From Clostridia bacterium (GTDB lineage: Bacteria > Bacillota > Clostridia > Christensenellales > CAG-1252): a DNA stretch of 49,886 bases. The DNA lies in contig JAGCXI010000048.1 of NCBI GenBank assembly GCA_017961365.1, positions 1 to 49,886 on the forward strand, in the 5' to 3' direction. The notes beneath the pieces were generated by a model. The model saw only the letters and a list, made by a program, of their open reading frames with translations, searched no databases and was not told the DNA's origin. How positions within the stretch are numbered: position 1 is the stretch's first letter; each line of letters opens with the position of its first letter. Positions 1 to 49,886 of the stretch are shown in pieces. A program made the position numbers and the translations under genes.

Positions 1-3000
1 AACGTGGTGTAATCATTCTCCGTCAAGGTCGCGAGATAAGCTTTCGTGAGGGTGAAGACGCCCGTATCCTTATCGAACATATATTCGCCGAGCGCGGGCG
101 CGTCGCTGCCCGTCACGGAGAGGGAGACGAGGTCATAGCCGAAATTCTCGACGGAGACCGTGGCGTCCGCATTCCCGCCCTTGGTATACGCGATGACCGT
201 ATCCGTCTTGGCATAAGGCGCGCGGGTGTCCGTGATCTTCAAGGTGACCATCATGCGGTTCACGCTCGTGAGCACGGCGTACTCGTACTCGCCGTAGGCG
301 AGAGAATCGAGATAATCCTTATCGAAGGTGACGACCGTCTTGCCGGACTTCTTGGTGACGTCATACACGACGCCATTCCCTTCCACCTTGTCGAAGGAGG
401 CGGCGCCGAGCGCGAGATCGAAGGAGGGCGCCACGCCCGCGGACTTGTCATAAGAGAGGACGAGCTTGCCGCCATCCGCCAAGGAGAGATCCGGCACGGT
501 GGTGTCGATGACCTCGAGGATGAGATCCACAGAGGAGCCGCTTGCGGAAGCCGTGAAAGTATGCTTGCCGAGCTCAAGATCCGCAAAGACATCCTTGCGG
601 ATGGTGAGGACATTGCCCGAGAGGGAGCATTTCGAAGAGGGGATGCCCGCGACCGACACGCTGCCCGTGGAAGAATACACGACGTACTCCACGTTTGCGG
701 GCGCGTTCTTATCATAGACGGCGTAAGCATTGCCCGCCACGAGGCTGACATTCTCCCAAACGTCGATGGTGAAGGTCTTCGTCACGGCGCCGCCATCCAC
801 TCCGCGGAAGGTGATGTCATAAGCATAGGTGCCCTGCGCGCGCTTCAAGAGGAAGGCGCTCGAGATGCGGACGGAATCCCCTTCGATGACGTAATCCGCG
901 CGAGTGATATCGCCCGTCACGCCCTCGACGGCATAAGCATATTTCTCGAAAGTGACCACGACGTCATGGCTCACGGAGCCATTCTTGCCGAAGCCGAAGG
1001 AGAAGCAATAAAGGTCCGGACGTCTGTCATCCACCACCGCTACGGTGAGGTTGAGGGAGGTGCCGTTCGCCGCATTTACGACAAAGTCGTATTCGCCCGC
1101 TTCTTTCCCTGCGAAGGCGGGAGAATAGATGGTGAGCGTGCCGGCATTCGAGACGGAATATTCCGACTCGGTCAAGCCCGTGACGGAGGTGATCTTATTT
1201 CCATTCAGGCTGAGCGCGAAAGGCACGGCAGCCGCGGCTCTCTTGGAATACGTCTTCTTCTCCGGCGTGCCCGTCGCAAGCTCGATGGGCGTGGAATCGA
1301 TGACATTCACCGTGAGATAGAGGACGCCCTTATTGGACTTATACGTGAAGACATGCTCGCCGAGCGGGAGCTTGGCAAGATACGTTCCATAGAGGGTGAG
1401 CTTGCCCGTCTTCTCGTCCACGGCGTATTTCACGTCGCCGCCCACAGAGGCAGAAACGCCGATGAAGGTGGACTCATTCAGCTTCACGTCGAAGACGACG
1501 TCGCCCGTGCCTTCTTTCTTGTCGAAGGAGGCGGAAGGCTCTTCGCAGGTGGGCATGACGGCGGTCTTATGGAAAGTGACCGTCGCCTTCACCGTCTCAT
1601 CCGTCTTGCTGACGAGCTCGATGGAGGCATAAAACTCCATTCCGACCGTGGGATTCACATAGACATAGCCGTCTTTCAGCGTGATGTAATCCGCCGCGTC
1701 TTCAATGTAATTCACATAGAAACTATCCAGCGGGACATTGACGGCATTTGCGTCGTCGACCTTATAAAGGTCGAACGCATTCACTTTCACCTCGCCGAAC
1801 TCCACGCTCTTGCCGGGGATCTGGATGGTATTCCCCGCGATGAGAATCTCCTTGACGAGGTACTTGGAGCCATACTCGAAGAGGGGGTACTTGAGCTTCG
1901 CAAGCTCCCACGTCTTCTCCACGCCCTTATATCCGATGACGGGGAGCTCGACACCCGCTTTCACTTGGAAATCCGCGCCGAGATACAAGCCGCCGGTGAC
2001 ATAATAACCTTTGATGACATGGAGCTCCTTATTCAGCGCCGCTTCCATGTCGAGACGGAGCTGTCCGCCGATCTCCGCATACGCGCCGACTTTCACCTTA
2101 AAGCCGATGCCCGCCACTTCGAGGAGGCTGGCGGTGAGCTTCACATAGACGCCCGCTTCCGCCGTGACCTTGCCGAGGAGGACGAGATCCTTCGCGGACT
2201 GGGACGTCTCCATGGACTTATAAGAGGAGAACTCGCCGTCGATATAAGTGACGCCCGCGACGATATTCGTATTATAGACGTATTCGAAGCTGAGGTCTCC
2301 GGTGATGCCGAAATTCAGATCCAAGCCGAATTCGATGCCGAGGACGAAGCAATAAATGGGGTATTTATAGCTATAAATGGGGAGCTCGGCGCCGACGATG
2401 GCTTTCTCATTCGTCTTGCCTTGCAAGAGCTCGACGAATTTCTCCTTAAATTCGTCCACGGTTTTGCACGTGATCGTGCCGCCCTTGGTCTCCATCTCGA
2501 CATAGCAACGGGTCTCGGTGTCGATATTCAAAGCGAGGTCGAGATCCAAGTCGAGATCGCCGAGGGAGACGTCGTAATCAAAATTCACGGACGGGGTGAG
2601 CTTGACGGTATTATCGATGCCGACGATGATGTCCACGCCCTTCGCCACCGTGATGACGTATTTGATATTGAGGATGATCTTATTGCCGTCGAGACCGACT
2701 TTGAAATTCACGACCTGACGGGGACCCTTGCTCTTGCCGTCATTCACGACATAGTCGAAATCCTTCTCGAAGAGCTCGAAGGTCTCTTCCGCCGCAAGGA
2801 GCAGATTCTCCGCGAACTCGCTATTCTCGAGCGCTTCGCGCAGGGCGTCCTCGTCGAAGGAGAAATTATTCTCGTCAATGGTGAGATTTTGGTAAATATC
2901 CGCCTTCGTCAAGACTTCGCTGACATTCGCGAGGCGGCAACGGACGACCTCTCTCTCCCCTTCCACTTTGGACTCTTCGAGGACGTAATACGCAGCCATT

Positions 3001-3680
3001 CCGTTATACGCGTAATTCGCGATATCGCCTGCATAAAGGAGGGAAAGCTCTTCATCGAAGAGCTCCGCTTCGGGCTTCCTCGCGAGAAGGACCGTGCCTT
3101 CGGCGAAGCGATGCTCCGCGGCAGCCGCAAGCGTGACGACATATTCCGTATCACCCGCGACGGTGACCGTCTCCACGTCCGTGCCGGCGATATCCGTCTC
3201 CACGATGCCCTCTTTCGTCTCCACGATGGGCGCCGACTGCGGATCGCCCTTGATGGTGAAGATGAAGGTCTTGAGATCTTTATACTCATCGGCGACGAAG
3301 GCTGCGTCATAGACGCGGATGCGGTACGTGGCTCTCTTCTTGAAGCCATACGCCGCTTTCACGCGATAGACGCCGTCCTCGAGCTTGACGTTATTATCCA
3401 CGATAAGCGCGACTTTGTCCCCGTTGCTGTCCGTGACGCGGACATAATTATCGAGGTTATCTGCGTTCGGCTTTCTCGACGCTTTGATATCGAAATACGT
3501 CGTCTCGGAAAGCTCGCGGAAGACGCCGGACTCCGAAGCCGTCGCCGTAACTTCCTTCGCAAGCGCGGTCGGAGTCTCCTCTTCTCCGCTCTTCTTGAAG
3601 ACGCCCGCGGCATAAAGCCCGAGCACGGTGGCGGCGACCACCACGATCACGATAGGCAGGATGATCCAGAACTTTTTCAT
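1..3680 (-). CDS. Membrane-anchored surface protein with tandem CBM_X2/Ig-like repeats (C-terminus outside window)
   Basis: The first 1226 residues are in the window and no stop is reached, so the gene continues beyond position 1. The ATG at 3680 follows GGGGGAAAG, a usable ribosome site. Residues 5-27 form one hydrophobic segment with no cleavage or lipobox motif, so the protein is probably anchored with its bulk outside the cell. Residues about 30-310 include Ig-like strands. Residues about 330-700 are unusual, with long alternating beta segments rich in Gly, Val, Leu and Asp. From about residue 713 there are six tandem units of 75-95 residues, with recurring patterns such as FDK, LTLYGTYLAKLPLGEH and a final LTVNV-like strand. 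These resemble CBM_X2 or related beta-sandwich modules. It may bind polysaccharide or act as a spacer or adhesin. The exact ligand cannot be told. Confidence 0.85.
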   Translation of the reverse strand, partial: MKKFWIILPIVIVVVAATVLGLYAAGVFKKSGEEETPTALAKEVTATASESGVFRELSETTYFDIKASRKPNADNLDNYVRVTDSNGDKVALIVDNNVKLEDGVYRVKAAYGFKKRATYRIRVYDAAFVADEYKDLKTFIFTIKGDPQSAPIVETKEGIVETDIAGTDVETVTVAGDTEYVVTLAAAAEHRFAEGTVLLARKPEAELFDEELSLLYAGDIANYAYNGMAAYYVLEESKVEGEREVVRCRLANVSEVLTKADIYQNLTIDENNFSFDEDALREALENSEFAENLLLAAEETFELFEKDFDYVVNDGKSKGPRQVVNFKVGLDGNKIILNIKYVITVAKGVDIIVGIDNTVKLTPSVNFDYDVSLGDLDLDLDLALNIDTETRCYVEMETKGGTITCKTVDEFKEKFVELLQGKTNEKAIVGAELPIYSYKYPIYCFVLGIEFGLDLNFGITGDLSFEYVYNTNIVAGVTYIDGEFSSYKSMETSQSAKDLVLLGKVTAEAGVYVKLTASLLEVAGIGFKVKVGAYAEIGGQLRLDMEAALNKELHVIKGYYVTGGLYLGADFQVKAGVELPVIGYKGVEKTWELAKLKYPLFEYGSKYLVKEILIAGNTIQIPGKSVEFGEVKVNAFDLYKVDDANAVNVPLDSFYVNYIEDAADYITLKDGYVYVNPTVGMEFYASIELVSKTDETVKATVTFHKTAVMPTCEEPSASFDKKEGTGDVVFDVKLNESTFIGVSASVGGDVKYAVDEKTGKLTLYGTYLAKLPLGEHVFTYKSNKGVLYLTVNVIDSTPIELATGTPEKKTYSKRAAAAVPFALSLNGNKITSVTGLTESEYSVSNAGTLTIYSPAFAGKEAGEYDFVVNAANGTSLNLTVAVVDDRRPDLYCFSFGFGKNGSVSHDVVVTFEKYAYAVEGVTGDITRADYVIEGDSVRISSAFLLKRAQGTYAYDITFRGVDGGAVTKTFTIDVWENVSLVAGNAYAVYDKNAPANVEYVVYSSTGSVSVAGIPSSKCSLSGNVLTIRKDVFADLELGKHTFTASASGSSVDLILEVIDTTVPDLSLADGGKLVLSYDKSAGVAPSFDLALGAASFDKVEGNGVVYDVTKKSGKTVVTFDKDYLDSLAYGEYEYAVLTSVNRMMVTLKITDTRAPYAKTDTVIAYTKGGNADATVSVENFGYDLVSLSVTGSDAPALGEYMFDKDTGVFTLTKAYLATLTENDYTT

Positions 3681-3739
3681 ATTCTTTCCCCCGTAATAAA
3701 ATCACTCATACGCAGGCATACGCCCGAAAATACGCACTC

Positions 3740-3769
3740 ATTGTAGCACGTACGCGAACGGTATTTCAA
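3740..3769 (-). promoter_or_regulatory. Sigma-A promoter of the large surface protein
   Basis: On the minus strand TTGAAA (3769-3764) and TACAAT (3745-3740) are separated by 18 bases. They lie about 60 bases upstream of the ATG at 3680. Confidence 0.65.
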
Positions 3770-3983
3770 GCATTTTCCAAAGTTTTTTCCGCGCGCGCCG
3801 TGATCCGCCCCCCTGAAAATATATGCGCGCACCCTTTCTTTCTTCCCGCGAAAGGGATGGCTTTTTCGGAAATTTCCGTCGAAACTAAGAAATAAAAATT
3901 TTTTGAAAAAGTTTTGCGATTTAAGTCCCGTTTAAGTTTTCCGCCGCATACTGGGGGTGAAGAAAAGCAAAGGAGGCACGACT
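3770..3983. other. AT-rich divergent intergenic region
   Basis: This stretch separates two divergent surface-protein genes. It contains A/T runs near 3890-3910 and a direct repeat of TTTAAGT near 3921-3938. I see no convincing sigma-A promoter for the plus-strand lipoprotein at 3984, although its transcription must start here or just upstream. Confidence 0.4.
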
Positions 3984-6101
3984 ATGAAACAAAAAAGTAT
4001 CATTTTCATCGCGATCATCCTGATTTTGGCGATCGCCCTCGCCGCGTGCGGCACGGTGACGAGCACGCTGCAAAGCGACAATGCGACAAACGAGAACTCG
4101 GCGAACGTCACCACCACGGAAAGCGGCGACGGAGCAAGCTCCTCGGAAAACGGAGCTTCGGGCGAGACGACGGGCACCCCCGTATCGCTCACGCTCAGCG
4201 AAGAAAGCGCGGCGGACTATCTCGAAGAGGCGTCCATCACCCTCACCGAAGCGCAGACGAACGTATCGACGGAGGGCGCGACTATGATCGACCTCTCCGC
4301 TCTGACGGAAGACAATGCCCCGAAAAACACGACTTTTAAGAAAAACGTCCTGACGATCAACGCGGCGGGGACTTACGTCCTCAGCGGCACGCTGAACGGC
4401 GCGGTCTCCGTGGCGAAGAACGTGGAAGGCACGGTGCGCATCGTCCTTTCCGGCGCCACCATCCATACGACAGAGGAGCAGGACGTGGCGGCGATCGTCT
4501 TCAAAGAAGCGTCGGACGAGAGAATCCTCACCATCGCGGACGACACCGTGAATGAGATCTCGGACAGCATCGGCGACAAGGATACGGAAGAAAAGGAAGC
4601 GGACAGCGCGGCGCTCAAGGCGAAAAAATGCTCTCTCACCATCAACGGTCAAGGGACTCTCAAGGTGCTCGCCGTGGGAGAAACCGCGAATGGAATCAGC
4701 GTGAAAAACGCCCTCACCGTCATCGGCACGACTCTCGAAGTGACCGCCGTCAAGAACGGCATCAAGGCGGGCAATCTGATCTCCCTGCACGAGGCGAATA
4801 TCACCGTGACGGCGGGCAATGACGGCATCAAGACCGACGTGGAGCCCGAAACGGAAGAAGAAGCGGAAGCGGCGGCTGCGGACAAGACCGCGGGATATAT
4901 CTACATCGAAAAGAGTTCCGTCACCGTCACGGCGGGCGACGACGGCATCGCGGCGAATAACTGCCTGTACATCGCGAACGAAGAGGCAAATGTCATCACC
5001 GTGAAGACGAATGGCGGCGCGCCGGAGAAGGCGACCTCCTCCACCTCCGAGGACGCGGACGGAAAGGCGCTGAAAGCCGCCGGAATCGTCCTCGGAGAGG
5101 ACGAAAACGAGACGAAATACGCCGCGACTTTTGAGGAGAATTACGCCATCGTCATCACGGGCGGCACCTTCCTCCTCGACGCGAACGATGACGCCATCCA
5201 CAGCGCGGGCAATCTCATCATTTCGGGCGGCATCTTCACCATCGCTTCCGGCGATGACGGCATCAAAGCCGAGTACCTCACCAAGATCACGGGCGGCGAC
5301 GTCACCGTCACGAAAGCCTATGAAGGCATCGAGGGGGCTCTCGTGGAGATCTCCGGCGGAAATATCACCATCAACGCCACCGAAGACGGCGTCAATGCGG
5401 CGAACGGCGACCTTGAAAAATATGATTTTAATCTCTATATCACGGGCGGCGTCTTGACCGTGAACTGCAACGGAGACGGGCTGGACAGCAACGGAAAGCT
5501 CGTCATCGCAGGCGGCACCGTCACCGTTTTCGGCCCGACGAACGGCGGAAATTCCGCGCTTGACAGCGTAAGCGGCACGACCATTCAGGGCGGCACCGTC
5601 ATCGCCACCTGCTGCGAAGCGATGGATCCCGTGGGTGCGACGCAATATATGATCAATGCGAATCTGCGCATCTCGGCGAATACCCTCGTCACCCTGTCGG
5701 ACGCGAGCGGAAACGTCATCCTCTCCTTCACGCAGCCGAAGGCTTGCAATAACGTCGTCATCAGCACGCCGACCCTCACGAGCGGGACTTACACCCTCTC
5801 CTACGGCACGGCAAGCACCTCCGTCACGGCGGTGACGGGTCAGAGCGGCGGAAGAGGCGGCATGGGCGGCATGGGCGGACAGATGAACGGCGACCCCGGC
5901 GGCAGACGCTTCGGTGAGAGCGGCGACGACGCCGTCGAGACCCTGCCCGACGGGGAATTTGCCCCGAGTGACAGGATGCCTCCGATGGGTCAAGAAGGCG
6001 CGGAAAATGCGGAAATGCCCGAACTTCCCGAAGGGAACGAGGGCTTCCCTGCCCCGCCGACAAGCGGCTTCGCCCCTACGGGCAGAGGCGGACGTCGATA
6101 A
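3984..6101 (+). CDS. Cthe_2159-like beta-helix carbohydrate-binding lipoprotein
   Basis: A 705-residue lipoprotein. The ATG at 3984 is preceded by AAAGGAGG at ideal spacing, and the product begins with a signal peptide ending in the lipobox IALAAC. Residues about 25-65 are a Ser/Thr/Asn-rich linker. The body consists of repeated short strands with turns such as GDDGIKAE, GDDGIAANN, EDGVNAANG and GDGLDSNG, the pattern of the carbohydrate-binding domain family typified by Cthe_2159 (DUF4353), a right-handed parallel beta-helix with Ca2+ sites that binds acidic sugars and cellulose. The last about 90 residues are low complexity, rich in Gly and Met (GGMGGMGG) and then in Pro, Glu and Arg. The uronate genes at 33-36 kb make a pectin-related role plausible, which is inference. 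It could also be a scaffold or adhesin. Confidence 0.85.
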   Translation: MKQKSIIFIAIILILAIALAACGTVTSTLQSDNATNENSANVTTTESGDGASSSENGASGETTGTPVSLTLSEESAADYLEEASITLTEAQTNVSTEGATMIDLSALTEDNAPKNTTFKKNVLTINAAGTYVLSGTLNGAVSVAKNVEGTVRIVLSGATIHTTEEQDVAAIVFKEASDERILTIADDTVNEISDSIGDKDTEEKEADSAALKAKKCSLTINGQGTLKVLAVGETANGISVKNALTVIGTTLEVTAVKNGIKAGNLISLHEANITVTAGNDGIKTDVEPETEEEAEAAAADKTAGYIYIEKSSVTVTAGDDGIAANNCLYIANEEANVITVKTNGGAPEKATSSTSEDADGKALKAAGIVLGEDENETKYAATFEENYAIVITGGTFLLDANDDAIHSAGNLIISGGIFTIASGDDGIKAEYLTKITGGDVTVTKAYEGIEGALVEISGGNITINATEDGVNAANGDLEKYDFNLYITGGVLTVNCNGDGLDSNGKLVIAGGTVTVFGPTNGGNSALDSVSGTTIQGGTVIATCCEAMDPVGATQYMINANLRISANTLVTLSDASGNVILSFTQPKACNNVVISTPTLTSGTYTLSYGTASTSVTAVTGQSGGRGGMGGMGGQMNGDPGGRRFGESGDDAVETLPDGEFAPSDRMPPMGQEGAENAEMPELPEGNEGFPAPPTSGFAPTGRGGRR

Positions 6102-6125
6102 AACCCGAGCGGATATAAAGCGGTT

Positions 6126-6222
6126 GAGATCCTTCAGCTCAGCTCCGCTTCGTTCAGGATGACGGAGAGGGGAGGGCGCATATCCCTCCATCTGTCATCC
6201 CGAGGCACTCGAGGGATCTCCA
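6126..6222. repeat. Inverted pair of intergenic repeat elements
   Basis: Two copies of a short element in opposite orientation: GAGATCCTT...AGGATGACGGAG at 6126-6168 and TGTCATCC...GAGGGATCTCC at 6193-6221. The termini are complementary, so the pair can form a long stem with a central loop. Sequences of this GGATGAC/GAGATCC type are familiar as dispersed intergenic repeats in many bacterial genomes. Copy number in this genome cannot be judged from the window. Confidence 0.6.
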
Positions 6223-6327
6223 CCTTGTTTCAAAAGCGGATGAGATGTTTCGGCAGGCTCGCTATTCGCCTACGGCTCTACGCGGACCTTCGGTGCAACA
6301 TGACGAAAAAATACATCTCCACCGCAA

Positions 6328-6494
6328 TGCACGCTCTGCGTGCAATTCATGCGCCGCAGGCGCAATTCACGCGCGCGTTGTGGTTCCCCGAAATGTCAAA
6401 GACATTTTGGGGTGTTGCGCGCAATTCACGACCGAAGGTCAATTCATGCACGACGTGCGATTCATGACCGAAGGTCAATTCGCGTGCCATCGGC
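6328..6494. repeat. Array of seven short hairpins separated by AATTCAY spacers
   Basis: Seven successive perfect or near-perfect palindromes with three-base loops: 6328-6344 (7-bp stem), 6351-6363 (5 bp), 6384-6410 (12 bp with G-T wobble, loop AAA), 6428-6438 (GACC/GGTC), 6446-6456 (GCAC/GTGC), 6464-6474 (GACC/GGTC again) and 6482-6494 (5 bp with wobble). The joints read ATTCAT, AATTCAC, AATTCAC, AATTCAT, GATTCAT and AATTCGC. Spacing and loop size are constant while stem sequence changes with its partner, so the structure rather than the sequence is regular. No ORF with good coding character covers it. Confidence 0.75.
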
Positions 6495-6559
6495 GCCCTA
6501 AAATCGGATGCGATCCATCCTCAAAAAAAACAAGACTATTCCTTATTCTCCCTCCCTAT

Positions 6560-6600
6560 GAAGAAGGCGTCGGAAGGACCGCGCCTTCTTCTCTTTTTCT
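6560..6600 (+). terminator. Intrinsic terminator (plus strand)
   Basis: A perfect 10-bp stem GAAGAAGGCG/CGCCTTCTTC with a 12-base loop is followed by TCTTTTTCT. It would end a plus-strand transcript that has passed through the hairpin array, probably the long 3' tail of the lipoprotein mRNA. Confidence 0.7.
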
Positions 6601-6634
6601 TAAGCGCAAAGTCCTTAGACTCTCCACCGAGGAT

Positions 6635-6682
6635 AAAAAACCGCGTAGCCGAGCGCCCAAAGGGCGCTGACCGCGCGGTTTT
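6635..6682 (-). terminator. Intrinsic terminator of the TrpB2 gene
   Basis: Read on the minus strand, a GC-rich hairpin (AACCGCG...CGCGGTT with an inner AGCGCCC-TTT-GGGCGCT stem) is followed by TTTTTT. It lies about 30 bases after the trpB stop. Confidence 0.75.
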
Positions 6683-6710
6683 GCGATCAATGAGAACGCT
6701 TCCGAAAGGT

Positions 6711-8087
6711 TCAGATCTTGGGAAGCTTGGAGATGGATTCCTGCAGATCTTCGTCCGTCGGGATGTAATCGCTCATCTCGCCGTCATGATACTTGCCATA
6801 CGCCACCATATCGAAATAACCCGTACCGGTGAGTCCGAAGAGGATGGTCTTCTCCTCGCCCGTTTCCTTACATTTCAAGGCTTCGTCGATCGCGACGCGA
6901 ATGGCGTGTGAGCTCTCGGGCGCGGGCAGGATGCCCTCGGAACGAGCGAACATTTCCGCCGCCTCGAAGACCTTGGTCTGCTCGACGGAGGTCGCCTCCA
7001 TATAGCCCTCGTCATACAATTCGGAAAGGATGGAGCTCATGCCGTGATAACGGAGACCGCCCGCGTGGTTCGCAGAGGGGATGAATCCGCTGCCGAGCGT
7101 ATACATCTTCGCGAGGGGACAGACCTTGCCCGTATCGCAGAAATCGTAAGCATAGACGCCGCGCGTAAGGCTCGGACAGCTTGCAGGTTCCACCGCGATG
7201 ATGCGATAATCCTTCTCCCCGCGGAGCTTCTCGCCCATAAAGGGCGCGATGAGACCGCCGAGGTTACTGCCGCCGCCCGCGCATCCGATGATGAGGTCGG
7301 GGGTGATGCCGTATTTATCCATCGCCGCTTTGGCTTCGAGACCGATGACGGACTGATGCAAAAGCACTTGATTCAAGACGCTGCCGAGGACGTAACGATA
7401 GCCTTCGTTCGTGACGGCTTTCTCCACGGCCTCCGAGATGGCGCAGCCGAGGCTGCCCGTCGTGCCGGGGAATTCCTGAAGGATCTTTTTGCCGATCTCC
7501 GTCTCCATGGAGGGAGAGGGCGTCACGCTCGCACCATAGGTGCGCATGACTTCGCGGCGGAAGGGCTTCTGTTCATAAGAGCATTTGACCATAAAGACCT
7601 TGCAGTCCAGCCCGAAATAAGCACAAGCCATCGAAAGCGCGGTGCCCCATTGTCCTGCGCCGGTCTCCGTCGTGACGCCCTTTAATCCCTGCTTTTTTGC
7701 GTAATAGGCTTGGGCGATGGCGGAATTCAGCTTATGGCTGCCGCTGGTATTATTCCCCTCGAACTTATAATAGATCTTCGCGGGAGTGCCGAGCTTCTCC
7801 TCCAAGCAATACGCTCTGACGAGGGGAGACGGACGATACATCTTATAGAAACTGCGGATCTCCTCGGGGATCTCGATGTAGGGCGTGTCGTTATCCAGCT
7901 CTTGTTTGATGAGTTCGTCGCAGAAAACGGGCGCCAGATCCGCTTCGGTGACGGGCTTTCCCGTCGCGGGATTCAGGAGCGGCGCGGGCTTCACTTTCAT
8001 GTCGGCACGCACGTTATACCAAGCTTTCGGCATCTCGGATTCTTCGAGATAGATCTTGTACGGAACTTTTTTTTCTTCTTTACTCAT
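6711..8087 (-). CDS. trpB: TrpB2-type tryptophan synthase beta chain
   Basis: A 458-residue PLP enzyme predicted to join indole to serine to give tryptophan. The ATG at 8087 was chosen because AAGGAGG precedes it; the longer open frame runs into the T-box leader. The PLP lysine is K119 in GSHKLN, the indole-pocket glutamate is in TETGAGQWG (about 140-148) and the phosphate loop is GGGSN (271-275). The long N-terminus and length fit the TrpB2/TrpB-like family (trpB_rel) rather than the about 400-residue TrpB1. No trpA or other trp gene is adjacent. The gene stands alone between its T-box and terminator, which suggests salvage of free indole or pairing with a distant TrpA. Regulation by tRNA-Trp is supported by the leader. 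Confidence 0.93.
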   Translation of the reverse strand: MSKEEKKVPYKIYLEESEMPKAWYNVRADMKVKPAPLLNPATGKPVTEADLAPVFCDELIKQELDNDTPYIEIPEEIRSFYKMYRPSPLVRAYCLEEKLGTPAKIYYKFEGNNTSGSHKLNSAIAQAYYAKKQGLKGVTTETGAGQWGTALSMACAYFGLDCKVFMVKCSYEQKPFRREVMRTYGASVTPSPSMETEIGKKILQEFPGTTGSLGCAISEAVEKAVTNEGYRYVLGSVLNQVLLHQSVIGLEAKAAMDKYGITPDLIIGCAGGGSNLGGLIAPFMGEKLRGEKDYRIIAVEPASCPSLTRGVYAYDFCDTGKVCPLAKMYTLGSGFIPSANHAGGLRYHGMSSILSELYDEGYMEATSVEQTKVFEAAEMFARSEGILPAPESSHAIRVAIDEALKCKETGEEKTILFGLTGTGYFDMVAYGKYHDGEMSDYIPTDEDLQESISKLPKI

Positions 8088-8170
8088 GGTTTTTCCTCCT
8101 TTTCTCCGCCATGGCGGGTATTTTACGCTTATAGCGTACTTTCCTCTTTCTCTGCTCGGTCGGGAGTAAT

Positions 8171-8440
8171 AAAAAAGCCCGTCCAAGCAAAAACTTCTTT
8201 TGCCGGGACAGGACTGTATCCTGCGGTGCCACCCTGCTTGACGCTTGCGCGCCCACTCTCAACGTACTGCATACGCTCGACTTTTCTGACGGAGGATCGT
8301 ACTCCGGCTCGCATACTCGGCTTTCCCTTTCCGCTACGCCCTCGGAAGCCCATTCCGCTTAGTATCCCCTGCCGCGATCTCACCATCCGCGACTCTCTAT
8401 GAAGGGAGAGGCTATGCGTACTCTTCTTCCTCTTCGGTTT
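8171..8440 (-). promoter_or_regulatory. T-box leader, tryptophan-specific, with terminator
   Basis: Minus-strand leader with the standard order of T-box parts. The 5' part has AGAGAGTCGCGG and GATGGTGAGA (about 8400-8375). A probable specifier TGG lies in GGAATGGGCTTCC (about 8354-8342). The T-box sequence AGGGTGGCACCGCAG is at 8235-8221. The leader ends in a terminator stem (TCCCGGCAAAAG pairing with the CTTGGACGGG side) followed by TTTTTT at 8176-8171. UGG is the tryptophan codon and the downstream gene makes tryptophan, so uncharged tRNA-Trp is the likely ligand. The specifier assignment is by position and was not folded by software. Confidence 0.93.
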
Positions 8441-8446
8441 GACTTC

Positions 8447-8475
8447 ATTGTAGCACCGTGCCTTTTCGCTGTCAA
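8447..8475 (-). promoter_or_regulatory. Consensus sigma-A promoter of the T-box/trpB unit
   Basis: TTGACA (8475-8470), a 17-base spacer, then TACAAT (8452-8447) on the minus strand, placing the start just upstream of the T-box. Confidence 0.9.
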
Positions 8476-8660
8476 ACGTTTTTTTGCGGTTTTTCAAGTT
8501 TTTTTCGCAAGGTAAAATCGAATTTCTTCCGAAATATGCGCGAAAAACAAGTATATATTATTTATAAACGCATCCCCGCGCCTTTATAAAAGAAGGGAGG
8601 ATGCGGCATATCCCGCGAGCGGAGAAAATATACATAATCGAAACGATCTCGGAGGGAATT

Positions 8661-8927
8661 ATGGAACAAACCGTCTTGAAAAGCAAACACAGCCTCACGA
8701 TACGCGATCTCACCACCGTGACGGGCGTCAAATCCGTCGTCAGTCTCGGGGAGAAGGAAGTGCGACTCGCACTCGAGGAAAAAACGCTGACGCTCGTCGG
8801 CCGCGCCTTTTCCGCAGAACATCTTTCCCTCGAAGAGGGAACGCTCGTGCTCTCGGGCGAAGTGGAAAGCCTTCGTTACGGCACGAAGACCGAAGCGAAA
8901 GGCTTCTTGAAACGACTTTTGAAATGA
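8661..8927 (+). CDS. yabP: Sporulation protein YabP
   Basis: An 88-residue protein of the YabP/YqfC family, needed in Bacillus for spore cortex and coat morphogenesis in the mother cell. The ATG at 8661 follows GGAGGGAATT; an upstream in-frame ATG at 8601 lacks a ribosome site. The family pattern is clear: a start resembling KHSLTIRDL, a central TGVKSV segment, and paired beta strands ending LVLSGEVESLRY. Its stop overlaps the yabQ start (ATGA), so the two are translationally coupled, as in the usual yabP-yabQ arrangement. No clear sigma-A promoter is visible upstream, consistent with sporulation-specific (sigma-E) transcription, though I could not define a sigma-E site with confidence. Confidence 0.9.
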   Translation: MEQTVLKSKHSLTIRDLTTVTGVKSVVSLGEKEVRLALEEKTLTLVGRAFSAEHLSLEEGTLVLSGEVESLRYGTKTEAKGFLKRLLK

Positions 8928-9433
8928 TCCTCGAGGAATGCGCCGTCTTCGCGAAAATGCTTGCGGCGGGGCTTGCCGCGGGAGTCTTTGCGCGCTTTCT
9001 TCATCTTCTCGGCTCCGCTTCTTCTTCGGCGCGCATCTTTTGCGACGCGCTCATTGCCGCCGAAACGGGCGCCGCTTATTTCCTCTCGCTTTATTTTTCC
9101 GCGGGCGGCGTCTTTCGTCTTTATTCTCTCGCGGCATTCTCTTTCGGCGTCTTTCTGTCCATCTCTCTTCTTCTGCGCTTTTCTCCCCTTCTGCGACGGC
9201 TCGCGGCAAGGGCGATAAGTCCCTTGCTCAAGGGATATCGCAAGGTGGAAACATCCCTTGAAAAAAGGCTTCGTCCCCTCCTCGAAAAAAGGGAGGCGAG
9301 ACGGCGAAAACGGAGAGGGAAAAGAGCGGAGACCCGAGCAAAGAGAGAAGAGGCGCGCCTCCGAAAAAAGAAGATATCCCTCGAAAAACGATCCGCAAAA
9401 AGCGGTTCTCGGCGCGTAGAGATCGAGCATTGA
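8924..9433 (+). CDS. yabQ: Sporulation protein YabQ
   Basis: A 169-residue membrane protein overlapping yabP by four bases. It shows several hydrophobic segments in residues about 8-105, followed by a strongly basic tail with Arg/Lys/Glu repeats from about residue 115. Size, topology and position directly after yabP identify it as YabQ, an integral membrane protein needed for cortex formation in spore formers. The usual next genes (divIC, S1-domain protein) are absent; the next gene is an unrelated hydrolase-like protein with its own promoter. Confidence 0.82.
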   Translation: MILEECAVFAKMLAAGLAAGVFARFLHLLGSASSSARIFCDALIAAETGAAYFLSLYFSAGGVFRLYSLAAFSFGVFLSISLLLRFSPLLRRLAARAISPLLKGYRKVETSLEKRLRPLLEKREARRRKRRGKRAETRAKREEARLRKKKISLEKRSAKSGSRRVEIEH

Positions 9434-9490
9434 GACGTCGCGCGCCCGCGCCCGTAAGCGCATTGCTATAGCGCGCAGCGCGCAAAATAA

Positions 9491-9519
9491 TTGACACAAT
9501 CGGTTTTTCGGAGTACAAT
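9491..9519 (+). promoter_or_regulatory. Consensus sigma-A promoter of the 9.5-18.2 kb operon
   Basis: TTGACA (9491-9496), a 17-base spacer and TACAAT (9514-9519), 28 bases before the ATG at 9548. No other strong promoter is seen before 18.2 kb, so it probably drives the eight-gene unit. Confidence 0.88.
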
Positions 9520-9547
9520 ATACGCAAGATAAAAACGGAGACGTGCG

Positions 9548-11161
9548 ATGATCATCAAATTTCTCACGCCGGTGCAGCTTTGGCAGGATTTCGACCCGCA
9601 AGCCGCGCCGCTCGACATGGCAATAGCGTATAATAACGAAGAAGGCGACTTGCGGCGCAAGGGCGTCTATTTTACCGCAGAGACGAGTGAAGAGGGGCAG
9701 ATCCGCGCTTTTGCGGAGATCAAATCCTCTGTGGCGCAGCCCAAACGTATCTTGGTCTCCGTGCTCACCGAGCCCGAACAACGCCCTATTTCCGACAGTT
9801 TCGACGAGCTTTTGAAACGCGGCTTCGCCGTGGTCACCGTGGACGTCAGCGGCATTCCGGACCAGAATGATAACGCTGCGAAATACCCGTCTGCCTATGC
9901 TTACGCCTCTTTTGCGGCGGGCAAGCCCGACCGCTTCTTGGCGACGCCTTCGGCGAAACATTCCCCCGTCTTCCTTTGGGCGAAGATCGTGCGTCGCGCC
10001 CTTACCCTCCTCGAATATCTTTATCCGAAAGCCACTTTGGCTGTCCTCGGCACGCTTTCCGCGGCAGACGTCGCCTGGCAAGTGGCGGCGATGGACAGAA
10101 GGATAAGCGCTCTCATCGCGCTTTTGGGGGATTATTCCGAGCCACCCGTCCTCGAAGAGGACAGCTCGAATGCGGACAGCTATATCATGGCGCTCAGCGC
10201 AAAGAGCGCGGCGCGTATGGTGCGTTGCCCTTGCCTTGTCGCCACCTCGGCGAATCAACATGGCGGCGACGTGAAAAAGATCGGCGAAGTCATCCATCAA
10301 ATCCCCGAAAACGTTCCTTACACCATCGCGGTCACGCCGCGCCTCAATGGGCAGATCGACGAAGCGGATCTTCTCTCCACGTATAAATGGCTGGACAAGG
10401 CGCTCCGCGGCGAAAAGACCCCCGACCTCTCTCTCACCTCTTCGCAAGAAGACGGCTTCGTTCGTTTCGTGCTCCACGAACCCTCGGGAAGCGTTCGCGC
10501 CGCCACGTTGCACGTTTCTTATAATAACGCTCCCGCGGAATATCGCCATTGGCACGAATTCCCAATGAAGAAGCAAGAGGACGGCACCTACGCGGCGGAC
10601 GTCCCCGTCTGGGCGGGCGATCGCGAGGTCACTTCTTACGCGACGGCAACGATCTCCGGTGGGATGACTTTCGCCGCGAAGACAGTCTGCACGCTGGTCT
10701 CCTCGACGCGCCCTTATCATACGAGCCAATTCCTCTTGGACACGGCGTCCGATCACGGGTTTTATTCGGATAATTCGGGAGAAACCTTTATTTCTCATAA
10801 GGATGATTTCCGCATCGCGGAATGCCCGAACGGTGTGCCCGGCTTTGCGGGGAAAGGCGTCCTTCGCACGAATATCCTCTCCGAGACGGGTCGATACGAA
10901 ACGGCGTCCTCGCTGCATATCAGCGTGTATTCCAAGTCGGATTCGACGGTCCGCGTTTGCCTGATGAAGGCGGAAGACGACCGCATCATTCGCTATACGG
11001 CCCTCTGCGAAGCGGAAGGCGAAGAATGGACTCGGCTCTCCCTCGAGACCGATGATTTCAAAACGGAAGAGCTCATCCCGATGAAGGATTGGGAGGGACT
11101 GCTCGGGATAATTCTTCCCGACACAGACGATAAATACTATAACAATTTCCTTTGGATGTAA
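9548..11161 (+). CDS. Alpha/beta-hydrolase-like protein with degenerate nucleophile motif
   Basis: A 537-residue protein without signal peptide or membrane segment. Residues about 1-290 look like an acyl-peptidase or acetylxylan-esterase type alpha/beta hydrolase: strands such as RILVSVLT and FAVVTVDVSG, a segment ATLAVLGTLSAADVAWQVA where the nucleophile elbow would be, then ALIALLGDY. The usual GxSxG is replaced by GTLSAAD. Residues about 295-390 form an Ig-like sandwich and 395-537 a jelly-roll-like region, perhaps carbohydrate binding. GGAG lies eight bases before the ATG. The stop is followed directly by lepB. Function is unknown: it may be a non-catalytic binding protein or an enzyme with a shifted serine. 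Confidence 0.6.
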   Translation: MIIKFLTPVQLWQDFDPQAAPLDMAIAYNNEEGDLRRKGVYFTAETSEEGQIRAFAEIKSSVAQPKRILVSVLTEPEQRPISDSFDELLKRGFAVVTVDVSGIPDQNDNAAKYPSAYAYASFAAGKPDRFLATPSAKHSPVFLWAKIVRRALTLLEYLYPKATLAVLGTLSAADVAWQVAAMDRRISALIALLGDYSEPPVLEEDSSNADSYIMALSAKSAARMVRCPCLVATSANQHGGDVKKIGEVIHQIPENVPYTIAVTPRLNGQIDEADLLSTYKWLDKALRGEKTPDLSLTSSQEDGFVRFVLHEPSGSVRAATLHVSYNNAPAEYRHWHEFPMKKQEDGTYAADVPVWAGDREVTSYATATISGGMTFAAKTVCTLVSSTRPYHTSQFLLDTASDHGFYSDNSGETFISHKDDFRIAECPNGVPGFAGKGVLRTNILSETGRYETASSLHISVYSKSDSTVRVCLMKAEDDRIIRYTALCEAEGEEWTRLSLETDDFKTEELIPMKDWEGLLGIILPDTDDKYYNNFLWM

Positions 11162-11167
11162 GTGATT

Positions 11168-11869
11168 ATGAGCGAAGTCAATGAGGGTCGCAAAGCGCTT
11201 CGACTTTTGGTCGAGATCGTAATATGCTTTTTCATCGCCGTCGTCTTGGTCGGCATCGTGCAACAATTTTTCCTCGCGCCCGTCGGCGTGGTGGGTTCCT
11301 CCATGTATCCGACGATCAATTCGGAGGGAGACAAAGTCTTCGTGCAAAAACGCTTCTTTACGGTGAGCCGCGGCGACGTCGTGGTCTTTTATCGTCCGAA
11401 CAGCGACGACGTGACCTCGAAGAACCCTTCGAATTCCATCACGATCTCGGACTTCTTCAATTCGATGCCTTTCGTGAATAAGATCCCGCACGTCAAGGAG
11501 GAATCCTCCTCGGACAGCGACTACACCTGCGTCATCAAACGCGTCGTCGGGCTGCCCGGCGATACGATCGAGATCCGCGAGGACCCCCTGAATCCGGGCA
11601 TCGCGCAGCTCTTCGTGAACGGTAGCGCGGTGAAGAATGATTTCGTCATGCATTCCAAGACCCTCTACGGATACGGCGTGAAGACCCTTCCCCTCGCGTC
11701 CTGGACGGTGGGCGAAGGCGAGCTTTTCGTCTTGGGCGATAACCGTGACAATAGCTTCGACAGCGAGGACTACGGTCCGATCCAATCGGATTGGCTGATG
11801 GGTCGAGTGGTGCTTGCAAGGATCGACGGAAAATATAAGTTCGGTCTGAAAAAATCGTATGACGAATGA
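11168..11869 (+). CDS. lepB: Type I signal peptidase
   Basis: A 233-residue membrane serine protease that removes signal peptides from exported proteins. One N-terminal transmembrane helix (residues 13-33) is followed by the S26 boxes: catalytic S45 in GSSMYPT, catalytic K124 in VIKRVVGLPGD and box E LGDNRDNSFDS. An insertion of about 35 residues rich in Ser/Asn (80-120) lies between the boxes. The start could be GTG 11162 or ATG 11168; I chose ATG. There is no clear ribosome site, and the frame begins right after the previous stop, so translation is probably coupled. It lies in a core operon beside a predicted lipoprotein, which itself would use signal peptidase II. Confidence 0.92.
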   Translation: MSEVNEGRKALRLLVEIVICFFIAVVLVGIVQQFFLAPVGVVGSSMYPTINSEGDKVFVQKRFFTVSRGDVVVFYRPNSDDVTSKNPSNSITISDFFNSMPFVNKIPHVKEESSSDSDYTCVIKRVVGLPGDTIEIREDPLNPGIAQLFVNGSAVKNDFVMHSKTLYGYGVKTLPLASWTVGEGELFVLGDNRDNSFDSEDYGPIQSDWLMGRVVLARIDGKYKFGLKKSYDE

Positions 11870-11873
11870 TGGT

Positions 11874-12665
11874 ATGAAAAGAGTTCTCCCCCTTTTGCTC
11901 CTCATCCTTGCGGCGACGCTCTGCTTGCCCGCCTGTAAGTCGAAAAACAAGACGGTATATCATACCGTCCGCTTCGACGTGTCCTATCTTTCCGCCGAGA
12001 CGACGGCGCCCGAGCCCGTCACGCAAGAGGAAGGCTCCTTTGTCCTTCTCCCCGCGCTCTCCGTGGAAGCGACGCCCGGCACGGTCATCATTTGGACGGC
12101 GGATCTTCTCTCGAAAGCGGCTTATGATCCCGCTTCCCCCCTCACCGAAGATCTCACCCTTTACGCCGTGGAAGTCGCAAAATCTTATCAGATCACCTAT
12201 CTCTTGGATCGTGGGCGAAACGCCGCCTCGAATCCCACTTCTTATGACGGAACGAAAGAGATCGTTCTCGCAAAGCCGAAAGCCGAAGGCTTTTTCCATT
12301 TCGCAAAATGGACAAACGCCCTCGATCCCACCCACACGGAGATGACCTCCATCCCCGTCGGTACAAAAGGCGATCTCGCCCTTCGCGCTTGGTTTCTGCC
12401 CAATGAATACCCCATCCTTTATGACGGACTGACCGAAGCGGAAAAAACGCGCTTTGCCTGCCCCGACACCTATGTCTACGGCGAGTCTGTCACCTTGCCC
12501 ATCCCCGAAAGAGATGGCTATGATTTTCTCGGATATACCGCCTATGCGGATCCGTCGCTCGAAATAACGGAGATCACGTCCACGCTTTTGGACAATGAAA
12601 AATCCCGCCTTTTCAGCGGCATCATCAACATTCGTCTCGTGGCGAATTGGAGGGAAAAAGAATGA
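11874..12665 (+). CDS. Lipoprotein with InlB_B-type repeats
   Basis: A 263-residue protein whose signal peptide ends in the lipobox LPAC. I used the ATG at 11874, which gives a compact lipoprotein signal; the ATG at 11859 overlapping lepB is an alternative. Three beta-rich units follow, each with a strand like YQITYLLDRG or YPILYDGL, then a turn of the form KAEGFFHFAKWTN or RDGYDFLGYT, and a terminal LVANW. This is the pattern of InlB_B/Listeria-Bacteroides repeats (Flg_new), found in surface proteins. It is likely tethered on the outer face of the membrane; its partner is unknown. The stop overlaps the next start (ATGA). Confidence 0.75.
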   Translation: MKRVLPLLLLILAATLCLPACKSKNKTVYHTVRFDVSYLSAETTAPEPVTQEEGSFVLLPALSVEATPGTVIIWTADLLSKAAYDPASPLTEDLTLYAVEVAKSYQITYLLDRGRNAASNPTSYDGTKEIVLAKPKAEGFFHFAKWTNALDPTHTEMTSIPVGTKGDLALRAWFLPNEYPILYDGLTEAEKTRFACPDTYVYGESVTLPIPERDGYDFLGYTAYADPSLEITEITSTLLDNEKSRLFSGIINIRLVANWREKE

Positions 12666-13381
12666 AAGTCGTGGTGACGGGAGCAAGCGGAGACATCGGA
12701 AAAGCGATCGTGCGCGCCTTCTTTTCGAGAGGAGACAACGTGGCGATCCTTTATTTTTCGGACGAGGCTTCGGCGAATGCGCTCGCCGCGGAAGGCGCCG
12801 CGCCGGGGCTTCTCTGCGTAACGAAAAAAGCGGATCTTCGGGACGCGGAAGATACTTCGCGCGCTTTGGACGAGCTCCTTCGCACCTTCGGCGCGCCCGA
12901 CATCCTCGTAAACGCGGCGGGCATAGACGATTATAACACCCTTTTGGATACCACGACGGAAAAATGGGACGAGATCTTCGCCGTCAACGCGCGCTCCGTC
13001 TTCCAGACCTCCGTTTGGGCGGCAAAGCATATGCTTGCGGGCGGACGGATCGTGAATATCTCCTCCGTTTGGGGGCGTCGCCCCGCGCCTTGCGAAGGCG
13101 CATACGCGGCGTCCAAAGCGGCGGTGGAAAGCTTTACGAAGACTTTCGCGGCGGAAGTGGGAGATCTCGGCGTCACGGTGAACGCCGTCGCGGCGGGCTA
13201 TATCGACACCAAGATGAACGCCCGTTTCTCAAAGGAAGAGAGAGCGGATTTCCTCTCCTCCCTCGCCGTCAAAAGAGTGGGGACGACGGAAGACGTCGTG
13301 AACGCCGTTCTCTTCCTCGCAGACGAGAAATCAAGCTATATCACAGGACAGATCCTCGAAGTTTCGGGCGGCATGCATTAG
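12662..13381 (+). CDS. SDR oxidoreductase, FabG-like
   Basis: A 239-residue short-chain dehydrogenase. The ATG at 12662 follows GGAGGG and overlaps the preceding stop. The nucleotide-binding TGASGDIG is at residues 6-13, NAAG at 84-87, catalytic Ser at about 134-135 and the YxxxK pair at Y148/K152. The C-terminal SSYITGQILEVSGG is typical of the FabG branch. Close similarity to 3-oxoacyl-ACP reductases is clear, but there are no fatty-acid genes nearby. This could be a moonlighting or divergent copy acting on another ketone, so the substrate is left open. Confidence 0.85.
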   Translation: MKVVVTGASGDIGKAIVRAFFSRGDNVAILYFSDEASANALAAEGAAPGLLCVTKKADLRDAEDTSRALDELLRTFGAPDILVNAAGIDDYNTLLDTTTEKWDEIFAVNARSVFQTSVWAAKHMLAGGRIVNISSVWGRRPAPCEGAYAASKAAVESFTKTFAAEVGDLGVTVNAVAAGYIDTKMNARFSKEERADFLSSLAVKRVGTTEDVVNAVLFLADEKSSYITGQILEVSGGMH

Positions 13382-13424
13382 CCCGAAAAGTCGATTTTTT
13401 AAATTTTAGGTTCGGAGGTATCTT

Positions 13425-15176
13425 ATGTCGCAGGATTACATAGAGCAATACAATCATTGGCTCGCATCCGTCGATCCGGAAGAAAAGATAGAGCTTGCGG
13501 CGCTCGCCGCGGACGAAAAGGAGCTCAAAGAGCGTTTCAGCCTTCCTCTCGCTTTCGGGACGGCGGGCATGCGCGGCACCATCGGGCTCGGCACTTTCCG
13601 CATGAATCTTTACACCGTGGCGCGCGCGACGGCGGGACTCGCGGATTACATCGCGGAGCAAGGCGAAGAGGCGATGCGCCGCGGCGTGGTCATCTCCTAT
13701 GACACGAGGCGAATGAGCTTCGAATTCGCGATGGAGGCGGCGCGCGTGCTGGCTTATCACAAGATCAAGGCGTATCTCTTCGAGGACGTCCGCCCCGTGC
13801 CCCTCTGCTCCTTCAGCGTGGGCTATCTGCACACCTTCTCGGTCATTATGATCACGGCGAGCCACAATCCGAAAGAATACAACGGCTATAAAGTCTATGG
13901 CGAGGACGGCGCGCAGCTCTCCCCAGAAGCGACGGCGCGCGTCGTAAAATACATCGAAAAACGCGATTACTTCGACATCGGAAAGGCGGATGTGGACCCC
14001 TCAAGGGAAAACGTCCTCGGAAAAGACGGCTATGCCCTCGGGGATTATATCACCGTCATCGGCAAGAGCGTGGACGAAAAATACTTCGAGATCATCGAGA
14101 AGCTCTCCCTTTCCCCCGAGGCGGTGGCAAAAGAGGGCAGCTCCCTCAAGATCGTCTATACTCCCTTGCACGGAAGCGGATACAAGCCCGTGACTACCAT
14201 CCTTTCGCGTATGCATATCCCCTTCAACGTCGTGCCCGAGCAGGCGCTTCCCGACGCGGAATTCCCGACGGTGAAGATGCCGAATCCCGAGATGCCCGAC
14301 GCTTTGACCCTCGGCATCAAGCTCGCGGAAGAGCTGGGGAGCGACGTCGTCATCGGCACGGATCCCGACGCGGACAGAATGGGCGTCGCCGTGCGCAAAG
14401 ATACGGGAGATTTCGTCCTGCTGACGGGAAACCAGACCGGCGTGCTTCTGATGGACTACATCCTGCGCCGTCATCAAGAGAAGGGCACCCTTCCGAAAAA
14501 CGCCGCCTGCGTCAAGACCATCGTTACGACCTCTCTCTCGCGCAAAGTGGCGGAGCATTACGGCGCCGTCTGCTTCGACGTGCTGACGGGCTTCAAATTT
14601 ATCGGCGAAAAAATCGACCTCTTCCGCAAAACGGGCGCACATACTTTTATGTTCGGCTATGAAGAGAGCTACGGCTATCTCGCGGGCACCCACGCAAAGG
14701 ATAAAGACGCCGTGGTCTCCACGATGCTCTTTGCGGAAATGGTTTGTTATTACAAGAGCGTCGGCGTCAGCCTCTACGAAAGATTGAAAGAGATCTATCG
14801 CGCCCTCGGCTACTACGCGGAAAAGACGGTCTCCGTCTATTTCAAAGGCTTGCAAGGCATGGCGATCATGAGCGAGAAGACCCGCGCGCTCCGCGACGTG
14901 GAGATCAAGGAGATCGCAGGACGAAAAGTGGAGTCCGTGACGGACTTTATGGTAAGCGAAAAAACCTATTCTTCGGGCAAAAAGGAGAAAATCGACTTTC
15001 CGAAGAGCGACGTGATGTATTACGCGCTCGAAGGGGGTGACTGGGTGGTCATCCGCCCGAGCGGCACCGAGCCGAAGCTCAAGCTTTACGTCTCTTGCGG
15101 CGGCAAAAACGCGGAAGAAGCGGCGGCAAAGGCGGAGGCATTCCTGAACGATATGAAAGGATACGTGGAGCCGTGA
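13425..15176 (+). CDS. pgcA: Phosphoglucomutase/phosphomannomutase
   Basis: A 583-residue alpha-D-phosphohexomutase interconverting glucose 1-phosphate and glucose 6-phosphate. GGAGG precedes the ATG. The phosphoserine S146 lies in ITASHNP, the Mg2+ loop GTDPDADR is at 311-318, the sugar loop has EESYGY, and the phosphate-binding RPSGTEPKLKLY is near the C-terminus. Length and architecture match the Bacillota PgcA (YhxB) type rather than GlmM. It sits mid-operon; the GTG start of the next gene overlaps its stop. The product feeds envelope sugar nucleotides, fitting the secretion genes upstream only loosely. Confidence 0.93.
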   Translation: MSQDYIEQYNHWLASVDPEEKIELAALAADEKELKERFSLPLAFGTAGMRGTIGLGTFRMNLYTVARATAGLADYIAEQGEEAMRRGVVISYDTRRMSFEFAMEAARVLAYHKIKAYLFEDVRPVPLCSFSVGYLHTFSVIMITASHNPKEYNGYKVYGEDGAQLSPEATARVVKYIEKRDYFDIGKADVDPSRENVLGKDGYALGDYITVIGKSVDEKYFEIIEKLSLSPEAVAKEGSSLKIVYTPLHGSGYKPVTTILSRMHIPFNVVPEQALPDAEFPTVKMPNPEMPDALTLGIKLAEELGSDVVIGTDPDADRMGVAVRKDTGDFVLLTGNQTGVLLMDYILRRHQEKGTLPKNAACVKTIVTTSLSRKVAEHYGAVCFDVLTGFKFIGEKIDLFRKTGAHTFMFGYEESYGYLAGTHAKDKDAVVSTMLFAEMVCYYKSVGVSLYERLKEIYRALGYYAEKTVSVYFKGLQGMAIMSEKTRALRDVEIKEIAGRKVESVTDFMVSEKTYSSGKKEKIDFPKSDVMYYALEGGDWVVIRPSGTEPKLKLYVSCGGKNAEEAAAKAEAFLNDMKGYVEP

Positions 15177-16345
15177 CCCCTCTTTACGACGTCGTCAAAA
15201 AATACCGCGGAAAAAGGTTTCATATGCCCGCGCACGGGGGCAAAGGACGGGGGCTCTACGCCTCTGCGCCTTATGACGTCACCGAGCTGAGCTTCACGGA
15301 CAATCTGCAAGCCCCGACAAGCGTCATCCTCGAAGCGGAAAAGCTCGCCGCCAAGGCATACGGCGCGGAAAGCACTCTTTTCTTCGCAGGCGGCGCGACG
15401 GACGCCGTACAGACCGCGCTTTATATGCTCCGCGGAAAAAAGCTCGCCTTTCTCGGCGATATGCATAAGTCCTTTCATTCCGCCCTTCGCCTCTTCTCGA
15501 TCAATTGTCTGCACGTAAAAAGCGAAGAGGAGCTCGAAGACGCGTCTTTCGACGTCTTATGCGTCACCTCTCCGAATTACTACGGCGAAATAAGGGACAT
15601 CCCTCGCCTCGCGGCGATCACGGCGAAAAAAGGGGCGAAACTGCTCGTGGACGAAGCGCACGGCGCGCATTTCGCTTTCAGTTCGAAGCTCCCCGAGAGC
15701 GCTGTGACTCACGCGGATTACGTCATCCACGGCATGCATAAGACCCTGCCCGTCTTCACGGGAGGAGCCCTCCTGCACCTGCGAAAAGCGGAGGAAGGCG
15801 CAGCGCGGAGCGCAAGAGCGGAGGTCATCGGGACGAGCCCTTCTTATCTCGTGATGTGCAGCATGGACTATGCCCGCGATCTCTTCGAGAGAAAAGGAGA
15901 GGCTTATTACGACGACGTGATCCGCCGCATCGAAAAGGCAAAGAAGCGCCACCCCGACTTTGCTTTCCTCGAAAACGACGACCCGACGCGCGTCGTCCTC
16001 CTTCGCAAAAACGGAGGAAAAGCCCTCGCGGCGCACCTCGAAAAGAAGGGGATCTTCGCGGAAGCTTCGGACCGTGACCGATTGGTCTTCATCGTGACGC
16101 CTTATAACGTCCGTTCTCTGGAAAAGGCTTTTCGTCTGGCTTCTTCTTTCCGCGGCAAAAACGCGGAATATGCGGATATTTCCGATATCATCGGGAAAAC
16201 TTCCTTGCAAGACGTCGGCGTCTATCCCCCCGGCGTGCCCCTCGTCAGAGCGGGCGAAGTCTTCACGGAGGAGACCGTGGAGATCCTACGTGCGAATTTA
16301 GATAGACTTTTCGGCACGGTAAATGGTAAAATATTGACGAAATGA
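15173..16345 (+). CDS. Orn/Lys/Arg decarboxylase family protein, YaaO-type (short)
   Basis: A 390-residue PLP-dependent fold-type I enzyme. I place the start at GTG 15173, which overlaps the upstream stop (GTGA); the open frame further upstream is antisense noise. Early residues KRFHMPAHGGKG and the PLP lysine K190 in HGMHKTLPVFTGG are diagnostic of the family. The protein is about 90 residues shorter than YaaO (about 480), mostly in the C-terminal domain. In Bacillota this gene often lies next to tmk and holB, as here next to holB. Whether it decarboxylates arginine, lysine or something else cannot be told. Confidence 0.88.
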   Translation: MTPLYDVVKKYRGKRFHMPAHGGKGRGLYASAPYDVTELSFTDNLQAPTSVILEAEKLAAKAYGAESTLFFAGGATDAVQTALYMLRGKKLAFLGDMHKSFHSALRLFSINCLHVKSEEELEDASFDVLCVTSPNYYGEIRDIPRLAAITAKKGAKLLVDEAHGAHFAFSSKLPESAVTHADYVIHGMHKTLPVFTGGALLHLRKAEEGAARSARAEVIGTSPSYLVMCSMDYARDLFERKGEAYYDDVIRRIEKAKKRHPDFAFLENDDPTRVVLLRKNGGKALAAHLEKKGIFAEASDRDRLVFIVTPYNVRSLEKAFRLASSFRGKNAEYADISDIIGKTSLQDVGVYPPGVPLVRAGEVFTEETVEILRANLDRLFGTVNGKILTK

Positions 16346-17319
16346 AAGCCGACCTGCGATACGAGAAAGAGGTGCGTGAGTCCTCTGCCTTCCGAACGAT
16401 CGAATCCGACCTGCGACGCGGAGAATTCTCCCACGCTTATTTCATCCTTTCGGAAGATAAAGACGCTTTGGACACCCTTTTCGCCCTCATCGCGATGCGC
16501 GTCTACTGCGAAAACGCCTGTTTGGAATGCAAGGAATGCCGCAAGGTGCTTATGCGCTCCAAGCCCGACGTCAAATATCTCGCGGAGGGAGAAGAAAATT
16601 TCTCCGTGGAAGAGATGTCCGCCCTGACCGAAGACGCGGGAATGACCTCCTTTGAGGGCGGCGCGAAGCTTTATTTCTTCAAGAACTTCGAGCGCGTCTC
16701 GGAAGCAGCGCAAAATAAGCTTCTGAAAACGCTGGAAGAGCCCTATCCGGGCGTTCATTTCATCCTCTCCGCAGCGAATGCGGCGAGCGCGCTCCCGACG
16801 GTCTTATCGAGGGTGAAACAGGTCATCTTGTCCGCCTTTCCCGAAGAAGCTCTCCGCGAAGGACTGCTTCGCAGCGGCGTCTCCCCCGAAAGAGCCGCGC
16901 GCGGCGCTAGGATCGGTCAAGGCAGTTTCACAAGGGCGCGTGCGCTTGCGGCGGACGAAGACTTCGCGCGACATGTCTCCGAAGTGTCCGGCATGGTACG
17001 CAGCTTGAAAAAGAGCTCGGACGTGCGCTCTTTCCTCCGCGCTCCCTTCTTCTCGAAGGATCGCATCCTCTCCACCCTCTCCATTTTGGAGATCGTGCTG
17101 GGAGACGCAGTGAAGCTCCATCTCGGGCTTCCGCCCACGCTTTCGGAGATCGCGGAAGACCTTGCGGAGATCGCGGAAATGTACACGACGGCGGCGCTCG
17201 GCGCGGCGCTGGACGTCATAACGACCTGCCGCATACGTTTGAAGGCGAACTGCCTTGCGCAAAACGTGGCGGACTATTTGATGCTTAAAATGGTGGAGGT
17301 AAAATACAAATGCCGATAA
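16342..17319 (+). CDS. holB: DNA polymerase III delta' subunit
   Basis: A 325-residue clamp-loader subunit. The zinc-module cysteines lie in YCENACLECKEC, followed by an AAA+ core with KLYFFKNFERVSEAAQNKLLKTLEEP and the sensor-like ALPTVLSRV. The P-loop is absent (FILSEDKDA in its place), as expected for delta', which does not bind ATP. The ATG overlaps the previous stop (ATGA), and its own 3' end overlaps ricT by ten bases. The pairing with a YaaO-like gene and ricT matches the conserved Bacillota neighbourhood, although tmk, yaaQ and yaaR are missing. Confidence 0.88.
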   Translation: MKADLRYEKEVRESSAFRTIESDLRRGEFSHAYFILSEDKDALDTLFALIAMRVYCENACLECKECRKVLMRSKPDVKYLAEGEENFSVEEMSALTEDAGMTSFEGGAKLYFFKNFERVSEAAQNKLLKTLEEPYPGVHFILSAANAASALPTVLSRVKQVILSAFPEEALREGLLRSGVSPERAARGARIGQGSFTRARALAADEDFARHVSEVSGMVRSLKKSSDVRSFLRAPFFSKDRILSTLSILEIVLGDAVKLHLGLPPTLSEIAEDLAEIAEMYTTAALGAALDVITTCRIRLKANCLAQNVADYLMLKMVEVKYKCR

Positions 17320-18173
17320 TCGTTGGCGTAAAATTCGAACATAACGCGAAGACTTATTCTTTCGACCCGGGCGACGTCGCCTTCGACGTCGGAGATCTCG
17401 TCATCGTGGAGACGCAAAAAGGGAATGAGCTCGGACAGGTCGTCCGCGCAAATATCATCGTGCCCGAAGAGGAATGTCCGAAGGAGCTGAAAAAAGTCGT
17501 TCGTCGGGCGTCCGGACGCGATCTCGACCTCGCGAAGAAGGCAAAAGAAAGCGAGCCGCGCGCGCTGGAGACCGCAAGAGAAAAGGCGACAGCCCTCGGA
17601 CTCGGGCTGAAATTTATCTCCGCGGAGGTCTCTTTCGACTGCAAGCGAGTGGTGCTTTATTTCACCTCTGAGGACAGAGTGGATTTCCGCGATCTCGTCA
17701 AGGAGCTCGCTTCCGCCCTGCATGCAAGGATCGAGCTTCGCCAGCTCTATGAGCGTGACGACGTCAAGCTGCGCGGAGCGCTCGGCATGTGCGGAAGAGA
17801 ATGTTGCTGCCGCTCTCATCTCAAAGACTTCGAGAAAGTCACGGTCAAGATGGCGAAAGTGCAAGGTCTCTCCCTCAATCCCACAAAGATCAGCGGCATC
17901 TGCGGAAAGCTGATGTGCTGCTTAAAATACGAAAACGACTATTACGCCGAAGTCTTCAAGATCATGCCGAAGCTGAATGCGAAAGTCACCACGCCGGACG
18001 GCCCCGCCGTCGTCCAAGCCGTGGATATGCTGAAAAAGACCGTGACCTGCAAAGTCACCTCGGAAGACACTTTCGTCGTCAAGACCTATCCCGTGGAAAA
18101 GATCACCTTCAAAAAGCCTGCGCCTCAGCCTGCGAAAAAAGGAAAAGACGAAGAGGACGAAGACGAAGAATGA
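17310..18173 (+). CDS. ricT: PSP1-domain protein RicT (YaaT)
   Basis: A 287-residue PSP1 protein. GGAGG precedes the ATG at 17310. The family signature is seen in the cysteine motifs LGMCGRECCCRSHL and GICGKLMCCLKYE, which in Bacillus help hold Fe-S clusters of the RicA-RicF-RicT complex that promotes RNase Y-dependent mRNA maturation, sporulation and competence. The C-terminus is Lys- and then Asp/Glu-rich. It is the last gene of the operon and is followed by an intrinsic terminator. Confidence 0.92.
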   Translation: MPIIVGVKFEHNAKTYSFDPGDVAFDVGDLVIVETQKGNELGQVVRANIIVPEEECPKELKKVVRRASGRDLDLAKKAKESEPRALETAREKATALGLGLKFISAEVSFDCKRVVLYFTSEDRVDFRDLVKELASALHARIELRQLYERDDVKLRGALGMCGRECCCRSHLKDFEKVTVKMAKVQGLSLNPTKISGICGKLMCCLKYENDYYAEVFKIMPKLNAKVTTPDGPAVVQAVDMLKKTVTCKVTSEDTFVVKTYPVEKITFKKPAPQPAKKGKDEEDEDEE

Positions 18174-18213
18174 TCCTTTGGGATTAAGCCCATTCGATAT
18201 GCCCAAATACAAG

Positions 18214-18245
18214 AAGAAGTCGGCGGTTTTGCCGACTTCTTTTTT
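18214..18245 (+). terminator. Intrinsic terminator after ricT
   Basis: An 11-bp stem AAGAAGTCGGC/GCCGACTTCTT with loop GGTTTT, running into TTTTTT. Confidence 0.88.
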
Positions 18246-18353
18246 GCCTGAACATTTTACGAACACCCCCGCGCCCGTCGATTTCCGCATAAGCTTTTCC
18301 CCGAAAAGCAGCGGCCGAAATCCGCGGAGCAAGGCTTGATCCTCTCTGCGATT

Positions 18354-19430
18354 TTATCGCGCGAATTTTTTGTACGCGGAAAAGGCGGAAGGAAGAGAAT
18401 AGGTTTCCTTGATCTCGCGGGGAGAGGCGAAGACGGCGTCCGCGCCGAAAAGCGAAGCGGCTTTCGGCGAAGAGAGGCGGACGAGATAACCCGTCATATT
18501 CCAAACAAGATGGGTGAAGACGTGGGTGGCTTCGGGCAGCGACTCGACCTTTCGCGGGGATATCTCCTCTCCCGCAAGATCGGAGAGAAAAGCGCAGACG
18601 TCCCCTTCGGAGAGCTTCCCTTCCGCATTCGGAAATTCATACAAATTCGCCAAAAGTCCCTTGGAAGGTCTCTTTCGGACGAGATATTTCCCCTCGCATT
18701 CAAGGAGCAAGACCGTGCGCGCTTCCGCCCGTGGCGCCGCCTTTTCGGGCTTCACGGGGAAATCGCCCTGCCTTCCTTCTTTATACGCGCGGCAGTCCTC
18801 GACGAGGGGACAGAGCTCACATCGAAAAGCGTCCTTCGGGAGACAGATCAATGCGCCGAGCTCAAAAAGCGCTTGCGTAAAAGCGGAGGTCTCTCCTTTT
18901 GGCATCAAAGGGCGCAATGCGTCCGCGAGCGCGGCGCGCACCTCCCCTTTCGAGACGTCGGAAGGATCTGCGGTCAGGCGCGAGATCACGCGCAAAACGT
19001 TTCCGTCCACGGCGGGCTCCCCTATGCCGAAAGCGATGGAGAGGATCGCCCCCGCCGTATATTCTCCGACACCGGGCAAGCCGCGCAGAAGCGCTTTATC
19101 CGCGGGCAATTTTCCGCCATAGGCATTTTCGATGATCTTCGCCGCTTTATGAAGGTTGCGAGCGCGGCTGTAATAGCCAAGCCCTTCCCATGCTTTCAGC
19201 ACTTCGTCCTCTTCCGCCGCCGCGAGCGCGGAGACTGTGGGAAAACGCTCCATCCAGCGCAAATAATAAGCTTTCACGGTCTCCACCCGCGTCTGCTGCA
19301 GCATGATCTCGGAGATCCAGACGTGATAAGGGTCCGCATCCTCTCGCCAAGGGAGAACGCGCTTATTTTCCTCATACCAGTCGAGGAGCTTTCGGAATAA
19401 TTCGGGCGTTAAAACGGCTCTTTCTTTCAT
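18354..19430 (-). CDS. mutY: A/G-specific adenine glycosylase
   Basis: A 358-residue base-excision repair enzyme that removes adenine opposite 8-oxoguanine. The helix-hairpin-helix GLPGVGEYTAGAI is at 117-129, catalytic E41 in SEIMLQQT, and catalytic D142 in AVDGNVLRV. The Fe-S cysteines are C196, C204, C207 and C213; the first gap is seven residues where six is usual. The C-terminal NUDIX-like domain contains HVFTHLVWN, which reads 8-oxoG. It is the last gene of the minus-strand run that starts at smpB, 18 bases after the DUF4037 gene, with only a weak ribosome site. It converges on ricT. Confidence 0.94.
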   Translation of the reverse strand: MKERAVLTPELFRKLLDWYEENKRVLPWREDADPYHVWISEIMLQQTRVETVKAYYLRWMERFPTVSALAAAEEDEVLKAWEGLGYYSRARNLHKAAKIIENAYGGKLPADKALLRGLPGVGEYTAGAILSIAFGIGEPAVDGNVLRVISRLTADPSDVSKGEVRAALADALRPLMPKGETSAFTQALFELGALICLPKDAFRCELCPLVEDCRAYKEGRQGDFPVKPEKAAPRAEARTVLLLECEGKYLVRKRPSKGLLANLYEFPNAEGKLSEGDVCAFLSDLAGEEISPRKVESLPEATHVFTHLVWNMTGYLVRLSSPKAASLFGADAVFASPREIKETYSLPSAFSAYKKFAR

Positions 19431-19448
19431 TCTTCTTGCGGCGAAAAG

Positions 19449-20393
19449 TCACTCCGCGCCGGACATGATATGCAGATTGCGCAGGGAGGGATCTTTCACT
19501 TTCCCATTGACGCAGTACGCGAAAGAATCAAGATGCAGCCCGTCGTAATCCGAGAGCCCTTGTCTGCGGAGTTCTTCACCGAGGACGGCGTTGATCGCGC
19601 GGATCTTGCTACGTTTCTCCACGGCGTCCCCCACGCTGTTCCCACTGCTGATGAGACTCTCGAAATCCCCGCGCAAACGGGCGAAGGTCGGGAGATCATT
19701 GAGCGCGCGGAAAAGCCACTTGTAATAAGGCTTATACCTTCTCTCCAAGAGGAAACAGGCAGAGATGGCGTTCTTTACGTACTCATAGACGGCAAGCTGC
19801 GCCGCCGCCGTATCGCCGCGGGAGAGCTGCCGCTCGTAATTGTAATTCGAGGCTTGCTCGGCGAGCATGAGCGCGCCTGCGAGCTTCTTCAGGCGAACGT
19901 CTTCGGGGAAATAAGAAAGTCGATCGCGAATGTCTTTCACCGCGCCGACGTCATCTCGGAAGATCTTTCCGTTCGTGGCTTCCAAGAGATAATGCTCGGG
20001 AATGGTCATCCATCTTTCAAGGGAGAGAATGCCCTCCGCGTCCCCCACTTTTCCGCGGAAAAAATCCGCCGTGCGCACGACGCCGTGGCGCCCCGTATCG
20101 AAAGAGACGTCTTTATTGCGTTTCAGCCCCATATATTCGTCAGGGAGCTTGTCATACGCCCTTTCGAGGCGGAAAGCGGTCTTCCGATCCACCACTTCCT
20201 CGGGGGGCAAAAAGAGGATGAAGCCCGGCTCGAAATCGTGATCGCGCGAGGTGTCGTCATCAAAGCCGTAGCATTCCGATCCGCTGCCCGTCAGCCCCAC
20301 TGCAACGATCTCCTCGAGCTCGGGAAACTGCTCTTTGATCATCGGCGCGCCGAATTCCAGATAATATTTCTCCGCGATCACAAGCCCTTTCAT
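19449..20393 (-). CDS. DUF4037-family nucleotidyltransferase-fold protein
   Basis: A 314-residue protein. The ATG at 20393 is preceded by GGAGG and overlaps the stop of the TPR gene (ATGA); longer readings of the frame are spurious. Near residue 24 there is a nucleotidyltransferase-like motif, GLTGSGSECYGFDDDTSRDHDF, here split as a Gly-Ser pair followed by an acidic cluster, then LFLPPEEV. The rest is helical with RLSYFPEDV and conserved Tyr/Arg/Lys in YNYERQLSRGD. This fits DUF4037, whose activity is not well established. Its fixed position after ATP-grasp and TPR genes suggests a joint pathway. Confidence 0.78.
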   Translation of the reverse strand: MKGLVIAEKYYLEFGAPMIKEQFPELEEIVAVGLTGSGSECYGFDDDTSRDHDFEPGFILFLPPEEVVDRKTAFRLERAYDKLPDEYMGLKRNKDVSFDTGRHGVVRTADFFRGKVGDAEGILSLERWMTIPEHYLLEATNGKIFRDDVGAVKDIRDRLSYFPEDVRLKKLAGALMLAEQASNYNYERQLSRGDTAAAQLAVYEYVKNAISACFLLERRYKPYYKWLFRALNDLPTFARLRGDFESLISSGNSVGDAVEKRSKIRAINAVLGEELRRQGLSDYDGLHLDSFAYCVNGKVKDPSLRNLHIMSGAE

Positions 20394-21238
20394 GCTTTTC
20401 CTCCGTAGATCCTTTCCGAGATCTCTTTCAGCTCCGCTTCGACGGCGAACCAGCCGTAATAGCCGAAGACCGAAGCGCATTTTTCCGCGACGAAAGCAAA
20501 GTTTCCGTCATGCGGATTCTTCTCTTTCAAAAGCAGTTTTTCCGCATTCGTCAGGCGCTTCTCGATCTCCTCTTCCCCGCCTTCGAGCCCATATTGCGCT
20601 TCGGCAAGGGTGGCGAGATTCAGCTCCGTGATCGCCTGCTCGGGACGGCTTCCTTCGACCCGTCGGAGGACGTCAAGCGCTTTCCGGAAAAGGGCGCGCG
20701 CTTCCTCGTACTTTTTGAGATCCGAGAGCGCCAAGGCATAATTATTGTAAAGCCCCGCGACGCGACTGTCGTCCGCCGGCAGTTTCTCTTCATAAATCTT
20801 TTTTGCTTCAAGGAAGAGCGGCTCGCTTTTCTCCGCTCTGCCGAAAGCTTTATACACCGTGGCGGCATTCAGAAGCGCTGTGGCGGCGCTGACCGTGCCG
20901 CGAAGCTCCAAGACGTCGATGAGGGCGATGGCGCGCTCCGCATTCTCGAGGGCTTCCTTTTCCCTGCCGAGCTTGCGATAAAGCCCCATGCATTCCTCGC
21001 GAAGGCTGAATTCTCCGCGAAGATCATTCCCTTGTTTCGCCTCTTCAAGCCAGTACTTGAGATGTCTTTCCGCACTCGCGTAATCATTATGCGCGAGGTG
21101 CTCATCGAGCTTGGAGACGACTCGCGCGACGTCGATCGGGCGCACGGAATCGGACTTATATTGATCCACGCAGAAAGGACATTGCGGATCGGTGTAATCG
21201 GTGACGTCCATCATCGGGGCGACTTTATTCTCATCCAT
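20390..21238 (-). CDS. Tetratricopeptide-repeat protein with N-terminal CxxC
   Basis: A 282-residue cytoplasmic protein. After an N-terminal PQCPFCVDQY (CxxC, possible metal or thiol site), residues about 35-250 consist of TPR helices: HNDYASAERHLKYWLEEA, REKEALENAERAIALI, GRAEKSEPLFLEAKKIYEE, YEEARALFRKALDVL. TPRs normally serve as protein-binding platforms. AAGGAGAAG precedes the ATG. The gene overlaps the ATP-grasp gene by eight bases and the DUF4037 gene by four, so the three are almost certainly co-translated and may form one functional unit. Confidence 0.8.
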   Translation of the reverse strand: MDENKVAPMMDVTDYTDPQCPFCVDQYKSDSVRPIDVARVVSKLDEHLAHNDYASAERHLKYWLEEAKQGNDLRGEFSLREECMGLYRKLGREKEALENAERAIALIDVLELRGTVSAATALLNAATVYKAFGRAEKSEPLFLEAKKIYEEKLPADDSRVAGLYNNYALALSDLKKYEEARALFRKALDVLRRVEGSRPEQAITELNLATLAEAQYGLEGGEEEIEKRLTNAEKLLLKEKNPHDGNFAFVAEKCASVFGYYGWFAVEAELKEISERIYGGKA

Positions 21239-22121
21239 TCTTCTCTTCTCCTTTCCTCATTTCGGAGGCGATATATTCCGCGTAAAGAGACGCGACGTCC
21301 ACTCCCGTGGTCTCTTCGATCAAGCGGAAGCCCGCATTGGAATTCACTTCCGTCACGAGAAGACCGCGCGCGCTTTCCAAAAGATCCACGCCGGCATAAC
21401 ACAGCCCGAGCGCCCCCGCCGCACGCACGGCAAGCACGGAAAGTTCCTTCGTGAGAGGGATCTTCTCCCCTATTCCGCCGAGCTCCCCATTCGCGCGAAA
21501 CTCTCCTTTACGCGTGGCGGAGCGGCGCATCGCGGCGACGGCTTTCCCGCCGATCACGATGACGCGAATGTCCTTCGCGCCGCATTCCAGATATTCCTGA
21601 TAAATATGCGGCTCCATCTTCAATGCGGCTCTTCTTTCTTTGAGCTCGAAAAGATCTTTGGCAAGATAGACCTCTCGACCGAACGCGCCGTGACATTTCT
21701 TCACGACGACGGGATAGCCGAGAAGCGCTCCCGCTTTCTCCGCGAAATCATCCTCTCCCTCCGTAAAACGCAGAGGAGAAGACACCGTCTTCGGCTGCGG
21801 GATCCCCGCGGAAAGAAGCGCGATATGCGTCAGCATCTTATCGTCCGCAAGGCGAATGCCCTCCGCGGGATTAAAAAGCCGCACGCCGCTCTCCTCGAGC
21901 AAGCGCGCGACGTGAATGTCTTTATCGAGATAAACGGCGAGATCGAAATCGGTCATCCCCTTGACGCCGTCCTCCACGCGGAGAAAAAGCTCGTCCGTGC
22001 GGAAAAGCCCTGCCTTCACGCCGAGACGACGAAGCGCCGCCGCGATGCGTTCCGCACCGGCGTCCCCTCCCCGCCAAAAGGCATTCACGACGACCGCGGC
22101 TTCAATCCTTCTCGATGTCAT
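21231..22121 (-). CDS. ATP-grasp ligase, RimK/LysX-like
   Basis: A 296-residue ATP-grasp enzyme expected to form an amide or peptide bond through an acyl phosphate. The N-terminal domain has the pre-grasp pattern (AVYLDKDIHVARLLEESG, RLFNPAEGIRLADDK). The grasp domain shows YPVVVKKCHGAFGREV, a Lys-containing nucleotide loop, then EYLECGAKDIRVIVIGG and the metal-binding GLLVTEVNSNAGF. It resembles RimK and the lysine-biosynthesis LysX group but has no lysine or glutamate-tag genes beside it. It overlaps metA by 20 bases. Substrate unknown. Confidence 0.82.
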   Translation of the reverse strand: MTSRRIEAAVVVNAFWRGGDAGAERIAAALRRLGVKAGLFRTDELFLRVEDGVKGMTDFDLAVYLDKDIHVARLLEESGVRLFNPAEGIRLADDKMLTHIALLSAGIPQPKTVSSPLRFTEGEDDFAEKAGALLGYPVVVKKCHGAFGREVYLAKDLFELKERRAALKMEPHIYQEYLECGAKDIRVIVIGGKAVAAMRRSATRKGEFRANGELGGIGEKIPLTKELSVLAVRAAGALGLCYAGVDLLESARGLLVTEVNSNAGFRLIEETTGVDVASLYAEYIASEMRKGEEKNG

Positions 22122-23010
22122 AGGGCGTGACTTGATATACGTAATAATTCAGCCAATTATAAAAGATGAGATTCGCCGTGCTCTTCCAGCTCACGTTCAC
22201 TGCGTCGCCGCGCTCCGTGAAATATCTGACGGGCGGCTCGATGGGCTCTCCCTTGTCGAGGTCTCTGCGATACTCCTTATAAAGGGTGTCCCGATCATAT
22301 TCGGAATGTCCCGTGAGGAAGATCTTCTTATCGTCGCGGCTCTTCAAGATCGAGATGCCGCAGTCCTTTCCGCGCGCAAGAACGGCGAGCTCGGGACAGC
22401 GCAAGACCGCCTCCGCGTCGATCTCGGTATGACGGCTCATCGGGATATTGAACGTGTCGTCCAGTCCCTTCAAAAGGGGGTCGAAAGGATCCACCGCCGC
22501 ATTCTCGTATATGCCGAAAAGCTTCTTGGGGAGAAGCTTCTTTTTGACGCCGTAATGATAGTAAAGCGCCGCTTGCGCGCCCCAACAGATATAGAGCGTG
22601 GAGGTGACGCTTTTCTCCGCCCAGTCCAAGATCTCCGTGAGCTCCTTCCAATACTTCACTTCCTCGAAGTCGATGGTCTCTACGGGCGCGCCCGTGATGA
22701 TGAGCCCGTCGTAACGCTTGTCCTTCACCTCGTCGAACGTCTTATAAAAGCGCGAAAGGTGCTGCCCCGAGACGTGCGTGGGCGTATAAGTATCGGTCTT
22801 GATGAGCGTGACTTTCACCTGCAAAGGAGAGTTACTGACAAGGCGCAAAAGCTGCGTCTCCGTCTCGATCTTCGTGGGCATAAGATTCACGATGGCAAGC
22901 TCGATCGGGCGGATATCCTGCGTCGAAGCGCGGACGTCCCCCATCACGAATATATTCTCATCCGAGAGTATTTTATACGCCGGCAATGCCTTGGGAATGA
23001 CGATCGGCAT
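22102..23010 (-). CDS. metA: Homoserine O-acetyltransferase (MetA family)
   Basis: A 302-residue enzyme that activates homoserine for methionine synthesis. The catalytic C142 lies in YICWGAQAA and the His/Glu pair in TGHSEYD. Residue 111 is Glu (TGAPVE). In the MetA family Glu at this position is reported to select acetyl-CoA and Gly succinyl-CoA, so acetyl transfer is predicted, despite the common label homoserine O-succinyltransferase. GGAGAAGG precedes the ATG. It follows metY by 27 bases; MetY uses O-acetylhomoserine, which agrees. No SAM riboswitch or T-box is seen upstream. Confidence 0.94.
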   Translation of the reverse strand: MPIVIPKALPAYKILSDENIFVMGDVRASTQDIRPIELAIVNLMPTKIETETQLLRLVSNSPLQVKVTLIKTDTYTPTHVSGQHLSRFYKTFDEVKDKRYDGLIITGAPVETIDFEEVKYWKELTEILDWAEKSVTSTLYICWGAQAALYYHYGVKKKLLPKKLFGIYENAAVDPFDPLLKGLDDTFNIPMSRHTEIDAEAVLRCPELAVLARGKDCGISILKSRDDKKIFLTGHSEYDRDTLYKEYRRDLDKGEPIEPPVRYFTERGDAVNVSWKSTANLIFYNWLNYYVYQVTPYDIEKD

Positions 23011-23037
23011 AGTTCCTTCTCCTTCCCCGCTCGGGGA

Positions 23038-24303
23038 TCACTTATTCAGCGATTGTTCGATGTCTTGATAGATGTCGTCCGCGCTCTCGAGACCGACGGA
23101 AAGACGGATGAAATCCTCTCCGATCCCGCAGTCGATAAGCTCTTTGTCCGAGAGCTGACGATGGGTGGTGGACGCCGGATGCAAGACGCAAGTGCGGCTG
23201 TCCGCGATATGGGTAAGCTGACGAATGAAGCCGAGGTTACGGATGAAATCCGCGGCTTTCGCTCTGCCGCCCTTCACGCCGAAGCAGACCATGCCGCCGA
23301 AGCCTCCCTCGAAATATTTCGCCGCCATCTCGTGATTCTCGTCGTCAGGAAGCCCGCAGTACTTCACCCAAGAGACATGCGGATTCGCCTTGAGCCTCTT
23401 TGCGATCTCGAGGGCATTCTCGCTATGCTTCTTCATGCGAAGCGCGAGGGTCTCCGTGCCGAGATTCGTCAAGAACGCGTTAAAGGGGCTCGGGCTGACG
23501 CCGATGTCGCGCATAAGCTGCATCCTCGCCTTCAAAGCGAATGCCGCCCTGCCGCCTTCCTCCACGTACACCGTGCCGTGATAGCTCTCGTCCGGCGTGA
23601 CGAAATCCGTGTAACGCGGATTTCCGCGGTACTCGAAATTTCCGCCGTCCACGATGAGTCCGCCGACAGCCACCGCATGCCCGTCGAGGTATTTTGTGGT
23701 GCTATGCACCACCACGTTCACGCCGTACTTGATGGGCGTGACAAGGCAAGGCGTGGCGAGCGTATTATCCACCGCAAGCAAGATGCCGTGCTTCTTGCAG
23801 AGCGCGACAAAACGATCGAAATCAAAGATATCCATGGCGGGATTCGCGATGGTCTCGCCGAACATCAGCTTGGTCTTCTCGTCGATAAGCGCCTCGATCT
23901 CCGCGTCCGTCGCGCCGGGCTTGATGAAGCGGCATTCGATGCCGAGCTTATCGAGGGTGATCTTCAAAAGATTAAAGGTGCCGCCGTAAAGCGTCGGGAA
24001 GGCAAGGATATTATCTCCCGCTTTTGCCACGGTGAGCACGGTGGTCAAGGTGGCAGCCTGTCCGGAAGAGGTCATCATCGAGGCGACGCCGCCTTCGAGA
24101 AGCGCCATCTTTTCCTCGAAAGCCGCCACGGTGGGATTCGAGATACGCGTATAAATATGTCCGTCCTTCGGAACGTCGAAAAGGTGCGCAAGCTCCTCGG
24201 GAGTGTCATAAGCGTACGTGGTGCTTTGATAGATGGGCAGGACATTCGCGTCACCGCTCTTGGGGGTGTAGCCTCCATGCAGACAAATGCTTTCTTTCTT
24301 CAT
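23038..24303 (-). CDS. metY: O-acetylhomoserine sulfhydrylase
   Basis: A 421-residue PLP enzyme of the Cys/Met metabolism family that converts O-acetylhomoserine and sulfide to homocysteine. N-terminal LHGGYTPKSGDANVLPIYQ, the PLP lysine K204 in HSTTKYLDGH, and a C-terminal FIRLSVGLE identify it. The long loop at 205-250 is typical of MetY rather than MetB. AAAGGAGAAAG precedes the ATG, ten bases after smpB. Together with metA it gives direct sulfhydrylation, bypassing cystathionine. Confidence 0.94.
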   Translation of the reverse strand: MKKESICLHGGYTPKSGDANVLPIYQSTTYAYDTPEELAHLFDVPKDGHIYTRISNPTVAAFEEKMALLEGGVASMMTSSGQAATLTTVLTVAKAGDNILAFPTLYGGTFNLLKITLDKLGIECRFIKPGATDAEIEALIDEKTKLMFGETIANPAMDIFDFDRFVALCKKHGILLAVDNTLATPCLVTPIKYGVNVVVHSTTKYLDGHAVAVGGLIVDGGNFEYRGNPRYTDFVTPDESYHGTVYVEEGGRAAFALKARMQLMRDIGVSPSPFNAFLTNLGTETLALRMKKHSENALEIAKRLKANPHVSWVKYCGLPDDENHEMAAKYFEGGFGGMVCFGVKGGRAKAADFIRNLGFIRQLTHIADSRTCVLHPASTTHRQLSDKELIDCGIGEDFIRLSVGLESADDIYQDIEQSLNK

Positions 24304-24313
24304 ACTTTCTCCT

Positions 24314-24760
24314 TTATACGGCGGCGCGCTCCGCTTCGCGGGCGAGCTGCTTTTCTTTCAATGAATTTCTTTTATCGTACATATGCTTTCCTCTGGCGAG
24401 CCCGAGCTCGAATTTCACCAGAGAATGTTTGAAATAGATCTTGGTGGCGACGATGGTGTATCCCTTTCTCTCCACCATGGCGCGCAGGCGGTCTATCTCC
24501 TTCTTATTCAGAAGCAAGACGCGATCCCGCCTGCTCTCGAGATTAAAATAACTTCCCTTTTCATAAGGCGCGATATAAAAATTCTCGAGAAGAGCCGTGC
24601 CGCCGTCGATGGATATGAAGCTATCGGCAAAGCTGACTTTGCCCGCGCGAATGCTTTTCACCTCGCTTCCCACGAGGACCACGCCCGCTTCATAGGTCTC
24701 GTCTATGAAGTAATCGTGATATGCTTTTTTATTCTGCGCTATGACTTTTACGTGCTCCAT
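24314..24760 (-). CDS. smpB: SsrA-binding protein SmpB
   Basis: A 148-residue protein that brings tmRNA to stalled ribosomes. N-terminal IAQNKKAYHDYFIDETYEAG and GSEVKSIRAGKVSFADSF are diagnostic, and the basic C-terminal tail (RNSLKEKQLAREAERAAV) is intact. The start is fixed by family alignment. Upstream there is no Shine-Dalgarno; instead the secG terminator ends seven bases before the ATG. In Bacillota secG-rnr-smpB is the common order, and rnr is missing here. Expression therefore depends on read-through or an unusual leader. Confidence 0.95.
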   Translation of the reverse strand: MEHVKVIAQNKKAYHDYFIDETYEAGVVLVGSEVKSIRAGKVSFADSFISIDGGTALLENFYIAPYEKGSYFNLESRRDRVLLLNKKEIDRLRAMVERKGYTIVATKIYFKHSLVKFELGLARGKHMYDKRNSLKEKQLAREAERAAV

Positions 24761-24766
24761 ATTCAG

Positions 24767-24792
24767 AAAAAACGGGGGCGATGAAGCCCCCG
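24767..24792 (-). terminator. Intrinsic terminator between secG and smpB
   Basis: On the minus strand a 7-bp all-but-perfect GC stem CGGGGGC/GCCCCCG with loop TTCATC is followed by TTTTTT. It starts 26 bases after the secG stop and ends seven bases before the smpB ATG. Confidence 0.88.
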
Positions 24793-24818
24793 AGAACGCC
24801 TGCTTTGCCCGCTTGCTC

Positions 24819-25103
24819 TTACAGAGACTTTAAAATGAAGAAGACGACGGAGATGACAAGCATCACCGCGCCGAGGATCAACGTGACGCGCTTCAGGATC
24901 TGCTCCTTGCTGCGTCCTTTATTCTTTCCGTAGAAAGTATCGCTGCTACCACCGGAGATCGCGGAGACACCGCCCGTCTCGCCCTCTTGCATCATCACGA
25001 CGACGATGATCGCGATCGAGAGGATCGACATCAAAATCATGAGCACCGCATCTATAACAATCCACGCACCGGCTGTGATCGAGCCGAGAATCAAATCTGT
25101 CAT
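24819..25103 (-). CDS. secG: Preprotein translocase subunit SecG
   Basis: A 94-residue subunit of the SecYEG channel. Two transmembrane helices (about 15-40 and 75-92) flank the conserved MMQEGETGGVSAISGGSSDTFYGKNKGRS loop region (seen as MMQEGE, GGVSAISGG and TFYGKNKGR). It is slightly longer at the N-terminus than the usual 75-80 residues. AGGAGTG precedes the ATG. It has its own promoter and terminator. Confidence 0.93.
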   Translation of the reverse strand: MTDLILGSITAGAWIVIDAVLMILMSILSIAIIVVVMMQEGETGGVSAISGGSSDTFYGKNKGRSKEQILKRVTLILGAVMLVISVVFFILKSL

Positions 25104-25137
25104 GTAAAAACACTCCTATTTCCGTAATCGTTTCATT

Positions 25138-25166
25138 ATTTTAGCATATAAAAAGAATAAATACAA
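25138..25166 (-). promoter_or_regulatory. Sigma-A promoter of secG
   Basis: TTGTAT (25166-25161), 17-base spacer, TAAAAT (25143-25138) on the minus strand, in an AT-rich stretch between spoIIE and secG. Confidence 0.7.
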
Positions 25167-25194
25167 CTGTTTTACTTATAATTTTTCGCGAGGC

Positions 25195-27453
25195 TCAGTC
25201 CTCCAAACGCCGATAAAGCCGCAGCGCGACCACCGTTCTGTCGTCCGCCGAGGAGACGTAAGAGGCGTCTTGCAGAATATTCTCGGCGACCGTCCTCGGA
25301 TGATAGGTCCTGCCGCCTTCGAGCACGCGGATGACCCCGTCCGCGCCGATCGCGTCCGTGACGCCGTCCGTCATCAGGACGACGAGATCCCCCGCCGAGA
25401 GCTTCTTGCGAGAGATACTCGGACGCACTTCGCGAAGGATGCCGAGGGGAAGCGCGCTCCCTTCCACGATCTCATGCCCGCCTTTTCGCTTGATGACGGA
25501 CTCGGGCGCGGACAGCTTGATAAAATCCGCCTCCCCCGTCCGAAGATGGATCACGCACATATCCAACGTCTGGAAGGAGCCGTCGTTTCTTACGGTCAGG
25601 AGACGATTGATCAAAGGGAGGAGCACCTTTTCGTCCACGCCCGTTTTATAAAAATTTTCCACGAGAGAGATCGCCGCGCTCGAGCCGTCTCCCGCCGCTC
25701 TGCCGCTCCCCATCCCGTCCGAAAGCGCGATCATCACTTTGTCCGCGCCGAGTCGCGTGACGCTTTTTACGTCGCCGCAGGCGTCACTTCCCTCTTTCAG
25801 TCCCACGGCTTCCCCCACGATGACGTCGTAATAAGGCGCCGTCTCGTAATTCACGGAGACCGTGCCTGCGCCGAGCATCCCGATGCTTTCCGCGAGCAAA
25901 GGAACGCCCATCGCCCTTGAGACTGCCTTGGCGGCATGGGGATCCTCCGCGTCCGATCCCGCCATCGTGACCGTCACGCCGAGATATTCTCCGTCCTCCG
26001 TCACCATCGCGTCGTACGCCGTGATGCCTTCCGCCGCAAGCTCCCGCACGATGCGCCTTTCACGACTGCCGTCGAAGGTGACGACCCGTCGCGTCTCTTT
26101 CTTCATCGCTTCGAGGATCCCCGCGATCCCCTCCGCTTCATTCGCCATAACGCTACGCTCCTCTTTGAGGGCGTCCGCACGGCTTCGCTCCTCCTCATAC
26201 GCCGCGATCTTCTCATTCAGCCCGTCGAGGAACGCCTTGATCTTATGACAATTCGCATTGAGATAGGGAGAGACGTCCATGATATTCGCTCGCCCCTGCT
26301 CAACCGCTCGCGCCACCGTGGGGAGGAAAAGCTCCGCCGTATTCCCGCCCGCCTGTCTCACGCAATCGCGCCGCCCCTTACAGCCCTCGCAAAGACCTTT
26401 CGAAAGGGAGAATGCGATGCGCGCCGCGCCTTCTTCCGCGTCGGGCGGCGAAGAAAGAAACTGCAAACTACCCGCCATCTTTCGCAAAGCGTCACTCATA
26501 CATCCGAGCTTCCCGCTGAGATCGAGACGGGTCTTATTCACCACGCTGCGCGCCGAGATATCCTCCCCGCGTCCGAAATGGGCAACGAGCTTCCGATAGG
26601 TCTCATTCGGCAGGAGCGAAGCAAAGAGACCGCCCGTGAAAAGCAAAATGAAATTATAAGGAGAGAAGAGATTTTTATAAAGGAAAAATGCGCATATTTC
26701 CGAGAATAACACGCTAAATGCCGCCACGCGCCGACGTCCTTTCAAGATCTCCGTCAGCAAAATGGCGAGCGCGACGGGCATAAGCAGGATCCCCTCTCCT
26801 CCCGCCGCGATCGCCCCGAAGACGAAGGCAAGGGAATACGCCGCGCCCTCCGCGCCGAGAAAAGAAAGCAGAGGGACAGCCGCCGCCAAGAGAAGATAAA
26901 AAGGCGTGACGCCATGCCCCGACACGCTGTATGCGCCCGCGCCGAGCGCAAAGACGCAAAGCATCGCGAGCACTTTTTCCACGTTTGTAAAAAGAAAGAT
27001 CCTTGCCCTCTTGGCTCCAAAGAGGCGGCAGGTAACGAGGGCGAAAAAAGCCCCGAGCGCCACGTCGGAAAGAAAAAGATAAAGCGAGGCTCGCGGCAGG
27101 AAGAATATCGTGAATAATTGTCCGAAAAATGCGAGCAAAACGGCATAAAATCCGTGATATCTTTTTCGCCGCAAACGCTGAATGAGCGCGCCGAGCCCTA
27201 CCCCTGCGGCGGCAAAGACCATGCGGAGAAAATAAGGGAGCGAAAAGGGCGAAAAGCAGAGATCGCGAAGCGCCGTCGCGCCGAGGAAGACGAGCGCGGG
27301 CAAGAGAAATCGCCGCTCATAAGAGACGCAGGTGATAAAGACAGCGAGATAAAAGGGCGAAAGTCCGAAAGGCAATGTTGCCGAAGAGAGAAGGAAGGTG
27401 GCGATAAAAGAGACGGGAAGCGCGATCGCCCAATACTTATAACCGTATTTCAT
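25195..27453 (-). CDS. spoIIE: Stage II sporulation protein E
   Basis: A 752-residue membrane phosphatase that dephosphorylates SpoIIAA and so activates sigma-F in the forespore. Residues about 8-300 contain roughly ten transmembrane helices. The middle region has a Cys motif CEGCKGRRDC and coiled segments. Residues about 530-745 are the PP2C domain with MIALSDGMGSG, SFQTLDMCVIHL and VVLMTDGVTDAI carrying the metal-binding aspartates. The length is a little shorter than Bacillus SpoIIE (827). No strong ribosome site is seen before the ATG at 27453. It is transcribed divergently from gltX. Confidence 0.93.
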   Translation of the reverse strand: MKYGYKYWAIALPVSFIATFLLSSATLPFGLSPFYLAVFITCVSYERRFLLPALVFLGATALRDLCFSPFSLPYFLRMVFAAAGVGLGALIQRLRRKRYHGFYAVLLAFFGQLFTIFFLPRASLYLFLSDVALGAFFALVTCRLFGAKRARIFLFTNVEKVLAMLCVFALGAGAYSVSGHGVTPFYLLLAAAVPLLSFLGAEGAAYSLAFVFGAIAAGGEGILLMPVALAILLTEILKGRRRVAAFSVLFSEICAFFLYKNLFSPYNFILLFTGGLFASLLPNETYRKLVAHFGRGEDISARSVVNKTRLDLSGKLGCMSDALRKMAGSLQFLSSPPDAEEGAARIAFSLSKGLCEGCKGRRDCVRQAGGNTAELFLPTVARAVEQGRANIMDVSPYLNANCHKIKAFLDGLNEKIAAYEEERSRADALKEERSVMANEAEGIAGILEAMKKETRRVVTFDGSRERRIVRELAAEGITAYDAMVTEDGEYLGVTVTMAGSDAEDPHAAKAVSRAMGVPLLAESIGMLGAGTVSVNYETAPYYDVIVGEAVGLKEGSDACGDVKSVTRLGADKVMIALSDGMGSGRAAGDGSSAAISLVENFYKTGVDEKVLLPLINRLLTVRNDGSFQTLDMCVIHLRTGEADFIKLSAPESVIKRKGGHEIVEGSALPLGILREVRPSISRKKLSAGDLVVLMTDGVTDAIGADGVIRVLEGGRTYHPRTVAENILQDASYVSSADDRTVVALRLYRRLED

Positions 27454-27569
27454 AGGGGAATTTTATCTCACCCGCCCCCGCAAAGAACCTCCGATTTCGT
27501 CGAGATTTGCGCTTTTTATGCGAAAAGCGAATTTTCTCTCTTTTCCCTCTCCTCTCCCTCCGAAAGCGG

Positions 27570-27598
27570 TTGCTTTTACGTCGCGCATGCATTATACT
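27570..27598 (+). promoter_or_regulatory. Sigma-A promoter of gltX
   Basis: TTGCTT (27570-27575), 17-base spacer, TATACT (27593-27598). The start site would fall just before the GGAGG of gltX. Confidence 0.7.
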
Positions 27599-27617
27599 TA
27601 ATAAGACGGAGGATAGT

Positions 27618-29051
27618 ATGGAAGTTCGTACGAGATTTGCCCCGAGTCCTACGGGGTTTATGCATATAGGAAATCTGCGCACCGCGCTTTACGCATATCT
27701 TTATGCGCGCGCAAACGGCGGTAAGTTCATCATCCGCATCGAGGATACCGACCAAGGTCGCTATGTCGAAGGCGCCGTGGACGTCATCTTCAACACCTTG
27801 AAACAAGCGGGCATCGACTATGACGAGGGCCCCGGCAAGGAAAAAGGCGGCTATAGCTATGTCCAAAGCGAGCGCAAAGCCATCTATAAGCAATACGCCG
27901 AAGAGCTCATTCGCCGCGGCGGCGCTTATTACTGCTTCTGCAAAGGGCGCGATATGACGGACGGCGGCACGGTGAAATACGACAAGCGTTGCCTTCGCCT
28001 CTCCAAAGAAGAAGTGGCGGAGCGCCTTGCGCGAGGCGAGAGCTATGTCGTCAGGCAGAATATCCCCGAAACGGACGGCGTCAGCAGCTATACGGACCTC
28101 GTATACGGCGAGATCAGCGTGGCTTATAAGGATATGGAGGACGCCGTGCTCTTGAAGAGCGACGGAATGCCCACCTATAACTTCGCGAACGTCGTGGACG
28201 ACCATCTTATGGGCATCACCCACGTGATCCGCGGAAACGAATATCTTTCCAGCACCCCGAAATATAACCTCATTTACGACGCTTTCGGCTGGGAGCGTCC
28301 GCAATACATCCACCTGCCCCCCATCATGAAGGACAAGGAGCGGAAGCTCAGCAAGCGTTACGGCGACGCGAATTTCGACGACTTCGTCAAGAAGGGATAT
28401 CTCCCCAAGGCGATCGTGAATTACATCGCGCTCCTCGGCTGGAGCCCGAAGAACAATGACGAGATGCTCTCGATGGAGGATCTCATCCGCCTCTTCTCCG
28501 TGGACGGCGTGAATATCTCCCCCGCCATCTTCGACGAAGCAAAGCTGCGCTGGCTGAACGCAAGCTACATCAAGAACATGTCCGCGGAGGAATTTTTAGG
28601 CGCGGCGCGTCCCTTCCTCGACGCTTCGAAAGTGGGCGGGAAATATGATTACGCTCTCCTCGCGCCGCTGCTGATCCCGCGCGTAGAAGTCCTCTCCGAA
28701 ATCCCTTCTCTTGTGGATTTCCTTGAGGAATTCGGCGAATACGATCTCTCCCTCTTCACGCATCAAAAGATGAAGACGGACGCCGCCGTCGCCCTGAAAG
28801 CCCTTGAAGCGGCTCTCCCCGCCATCCAAGCGATGGACGGCTGGGACATGACCGTCCTCCATGATCTTCTCGCCGCCACGGCGGAAAGCATCGGGCTCAA
28901 AAAGGGTCAGATGCTTTGGAGCTTCCGCATCGCGATCACGGGACACGCCTCCACCCCGGGCGGCGCCACGGAGATGGCGGCTCTCCTCGGGAAGGAAGAG
29001 ACCCTCCGCCGCCTCGCTTACTCCATTGCGCGGCTGAAAGAAGGGCTGTAA
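27618..29051 (+). CDS. gltX: Glutamyl-tRNA synthetase
   Basis: A 477-residue class I synthetase. The ATG at 27618 follows GGAGG; the longer open frame includes the promoter. HIGN is at 16-19, the RIEDTDQGR segment follows, and the KMSKS-type KLSKR is at 243-247. A zinc-site pattern YCFC...YDKRC is present with a shortened insertion. The C-terminal anticodon domain is complete. It stands alone between its promoter and a bidirectional terminator. Confidence 0.96.
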   Translation: MEVRTRFAPSPTGFMHIGNLRTALYAYLYARANGGKFIIRIEDTDQGRYVEGAVDVIFNTLKQAGIDYDEGPGKEKGGYSYVQSERKAIYKQYAEELIRRGGAYYCFCKGRDMTDGGTVKYDKRCLRLSKEEVAERLARGESYVVRQNIPETDGVSSYTDLVYGEISVAYKDMEDAVLLKSDGMPTYNFANVVDDHLMGITHVIRGNEYLSSTPKYNLIYDAFGWERPQYIHLPPIMKDKERKLSKRYGDANFDDFVKKGYLPKAIVNYIALLGWSPKNNDEMLSMEDLIRLFSVDGVNISPAIFDEAKLRWLNASYIKNMSAEEFLGAARPFLDASKVGGKYDYALLAPLLIPRVEVLSEIPSLVDFLEEFGEYDLSLFTHQKMKTDAAVALKALEAALPAIQAMDGWDMTVLHDLLAATAESIGLKKGQMLWSFRIAITGHASTPGGATEMAALLGKEETLRRLAYSIARLKEGL

Positions 29052-29104
29052 GTCACATCGCGCAAATCGCAGTCTTCAAAGAATTACATTACGAATAAAA
29101 AATC

Positions 29105-29135
29105 GGCTCCTTCAAGTCTTTTGAAGGAGCCTTTT
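29105..29135. terminator. Bidirectional terminator between gltX and the Cys-rich lipoprotein
   Basis: An 11-bp stem GGCTCCTTCAA/TTGAAGGAGCC with a T-tract on the plus side (TTTTCTTT) and on the minus side (TTTTTTATT). It serves both converging genes. Confidence 0.88.
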
Positions 29136-29174
29136 CTTTAAAAAATATAAAACTCGGCGGCTGATCCTGCCCTT

Positions 29175-32174
29175 TTACGGTCTGATCCGTATGGCGGGAG
29201 CGATGCCGCTCGAGACATACGGCGTCGTATAATTATAAGAGACATAGCCCGAAGAGGTAACGCAATAAATCCCCGTTTCGCTATTCGGATTCGGCGAGCG
29301 CAACATCCAGCTCCCCATCGAAGAACTCGAATCCTTCCAAGCGCCTTGCGCTTTTGCATAATCGCTGGAAGATTTCCTGCGCGAAGTGTCATTTTGATCG
29401 TACGTCGAACTGAAGCCGTATGCCGAATTGCTCGCCTCTTGCACGGAAAGCAAGAAGATGGCGTCCGTCGTGGAGCCGGAAGCGTAATAATTTGTTCCGT
29501 AATTGATCCCGCTCGGATAATTCTCGGGATTTGCGCTCCGCGCATTGTTATTCACCGTCTTGCTTCGGATGGCACTCTTATCCGCGGCGCTGAACGCCGT
29601 ATTGAAGAAGACGTTATTCAGCCAAGAACGGATATCGCTCTCCGCGTAATTATTCGCGTAAACGTTCGTCCCGTTTCTGCTCTGCGTCCCGCTGTACGCG
29701 GCATAATAATATTGCTGCGCGTCGATCGCATTTTCACAAAGCAAGAGCAACTCGTCGGCGGACTCGGAAAGAATGCGCCATTTGATGGGCTCGTACTTAA
29801 ACCAATAGACATTATTGATCTGATACCCATTGGTCTTTTGATTGAGCGTGCCGGTGCCCGCGGTCTTCGTCGTGGAGTCCGAACGATAATCGACGAAATA
29901 CACGCCGCGATATCGATCCGAGCCATAGGTGAGATCGATGTACCAAGCGTAATCCGCCGGATTGGACGAATTGTAATAATTATAGCTCGTCCAATGCTGA
30001 CGATTCGAAGAACTCGGAAGCGCGCCTGCCTGCGCGGTGAGGGCATTCGTAAGGGAAGAATCCGTCACTTTGGTCTGCGGATAGGATCCGAAATAAATAT
30101 AATTCCCGCTACGAACGTAGGAGGCAATGGGCTCTTCCGCGCCGCAGATCGAGCAAACGCCGTCTTGATAGCTATGCGCGCCGACGGGCCCGACCGCGAT
30201 CGCCCCATTCACATAGCCCCACGTCTTGCCGGGCTTATGCTCGTCCGTATAGAAATAGACCTTGTCGAGACCTTGCAGATCGCTGTATTGCGCGCAAAGC
30301 GCCGCCCAGCTCTCATTCGTTCCTTTATAGAAGATATGATCCGCAAGCCGCAAGACCGCGATCATCTCCGAGGTCAAGGCGTAACGGACCTCACCGAGAT
30401 AAACGTCCGTATCCTCCACGGAGAGAAGCCCGTTATAGATCACGAAAGAAGACTTGCCGCCCTCGTCGAGCAAGGCGACCCGCTGAAGATCACCCTCGAT
30501 TTCCGGCACGTTCGCGAAACGCACGTATCCGCGATCGTTATTTGCGCTCGCGGAAGAATCCTTGCTGTACGTAAAGGTGATGACGTCACCGACGGCGGCA
30601 TTCGCTTTGACATATCTCTTATAATCCGTTTCGCCGGAGATCCTGTCGAGCTGGACGGAATTATAGCTTATGGTGAAATAATCAAAACTGCTTTCGGAGG
30701 AGACTCTGTACTCGAAGGCGAAAGCGCCCGCCTTATTCACCGTGATCGTGAAGATGGAGGATCTGCTGTCCGACGTGGCGGCGCTGGAATAGACGACATT
30801 TTGATCGGACTCCACGCGATAAGCGCCGGAGATGGCATATTTCACTTCGTAGCGGAAGGCATTCGAGAAGCTATCCCCGCCGAAGGTGCTCTGCGGGATC
30901 GTAAGATCCACGAGAGCGTCACAGCCCGCAAAGGCATTCTCTCCGATCTTCGTGATCGTCTTCGGGAGGATGATGCTCCTGACGAAGGAAACGCCATAGA
31001 AGGCATAAGGTCCGATTTCGGTCACGGGATATCCGTTATAATTATCCGGAATATAGATATCTTGATCCGAGCAATATCCGATCCCGACCACCGCATAGCT
31101 CGACCCGCGGCTCTCATAGAGGAGTCCCGTGGAGAGGCGCTGTCCGCAACGAGTACAGGAATTTCCCGAGAAATTATGTCCGTAAGCATCGACGACCTGC
31201 GTCTCCACATAGCCGCAAATATAGCACGTGCGAGATCTCTCGCCGTCCTCCGTACAGGTGGCGGTGGCGTCGCTCCAATATCCGAAGCTATGCCCGAAGG
31301 CGTATTCCGTCACTTGCCGCTCGACGAAGACCAAGCCGCAGACCGAGCAATGCGAGCCCGCCGTATAGCCATTCTCCGTGCAAGTGGCATGCGTTTCGGG
31401 ATCATCCACGGGCTTATGTCCCTCAATGGGGAGCGCTTGATAGGTATTATAATCGCAACGACTGCAGGTGTCGTAAGGCGCCCAGCCCTCCTCCAAGCAA
31501 TTCGGCTTCCCTTCGTGATGAATGAGATCATGACCCGGGGCGGGCGTGATCTCGTCATCCACATAGAAACAGACTTGGCAGGTGCGCGTGCGCTCGCTTT
31601 CCTCAAGGCATGTGACGGGGCGGACTTCCGTCCAATCGCCGTAGGTATGCCCGAGCGGCTCGATCACGCCTTCTTCGCGAAGCGAACAGATCTTACAAAC
31701 GTGCATTTGCGCGCCTTCCTCCACGCAGGTGGGCGAAGCGAGCACGGTCCAATCGCCGTAAATATGCTTCTTCGTGACCTCAAGATAATATCCGAAGGAG
31801 GCGCCATTCATCTCCAAAGAAACGTAACACCAAAGCGGCTCCTCGAAAGAAAGCTCGAAGGGACCGGCATAATACTCCGAAAAATATTGATCCGAATAAA
31901 CGTGGATCGTCGCATTCGGGAGATGAAGATCATTCACGGAGAAGGTCTCGACGTCACATCCGACGTCGATGCGGATGGTGTCCCCGTCCACCTCGAAAGA
32001 CTCCGCATACGGCAAGGCGGAAAACGCCGTTTCCACTTGCAATTTCATGCGGCCCTGCCGCGCTTCCGTGCGGATCTCATCCCGATTGATCTTTGTCGTG
32101 CCGCAAGCCACGAGCACGAGGCAACACAGGATCATTATGGCTGCGATCAAAACGATCTTTTTCTTCTTTTCCAC
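29175..32174 (-). CDS. Lipoprotein with Cys-rich repeats, BspA-like LRR and DUF6273-like C-terminus
   Basis: A 999-residue surface lipoprotein; the signal peptide ends in LVAC. Residues about 130-345 hold six Cys-rich units of about 35-40 residues with the pattern TCTEDGxxxRTCxxCGY...GH, each with one single Cys and one CxxC pair. These could bind zinc or form disulfides. Residues about 350-430 are BspA-type leucine-rich repeats (TEIGPYAFYG, TKIGENAFAGC). A beta-rich middle follows, and residues about 680-999 resemble DUF6273 (NYIYFGSYPQTKV, EPIKWRILSES, SWMLRSPN, APAIRIRP). Such proteins are common in gut Clostridia, probably binding host or plant ligands; function unproven. Confidence 0.85.
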   Translation of the reverse strand: MEKKKKIVLIAAIMILCCLVLVACGTTKINRDEIRTEARQGRMKLQVETAFSALPYAESFEVDGDTIRIDVGCDVETFSVNDLHLPNATIHVYSDQYFSEYYAGPFELSFEEPLWCYVSLEMNGASFGYYLEVTKKHIYGDWTVLASPTCVEEGAQMHVCKICSLREEGVIEPLGHTYGDWTEVRPVTCLEESERTRTCQVCFYVDDEITPAPGHDLIHHEGKPNCLEEGWAPYDTCSRCDYNTYQALPIEGHKPVDDPETHATCTENGYTAGSHCSVCGLVFVERQVTEYAFGHSFGYWSDATATCTEDGERSRTCYICGYVETQVVDAYGHNFSGNSCTRCGQRLSTGLLYESRGSSYAVVGIGYCSDQDIYIPDNYNGYPVTEIGPYAFYGVSFVRSIILPKTITKIGENAFAGCDALVDLTIPQSTFGGDSFSNAFRYEVKYAISGAYRVESDQNVVYSSAATSDSRSSIFTITVNKAGAFAFEYRVSSESSFDYFTISYNSVQLDRISGETDYKRYVKANAAVGDVITFTYSKDSSASANNDRGYVRFANVPEIEGDLQRVALLDEGGKSSFVIYNGLLSVEDTDVYLGEVRYALTSEMIAVLRLADHIFYKGTNESWAALCAQYSDLQGLDKVYFYTDEHKPGKTWGYVNGAIAVGPVGAHSYQDGVCSICGAEEPIASYVRSGNYIYFGSYPQTKVTDSSLTNALTAQAGALPSSSNRQHWTSYNYYNSSNPADYAWYIDLTYGSDRYRGVYFVDYRSDSTTKTAGTGTLNQKTNGYQINNVYWFKYEPIKWRILSESADELLLLCENAIDAQQYYYAAYSGTQSRNGTNVYANNYAESDIRSWLNNVFFNTAFSAADKSAIRSKTVNNNARSANPENYPSGINYGTNYYASGSTTDAIFLLSVQEASNSAYGFSSTYDQNDTSRRKSSSDYAKAQGAWKDSSSSMGSWMLRSPNPNSETGIYCVTSSGYVSYNYTTPYVSSGIAPAIRIRP

Positions 32175-32220
32175 GATTTCTCTCCCTCTGTCTCTTGCGC
32201 TCTGCGCAAGCTCATTTTTT

Positions 32221-32250
32221 ATTGTAACAAAATACGCGCGCGCCTGTCAA
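32221..32250 (-). promoter_or_regulatory. Sigma-A promoter of the Cys-rich lipoprotein
   Basis: TTGACA (32250-32245), 18-base spacer, TACAAT (32226-32221) on the minus strand, about 45 bases before the ATG. Confidence 0.8.
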
Positions 32251-32274
32251 CGACGCATTTCCGACCCTTGCGGG

Positions 32275-33033
32275 TCAGACTCTTTTCAGATTCTCCTTCC
32301 AGCGAAGGATATCCTCCGCGAAACGATCGGGCGAACCGTCGATATCCACGGGCTCGACGAGGCAATTATGCGCCGCCAAACTGTAATACTCTTTGTCCGA
32401 GACGATGATATGATCCGCAAGACGAACGCCCAAAACGCGCAAGGACTGCGCGAGTCGATTCGTCGCGGCGACGTCCTCGTCGCTCGGAGTGAGGCTTCCG
32501 CCGGGGTGATTATGCGAGATCAAAACGATCTTCGCGTCGCATTGCACGCATGCCGCCACGACTTTATTGCGGTCAAAAGCGACTTTGCTCCTTGCGGAAG
32601 AGGTATGCTCCGCCATCTTGAGCAGATATCCTTTTTCGTCCAAACACATCACGGCAAAATATTCCTTATCTTTCGCGCCGATCAGCGCGATAAAACGCTC
32701 CGCGGCGTCGCGGATCCCTTTCACTTCTTTTTGTTTTTCGGAATTCAGATAGGTGGTGTAAATGCTCGGCAACGCCGAGAGAAAAAGCGCGGCGTTCTCC
32801 GTCATCCCTTTCACGGCGGCAAGATCCGCGGGGCTTGCGTCCAACACTCTTCGAAAAGAGCCGAAAGCGGATAAGAGCGCATGCGCGATGGGGTTCGTAT
32901 CCTTTCTCGGGATAAATGCGTAAAGAAGATATTCAAGCTGCTCGTGCTCTTCCAGAGAATCCAACCCGTACTTTTTGACTCTGCTCCGGAGTCTCGCACG
33001 GTGTCCCGCGTGGAGCGCCTGCCCTTCTTTCAT
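32275..33033 (-). CDS. radC: RadC/JAB-domain protein
   Basis: A 252-residue member of the RadC family. An N-terminal helix-hairpin-helix-like region (residues about 10-90) precedes a JAMM metalloprotease-like fold with ligands H174, H176 and D187 in HNHPGGSLTPSDED. Despite the name, a role in DNA repair is not supported for the family, and its true substrate is unknown. The ATG at 33033 shares a base with the uxaA stop (TGATG); GTG at 33036 is an alternative. It has been appended to the uronate operon without obvious functional link. Confidence 0.88.
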   Translation of the reverse strand: MKEGQALHAGHRARLRSRVKKYGLDSLEEHEQLEYLLYAFIPRKDTNPIAHALLSAFGSFRRVLDASPADLAAVKGMTENAALFLSALPSIYTTYLNSEKQKEVKGIRDAAERFIALIGAKDKEYFAVMCLDEKGYLLKMAEHTSSARSKVAFDRNKVVAACVQCDAKIVLISHNHPGGSLTPSDEDVAATNRLAQSLRVLGVRLADHIIVSDKEYYSLAAHNCLVEPVDIDGSPDRFAEDILRWKENLKRV

Positions 33034-34469
33034 CACAAGGTAACGCCCGTCTTCATAATGGCGATCTGTTTGTCGCCCCGCCTCTCGTTACTGGTCTCCT
33101 TTCCTTCCACGACGTCCAAAAGCGCGTTATAAAGATCCATCGTCGCTTCGTCCATGCTCTTTCCGAATAAAGTCACGCCCGCATCGAAATCGATCCAAGC
33201 GGTCTTCTTCTCCGCCATCGGGCTGTTCGACGCGATCTTCACGGTGGGCACCACGCTGCCCAAAGGCGTGCCGCGTCCCGTCGAAAAGAGGATGACGTTA
33301 CAGCCCGCCGCCGCAAGGGTGGTGCAGGCGATGATGTCATTGCCCGGGCTCTCGATAACGTTCAGCCCATGCTCCGTTGCGCGCTCAAGCTCGGAGAGGA
33401 CGCTCTTCACCTCTCCCTTGCCGGATTTTTGCACGCATCCGAGGGACTTCTCCTCGAGGGTGGTGATCCCTCCTTTCTTATTGCCCGGGGAGGGGTTCTC
33501 ATATACGTTCACGCCGTGGCTTCCGTAAAATTCTTTCCATTTATTCACCAATGCGGCGATGTCCTCGAAGACTTTTCTGTCCTTCGCGCGCTGCATGAGG
33601 GTGATCTCCGCGCCGAAGACTTCGGGGGTCTCCGCGAGCACCACCGTCGCGCCGCAGGCTTCGAGAAGATCCGCCACGCGTCCGATGAGATAATTCGCCG
33701 TGATGCCGGAGAAGCCGTCGCTCCCGCCGCATTTCACACCGAAGGTGAGCTCGGAGAGAGAGACTTCCTCTCTCTTGTCTTGAGACGCCACGGCATAAAG
33801 CTCTTCGAGCAGGCGAAGCCCTTCCGAGACTTCGTCCTCCACTTCCTGCGCGACGAGAAAACGCACTCTCTCGCCGTCCGGCACGAGGGCGCGGATGCCG
33901 TCCATTTGGTTCTCTTCGCAGCCGAGACCGAGGAAGAGCGCGCCGCCGACATTTGCATTCTTCGATAAATTGATGAGGATATTCTTCGTGCGCTCATAGT
34001 CGTCGCCGAGCTCGGAACAGCCCACGCGATGGGTGAGCACGATGACGTCGTCTACCATAAGATCATTTGCGTGCTTTTCTTTGAAAATGCGGCATATGGT
34101 CTCCGCGGCATTCACGATGCAGCCGACGGTGGGCACGATGTAAAGTTCGTTTCGCGCGCCCGCGCCGCAGGGACGCTTATACGCGGAAACGGTGTTGCGA
34201 GCGGGCTTCTCGGGAAGCGGCACGAGGGACTTCTCATAGACATAGTCCAAAGCCTCCGCCGTGAGGGCGCTCGCGAGATTATGCGTATGGACGAAAGACC
34301 CCGCCGAGATATCCTCCGTGGCGACGCCGATGGGATAGCCGTATTTGATGACGGGCTCTCCCTTCTTGATCTCCGTGAGGGCGATCTTATGCCCCATAGG
34401 GACGTCGCCTCGAGCGGCTTTCAGAACGCCGACATTATCCGAGGGCGTGAGAATGATGAGATCTTTCAT
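33033..34469 (-). CDS. uxaA: Altronate dehydratase
   Basis: A 478-residue fused UxaA. An N-terminal SAF domain (about 1-90) has the FVHTHNLAS metal or substrate motif, followed by the GD/AH dehydratase domain with RPCGAGARNEL, TVGCIVN, HRVGCSE and a C-terminal STGRGTPLG. It converts D-altronate to 2-keto-3-deoxygluconate in galacturonate breakdown. Its ATG overlaps the uxaB stop (ATGA). Fe2+ dependence is known for the family. Confidence 0.93.
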   Translation of the reverse strand: MKDLIILTPSDNVGVLKAARGDVPMGHKIALTEIKKGEPVIKYGYPIGVATEDISAGSFVHTHNLASALTAEALDYVYEKSLVPLPEKPARNTVSAYKRPCGAGARNELYIVPTVGCIVNAAETICRIFKEKHANDLMVDDVIVLTHRVGCSELGDDYERTKNILINLSKNANVGGALFLGLGCEENQMDGIRALVPDGERVRFLVAQEVEDEVSEGLRLLEELYAVASQDKREEVSLSELTFGVKCGGSDGFSGITANYLIGRVADLLEACGATVVLAETPEVFGAEITLMQRAKDRKVFEDIAALVNKWKEFYGSHGVNVYENPSPGNKKGGITTLEEKSLGCVQKSGKGEVKSVLSELERATEHGLNVIESPGNDIIACTTLAAAGCNVILFSTGRGTPLGSVVPTVKIASNSPMAEKKTAWIDFDAGVTLFGKSMDEATMDLYNALLDVVEGKETSNERRGDKQIAIMKTGVTL

Positions 34470-35809
34470 AAAGCGTCGATCGCCATGCGGATCTTGCCCG
34501 CCTTGATCTCCTTGACATAGTCAAGAGAAGCGGTAAAGACGCCTTCCTCCGCCTCAAGGTCCATCCCCCAGAAAGCAACGTTGCGGACAAACGCCTCGTA
34601 TTTCTCCTCCGTCGGGAGCTTCGCCGCGAAGAATGCCTTCACGTCGTCGCTGTCATTGATGGAGAAGGTCTCGCTGTCATAGAGACAGAAGAGCGCGGCA
34701 AGCGCGAAGAGCATATGCTTGCGCCCGTCTTTGGGACAAGCGAGGAAGGACGGGAGGAGCCTCGTCTTCCATTTCGAAACGCTATTCAAAATAATGGAAG
34801 AGAAGAGATGGTCGATATAAGGATTCGAGAAACGCTCCAAGACGTCGGACTTGAATTTCAAGAGAAGCGCCTTGTCCATCTTGATGGTGGGGATGATCTC
34901 CTTATCCGCAAGCGCGTCCGCATAAGCGAAAAGTTGTTTGTCATTGATGGCGTCGCGCACGATCTCCACGCCCGCAAGGAGGGAGATGGGGGCGAGCGCG
35001 GTATGGAGACCATTCAGGATCTTCACCTTGCGCTCACGATAGGGCTTGACGTCGTCCGTGAAGGTCACGCGCGGCTCTTTGAGGAAGGGAAGCTTCTCCG
35101 CGATGGACTTATCTCCCTCGATGACGAGAGAGAGGAAAGCCTCGCCCACGGTGAGGAGGGGATCCTCTTCGCCGAGCGCCGCGAAATGCTCCGCCGCATT
35201 GGCGCGCGGGAACCCGGGCACGATCTTATCCACCAAGCTGTTATAAACGGGGATGGCGCGGACAAACGCCTTAAAGCCCTCTTCCAAGCCCCAGATCTCG
35301 GCGTATTTCAAGATGTAAGACTTCAAAGTCTCGCCGTTCTTCTCGATGAGCTCCAAAGGCAGGAGATCCACCCTGCCCGCTTCGCCGTACTTTTGGTAAC
35401 GCGCGTAAAGGATCTTCGTGATCTTCGCGGGGAAGGTGCCGAGATCCCCCGTGAGGGTATCCGCCGCATTGAAAGCGATGCCCGCCTCGGTGGTATTGCT
35501 GATGATGACTTTCAGCTCGGGATCGAGATACGCCTCCTCATAACGGGGAAACTCGCGATAGGGATTCACCACGTCCTCGATGACCGAGATCTTGGTGTAA
35601 TTCTTCACGGGGACGCCGTCCACCTTGCCGCAGACGCAGGTATGATACGTGCAACCCCTCTTGCGGAAGATCTCCCAGCCCGGGAAATCGATGGGGGTCA
35701 CGACCACGACCTTCTCGCCGTCGCCGTACTTATCCTGCCGAAGCTGGATAAGATAATCGATAAAACTACGCATAAAATTGCCTTCGCCAAACTGCAAAAC
35801 AGTCGCCAT
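34466..35809 (-). CDS. uxaB: Tagaturonate reductase
   Basis: A 447-residue polyol dehydrogenase of the mannitol dehydrogenase family. An N-terminal Rossmann start LQFGEGNFMRSF and the catalytic-domain motif VKILNGLHTALAP are visible, with ISNTTEAGI between. It reduces tagaturonate to altronate, the substrate of UxaA encoded next. AAAGGAGTGG precedes the ATG. uxaC, kdgK and kdgA are not in the window, so the pathway must be completed elsewhere. Confidence 0.92.
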   Translation of the reverse strand: MATVLQFGEGNFMRSFIDYLIQLRQDKYGDGEKVVVVTPIDFPGWEIFRKRGCTYHTCVCGKVDGVPVKNYTKISVIEDVVNPYREFPRYEEAYLDPELKVIISNTTEAGIAFNAADTLTGDLGTFPAKITKILYARYQKYGEAGRVDLLPLELIEKNGETLKSYILKYAEIWGLEEGFKAFVRAIPVYNSLVDKIVPGFPRANAAEHFAALGEEDPLLTVGEAFLSLVIEGDKSIAEKLPFLKEPRVTFTDDVKPYRERKVKILNGLHTALAPISLLAGVEIVRDAINDKQLFAYADALADKEIIPTIKMDKALLLKFKSDVLERFSNPYIDHLFSSIILNSVSKWKTRLLPSFLACPKDGRKHMLFALAALFCLYDSETFSINDSDDVKAFFAAKLPTEEKYEAFVRNVAFWGMDLEAEEGVFTASLDYVKEIKAGKIRMAIDAL

Positions 35810-35845
35810 AATGCCACTCCTTTATATAATCTTAAAGTTAAGTGC

Positions 35846-35874
35846 ATTATACACCCTGCGCGCGTAAGGAGCAA
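35846..35874 (-). promoter_or_regulatory. Sigma-A promoter of uxaB-uxaA-radC
   Basis: TTGCTC (35874-35869), 17-base spacer, perfect TATAAT (35851-35846) on the minus strand, 36 bases before the uxaB ATG. No obvious operator palindrome overlaps it. Confidence 0.75.
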
Positions 35875-35916
35875 GCATTTTCGCAAACTTCATGCGCAGA
35901 CAAGCGTCTCGCCGCC

Positions 35917-36069
35917 CTATTTCCCGCCCGATCTCGCCACAAAGATCGCGGAATTGATCACCGCGCCGACGACTTGCGCCGCCGCCTGCAAGGCGAGGAG
36001 TTCCTCGAGAGAGCGACCTTTTATCAGGGCATTCGCAAAGGCGCAAGCGAGCGCGACAAAATCTTCCAT
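35917..36069 (-). CDS. Small 50-residue protein, DUF6774-like
   Basis: A short frame with good codon use for this genome: begins MEDFVALACAFANALIKG and continues SLEELLALQAAAQVVGAV, ending VARSGGK. The pattern of a Cys in an Ala-rich helix, a Gly turn, a (D/E)EL helix and a second hydrophobic helix resembles small DUF6774-type proteins that recur in Clostridia. I rely on memory of that family, not a search. AGGGT directly before the ATG gives only a weak ribosome site. It lies between the uxaB promoter and the divergent HtrA-like gene. Function unknown. Confidence 0.6.
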   Translation of the reverse strand: MEDFVALACAFANALIKGRSLEELLALQAAAQVVGAVINSAIFVARSGGK

Positions 36070-36113
36070 ACCCTGTTATATGAAAAAATTAAGGATTTTT
36101 GATAATTTTAAGG

Positions 36114-36149
36114 TTCATTTAATGCTAAAATAATAGTATACTGGTATAC
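36114..36149 (+). promoter_or_regulatory. Promoter and possible operator of the HtrA-like gene
   Basis: TTCATT (36114-36119), 17-base spacer, TATACT (36137-36142). The -10 lies inside the dyad GTATAC-TG-GTATAC (36136-36149), which could be a repressor site. The -35 is weak. Confidence 0.5.
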
Positions 36150-36183
36150 GAAAGGCGCGCTATGCGCAAAAGGAAGTGACGAT

Positions 36184-37248
36184 ATGAAAAAGAAACTTAT
36201 GATATGTGTGGCTCTCATCGCGGTGATGGTGATGCTCTGCTTCGCAGGATGCGGACTCATCGCCACGGGAAGCGATTCGCTCGTGAATAACGGCGGCTCG
36301 TCCGGGAATTCCTCCTCGGGGTCAAGCTCTTCCGCGACGCAGGTCGTGAACTATGAGAACATGACGAAAGAGGATCTCGAAGCCGCGCTCACAAAACTGC
36401 AAAACATCGCGGACAATCTCAACACGCGATTGGAGACGCTGGAGCAGATCGTTGCGGACGCCATCTCCTCGGAGTCCAGCAAAGTCGGGATCGGCGCATA
36501 TGCTTACGGCCTCTCGGACTGCCTTTTGAATATCACCTGCGTCGAATCGCAATATAACCTCGGCTGTCAGGGCACGGGCTTCATCATCTCGGACGACGGC
36601 TACGTCATCACGAATAACCACGTCATTTATTATGAAGCCACCGTCTATGACACGACGAATATCCAGCGCGGATTCTTCGGCTACAGTTACGGCACGAAGG
36701 TGGTCTCCGGCGAGTATTCCTCCATCACGGCGACCTTCGACTCCGACAGCAAATACTTTGCGAACGGCACGGCTTACACCTTGGAATTCGTCTATCGCGA
36801 AGAAAACTGCGACCTTGCGCTCTGCAAGATCAAGGAAGCCGTTCCCGTGGGAGAGAAATGGAGCTCCATCCCCTTCTTCGAGGGCACGGTCAGGCGCGGT
36901 GACGAGCTCCTCGTCCTCGGAAATGCGGACGGCTTCGGTCTCTCCGCCACGGCGGGTCTTGTCTCCGCCACGAATAAGAGTCTTTCGAGCTATGAAGACC
37001 TGACTTTCATCCAGACCGACGCGGCGATCAACGGCGGAAATTCGGGCGGTCCCGCCATCAACAGTTACGGCGCGCTCATCGGCGTGGTGAATAGCAAATT
37101 CGTCAGTTCGAGCATCGAGAATATGGGCTTCGCGATCGAGCTTACGCACGTGAAAAACTTCATTTCGAGAGCGATGACGAATAAAGCCGTCACGGTGGCT
37201 TATCACACGAAAAGCGCGTCCACGGTGACGACGCAAGAAGCGGCGTAA
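36184..37248 (+). CDS. HtrA-like trypsin-fold serine protease, lipoprotein
   Basis: A 354-residue protease. The signal peptide ends in a lipobox with C23 (CFAGC), followed by a Ser/Gly/Asn-rich linker (30-50) and a short coiled coil (about 60-95). The trypsin fold has the triad H146 (TNNHVI), D210 (ENCDLALCKI) and S287 (GGNSGGP). No PDZ domain follows, unlike HtrA/DegP, so activation must differ. It probably acts on misfolded exported proteins at the outer face of the membrane. GGAAG lies upstream of the ATG. Monocistronic, ended by a terminator at 37314. Confidence 0.9.
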   Translation: MKKKLMICVALIAVMVMLCFAGCGLIATGSDSLVNNGGSSGNSSSGSSSSATQVVNYENMTKEDLEAALTKLQNIADNLNTRLETLEQIVADAISSESSKVGIGAYAYGLSDCLLNITCVESQYNLGCQGTGFIISDDGYVITNNHVIYYEATVYDTTNIQRGFFGYSYGTKVVSGEYSSITATFDSDSKYFANGTAYTLEFVYREENCDLALCKIKEAVPVGEKWSSIPFFEGTVRRGDELLVLGNADGFGLSATAGLVSATNKSLSSYEDLTFIQTDAAINGGNSGGPAINSYGALIGVVNSKFVSSSIENMGFAIELTHVKNFISRAMTNKAVTVAYHTKSASTVTTQEAA

Positions 37249-37313
37249 AACGGTCACTTCGTGACGTGAATTGCGATTTTTCAACATCGCATTACGGAAA
37301 AGAATAAAAAGAT

Positions 37314-37350
37314 CGGCTCCTTCCGTTTTTACGAAGGAGCCGTTTTCTTT
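37314..37350. terminator. Terminator after the protease gene, likely bidirectional
   Basis: CGGCTCCTTC and GAAGGAGCCG form a 10-bp stem around a T-rich loop, with TTTTCTTT downstream and A-rich sequence upstream (T-rich on the minus strand). The core GGCTCCTTC/GAAGGAGCC is the same as in the terminator at 29105. Confidence 0.85.
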
Positions 37351-37424
37351 GTTGTGCATTTCCGAAGAATTGCGAGGATTCACGGGGCGGAACGCCCTCT
37401 TTCATGTCGCTGTGTGACGATTCA

Positions 37425-38723
37425 TCAAGATCTTCTCGGCGGCTCTTTTCTCTCCACGACCTCATAGACCAATGGAAAAGGGGGAACGGGCGTTTCGGAA
37501 AGCCGCGCCGCCTTTTCAAGGCGCTCTTTGATATCCTCCGTGACGGGGGCGTCGCCGTAAAGCGTGAAGATCGGAGCGTCTTTTTTTACAAAATCGCCGA
37601 TCTTATACGGCGCGAAAATGCCGTACGCGCCTTGTCTCTCCGCGTCGCGCGCGATGTAGCCCAAGGAAACGCAGTCTATCCCCGCAAGATATCCGTCCTC
37701 TTTCGCCCTAACGGAATGTAAAATATTTTTCTTGTATTTTGCTCGGATATTTCCGTCGAAAAGCGCCGTTTCTCCGCCCTGCGCGGAGATCATTTCGCGG
37801 AGCTTTTTCTCCGCTCTGCCGCTTGCGAGCGCTTCCTCCGCTTCTTTCTCCGCATCCGCGAGGGGGATCCCTTTCGCCATCGAAAGAAGGTGCGAAGCGA
37901 GGACGAGCGCGAGAGTGCGAAGCCTGCCCCTCTTCCCCGCAAGGACGTCCAAGGCGTCTCCGACTTCGAGCACGCCGCCCACGTAATCTCCGAGCGGCGA
38001 ATTCATATCGCTGATGACCGCCGCCGCCTGCTTGCCCGAAGCGAAAAGAATGTCCGTCATCAAAGCGGCGAGCTTCACGCTCTCTTCCACGCGTTCCATA
38101 AAGGCGCCCTTCCCCGTCTTCACGTCCAAGACAAGGACGTCTGCGCCGCTCGCAAGTTTCTTGGAGACGACGGAGGACGCGATGAGCGGAAGGCTCTTGA
38201 CGGTATTCGTCTCGTCGCGGAGCTTATAAAGGGCTTTGTCCGCGGGGACGAGATCCTTGCTCTGCGCGATGACGGCGACGCCCGTTTCATCCACGACGCG
38301 CTCCGCTTCCTCGACGGTGAGCTCCGTGCGGAGCCCCTTGAAAAGCTCGAGTTTATCGATGGTGCCTCCCGTATGCCCGAGCTTCCGCCCGCTCATTTTG
38401 AGAAAAGGCACGCCGCAAGAGGCGACGATGGGGGCAACGATGAGGGTGGTGCTGTCCGCAAGCCCGCCCGTGGAATGCTTATCCGCATAAGGATATTCCC
38501 TCGGCGTAAAAGTCAGCGTATCGCCCGAGCGAAGCATCACGTCCGTAAGGTCGATGGTGGCTTGATCCGAGAGCCCGCAAGCGCAGACCGCACGCAGAAA
38601 ATCCGTCATTTCCTCTCTCGAGACCGCTCCCGAGAGGTATCCCCCAACGAGGGCGGAAAGCTCCTCTTTCGATGGGGATTCTCCCCTTCGGACCTTCTCC
38701 GTCGTGCCGCGCGCCGAGATCAT
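37425..38723 (-). CDS. pdp: Pyrimidine-nucleoside phosphorylase
   Basis: A 432-residue enzyme that splits uridine or thymidine with phosphate, for nucleoside salvage. KHSTGGLADSTTL (phosphate loop), KMSGRKLGHTGGTIDKLE and VVSKKLASGADVLVLDVKTGKGAFM match the family; the C-terminal domain is complete. The N-terminus is a few residues shorter than usual. The ATG overlaps the stop of the DUF975 gene (ATGA). Uridine versus thymidine preference cannot be settled by eye. Confidence 0.92.
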   Translation of the reverse strand: MISARGTTEKVRRGESPSKEELSALVGGYLSGAVSREEMTDFLRAVCACGLSDQATIDLTDVMLRSGDTLTFTPREYPYADKHSTGGLADSTTLIVAPIVASCGVPFLKMSGRKLGHTGGTIDKLELFKGLRTELTVEEAERVVDETGVAVIAQSKDLVPADKALYKLRDETNTVKSLPLIASSVVSKKLASGADVLVLDVKTGKGAFMERVEESVKLAALMTDILFASGKQAAAVISDMNSPLGDYVGGVLEVGDALDVLAGKRGRLRTLALVLASHLLSMAKGIPLADAEKEAEEALASGRAEKKLREMISAQGGETALFDGNIRAKYKKNILHSVRAKEDGYLAGIDCVSLGYIARDAERQGAYGIFAPYKIGDFVKKDAPIFTLYGDAPVTEDIKERLEKAARLSETPVPPFPLVYEVVERKEPPRRS

Positions 38724-39550
38724 TCTTGATCCGCGTCCTCTTGCTTTTCTTCCGATCCCGAGGGCGCCTCTTTTTCCGCAGGTTCCGCGGGGGTCTCGGC
38801 AGGTTCGTTCAAGGCGAAGACTTTCGTCTCCGGGGCTTCTGTCTCCGCAGGCGCTTCCGCCTCTTCTTCCGTGACGCCGATCTTACCCACGTCTCCGAGG
38901 ACGTCCGCTCTCACGAGGCGAAGCTCCTCATAGAAATGCGCACGCGAGGCGCTGTGATAGGAAGAGACCCAAAGCGTGCCCACGCCGAAGCAGAAAAAGC
39001 CGAGGATATACCAGCCGATGAAGCTGAAATCCAAGCAGAAAAGCTTCCATTTATATCCTTTCATCATGGCTTGGCTACGATCCAGACAGCTGCGCCAGCT
39101 CTTATCGGAAGAATCCTGCTGAATATAGAAAGCCATCGAATAAGCATAAGTCTTGATGATGCCCGGGATGACGAAAAGGAGAGACCAAAGCCAGATAAAG
39201 ACCGAGCGAAGGATCCCCAGCACGACGCTATCGGTGAGCGCCTCTTTGTAAGAGATCAAAAGATCGGAAATATCGGGCTTTCTGCCCTCTCTTGCAAGGG
39301 CGACCATCGCGTGCGATACGCTGTACTCCAAGGGCCCCGCGACGATGACGCTGAGGGCGAAAAGAATGGTGCCCACGCTCGCCATAAAAGCGGGACTGAT
39401 CGAGCCGAGACCGCCGCCGAGAGAGCCCGGCACGCTCAAAATGACACCGTTCAGGAAAATGAGGAGCACCGCGGCGAGCCAGATATCTCCGAAGAGCTTA
39501 TTCCCGAGACTGTTACGCGCTTTCTCTCTGATCAAACGATTTGCTATCAT
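38720..39550 (-). CDS. DUF975-family membrane protein
   Basis: A 276-residue protein with about five transmembrane helices (residues about 25-215) and typical motifs: IREKARNSLGNK at the start, WLWSLLFVIPGIIKTYAYSMAFYI, and SQAMMKGYKWKLFCLDFSFIGW. Residues about 225-276 are an acidic Glu/Ala/Pro tail inside the cytoplasm. Function of DUF975 is unknown. GGGAGG precedes the ATG. First gene of a two-gene operon with pdp. Confidence 0.85.
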   Translation of the reverse strand: MIANRLIREKARNSLGNKLFGDIWLAAVLLIFLNGVILSVPGSLGGGLGSISPAFMASVGTILFALSVIVAGPLEYSVSHAMVALAREGRKPDISDLLISYKEALTDSVVLGILRSVFIWLWSLLFVIPGIIKTYAYSMAFYIQQDSSDKSWRSCLDRSQAMMKGYKWKLFCLDFSFIGWYILGFFCFGVGTLWVSSYHSASRAHFYEELRLVRADVLGDVGKIGVTEEEAEAPAETEAPETKVFALNEPAETPAEPAEKEAPSGSEEKQEDADQE

Positions 39551-39584
39551 ATCATGCCTCCCGAATAAAGTATATTCTTATATT

Positions 39585-39613
39585 ATTCTATATATTTCGG
39601 CGAATTTTGTCAA
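39585..39613 (-). promoter_or_regulatory. Sigma-A promoter of DUF975-pdp
   Basis: TTGACA (39613-39608), 17-base spacer, TAGAAT (39590-39585) on the minus strand. Its -35 lies eight bases from the -35 of the divergent PAP2 promoter. Confidence 0.8.
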
Positions 39614-39621
39614 TTCGCGGC

Positions 39622-39650
39622 TTGAAATATTCGGGCGGGGATGATACAAT
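39622..39650 (+). promoter_or_regulatory. Sigma-A promoter of the PAP2 gene
   Basis: TTGAAA (39622-39627), 17-base spacer, TACAAT (39645-39650), followed by GAAGGAGG and the ATG at 39687. Confidence 0.82.
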
Positions 39651-39686
39651 ATGGCGTGTCGGGTGCGCCCAACGAAGGAGGACGAT

Positions 39687-40712
39687 ATGTTAGACGAAGG
39701 GAAAAAAGCTTGGATCTCCATCTCCCTTTTCCTCGCCGTATTTGCAGGGCTTCTTCTCATCGCCACCTTCTTCGATCTCGAGATCGATCGCCTCCTGACC
39801 TCGCGCTCTCTCGCCGCCGGCGCGTTTTATACCGACGACATTTACGCAAATTTTTTCGAGGCGGTGGGGATGTTCCCGCGCTATGCGATCAATGCTTTCG
39901 TGGGGATCATCGTGATGTGGCTCTTTTTCCGCACCACCCTGCCCTCCGCCGTTCGTTATCTTCTTTTCGCGGCGGGCTTCGCTTACGCCGTCTATTCCAT
40001 GGCGGGCTTTTTCCGCGATCTTGTCGAATACCCCCTCGCGCATATCGTGGCGAAATACGCCCTCTTCGAACAAAAGTCGGTTTATTATCCCTTGAAACCT
40101 TATTTCTACGCCATCGAATATTTCGCCGCCTTCTTCACCGTGACGCTCGCCGCCTTCCTCTCTCGCAAGGTGCGTTACGAGACTTGGTGTAAGCTCGCGG
40201 TCTTCGCCGTGGCGGCGTCCGTCATGCTTCTTCTGACGGGGAAAACCGTCGGCGCCTTGAAGTCTTACGTGGATCGCCCGCGCTTCCGCTCGATGAACAG
40301 TGTGCTCGGCGAAAGCGTGGGCGGCTTTGAGCTCTATACCCGCTGGTATCAAGTCACGGACAATGCCGAGCTTCTGCGCGGGACCCTTCTCACGGAATAC
40401 AAAGACGCTTTCCGCTCTTTCCCCAGCGGACACACTTCGAATGCGGGCGCGTCCTATACCCTCATTATGCTGATCCCCTGCTTGGAGATCAAGGACAAGC
40501 GCATTCGCGCCGCGCTTTGGACCGCGCCCATTCTTTGGACCGGGCTGACTGCCGCCGGCAGAATGGTGGCGGGCGCGCATTTCCTTTCGGACGTCCTCGT
40601 CGGCGGGACTTTCGCCTTCTTTTATATGATCCTCGCGCGCGAGATCTTCTTTTTCCGCGGAAGCCATGTAAAAGCGATGTTCGGGAAGAAAGATCCGCCG
40701 ACGCTTCAATAA
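39687..40712 (+). CDS. PAP2-family membrane phosphatase
   Basis: A 341-residue integral membrane protein with about six to eight helices. The acid-phosphatase signature is complete: KTVGALKSYVDRPRFR (motif 1, about residue 188), SFPSGHTSN (motif 2) and GRMVAGAHFLSDVLVG (motif 3). Such enzymes dephosphorylate undecaprenyl pyrophosphate or phosphatidic-acid-type lipids. The ATG at 39687 is chosen for the AAGGAGG site; the in-frame ATG at 39651 touches the -10 box. A loop of about 45 residues lies between motifs 1 and 2. Confidence 0.9.
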   Translation: MLDEGKKAWISISLFLAVFAGLLLIATFFDLEIDRLLTSRSLAAGAFYTDDIYANFFEAVGMFPRYAINAFVGIIVMWLFFRTTLPSAVRYLLFAAGFAYAVYSMAGFFRDLVEYPLAHIVAKYALFEQKSVYYPLKPYFYAIEYFAAFFTVTLAAFLSRKVRYETWCKLAVFAVAASVMLLLTGKTVGALKSYVDRPRFRSMNSVLGESVGGFELYTRWYQVTDNAELLRGTLLTEYKDAFRSFPSGHTSNAGASYTLIMLIPCLEIKDKRIRAALWTAPILWTGLTAAGRMVAGAHFLSDVLVGGTFAFFYMILAREIFFFRGSHVKAMFGKKDPPTLQ

Positions 40713-40732
40713 AACAGCTGCTCTTCGGATAT

Positions 40733-40774
40733 AAAAAGGTCGATCGCGTCCTTTCGGGCGAGACCGACCTTTTT
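40733..40774. terminator. Bidirectional terminator between PAP2 and SIS genes
   Basis: AAAAAGGTCG and CGACCTTTTT form a 10-bp stem with an inner GC-rich loop; T-tracts are present in both directions for the two converging genes. Confidence 0.85.
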
Positions 40775-40791
40775 GCTTTTTTATCCCATCA

Positions 40792-41823
40792 TTATTTCGT
40801 GATCGTGACTTTTTTGAGATTTCTCGGCGCGTCGGGATTATGCCCTTTCTTCTCCGAGAGCGCGATCGCGTAAAGGTGCATCGCGACGGAATAACCGATC
40901 GTGGAAGAGAGATGATCCATCGTGGGCATCTTCACGCCGTAGGTGGCGCGATCCAAAAGATCGTCATTATCACTGAATGTCAAAACGTTTGCATTCAAAA
41001 GCTGGAGGCGCGTGGCGATGTCGCGGAAATTCTCGCTGCATTCGCCGTCCGGCGCGAGGATGATGACATTCACGCCCTCTTCGATAAGCGCGAAGGGACC
41101 ATGCATAAAGTCATTCGTGCCATAGAACTGCGCGAAGGTATAAGCACATTCGTTGAGCTTGAGCTGGAGCTCCTTGCCCACCCCTTGCATAACGCCGCGG
41201 GAGAGGATGATGAAATTATTCAGATCCTTGGTCTTCTCCGCCGCTTCTTCGATATCGGGAAGCAGGGCGAGCGCCTCTTCCACGCGCTTCGGGAAGGCAT
41301 AAACGACGGGCATCAAGGGCTTGCCCGAGAGGGCGATCGCCAGCATATAAAGAACGGTGAGCTCCGCGATATAGCTCTTTGCGCTCGCGATGCTCTTTTC
41401 TTCACCCGCGCTGAGATCGAGATGAAATTTGCCCGCCTTGGCAAGCGGCGAGGAAGCGTCATTCGTCACGGCGACGGTGAGCGCGCCTTGCTTATTCGCC
41501 TGCGTAAGAACGGCGAGGGTATCGATGCTTCTCCCGCTCTGCGAGACCGCCACGAAAAGATGTCCGGAATAATCCACGTTCGCGCCGTACATCGTCGTCA
41601 CGGAAGGATGCGCCGTGCCGGCGGGGATCCCCGCGAGGATCTCAGCGAAATACTTGAAGCAAAGCCCCGCATTATCGCTCGTGCCGCGCCCGATGATCGT
41701 GATGTCCTTGATCTTGCGCTTTTTCACTTCCTCCGCGATGGCTTCCACGGCTTTCTCATTCGCGCGGATCGCCTGCATAATGACGGACGGTTCGGACAAT
41801 ATCTCCTCATACATGATACCCAT
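40792..41823 (-). CDS. SIS-domain protein, GlmS isomerase-like
   Basis: A 343-residue protein with two SIS domains, at about 30-170 (IIGRGTSDNAG, SQSGRSIDTL, KSIASAKSYIAEL) and about 190-335 (ILSRGVMQGVGKELQLKLNE, FMHGPFALIEEG, GHNPDAPRNLKKVT). It corresponds to the isomerase half of GlmS without the glutaminase, like sugar-phosphate deaminases or isomerases of the AgaS and FrlB type. An amino-sugar phosphate is the likely substrate. AAGGAGG precedes the first ATG. Last gene of the operon, 15 bases after serS. Confidence 0.87.
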   Translation of the reverse strand: MGIMYEEILSEPSVIMQAIRANEKAVEAIAEEVKKRKIKDITIIGRGTSDNAGLCFKYFAEILAGIPAGTAHPSVTTMYGANVDYSGHLFVAVSQSGRSIDTLAVLTQANKQGALTVAVTNDASSPLAKAGKFHLDLSAGEEKSIASAKSYIAELTVLYMLAIALSGKPLMPVVYAFPKRVEEALALLPDIEEAAEKTKDLNNFIILSRGVMQGVGKELQLKLNECAYTFAQFYGTNDFMHGPFALIEEGVNVIILAPDGECSENFRDIATRLQLLNANVLTFSDNDDLLDRATYGVKMPTMDHLSSTIGYSVAMHLYAIALSEKKGHNPDAPRNLKKVTITK

Positions 41824-41838
41824 TTCCGTATCCTCCTT

Positions 41839-43113
41839 TTAACGGATCACATCCGTGCCCACGAAAGGCACGAGCACGTCCGGCACTCTGACGCTGCCGT
41901 CCGCCTGCTGGAATTGTTCCACGATGGCGGGGATCAAGCGGCTCGTCGCGAGGCCGCTTCCGTTCAGCGTATGCACGAAAAGGTTCTTCCCCGTCGCGGG
42001 GTCCTTATATCTCGTGCCGTTGCGACGCGCTTGATAGTCATTCGCGTTCGAGACCGAGCTGACCTCTTTATAGATCCCCATGCTCGGGATCCAGACCTCG
42101 ATGTCATACGTACGCGCCATGGACGCGCTGCAATCTCCCGCCGCGAGCTTGCTCACGCGGAAATGCAAGCCGAGCTTCTTGACGAGGGACGCCGCTTTAT
42201 TTACAAGCTCCTCGAAAGCCTCCTTGCTCTTCTCCTGCGCGGAATAGATGACCATCTCCACCTTGTTGAATTGGTGTCCGCGGATCATGCCGCGCTCTTC
42301 GCTTCGATAGCTGCCCGCCTCTTTGCGGTAACAAGGCGTATAAGCGAAAAACTTCATCGGGAGCTTCGCGCCGTCGATGATCTCACCCGCATACATATTC
42401 ACGAGCGCGGTCTCCGCCGTGGGAAGCATGAAATGCCCCTTCTTCCTGTCCTCGCCCTCAAGCCAATAGACTTCGTCCTCGAATTTCGGGAATTGCCCCG
42501 CGCCGAAGCCGCAGCTGTAAGAGAGCTGATGGGGCGGGAGGATGAATTCGTATCCGTCCGCAAGATGCTCGGAGATGAAGAAATTGATGAGCGCCCATTC
42601 GAGCTTTGCGCCCACGCCGCGATAGATCCAATAACCGCCGCCCGAGAGCTTCACGCCGCGCTCATAATCGATGAGCCCGAGCTTCGTGCAAAGGTCCACG
42701 TGATTTTGCGGCGCGAAATCGAAGACGGGCTTCTCTCCTTCGACGCGGATGACCTCGTTATTCTCCTTTTCGCCCGCGACGACGTCCTCGTCGGGGAGGT
42801 TCGGCAGACGGGCGAGGAAGTCATTGATCTTCTCATTCAGCTCGTCCACTTTCTTGTCGCTTTCCGCGATCGCTTCGCCGAGAGAACGCATCTCCGCGAA
42901 GATCTCCGTCGTATCCTTCCCCTGCTTCTTATAAAGGGGGATCTCACCGCTCACTTTATTCCTCTTCGCCTTGAAGGTCTCCACTTCCGCGATGAGGGCG
43001 CGACGCGCCTTGTCCCATTCGAGAAGCTCGGTAAAATCCACGATCGCACCCTTCTTGCGAAGAGCCGCCGCCACGCTTTCCCTGTCTTTTCTGATAAGTT
43101 GTAGATCGATCAT
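41839..43113 (-). CDS. serS: Seryl-tRNA synthetase
   Basis: A 424-residue class II synthetase. The N-terminal coiled-coil arm spans about 28-100. TAETALVNMYAGE, RKEAGSYRSEERGMIRGHQFNKVE and the C-terminal motif 3 TLNGSGLATSRLI define the catalytic core. GCAGGTG lies before the ATG at 43113. The variant GHFMLPTAE and an insertion between 240 and 260 are ordinary family variation. It is within a five-gene operon rather than next to dnaA-serS genes as in some Bacillota. No serine T-box leader is visible. Confidence 0.96.
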   Translation of the reverse strand: MIDLQLIRKDRESVAAALRKKGAIVDFTELLEWDKARRALIAEVETFKAKRNKVSGEIPLYKKQGKDTTEIFAEMRSLGEAIAESDKKVDELNEKINDFLARLPNLPDEDVVAGEKENNEVIRVEGEKPVFDFAPQNHVDLCTKLGLIDYERGVKLSGGGYWIYRGVGAKLEWALINFFISEHLADGYEFILPPHQLSYSCGFGAGQFPKFEDEVYWLEGEDRKKGHFMLPTAETALVNMYAGEIIDGAKLPMKFFAYTPCYRKEAGSYRSEERGMIRGHQFNKVEMVIYSAQEKSKEAFEELVNKAASLVKKLGLHFRVSKLAAGDCSASMARTYDIEVWIPSMGIYKEVSSVSNANDYQARRNGTRYKDPATGKNLFVHTLNGSGLATSRLIPAIVEQFQQADGSVRVPDVLVPFVGTDVIR

Positions 43114-43165
43114 AATACACCTGCTTTTTTATATTTTCCGCCTTCGCCGGCGGAGTTTATTCTTT

Positions 43166-43993
43166 TTACTCCACTTGGAGGAGCTTCGCCGCGTTGTTAT
43201 AAAGGATGTCCTCTCTCTCCTCCTCCGTCAGGGGAAGGGCGAGGAATCTCGCGAGCTCTTCATCGTGTTTCCACATCGGGAAGTCCGTCCCGAAGAAATA
43301 TCTCTCGTGGCCGAAGCGACGAATGAGATCCGCGGCGCGCTGTTTCTCAAGGGCGAAGAGGGAGGAGGACGTATCGAAATACACGTTGGGAAGGTCCTTC
43401 AAACATTCCACTTTGTCCCACACCGAATATCCGCCGAAATGCGCTCCGATAAAGACCTGATCGGGATATTTCTCCGCCATTTTGCGCAAGCGCGCGGGCG
43501 AAGAAAAATCATAACGCTTGTCCCCCATATGCAGAAGGACGGGGAGCCTCCCCTTCGTGACGGCATAGATATTCTCCGCGTCGTCGATATTGAATTTTTG
43601 GAAATCCGGGTGAAGCTTCACGCCCTTCATTCCGCGCGAGATCGCAAGATCCACCTCCGCTTCGATCGCCTCGCTGTCCATCTCGTTATGCAAGGTCATA
43701 AAGCCGATGAACTCGGGGTGCGCCAGCATCTCGGAATAAATGTATTCATTGATGCTGCGGACCTGATGCACGGTGGTGGCTGTGCTATGTACGACGTATT
43801 TCTCCACGCCGATCTTCTCGCCCTCCGCGATGAGGGAAGCGCTGGTGCCGTCCTCGCCCATCGCGATATTATAGAAACTCCCGATCGCCGCCACGGCTTT
43901 CGCCGCGATCTTTTGCGGATAAATATGGCAATGCGCGTCGATGATGCGATATTTCTTCGCAGGCTCTTCTTTTTTGTCTTTCAGTATGATCAT
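43166..43993 (-). CDS. Amidohydrolase-2-family metal hydrolase
   Basis: A 275-residue TIM-barrel protein. The metal-binding IDAHCHIYP (about 18-26), KGVKLHPDFQ, VLLHMGD, FIGAHFGGY and FFGTDFPMW motifs fit the Amidohydrolase_2 family (decarboxylases and lactonases such as ACMSD). Substrate unknown. The ATG overlaps the stop of the HD-domain gene. The product ends with NNAAKLLQ, typical of the family. Fifty-two bases separate it from serS. Confidence 0.86.
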   Translation of the reverse strand: MIILKDKKEEPAKKYRIIDAHCHIYPQKIAAKAVAAIGSFYNIAMGEDGTSASLIAEGEKIGVEKYVVHSTATTVHQVRSINEYIYSEMLAHPEFIGFMTLHNEMDSEAIEAEVDLAISRGMKGVKLHPDFQKFNIDDAENIYAVTKGRLPVLLHMGDKRYDFSSPARLRKMAEKYPDQVFIGAHFGGYSVWDKVECLKDLPNVYFDTSSSLFALEKQRAADLIRRFGHERYFFGTDFPMWKHDEELARFLALPLTEEEREDILYNNAAKLLQVE

Positions 43994-44583
43994 TGCTCGT
44001 CCTTTTTCTCGTCAAAATACGTCGCGAGGAAGTCCGCACTATGCGCAAGCACTGCAAGCGGATATTTCTCAAAGGCATGCCCGACCGTATAGCTTCCGCC
44101 TTTCACCCTGTCGTCGAAGCCGCCCATATGCCAATTGATCGCCATCGCCTCTTCCCTTGTAAGGCGCATAAATCCGCTGATGATATAGACAGACTTTTCG
44201 CCGTGCCCGTAAGGGAGCTCGTCTTCGATGGTGTAATAAGGCTGCTGCTCCCAAACGCCGTCCTTTTTCACGTTGCGATAGGAGACTTTATAATAATTGA
44301 TCTTGCAAACGTCATGCAAAAGCCCGACGATGGCGACGGACTCCGGAGAAATCACGTCCTTCCAGCCTTCGCCGTATTCGCTTTCCACGAGACGAAGCAA
44401 GCGATGATATACGTTCAGGCTGTGATCCAAAAGCCCGCCTTCATAGTCGCTGTGAAACTTGGAAGACGCGGGCGCCGTGAAGAAATCCGACTTGGAGATC
44501 AAATAATCCAAGAGCTTGTCCGCGCCCTCGCGCTTGATCGCCGCGCGATATGTCGTTATGAATTCGTTATCTCTTTTTTCCAT
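43990..44583 (-). CDS. HD-domain protein
   Basis: A 197-residue HD-superfamily phosphohydrolase-like protein. H of GLLDHSLNVYHRL and the HD pair in VGLLHDVCKINYY are present, with a later NWHMGGFDD and AHSADFLATYFD supplying further metal ligands. It could hydrolyse a nucleotide or nucleic acid; the family is broad. The ATG at 44583 follows AAGGA; longer frames lie in the preceding gene. Overlaps the amidohydrolase start by four bases and follows the membrane-protein gene by two. Confidence 0.85.
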   Translation of the reverse strand: MEKRDNEFITTYRAAIKREGADKLLDYLISKSDFFTAPASSKFHSDYEGGLLDHSLNVYHRLLRLVESEYGEGWKDVISPESVAIVGLLHDVCKINYYKVSYRNVKKDGVWEQQPYYTIEDELPYGHGEKSVYIISGFMRLTREEAMAINWHMGGFDDRVKGGSYTVGHAFEKYPLAVLAHSADFLATYFDEKKDEQ

Positions 44584-44585
44584 TT

Positions 44586-47075
44586 TCAGTTCCTTATATC
44601 CGCCATGGAGAAGCCCGCCGCCGCGATGAGAAGCGTCGCAGGCAGGACGCCGCCGACGCGCACGAGGCTCGCGACCGTCATTTCCGTAAAGACGGGCAGG
44701 AGCACCGTCACAAGGAAGAGGCAAGACGCCGCCGCAAGGAGGAACGCCGCAAGATACCCATTCGCGCTGCGGGAAAGATCTTTCTTATTTACGCCGATGA
44801 GGGTCATCACGATCGAGAGACCCACGATGCCCATCAAGGCGTATCCGATGATATCCGCGCCCAATGCAAAGTCCGCTTTTACGATGGGCAGGACGATGAG
44901 CGCCGCGCCGCCGAGAAGGACGAGCGCCGCATAGACGAGCGCGGGGATGCCCGCTTTGAAGGAGAATGCATAGTCGTCTTTCGCACGCGCGAAGGACGCT
45001 ATATACAAGGCCGCCGCCGCAAGGAGGATGCCGTATCCGCCCGCAAGGATATACGCGCCGTAAGAGGCAAGGATCGTGGGCAGCCCGTCATAAGGAATGA
45101 AGAAGAATGCGCCGCCGTTTAAAGTCCAAAGACGGAACAGGGCAATGACGATGTCCGCGACCAAAAGCAGGACGGAGCCGACTCTGCCTTTCTTGCCGGT
45201 GATGCCGAGCACGGCGATGACCGCGATGAGTCCGTAATAGATCGCCGTAATGATCGTGAGGAAAAGATCGCCTCCGAAAACGGGGAGCTTGGAGAGAATG
45301 GTCTCGATCAAGCTCGCGGGCAAAAGGCTGATGAGCGCGGGCGCCTCGGCATACGCGGCTCCGGCGTAATTCCCCGCAAGGAAGTATGTCGCCGCCGCGG
45401 CATTCCTGACGAAAAGCCCGTATGCGAAATCAAAGAGAACGAACAAGATGGAGAAAGCGAAGATCAACGCCGCCACGGGACGAGCGAAGAGATTATTCTT
45501 CGTCGAAGTCTCCTTCTCCTTCTTTTGCTGTTTTTCCTCCGCAACGCGCAACGCGCGCGCCACTTCGTGCGCGGACTTGGCGGTACGCTTCTTGACGGCG
45601 TAGTTACGCACGTCGATCTCGCCCGCCGCCGCAAAATCTTCATCCGAATAAGCAGGTTCTTCCTCGGAAGCCTGCTCTGCGGGGGTTTCCGCAGAAGCTT
45701 CGGGCTCTTTCGTCGCAGGGGCAGCCGCCTCCGCAGACGCAAGCGCGGCGTCCAAAGAATATTCATCGTCCTCGCCGGAGCTCTCTTCCTCCGCCTTCGG
45801 CTCTTCTTCAAGCGTCAAAGGCGCTTCCTCTTTCGGCTCTTCCGCAAGCGTGAGCTCTTCGGGGACAGGCGCTTGCTCCTCGACGGGAGCGGGCGCGACC
45901 TCCGCCTCTGCCACAGGCGCAGATTCTTCCGTCATCTCGACAGGCGTCTCGGCAGGGATCTCTTCTTTTATGTCCGCATCCGCGGGCGTTTCTTTTGCGG
46001 GAATTTCTTCCGTCGCCTCATCGGCGGGCGCTTCGGGGGCTTCCGCAGTCTCCGTCGCGCTCTCCTCTATGGGGGCGGGCGTCTCGACGACTTCTTCGGC
46101 AGGCTCGACTACAGGCTCTGCGATTTCCTCGGCGGACTCGACTACAGGCTCTGCGACGGGCTCCGCCGTCACGGGCTCTTCCGCGATCTCGATATCCGCT
46201 TCGGGAGCAGCTTCTTCAAGGCTCGGCTCTTCCGTCTTCTCTTCATTCTTCACGTCTTCGAGGGGGCTATCCGAGAAAAGATCGTTCGTGGCTTCCGTTT
46301 CGCTCGGCGACGTCTCGGGGAGCGGATTTTCCACAAGGGGCTCCTCTGTCTCGGGCGCGGCTTCCACTTCAAGGTCGGGCGTCTCCGCGTCGTCTTCGGA
46401 GGAGAGATCCTTCAGCCCTTCGCCGAGCGCCTCTTCTTCCTGCGGCGCTTCCGCCTCTTCTGCCTCTTCGGTCTCTTCCGCGGGCGCTTCGGGGACTTCG
46501 TCCTCCAAAGAAACGGAGCCATAGACCGTGGGCTCTTCTTTTGCGATATCGTCGGGGATGTCTTCGTCCATCATGGCGAGCTCTTCGTCCGAGATCTCAT
46601 TCGGATTCACTTCCTCCGCGACGGGCTCGACAGGGGTCTCCGCCGTCTCTTCGGGGATCTCGCTCTCCGCTTCGGACGCGGGGGTCTCCTCTGCTGTCGC
46701 TACGGGCTCTTCCGCCGTCTCATCGAAACTCGCGGCAAGCGCCATTGCCTCTTCCTCGGACATCGTCTCTTCCGCGGCGGGCTCTTCCGCTACAGGCGTT
46801 GCGGGCGCGCTGACTTCTTCTGCGGGCGTCTCGGGGATCGGCTCCTCCGCAACGGGAGCGACCGTCTCTTCCACGGGCGCGGCGACCTGCTCTTCCACCT
46901 CGGGAAGACCTGCCGCAAGCCTTCTCTTCCGCTCGCGTTCCGCCTCCACTTCCGCGACGGTCTTACTGCTCTTTCTGAGCAATGCGCCGCATTCCGGACA
47001 TCTCACTTCGGGAGCGCTCAAATCGACTTTGATAAAAGACGAACATTTCGGGCAACGTCCTACAGCGTTTTTCAT
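44586..47075 (-). CDS. Zinc-ribbon membrane protein with a 450-residue acidic disordered region
   Basis: An 829-residue protein of unknown function. Residues 8-33 form a zinc ribbon (RCPKCSS and RCPECGALLRK). Residues about 35-480 are low complexity, dominated by Glu, Ala, Pro, Val and Thr, with phrases such as PVAEEPA and EEVVETPA, almost free of hydrophobic clusters. Residues about 500-525 are basic and helical. Residues 527-829 hold about nine transmembrane helices. AAGGAGG precedes the ATG. It heads the operon to HD, amidohydrolase, serS and SIS genes. The ribbon would lie in the cytoplasm, separated from the membrane by a flexible negative tether. Confidence 0.85.
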   Translation of the reverse strand: MKNAVGRCPKCSSFIKVDLSAPEVRCPECGALLRKSSKTVAEVEAERERKRRLAAGLPEVEEQVAAPVEETVAPVAEEPIPETPAEEVSAPATPVAEEPAAEETMSEEEAMALAASFDETAEEPVATAEETPASEAESEIPEETAETPVEPVAEEVNPNEISDEELAMMDEDIPDDIAKEEPTVYGSVSLEDEVPEAPAEETEEAEEAEAPQEEEALGEGLKDLSSEDDAETPDLEVEAAPETEEPLVENPLPETSPSETEATNDLFSDSPLEDVKNEEKTEEPSLEEAAPEADIEIAEEPVTAEPVAEPVVESAEEIAEPVVEPAEEVVETPAPIEESATETAEAPEAPADEATEEIPAKETPADADIKEEIPAETPVEMTEESAPVAEAEVAPAPVEEQAPVPEELTLAEEPKEEAPLTLEEEPKAEEESSGEDDEYSLDAALASAEAAAPATKEPEASAETPAEQASEEEPAYSDEDFAAAGEIDVRNYAVKKRTAKSAHEVARALRVAEEKQQKKEKETSTKNNLFARPVAALIFAFSILFVLFDFAYGLFVRNAAAATYFLAGNYAGAAYAEAPALISLLPASLIETILSKLPVFGGDLFLTIITAIYYGLIAVIAVLGITGKKGRVGSVLLLVADIVIALFRLWTLNGGAFFFIPYDGLPTILASYGAYILAGGYGILLAAAALYIASFARAKDDYAFSFKAGIPALVYAALVLLGGAALIVLPIVKADFALGADIIGYALMGIVGLSIVMTLIGVNKKDLSRSANGYLAAFLLAAASCLFLVTVLLPVFTEMTVASLVRVGGVLPATLLIAAAGFSMADIRN

Positions 47076-47120
47076 ACATCCTCCTTGTCAAAGCGCGTGC
47101 GCGCTTGAAAGTTTTATATT

Positions 47121-47150
47121 AGTATACTACTAAATTTAATGTAGTGGCAA
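47121..47150 (-). promoter_or_regulatory. Sigma-A promoter of the zinc-ribbon operon
   Basis: TTGCCA (47150-47145), 18-base spacer, TATACT (47126-47121) on the minus strand, 45 bases before the ATG. Confidence 0.7.
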
Positions 47151-47274
47151 CAAAAAACATTCCTCGAAAAGCAAAGTCTTTCCGACTTCTCCCCTTTTCT
47201 CCCTTGGCGAGCGATTTCACGGGAAAAATTCATTGAATTTTCATTTGTCGGAAGCCCCGCCTCGTTCTTTACGC

Positions 47275-47311
47275 AAAAAAAGAAGGCGGCAAGGTGTCCC
47301 GCGCCGTCTTC
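47275..47311 (-). terminator. Terminator of the 35-residue peptide gene
   Basis: On the minus strand GAAGACGGC pairs with GCCGCCTTC (one mismatch) around a 12-base loop, followed by TTTTTTT. It ends about 60 bases after the peptide stop. Between it and the zinc-ribbon promoter (47151-47274) I see no gene. Confidence 0.75.
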
Positions 47312-47368
47312 GGTGCGCCCGAAAGGTCTCGGGCAGGAGAGACTTGCGTCTCTCGGTCGGTAGTGTGC

Positions 47369-47476
47369 TTACTTGCAGCTGCCGCAATTCGAGCAATTCG
47401 AAGCGTCGCGCTTTACGGACGTGCTCTTCTTCGTGCCCTTTGCCGTGCTGCCGGTTTTGGTGTTCGACTGTTTCAT
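47369..47476 (-). CDS. Tiny 35-residue protein with C-terminal CxxCxxC
   Basis: The frame begins MKQSNTKTGSTAKGTKKS and ends NCSNCGSCK followed by TAA. AGGAGGT lies at ideal spacing before the ATG at 47476, and a good terminator follows, so this is a convincing expressed mini-gene though too short for most gene callers. The product is basic and rich in Ser, Thr and Lys, without hydrophobic segments; all three cysteines lie in the last eight residues as C-x2-C-x2-C. It could bind metal, be a spore-associated small protein, or be the precursor of a modified peptide, though no maturation enzyme is adjacent. I do not recognise the family. Confidence 0.65.
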   Translation of the reverse strand: MKQSNTKTGSTAKGTKKSTSVKRDASNCSNCGSCK

Positions 47477-47591
47477 AGCATTACCTCCTACGATTATCTT
47501 GTGTAAGAGCGGGAGTCGTCATACGCAAGAGTAAAATTTTCCATTTCCGATCCGACGCATAGCCCAAGGATCCGCAGCGCATACTTTAACT

Positions 47592-47732
47592 ATGAAAAAG
47601 GATAGAAATCAAAAGGATATCAATCCGACAGACAGAATGATCCAAGCCAATAAGGACGAAGCGGAGAGCACCCTCCGCCTTTGGGGGATGAAAGAGAGGA
47701 AGCATTTGCAGCCGAAAAAAGGCGCAAAATAA
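47592..47732 (+). CDS. Possible 46-residue charged protein
   Basis: The frame starts MKKDRNQKDINPTDRM and ends QPKKGAK. Charged and helical, with codon use like its neighbours. There is no Shine-Dalgarno before the ATG and the upstream CATACT is too close to serve it, so the evidence is only the open frame and its composition. It lies divergent from the 35-residue peptide gene and convergent with the YhcH gene. Confidence 0.35.
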   Translation: MKKDRNQKDINPTDRMIQANKDEAESTLRLWGMKERKHLQPKKGAK

Positions 47733-47770
47733 AAAAGTCCGCCATGCATAGACGCAAGGCGAAACTTTCT
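47732..47770 (-). terminator. Probable terminator after the YhcH-family gene
   Basis: On the minus strand AAAGT..CGCC pairs imperfectly with GGCG.ACTTT and is followed by TTTTTTATTTT. The stem has a bulge, so this is moderate evidence. Confidence 0.5.
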
Positions 47771-47797
47771 TCTTTTAATCGGATATTTCCAGAAAAA

Positions 47798-48244
47798 TCA
47801 ATAAACCATCGGAACTTTCACGACGACTTTTTCCACGTGAGATCCGTCGCCCTGCTGAGGACGATGAGCGTCCTCGGGAAATACGATGACGAAATCTCCG
47901 TCCGTGAGCGTCAAAAGATCCACTTCGCCCTTATAAAAGGCGACGTCCTTCTCCGCAAACTTGTCTTCGTACATCGTCTGCGTGGAGAGATCCGCCACGC
48001 CGAAGAGCTCTTTTCCTTTCAAGACGCATTGAATGTCGATATATTTCTTATGCGCCTCGATCTTACAATTCTCCTCCGCCTTGGTGTCATAGCTCTGAAC
48101 GAGCGCGAAAACGCCGTCACCGAGCTCATATCTCCCCACCTCTTTGGGCTGCGCAAGTGCCTCTTTCAGAAAGGCGAACGCCGCCTTGAAGCCGGGATTG
48201 ACCCCTTCGTACAGCGCGCTATATGCCACTTTGTCTTTGATCAT
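47798..48244 (-). CDS. YhcH/YjgK/YiaL-family protein
   Basis: A 148-residue cupin-like protein of the DUF386 family (EbgC-like). Typical segments are HKKYIDIQCVLKGKE and DGDFVIVFPEDAHRPQQ, which bear the likely metal-binding His and Glu. Members occur in sugar-acid and sialic-acid operons, where anomerase or isomerase roles have been suggested. AAGGAGG precedes the ATG. It follows the SDR gene on the same strand but has its own promoter, so co-expression is not certain. Confidence 0.9.
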   Translation of the reverse strand: MIKDKVAYSALYEGVNPGFKAAFAFLKEALAQPKEVGRYELGDGVFALVQSYDTKAEENCKIEAHKKYIDIQCVLKGKELFGVADLSTQTMYEDKFAEKDVAFYKGEVDLLTLTDGDFVIVFPEDAHRPQQGDGSHVEKVVVKVPMVY

Positions 48245-48339
48245 ATTTGCCTCCTTTCCTGCCGTTTAGACAGATAAATATTCCGATCTTTCCGAGCAAA
48301 ACGACGTTTCCCCTCTTGCCGCTTCTTGCTCGCATCCTC

Positions 48340-48368
48340 ATTATACTACGCCTGCGTCAAAAAGGCAA
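48340..48368 (-). promoter_or_regulatory. Sigma-A promoter of the YhcH gene
   Basis: TTGCCT (48368-48363), 17-base spacer, perfect TATAAT (48345-48340) on the minus strand. Confidence 0.72.
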
Positions 48369-48377
48369 GAGGACGAA

Positions 48378-48404
48378 ATAAAGAGAGACCGCTCGCGCAG
48401 TCTC
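48378..48404 (-). terminator. Terminator after the SDR gene
   Basis: On the minus strand GAGAC and GTCTC flank a GC-rich loop and are followed by TCTTTATTT, 36 bases after the SDR stop. The stem is short. Confidence 0.55.
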
Positions 48405-48439
48405 CCTTGCTTTATATTCGTGAGGTCTGCCCTTCTCCC

Positions 48440-49234
48440 TTATTTCGGCTGCTTGCCGATATAGGCGAGGATGCCGCCGTCCACGTAAAGGATATGTCCG
48501 TTCACGAAGTTCGAAGCGTCGGACGCAAGGAACACGGCGGGACCTTGGAGATCCTCGGGATTTCCCCAGCGCGCCGCGGGGGTCTTCGCGATGATGAACT
48601 GATCGAAGGGATGACGGCTGCCGTCGGGCTGGATCTCGCGGAGCGGCGCAGTCTGCGGCGTCGCGATATACCCCGGGCCGATGCCGTTACATTGGATATT
48701 GTATTCGCCGTACTCCGAAGCGATGTTTTTCGTGAGCATCTTGAGTCCGCCCTTCGCGGCGGCATATGCGCTCACGGTCTCTCTGCCGAGCTCGCTCATC
48801 ATGGAGCAGATATTGATGATCTTTCCGTGACCTTTCTTGATCATGGAAGGAATGACGGCTTTCGCCACGATGAAAGGCGCGTTGAGGTCCACGTCGATGA
48901 CCTGACGGAATTCTGCCGCCGTCATCTCGCACATCGGGATCCTCTTGATGATGCCCGCGTTATTCACAAGAATGTCGATCACGCCGACTTCCTCTTCCAC
49001 TTTCTTGACGAGAGCATTCACCGCGTCCTCATTGGTCACGTCGCAGACATAGCCATGCGCCTTGATGCCGAGCTCCGCATAAGCGGCGATGCCTTTATCC
49101 ACGAGCTCTTGTTTGATGTCGTTGAAAACGATGGTCGCGCCGGCTTTCGCATAAGCGGTCGCGATCGCAAAACCGATGCCGTAGCTTGCGCCCGTCACAA
49201 GTGCCACTTTCCCTTCCAAACTGAAGATATTCAT
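48440..49234 (-). CDS. SDR oxidoreductase, gluconate 5-dehydrogenase-like
   Basis: A 264-residue short-chain dehydrogenase. TGASYGIG is at 14-21, NNAG at 91-94, catalytic S144, Y157 and K161, and GPGYIATPQTAPLRE is typical of the gluconate 5-dehydrogenase (IdnO/Ga5DH) and 2-deoxygluconate 3-dehydrogenase (KduD) branch. It probably interconverts a sugar acid and its keto form with NAD(P)H. GAGGTG lies before the ATG. With UxaA and UxaB it supports a sugar-acid diet. The 130 bases upstream contain a TATAAT near 49300 but no good -35. Confidence 0.9.
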   Translation of the reverse strand: MNIFSLEGKVALVTGASYGIGFAIATAYAKAGATIVFNDIKQELVDKGIAAYAELGIKAHGYVCDVTNEDAVNALVKKVEEEVGVIDILVNNAGIIKRIPMCEMTAAEFRQVIDVDLNAPFIVAKAVIPSMIKKGHGKIINICSMMSELGRETVSAYAAAKGGLKMLTKNIASEYGEYNIQCNGIGPGYIATPQTAPLREIQPDGSRHPFDQFIIAKTPAARWGNPEDLQGPAVFLASDASNFVNGHILYVDGGILAYIGKQPK

Positions 49235-49364
49235 TTACACACCTCTTAAAAACGTCTGTATTTTCCCGCCCCGCAATGCGGGACTTGATCGGAATATAAT
49301 CATTATATCATATCACAAAGGAAAAAGCGCGTTATTTTTATGCAAATACGAAAAATAGACTTGT

Positions 49365-49403
49365 AAAAACGGAAAAAGGGGACTTCTATCGAAATCCCCT
49401 TTT
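49365..49403 (-). terminator. Terminator of the rRNA operon
   Basis: On the minus strand a perfect 9-bp stem AAAAGGGGA/TCCCCTTTT is followed by CCGTTTTTAC, a few bases after the 5S gene. Confidence 0.85.
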
Positions 49404-49410
49404 AGTGATA

Positions 49411-49526
49411 TCCGGCGGCTTCATTATCTCCCGGGCCGTGACCAGCCAAGTACTTCCTGCGTTAAGAGGCTTAACTTCCGTGTTCGGGATGAGAACGGGT
49501 GGGTCCCTCTTGCCATTGCCACCGGA
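49411..49526 (-). rRNA. rrf: 5S ribosomal RNA
   Basis: About 116 bases whose ends pair (TCCGGTGGC with GCCGCCGGA). Conserved internal segments CCCACCCGTTC, CCGAACACGGAAGTTAAGC and a loop-E-type AGTACTTGG are visible on the minus strand. It follows 23S rRNA by about 85 bases and precedes a terminator. Ends are accurate to a few bases. Confidence 0.95.
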
Positions 49527-49612
49527 ATGGTTGGATATGCTTGCACATCCACAACTGCATAGTTCAATTAGCTTGCTTCAGACACATATTTTTGCCTAAC
49601 CAAAATTGTTTG

Positions 49613-49886
49613 TGATTAAGCCCTTGACCTATTAGTATCGGTCAGCTGAATACATTACTGTACTTACACCTCCGACCTATCGACCTTGTCGTCTTCAAGG
49701 GGTCTTCTTATCTTTCGATACGGGATATCTCATCTTGAGGTGGGTTTCACGCTTAGATGCCTTCAGCGTTTATCCCATCCGCACTTCGCTACCCGGCTGT
49801 GCCGCTGGCGCGACAACCGGTGCACAATAGGTGCGTTCATCCTGGTCCTCTCGTACTAGGGACAAATCCTCTCAAATATCCTACGC
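49613..49886 (-). rRNA. rrl: 23S ribosomal RNA, 3' end (partial)
   Basis: The last about 274 bases of 23S rRNA. The sarcin-ricin loop AGTACGAGAGGACC lies at about 49858-49845, and the typical 3' end GACCGATACTAATAGGTC with GGCTTAATCAC finishes near 49613. The rest lies beyond the window. The 85-base spacer to 5S contains no tRNA. Confidence 0.95.

Follow-up and report, generated by a model that had tools for sequence, protein, structure and literature searches.

Heptamer-linked hairpin arrays in Clostridia and their association with genes for 23S rRNA-intervening sequence proteins

Anatomy of the hairpin array

The window analyzed here is a 49,886-nucleotide stretch of a Clostridia genome (contig JAGCXI010000048.1 of assembly GCA_017961365.1; a MAG of 88% completeness, henceforth termed G000), whose closest relative is designated G012. 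In the 3' flank of trpB, between a lipoprotein gene and a terminator-like site, the window carries an array of short hairpins. Direct reading of positions 6329-6483 gives six palindromic units joined by (A/G)ATTC(A/G)Y heptamers, and two further features lie upstream:

6114-6310, no strand assigned: mosaic of other palindromic repeats of the GATCCTTCAG..TTCAGGATGACG type, with blastn copies beside other G000 arrays
6313-6328, plus strand: arm head ..ATCTCCACCGCAAT, a motif common to other G000 arrays and the G012 right arm
6329-6343, plus strand: hairpin 1, GCACGC-TCT-GCGTGC
6344-6350, plus strand: linker heptamer AATTCAT
6351-6363, plus strand: hairpin 2, GCGCC-GCA-GGCGC, with a GNA triloop
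6364-6370, plus strand: linker heptamer AATTCAC
6371-6422, plus strand: compound unit, outer stem GCGCGC/GCGCGC around a nested palindromic repeat
6386-6412, plus strand: nested 12-bp hairpin, CCCCGAAATGTC-AAA-GACATTTTGGGG, an independent repeat recurring in other arrays
6423-6429, plus strand: linker heptamer AATTCAC
6430-6440, plus strand: hairpin 4, GACC-GAA-GGTC, the commonest stem in the genus
6441-6447, plus strand: linker heptamer AATTCAT
6448-6458, plus strand: hairpin 5, GCAC-GAC-GTGC
6459-6465, plus strand: variant linker heptamer GATTCAT
6466-6476, plus strand: hairpin 6, GACC-GAA-GGTC
6477-6483, plus strand: degenerate terminal linker AATTCGC

A preliminary description of this sequence had listed seven hairpins joined by a fixed AATTCAY spacer at constant spacing. 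The units number six, although seven is a fair count of the helices, one unit being compound. The joint is mostly AATTCAY, but one copy reads GATTCAT and the last AATTCGC, and, at 52 nt, the compound unit makes the spacing less than strictly constant. The 12-bp hairpin, previously taken for an array member, is present but represents a nested repeat of another kind; it recurs in L049-L051, in the G004 arrays and in L309, where an array with a different linker precedes a gene for a 23S rRNA-intervening sequence protein (IVP). Membership of the 6114-6310 mosaic in the window element is uncertain, and we interpret the arm head as a putative junction between the arm and a missing centre or IVP gene. 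The window array consists of one arm only: the second, inverted arm is absent, and no IVP ORF was found near 6329-6483.

Compared with dinucleotide shuffles, the array folds with z-scores of -3.3 (plus strand) and -2.6 (minus strand) as single-stranded DNA (ssDNA), and of -5.2 (plus strand) and -2.8 (minus strand) as RNA. Segments bounded by joints are terminally palindromic (at least 3 bp) in 80% of cases in own-genus loci and 73% in public loci, versus about 3% after shuffling. These values and the own-genome copies described below are all beyond chance, confirming that the reported hairpin array is real. More than 80 different palindromic stems occur, nearly all distinct hairpins start with G and end with C, and the loops are constrained, in agreement with the earlier proposal that the folded form is kept and not the stem sequence.

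The loop constraint was quantified on 559 non-redundant hairpins read on the AATTCAY strand. GNA accounts for 192 of 322 triloops and TNC for only 5; among 188 tetraloops, 119 are GNNA and only 2 TNNC. In non-array hairpins from the same loci, GNA and GNNA amount to approximately 10% and 9%, respectively. Array tetraloops are split evenly between GNRA and GNYA (58:61, versus 99:51 in control hairpins); a preference for GNRA in RNA would skew this ratio. Many of these hairpins are copies related to one another and cannot be counted as independent, but distinct sequences alone give the same picture (GNA 74 : TNC 5; GNRA 31 : GNYA 29). Divergent elements show the bias in each of their halves, even though the halves lie on opposite strands relative to any transcript. 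Very stable DNA mini-hairpins are formed by C-GNA-G and GNNA loops. The sequence GCGAAGC reportedly features in PMC4686876. We take the loop bias as a hint, short of proof, that the hairpins are selected or copied in the form of ssDNA. The first stem recurs as a third copy at the element centre, and this copy covaries with it (102 versus a shuffled mean of 74, 0/2000), which fits a long-range helix and templated copying alike. RNAalifold applied to 35 aligned elements recovered the structure only in part because hairpin lengths vary.

Copies and genomic contexts

The array is not a unique sequence, the outcome that the preliminary description had named as refuting it: its own genome contains 28 array-pattern matches, compared with 0 for a reversed control. 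Matches to the window DNA occur in 10 of 13 genomes of the genus, including a copy of 99% identity in G012. Across the class, three-joint arrays are patchily distributed: 31 of the 391 genomes sampled have them, as do 24 of the 223 genera. Carriers are mostly draft MAGs in which the repeats end contigs, and the samples used in this work were partly selected for arrays. Among the matches listed, public-genome arrays stem mostly from gut Clostridia of ruminants, and relatives in other gut Firmicutes, guessed at in the preliminary description, do exist. Few of the viral contigs with array matches are clearly viral, and this set includes non-palindromic chance matches. A literature search on the linker sequence returned nothing relevant.

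Array copies occupy unrelated sites in both orientations. Among nine genus members with a readable trpB flank, the window array is found in G012 only; comparison of these flanks revealed no clean empty counterpart of the window copy, the neighbouring genes being different in most genus members. The preliminary description had suggested that the array may be transcribed as a structured 3' tail, but a functional tail of the lipoprotein mRNA is not supported as the main reading, given the equivalent arrays at many unrelated sites and the sharing of the trpB-flanking copy with G012 alone. More generally, the array might be a structured RNA kept for its function, either as a 3' UTR stabilizer or terminator or as a Gut-1-like noncoding RNA arising from the array itself. 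The plus-strand RNA folding score and the position between a lipoprotein gene and a terminator-like site are in line with this idea, as is the appearance of Gut-1 among the best sub-threshold Rfam matches of the window array, at 18.4 bits (E 0.33) and below the Gut-1 gathering score of 50. However, no promoter-like site was found near the array, a GNRA excess is lacking, loop polarity in either half of a divergent element tracks the linker strand, and most genus members carry no array downstream of trpB, while copies elsewhere face either way. We therefore consider an RNA function unlikely; the window copy is probably inert or exerts only a mild effect on RNA ends.

Two recurrent contexts were noted in other genomes. 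In L067, L106, L155, L162, L209 and L325, arrays start at the 3' end of an apparent rlmD/rumA-type methyltransferase gene, the stop codon of which, with gene identity judged by eye, seems to be the TGA of the linker; this 3' end is one site used repeatedly in different genomes. In L268, L269, L289, L328 and L309, arrays lie directly 3' of the intrinsic terminators of tRNA genes, which suggests a target preference for hairpins or terminators.

Arrays beside IVP genes

At several loci, the array runs directly into a gene for a four-helix-bundle protein, the 23S rRNA-intervening sequence protein IVP (PF05635/TIGR02436), a family in which we know of no nuclease motif. IVP genes are present in 36 of 46 array-bearing genomes and relatives; the association is thus measured in a selected set, since the first survey drew on array carriers and genomes related to them. 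Within 300 bp upstream, at least five hairpins together with a 7-mer occurring at least four times were found for 73% of 48 PF05635 genes from loci fetched by Pfam search, compared with 5% of 114 control ORFs; rank tests on a 64-gene set, in which some loci were array-selected, gave p about 1e-19. The linkers differ by IVP gene and include AATTCAY, AATTTAGCT, ATATCACT, ATTTCAT, ACATCATT and others. The only IVP gene detected in G000 (C42), an 88% complete MAG, has a different linker. Related elements that contain an IVP gene are L310, L312, L260 and L067, and in G012:C118 and G004:C90 the gene lies exactly between divergent AATTCAY arrays. Two arrangements exist, one with the gene between the arms and one with the gene after both arms, so the element is not uniform. 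Literature searches for IVP in connection with heptamers or hairpins yielded a single directly relevant paper, on the Coxiella intervening sequence (PMC4990558).

Versions devoid of an ORF share the junctions of the gene-bearing elements. Paired arrays in G006 and G012:C11 contain no ORF but carry the same junction motifs, CATTRYGGAT..ATCCRYAATG; the latter pair (L076) includes a window-type arm. The right arm beside the G012 IVP gene begins with the same head motif as the window array (CTCATCCATAATG), and ORF-less pairs bear this motif on both sides. In linker, hairpin type and head motif, the window arm matches the G012 and G004 arms and the ORF-less pairs. Given its matching head ..ATCTCCACCGCAATG, we take the window array to be one arm of a copy lacking an ORF. 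Paired ORF-less arrays and solo arms look like MITE-style derivatives.

An occupied/empty difference was observed once. In G012, an IVP element lies between ahcY and an exonuclease-like gene downstream of it, whereas in G000 and G006 the two genes abut with nothing between them; with two genomes in the empty state, insertion in G012 is the simpler reading. Host sequence at the edges has also changed, including that at the ahcY end, and across these altered edges no target duplication was seen.

We think it probable that the window array belongs to a family of mobile elements centred on IVP and represents a solo arm without an ORF. A complete element in this genus would consist of a reversed linker-hairpin array, a ribosome-binding site, the IVP gene and a forward linker-hairpin array; gene loss would leave paired arrays, and further loss of one arm a solo array such as that of the window. 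The element would move as a unit and as DNA, with IVP recognizing the linker/hairpin arms. These arms may be recognized or copied as folded ssDNA in which the AATTCAY heptamers serve as constant joints, the palindromes being upheld by selection or templated correction, and ORF-less copies would be moved in trans. At the RNA level, by analogy to published 23S rRNA intervening sequences, base pairing between the inverted arms could create a stem that allows RNase III to cut the insert out.

Purely mutational upkeep would dispense with any role of IVP in mobility: template switching or snap-back synthesis would turn quasi-palindromes into perfect ones, and recombination would spread them. The many different sequences that form perfect palindromes, the loops of a type very stable in ssDNA and the third stem copy at the element centre speak for such upkeep, but it leaves the constant linker, the IVP association and the presence/absence difference at ahcY unexplained, and we judge it distinctly improbable.

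Relation to known repeats and elements

The proposed IVP-based family resembles several described systems, none of which it matches fully. Like MITEs, it comprises non-autonomous, ORF-less derivatives of a gene-bearing element; unlike them, it has no known transposase, and it ends in hairpin arrays where MITEs have simple terminal repeats. With REP, REPIN and BIME sequences it shares short palindromes in many copies within intergenic mosaics. Y1 transposases act beside hairpins, and a REP/BIME-type repeat mobilized by such a (RAYT/IS200-like) enzyme would account for a palindromic, intergenic array in a mosaic with other repeats. Yet REPs conserve the stem sequence while here the linker is conserved and the stems vary, and PF01797 was not found in 16 of 21 genomes, including the array-rich G000 (88% complete), G003 and G004, leaving this explanation with very little credibility. 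Even less can be said for a retroelement in which array RNA is reverse transcribed in trans and IVP acts like Avd of diversity-generating retroelements, a related four-helix bundle, as reverse transcriptase (PF00078) was not found in 31 of 34 genomes. The terms IVP and Avd occur together in PMC10053308. Both enzymes were considered as movers and rejected: as each was not found in most array-bearing genomes, neither is likely to be the general mover. One reverse transcriptase gene (G161:C9, 47839-49354) has a weak PF05635 match 560 bp away and is probably part of a diversity-generating retroelement with an Avd protein.

Among the closest counterparts of the array is Gut-1 (Rfam RF01706), a row of hairpins joined by a constant RTGAAAT linker. 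It likewise occurs in gut bacteria, was found in 30 of 32 of these genomes, and sometimes directly precedes an IVP gene (an IVP gene is present in 6 of 22 fetched Gut-1 loci). The window array is built alike, but its linker is RTGAATT. In 2010, Gut-1 was listed as a probable noncoding RNA from the human gut only, with neither a function nor a cultivated host assigned to it (PMC2864571).

In other classes and phyla, IVP genes are accompanied by few hairpins, but heptamer repeats remain. Period-7 runs precede 62% of 29 genes and 7/7 plasmid genes, other lags giving next to no signal. The control is weak, however: such runs were also scored for 29% and 56% of control ORFs in these short loci, which presumably adjoin the same repeats. 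Heptamers are inverted across the IVP gene on plasmids of Nostoc, Euhalothece, Monoglobus and Bernardetia. IVP genes were also found between cas1/cas2, hsdS/hsdR and drmD/pglX; on an Anabaena plasmid (L406, 684-1445), such a gene with AAAAAGT-type repeats lies between cas2 and cas1. Cyanobacterial heptanucleotide repeats (STRRs) constitute named families of 7-nt tandem repeats. We liken to them the heptamers that flank IVP genes on Nostoc, Euhalothece and Planktothrix plasmids, which lack hairpins in between.

Within apparent 23S rRNA sequence, L395 contains an IVP gene with TACTAGA-type heptamers and reads as a classical intervening sequence (IVS) with the same heptamer feature. The IVS of Coxiella burnetii has been described as a selfish element with terminal inverted repeats and tandem heptamers before its ORF, and its excision by RNase III is published, while the origin and mobility of 23S rRNA IVSs are described as still unclear (PMC4990558). 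The Coxiella IVS shares with the present elements a protein of the PF05635 family, terminal inverted repeats, tandem heptamers immediately ahead of the ORF and a presumed selfish character. In contrast to 23S IVSs, the elements described here sit between ordinary genes, perfect mini-hairpins separate their heptamers, and copies without an ORF or with one arm, such as that of the window, are dispersed.

We tentatively raise a broader possibility, in which we have clearly less confidence than in the reading of the window array: IVP proteins may be the mobility factors of a widespread, unrecognized class of transposable elements whose ends are heptamer-linked ssDNA mini-hairpins, with 23S IVSs, Gut-1 and the IVP-associated heptamers of other phyla all being forms of it. 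Gut-1 and 23S IVSs would then be tied to one element with arms, one candidate protein and an occupied/empty site, that is, to a testable transposition system. Such a system would also account for many unannotated palindromic repeats of gut Clostridia, often located at metagenome contig ends.

Element ends show one further recurrent feature. Upstream of the arrays in L260, L263, L266 and L283, they often carry TATAATGA with a TTGxxx box approximately 17 bp before it, a combination that likely constitutes a promoter, and other element ends bear CCTGACTTGACATGAG in place of TATAATGA.
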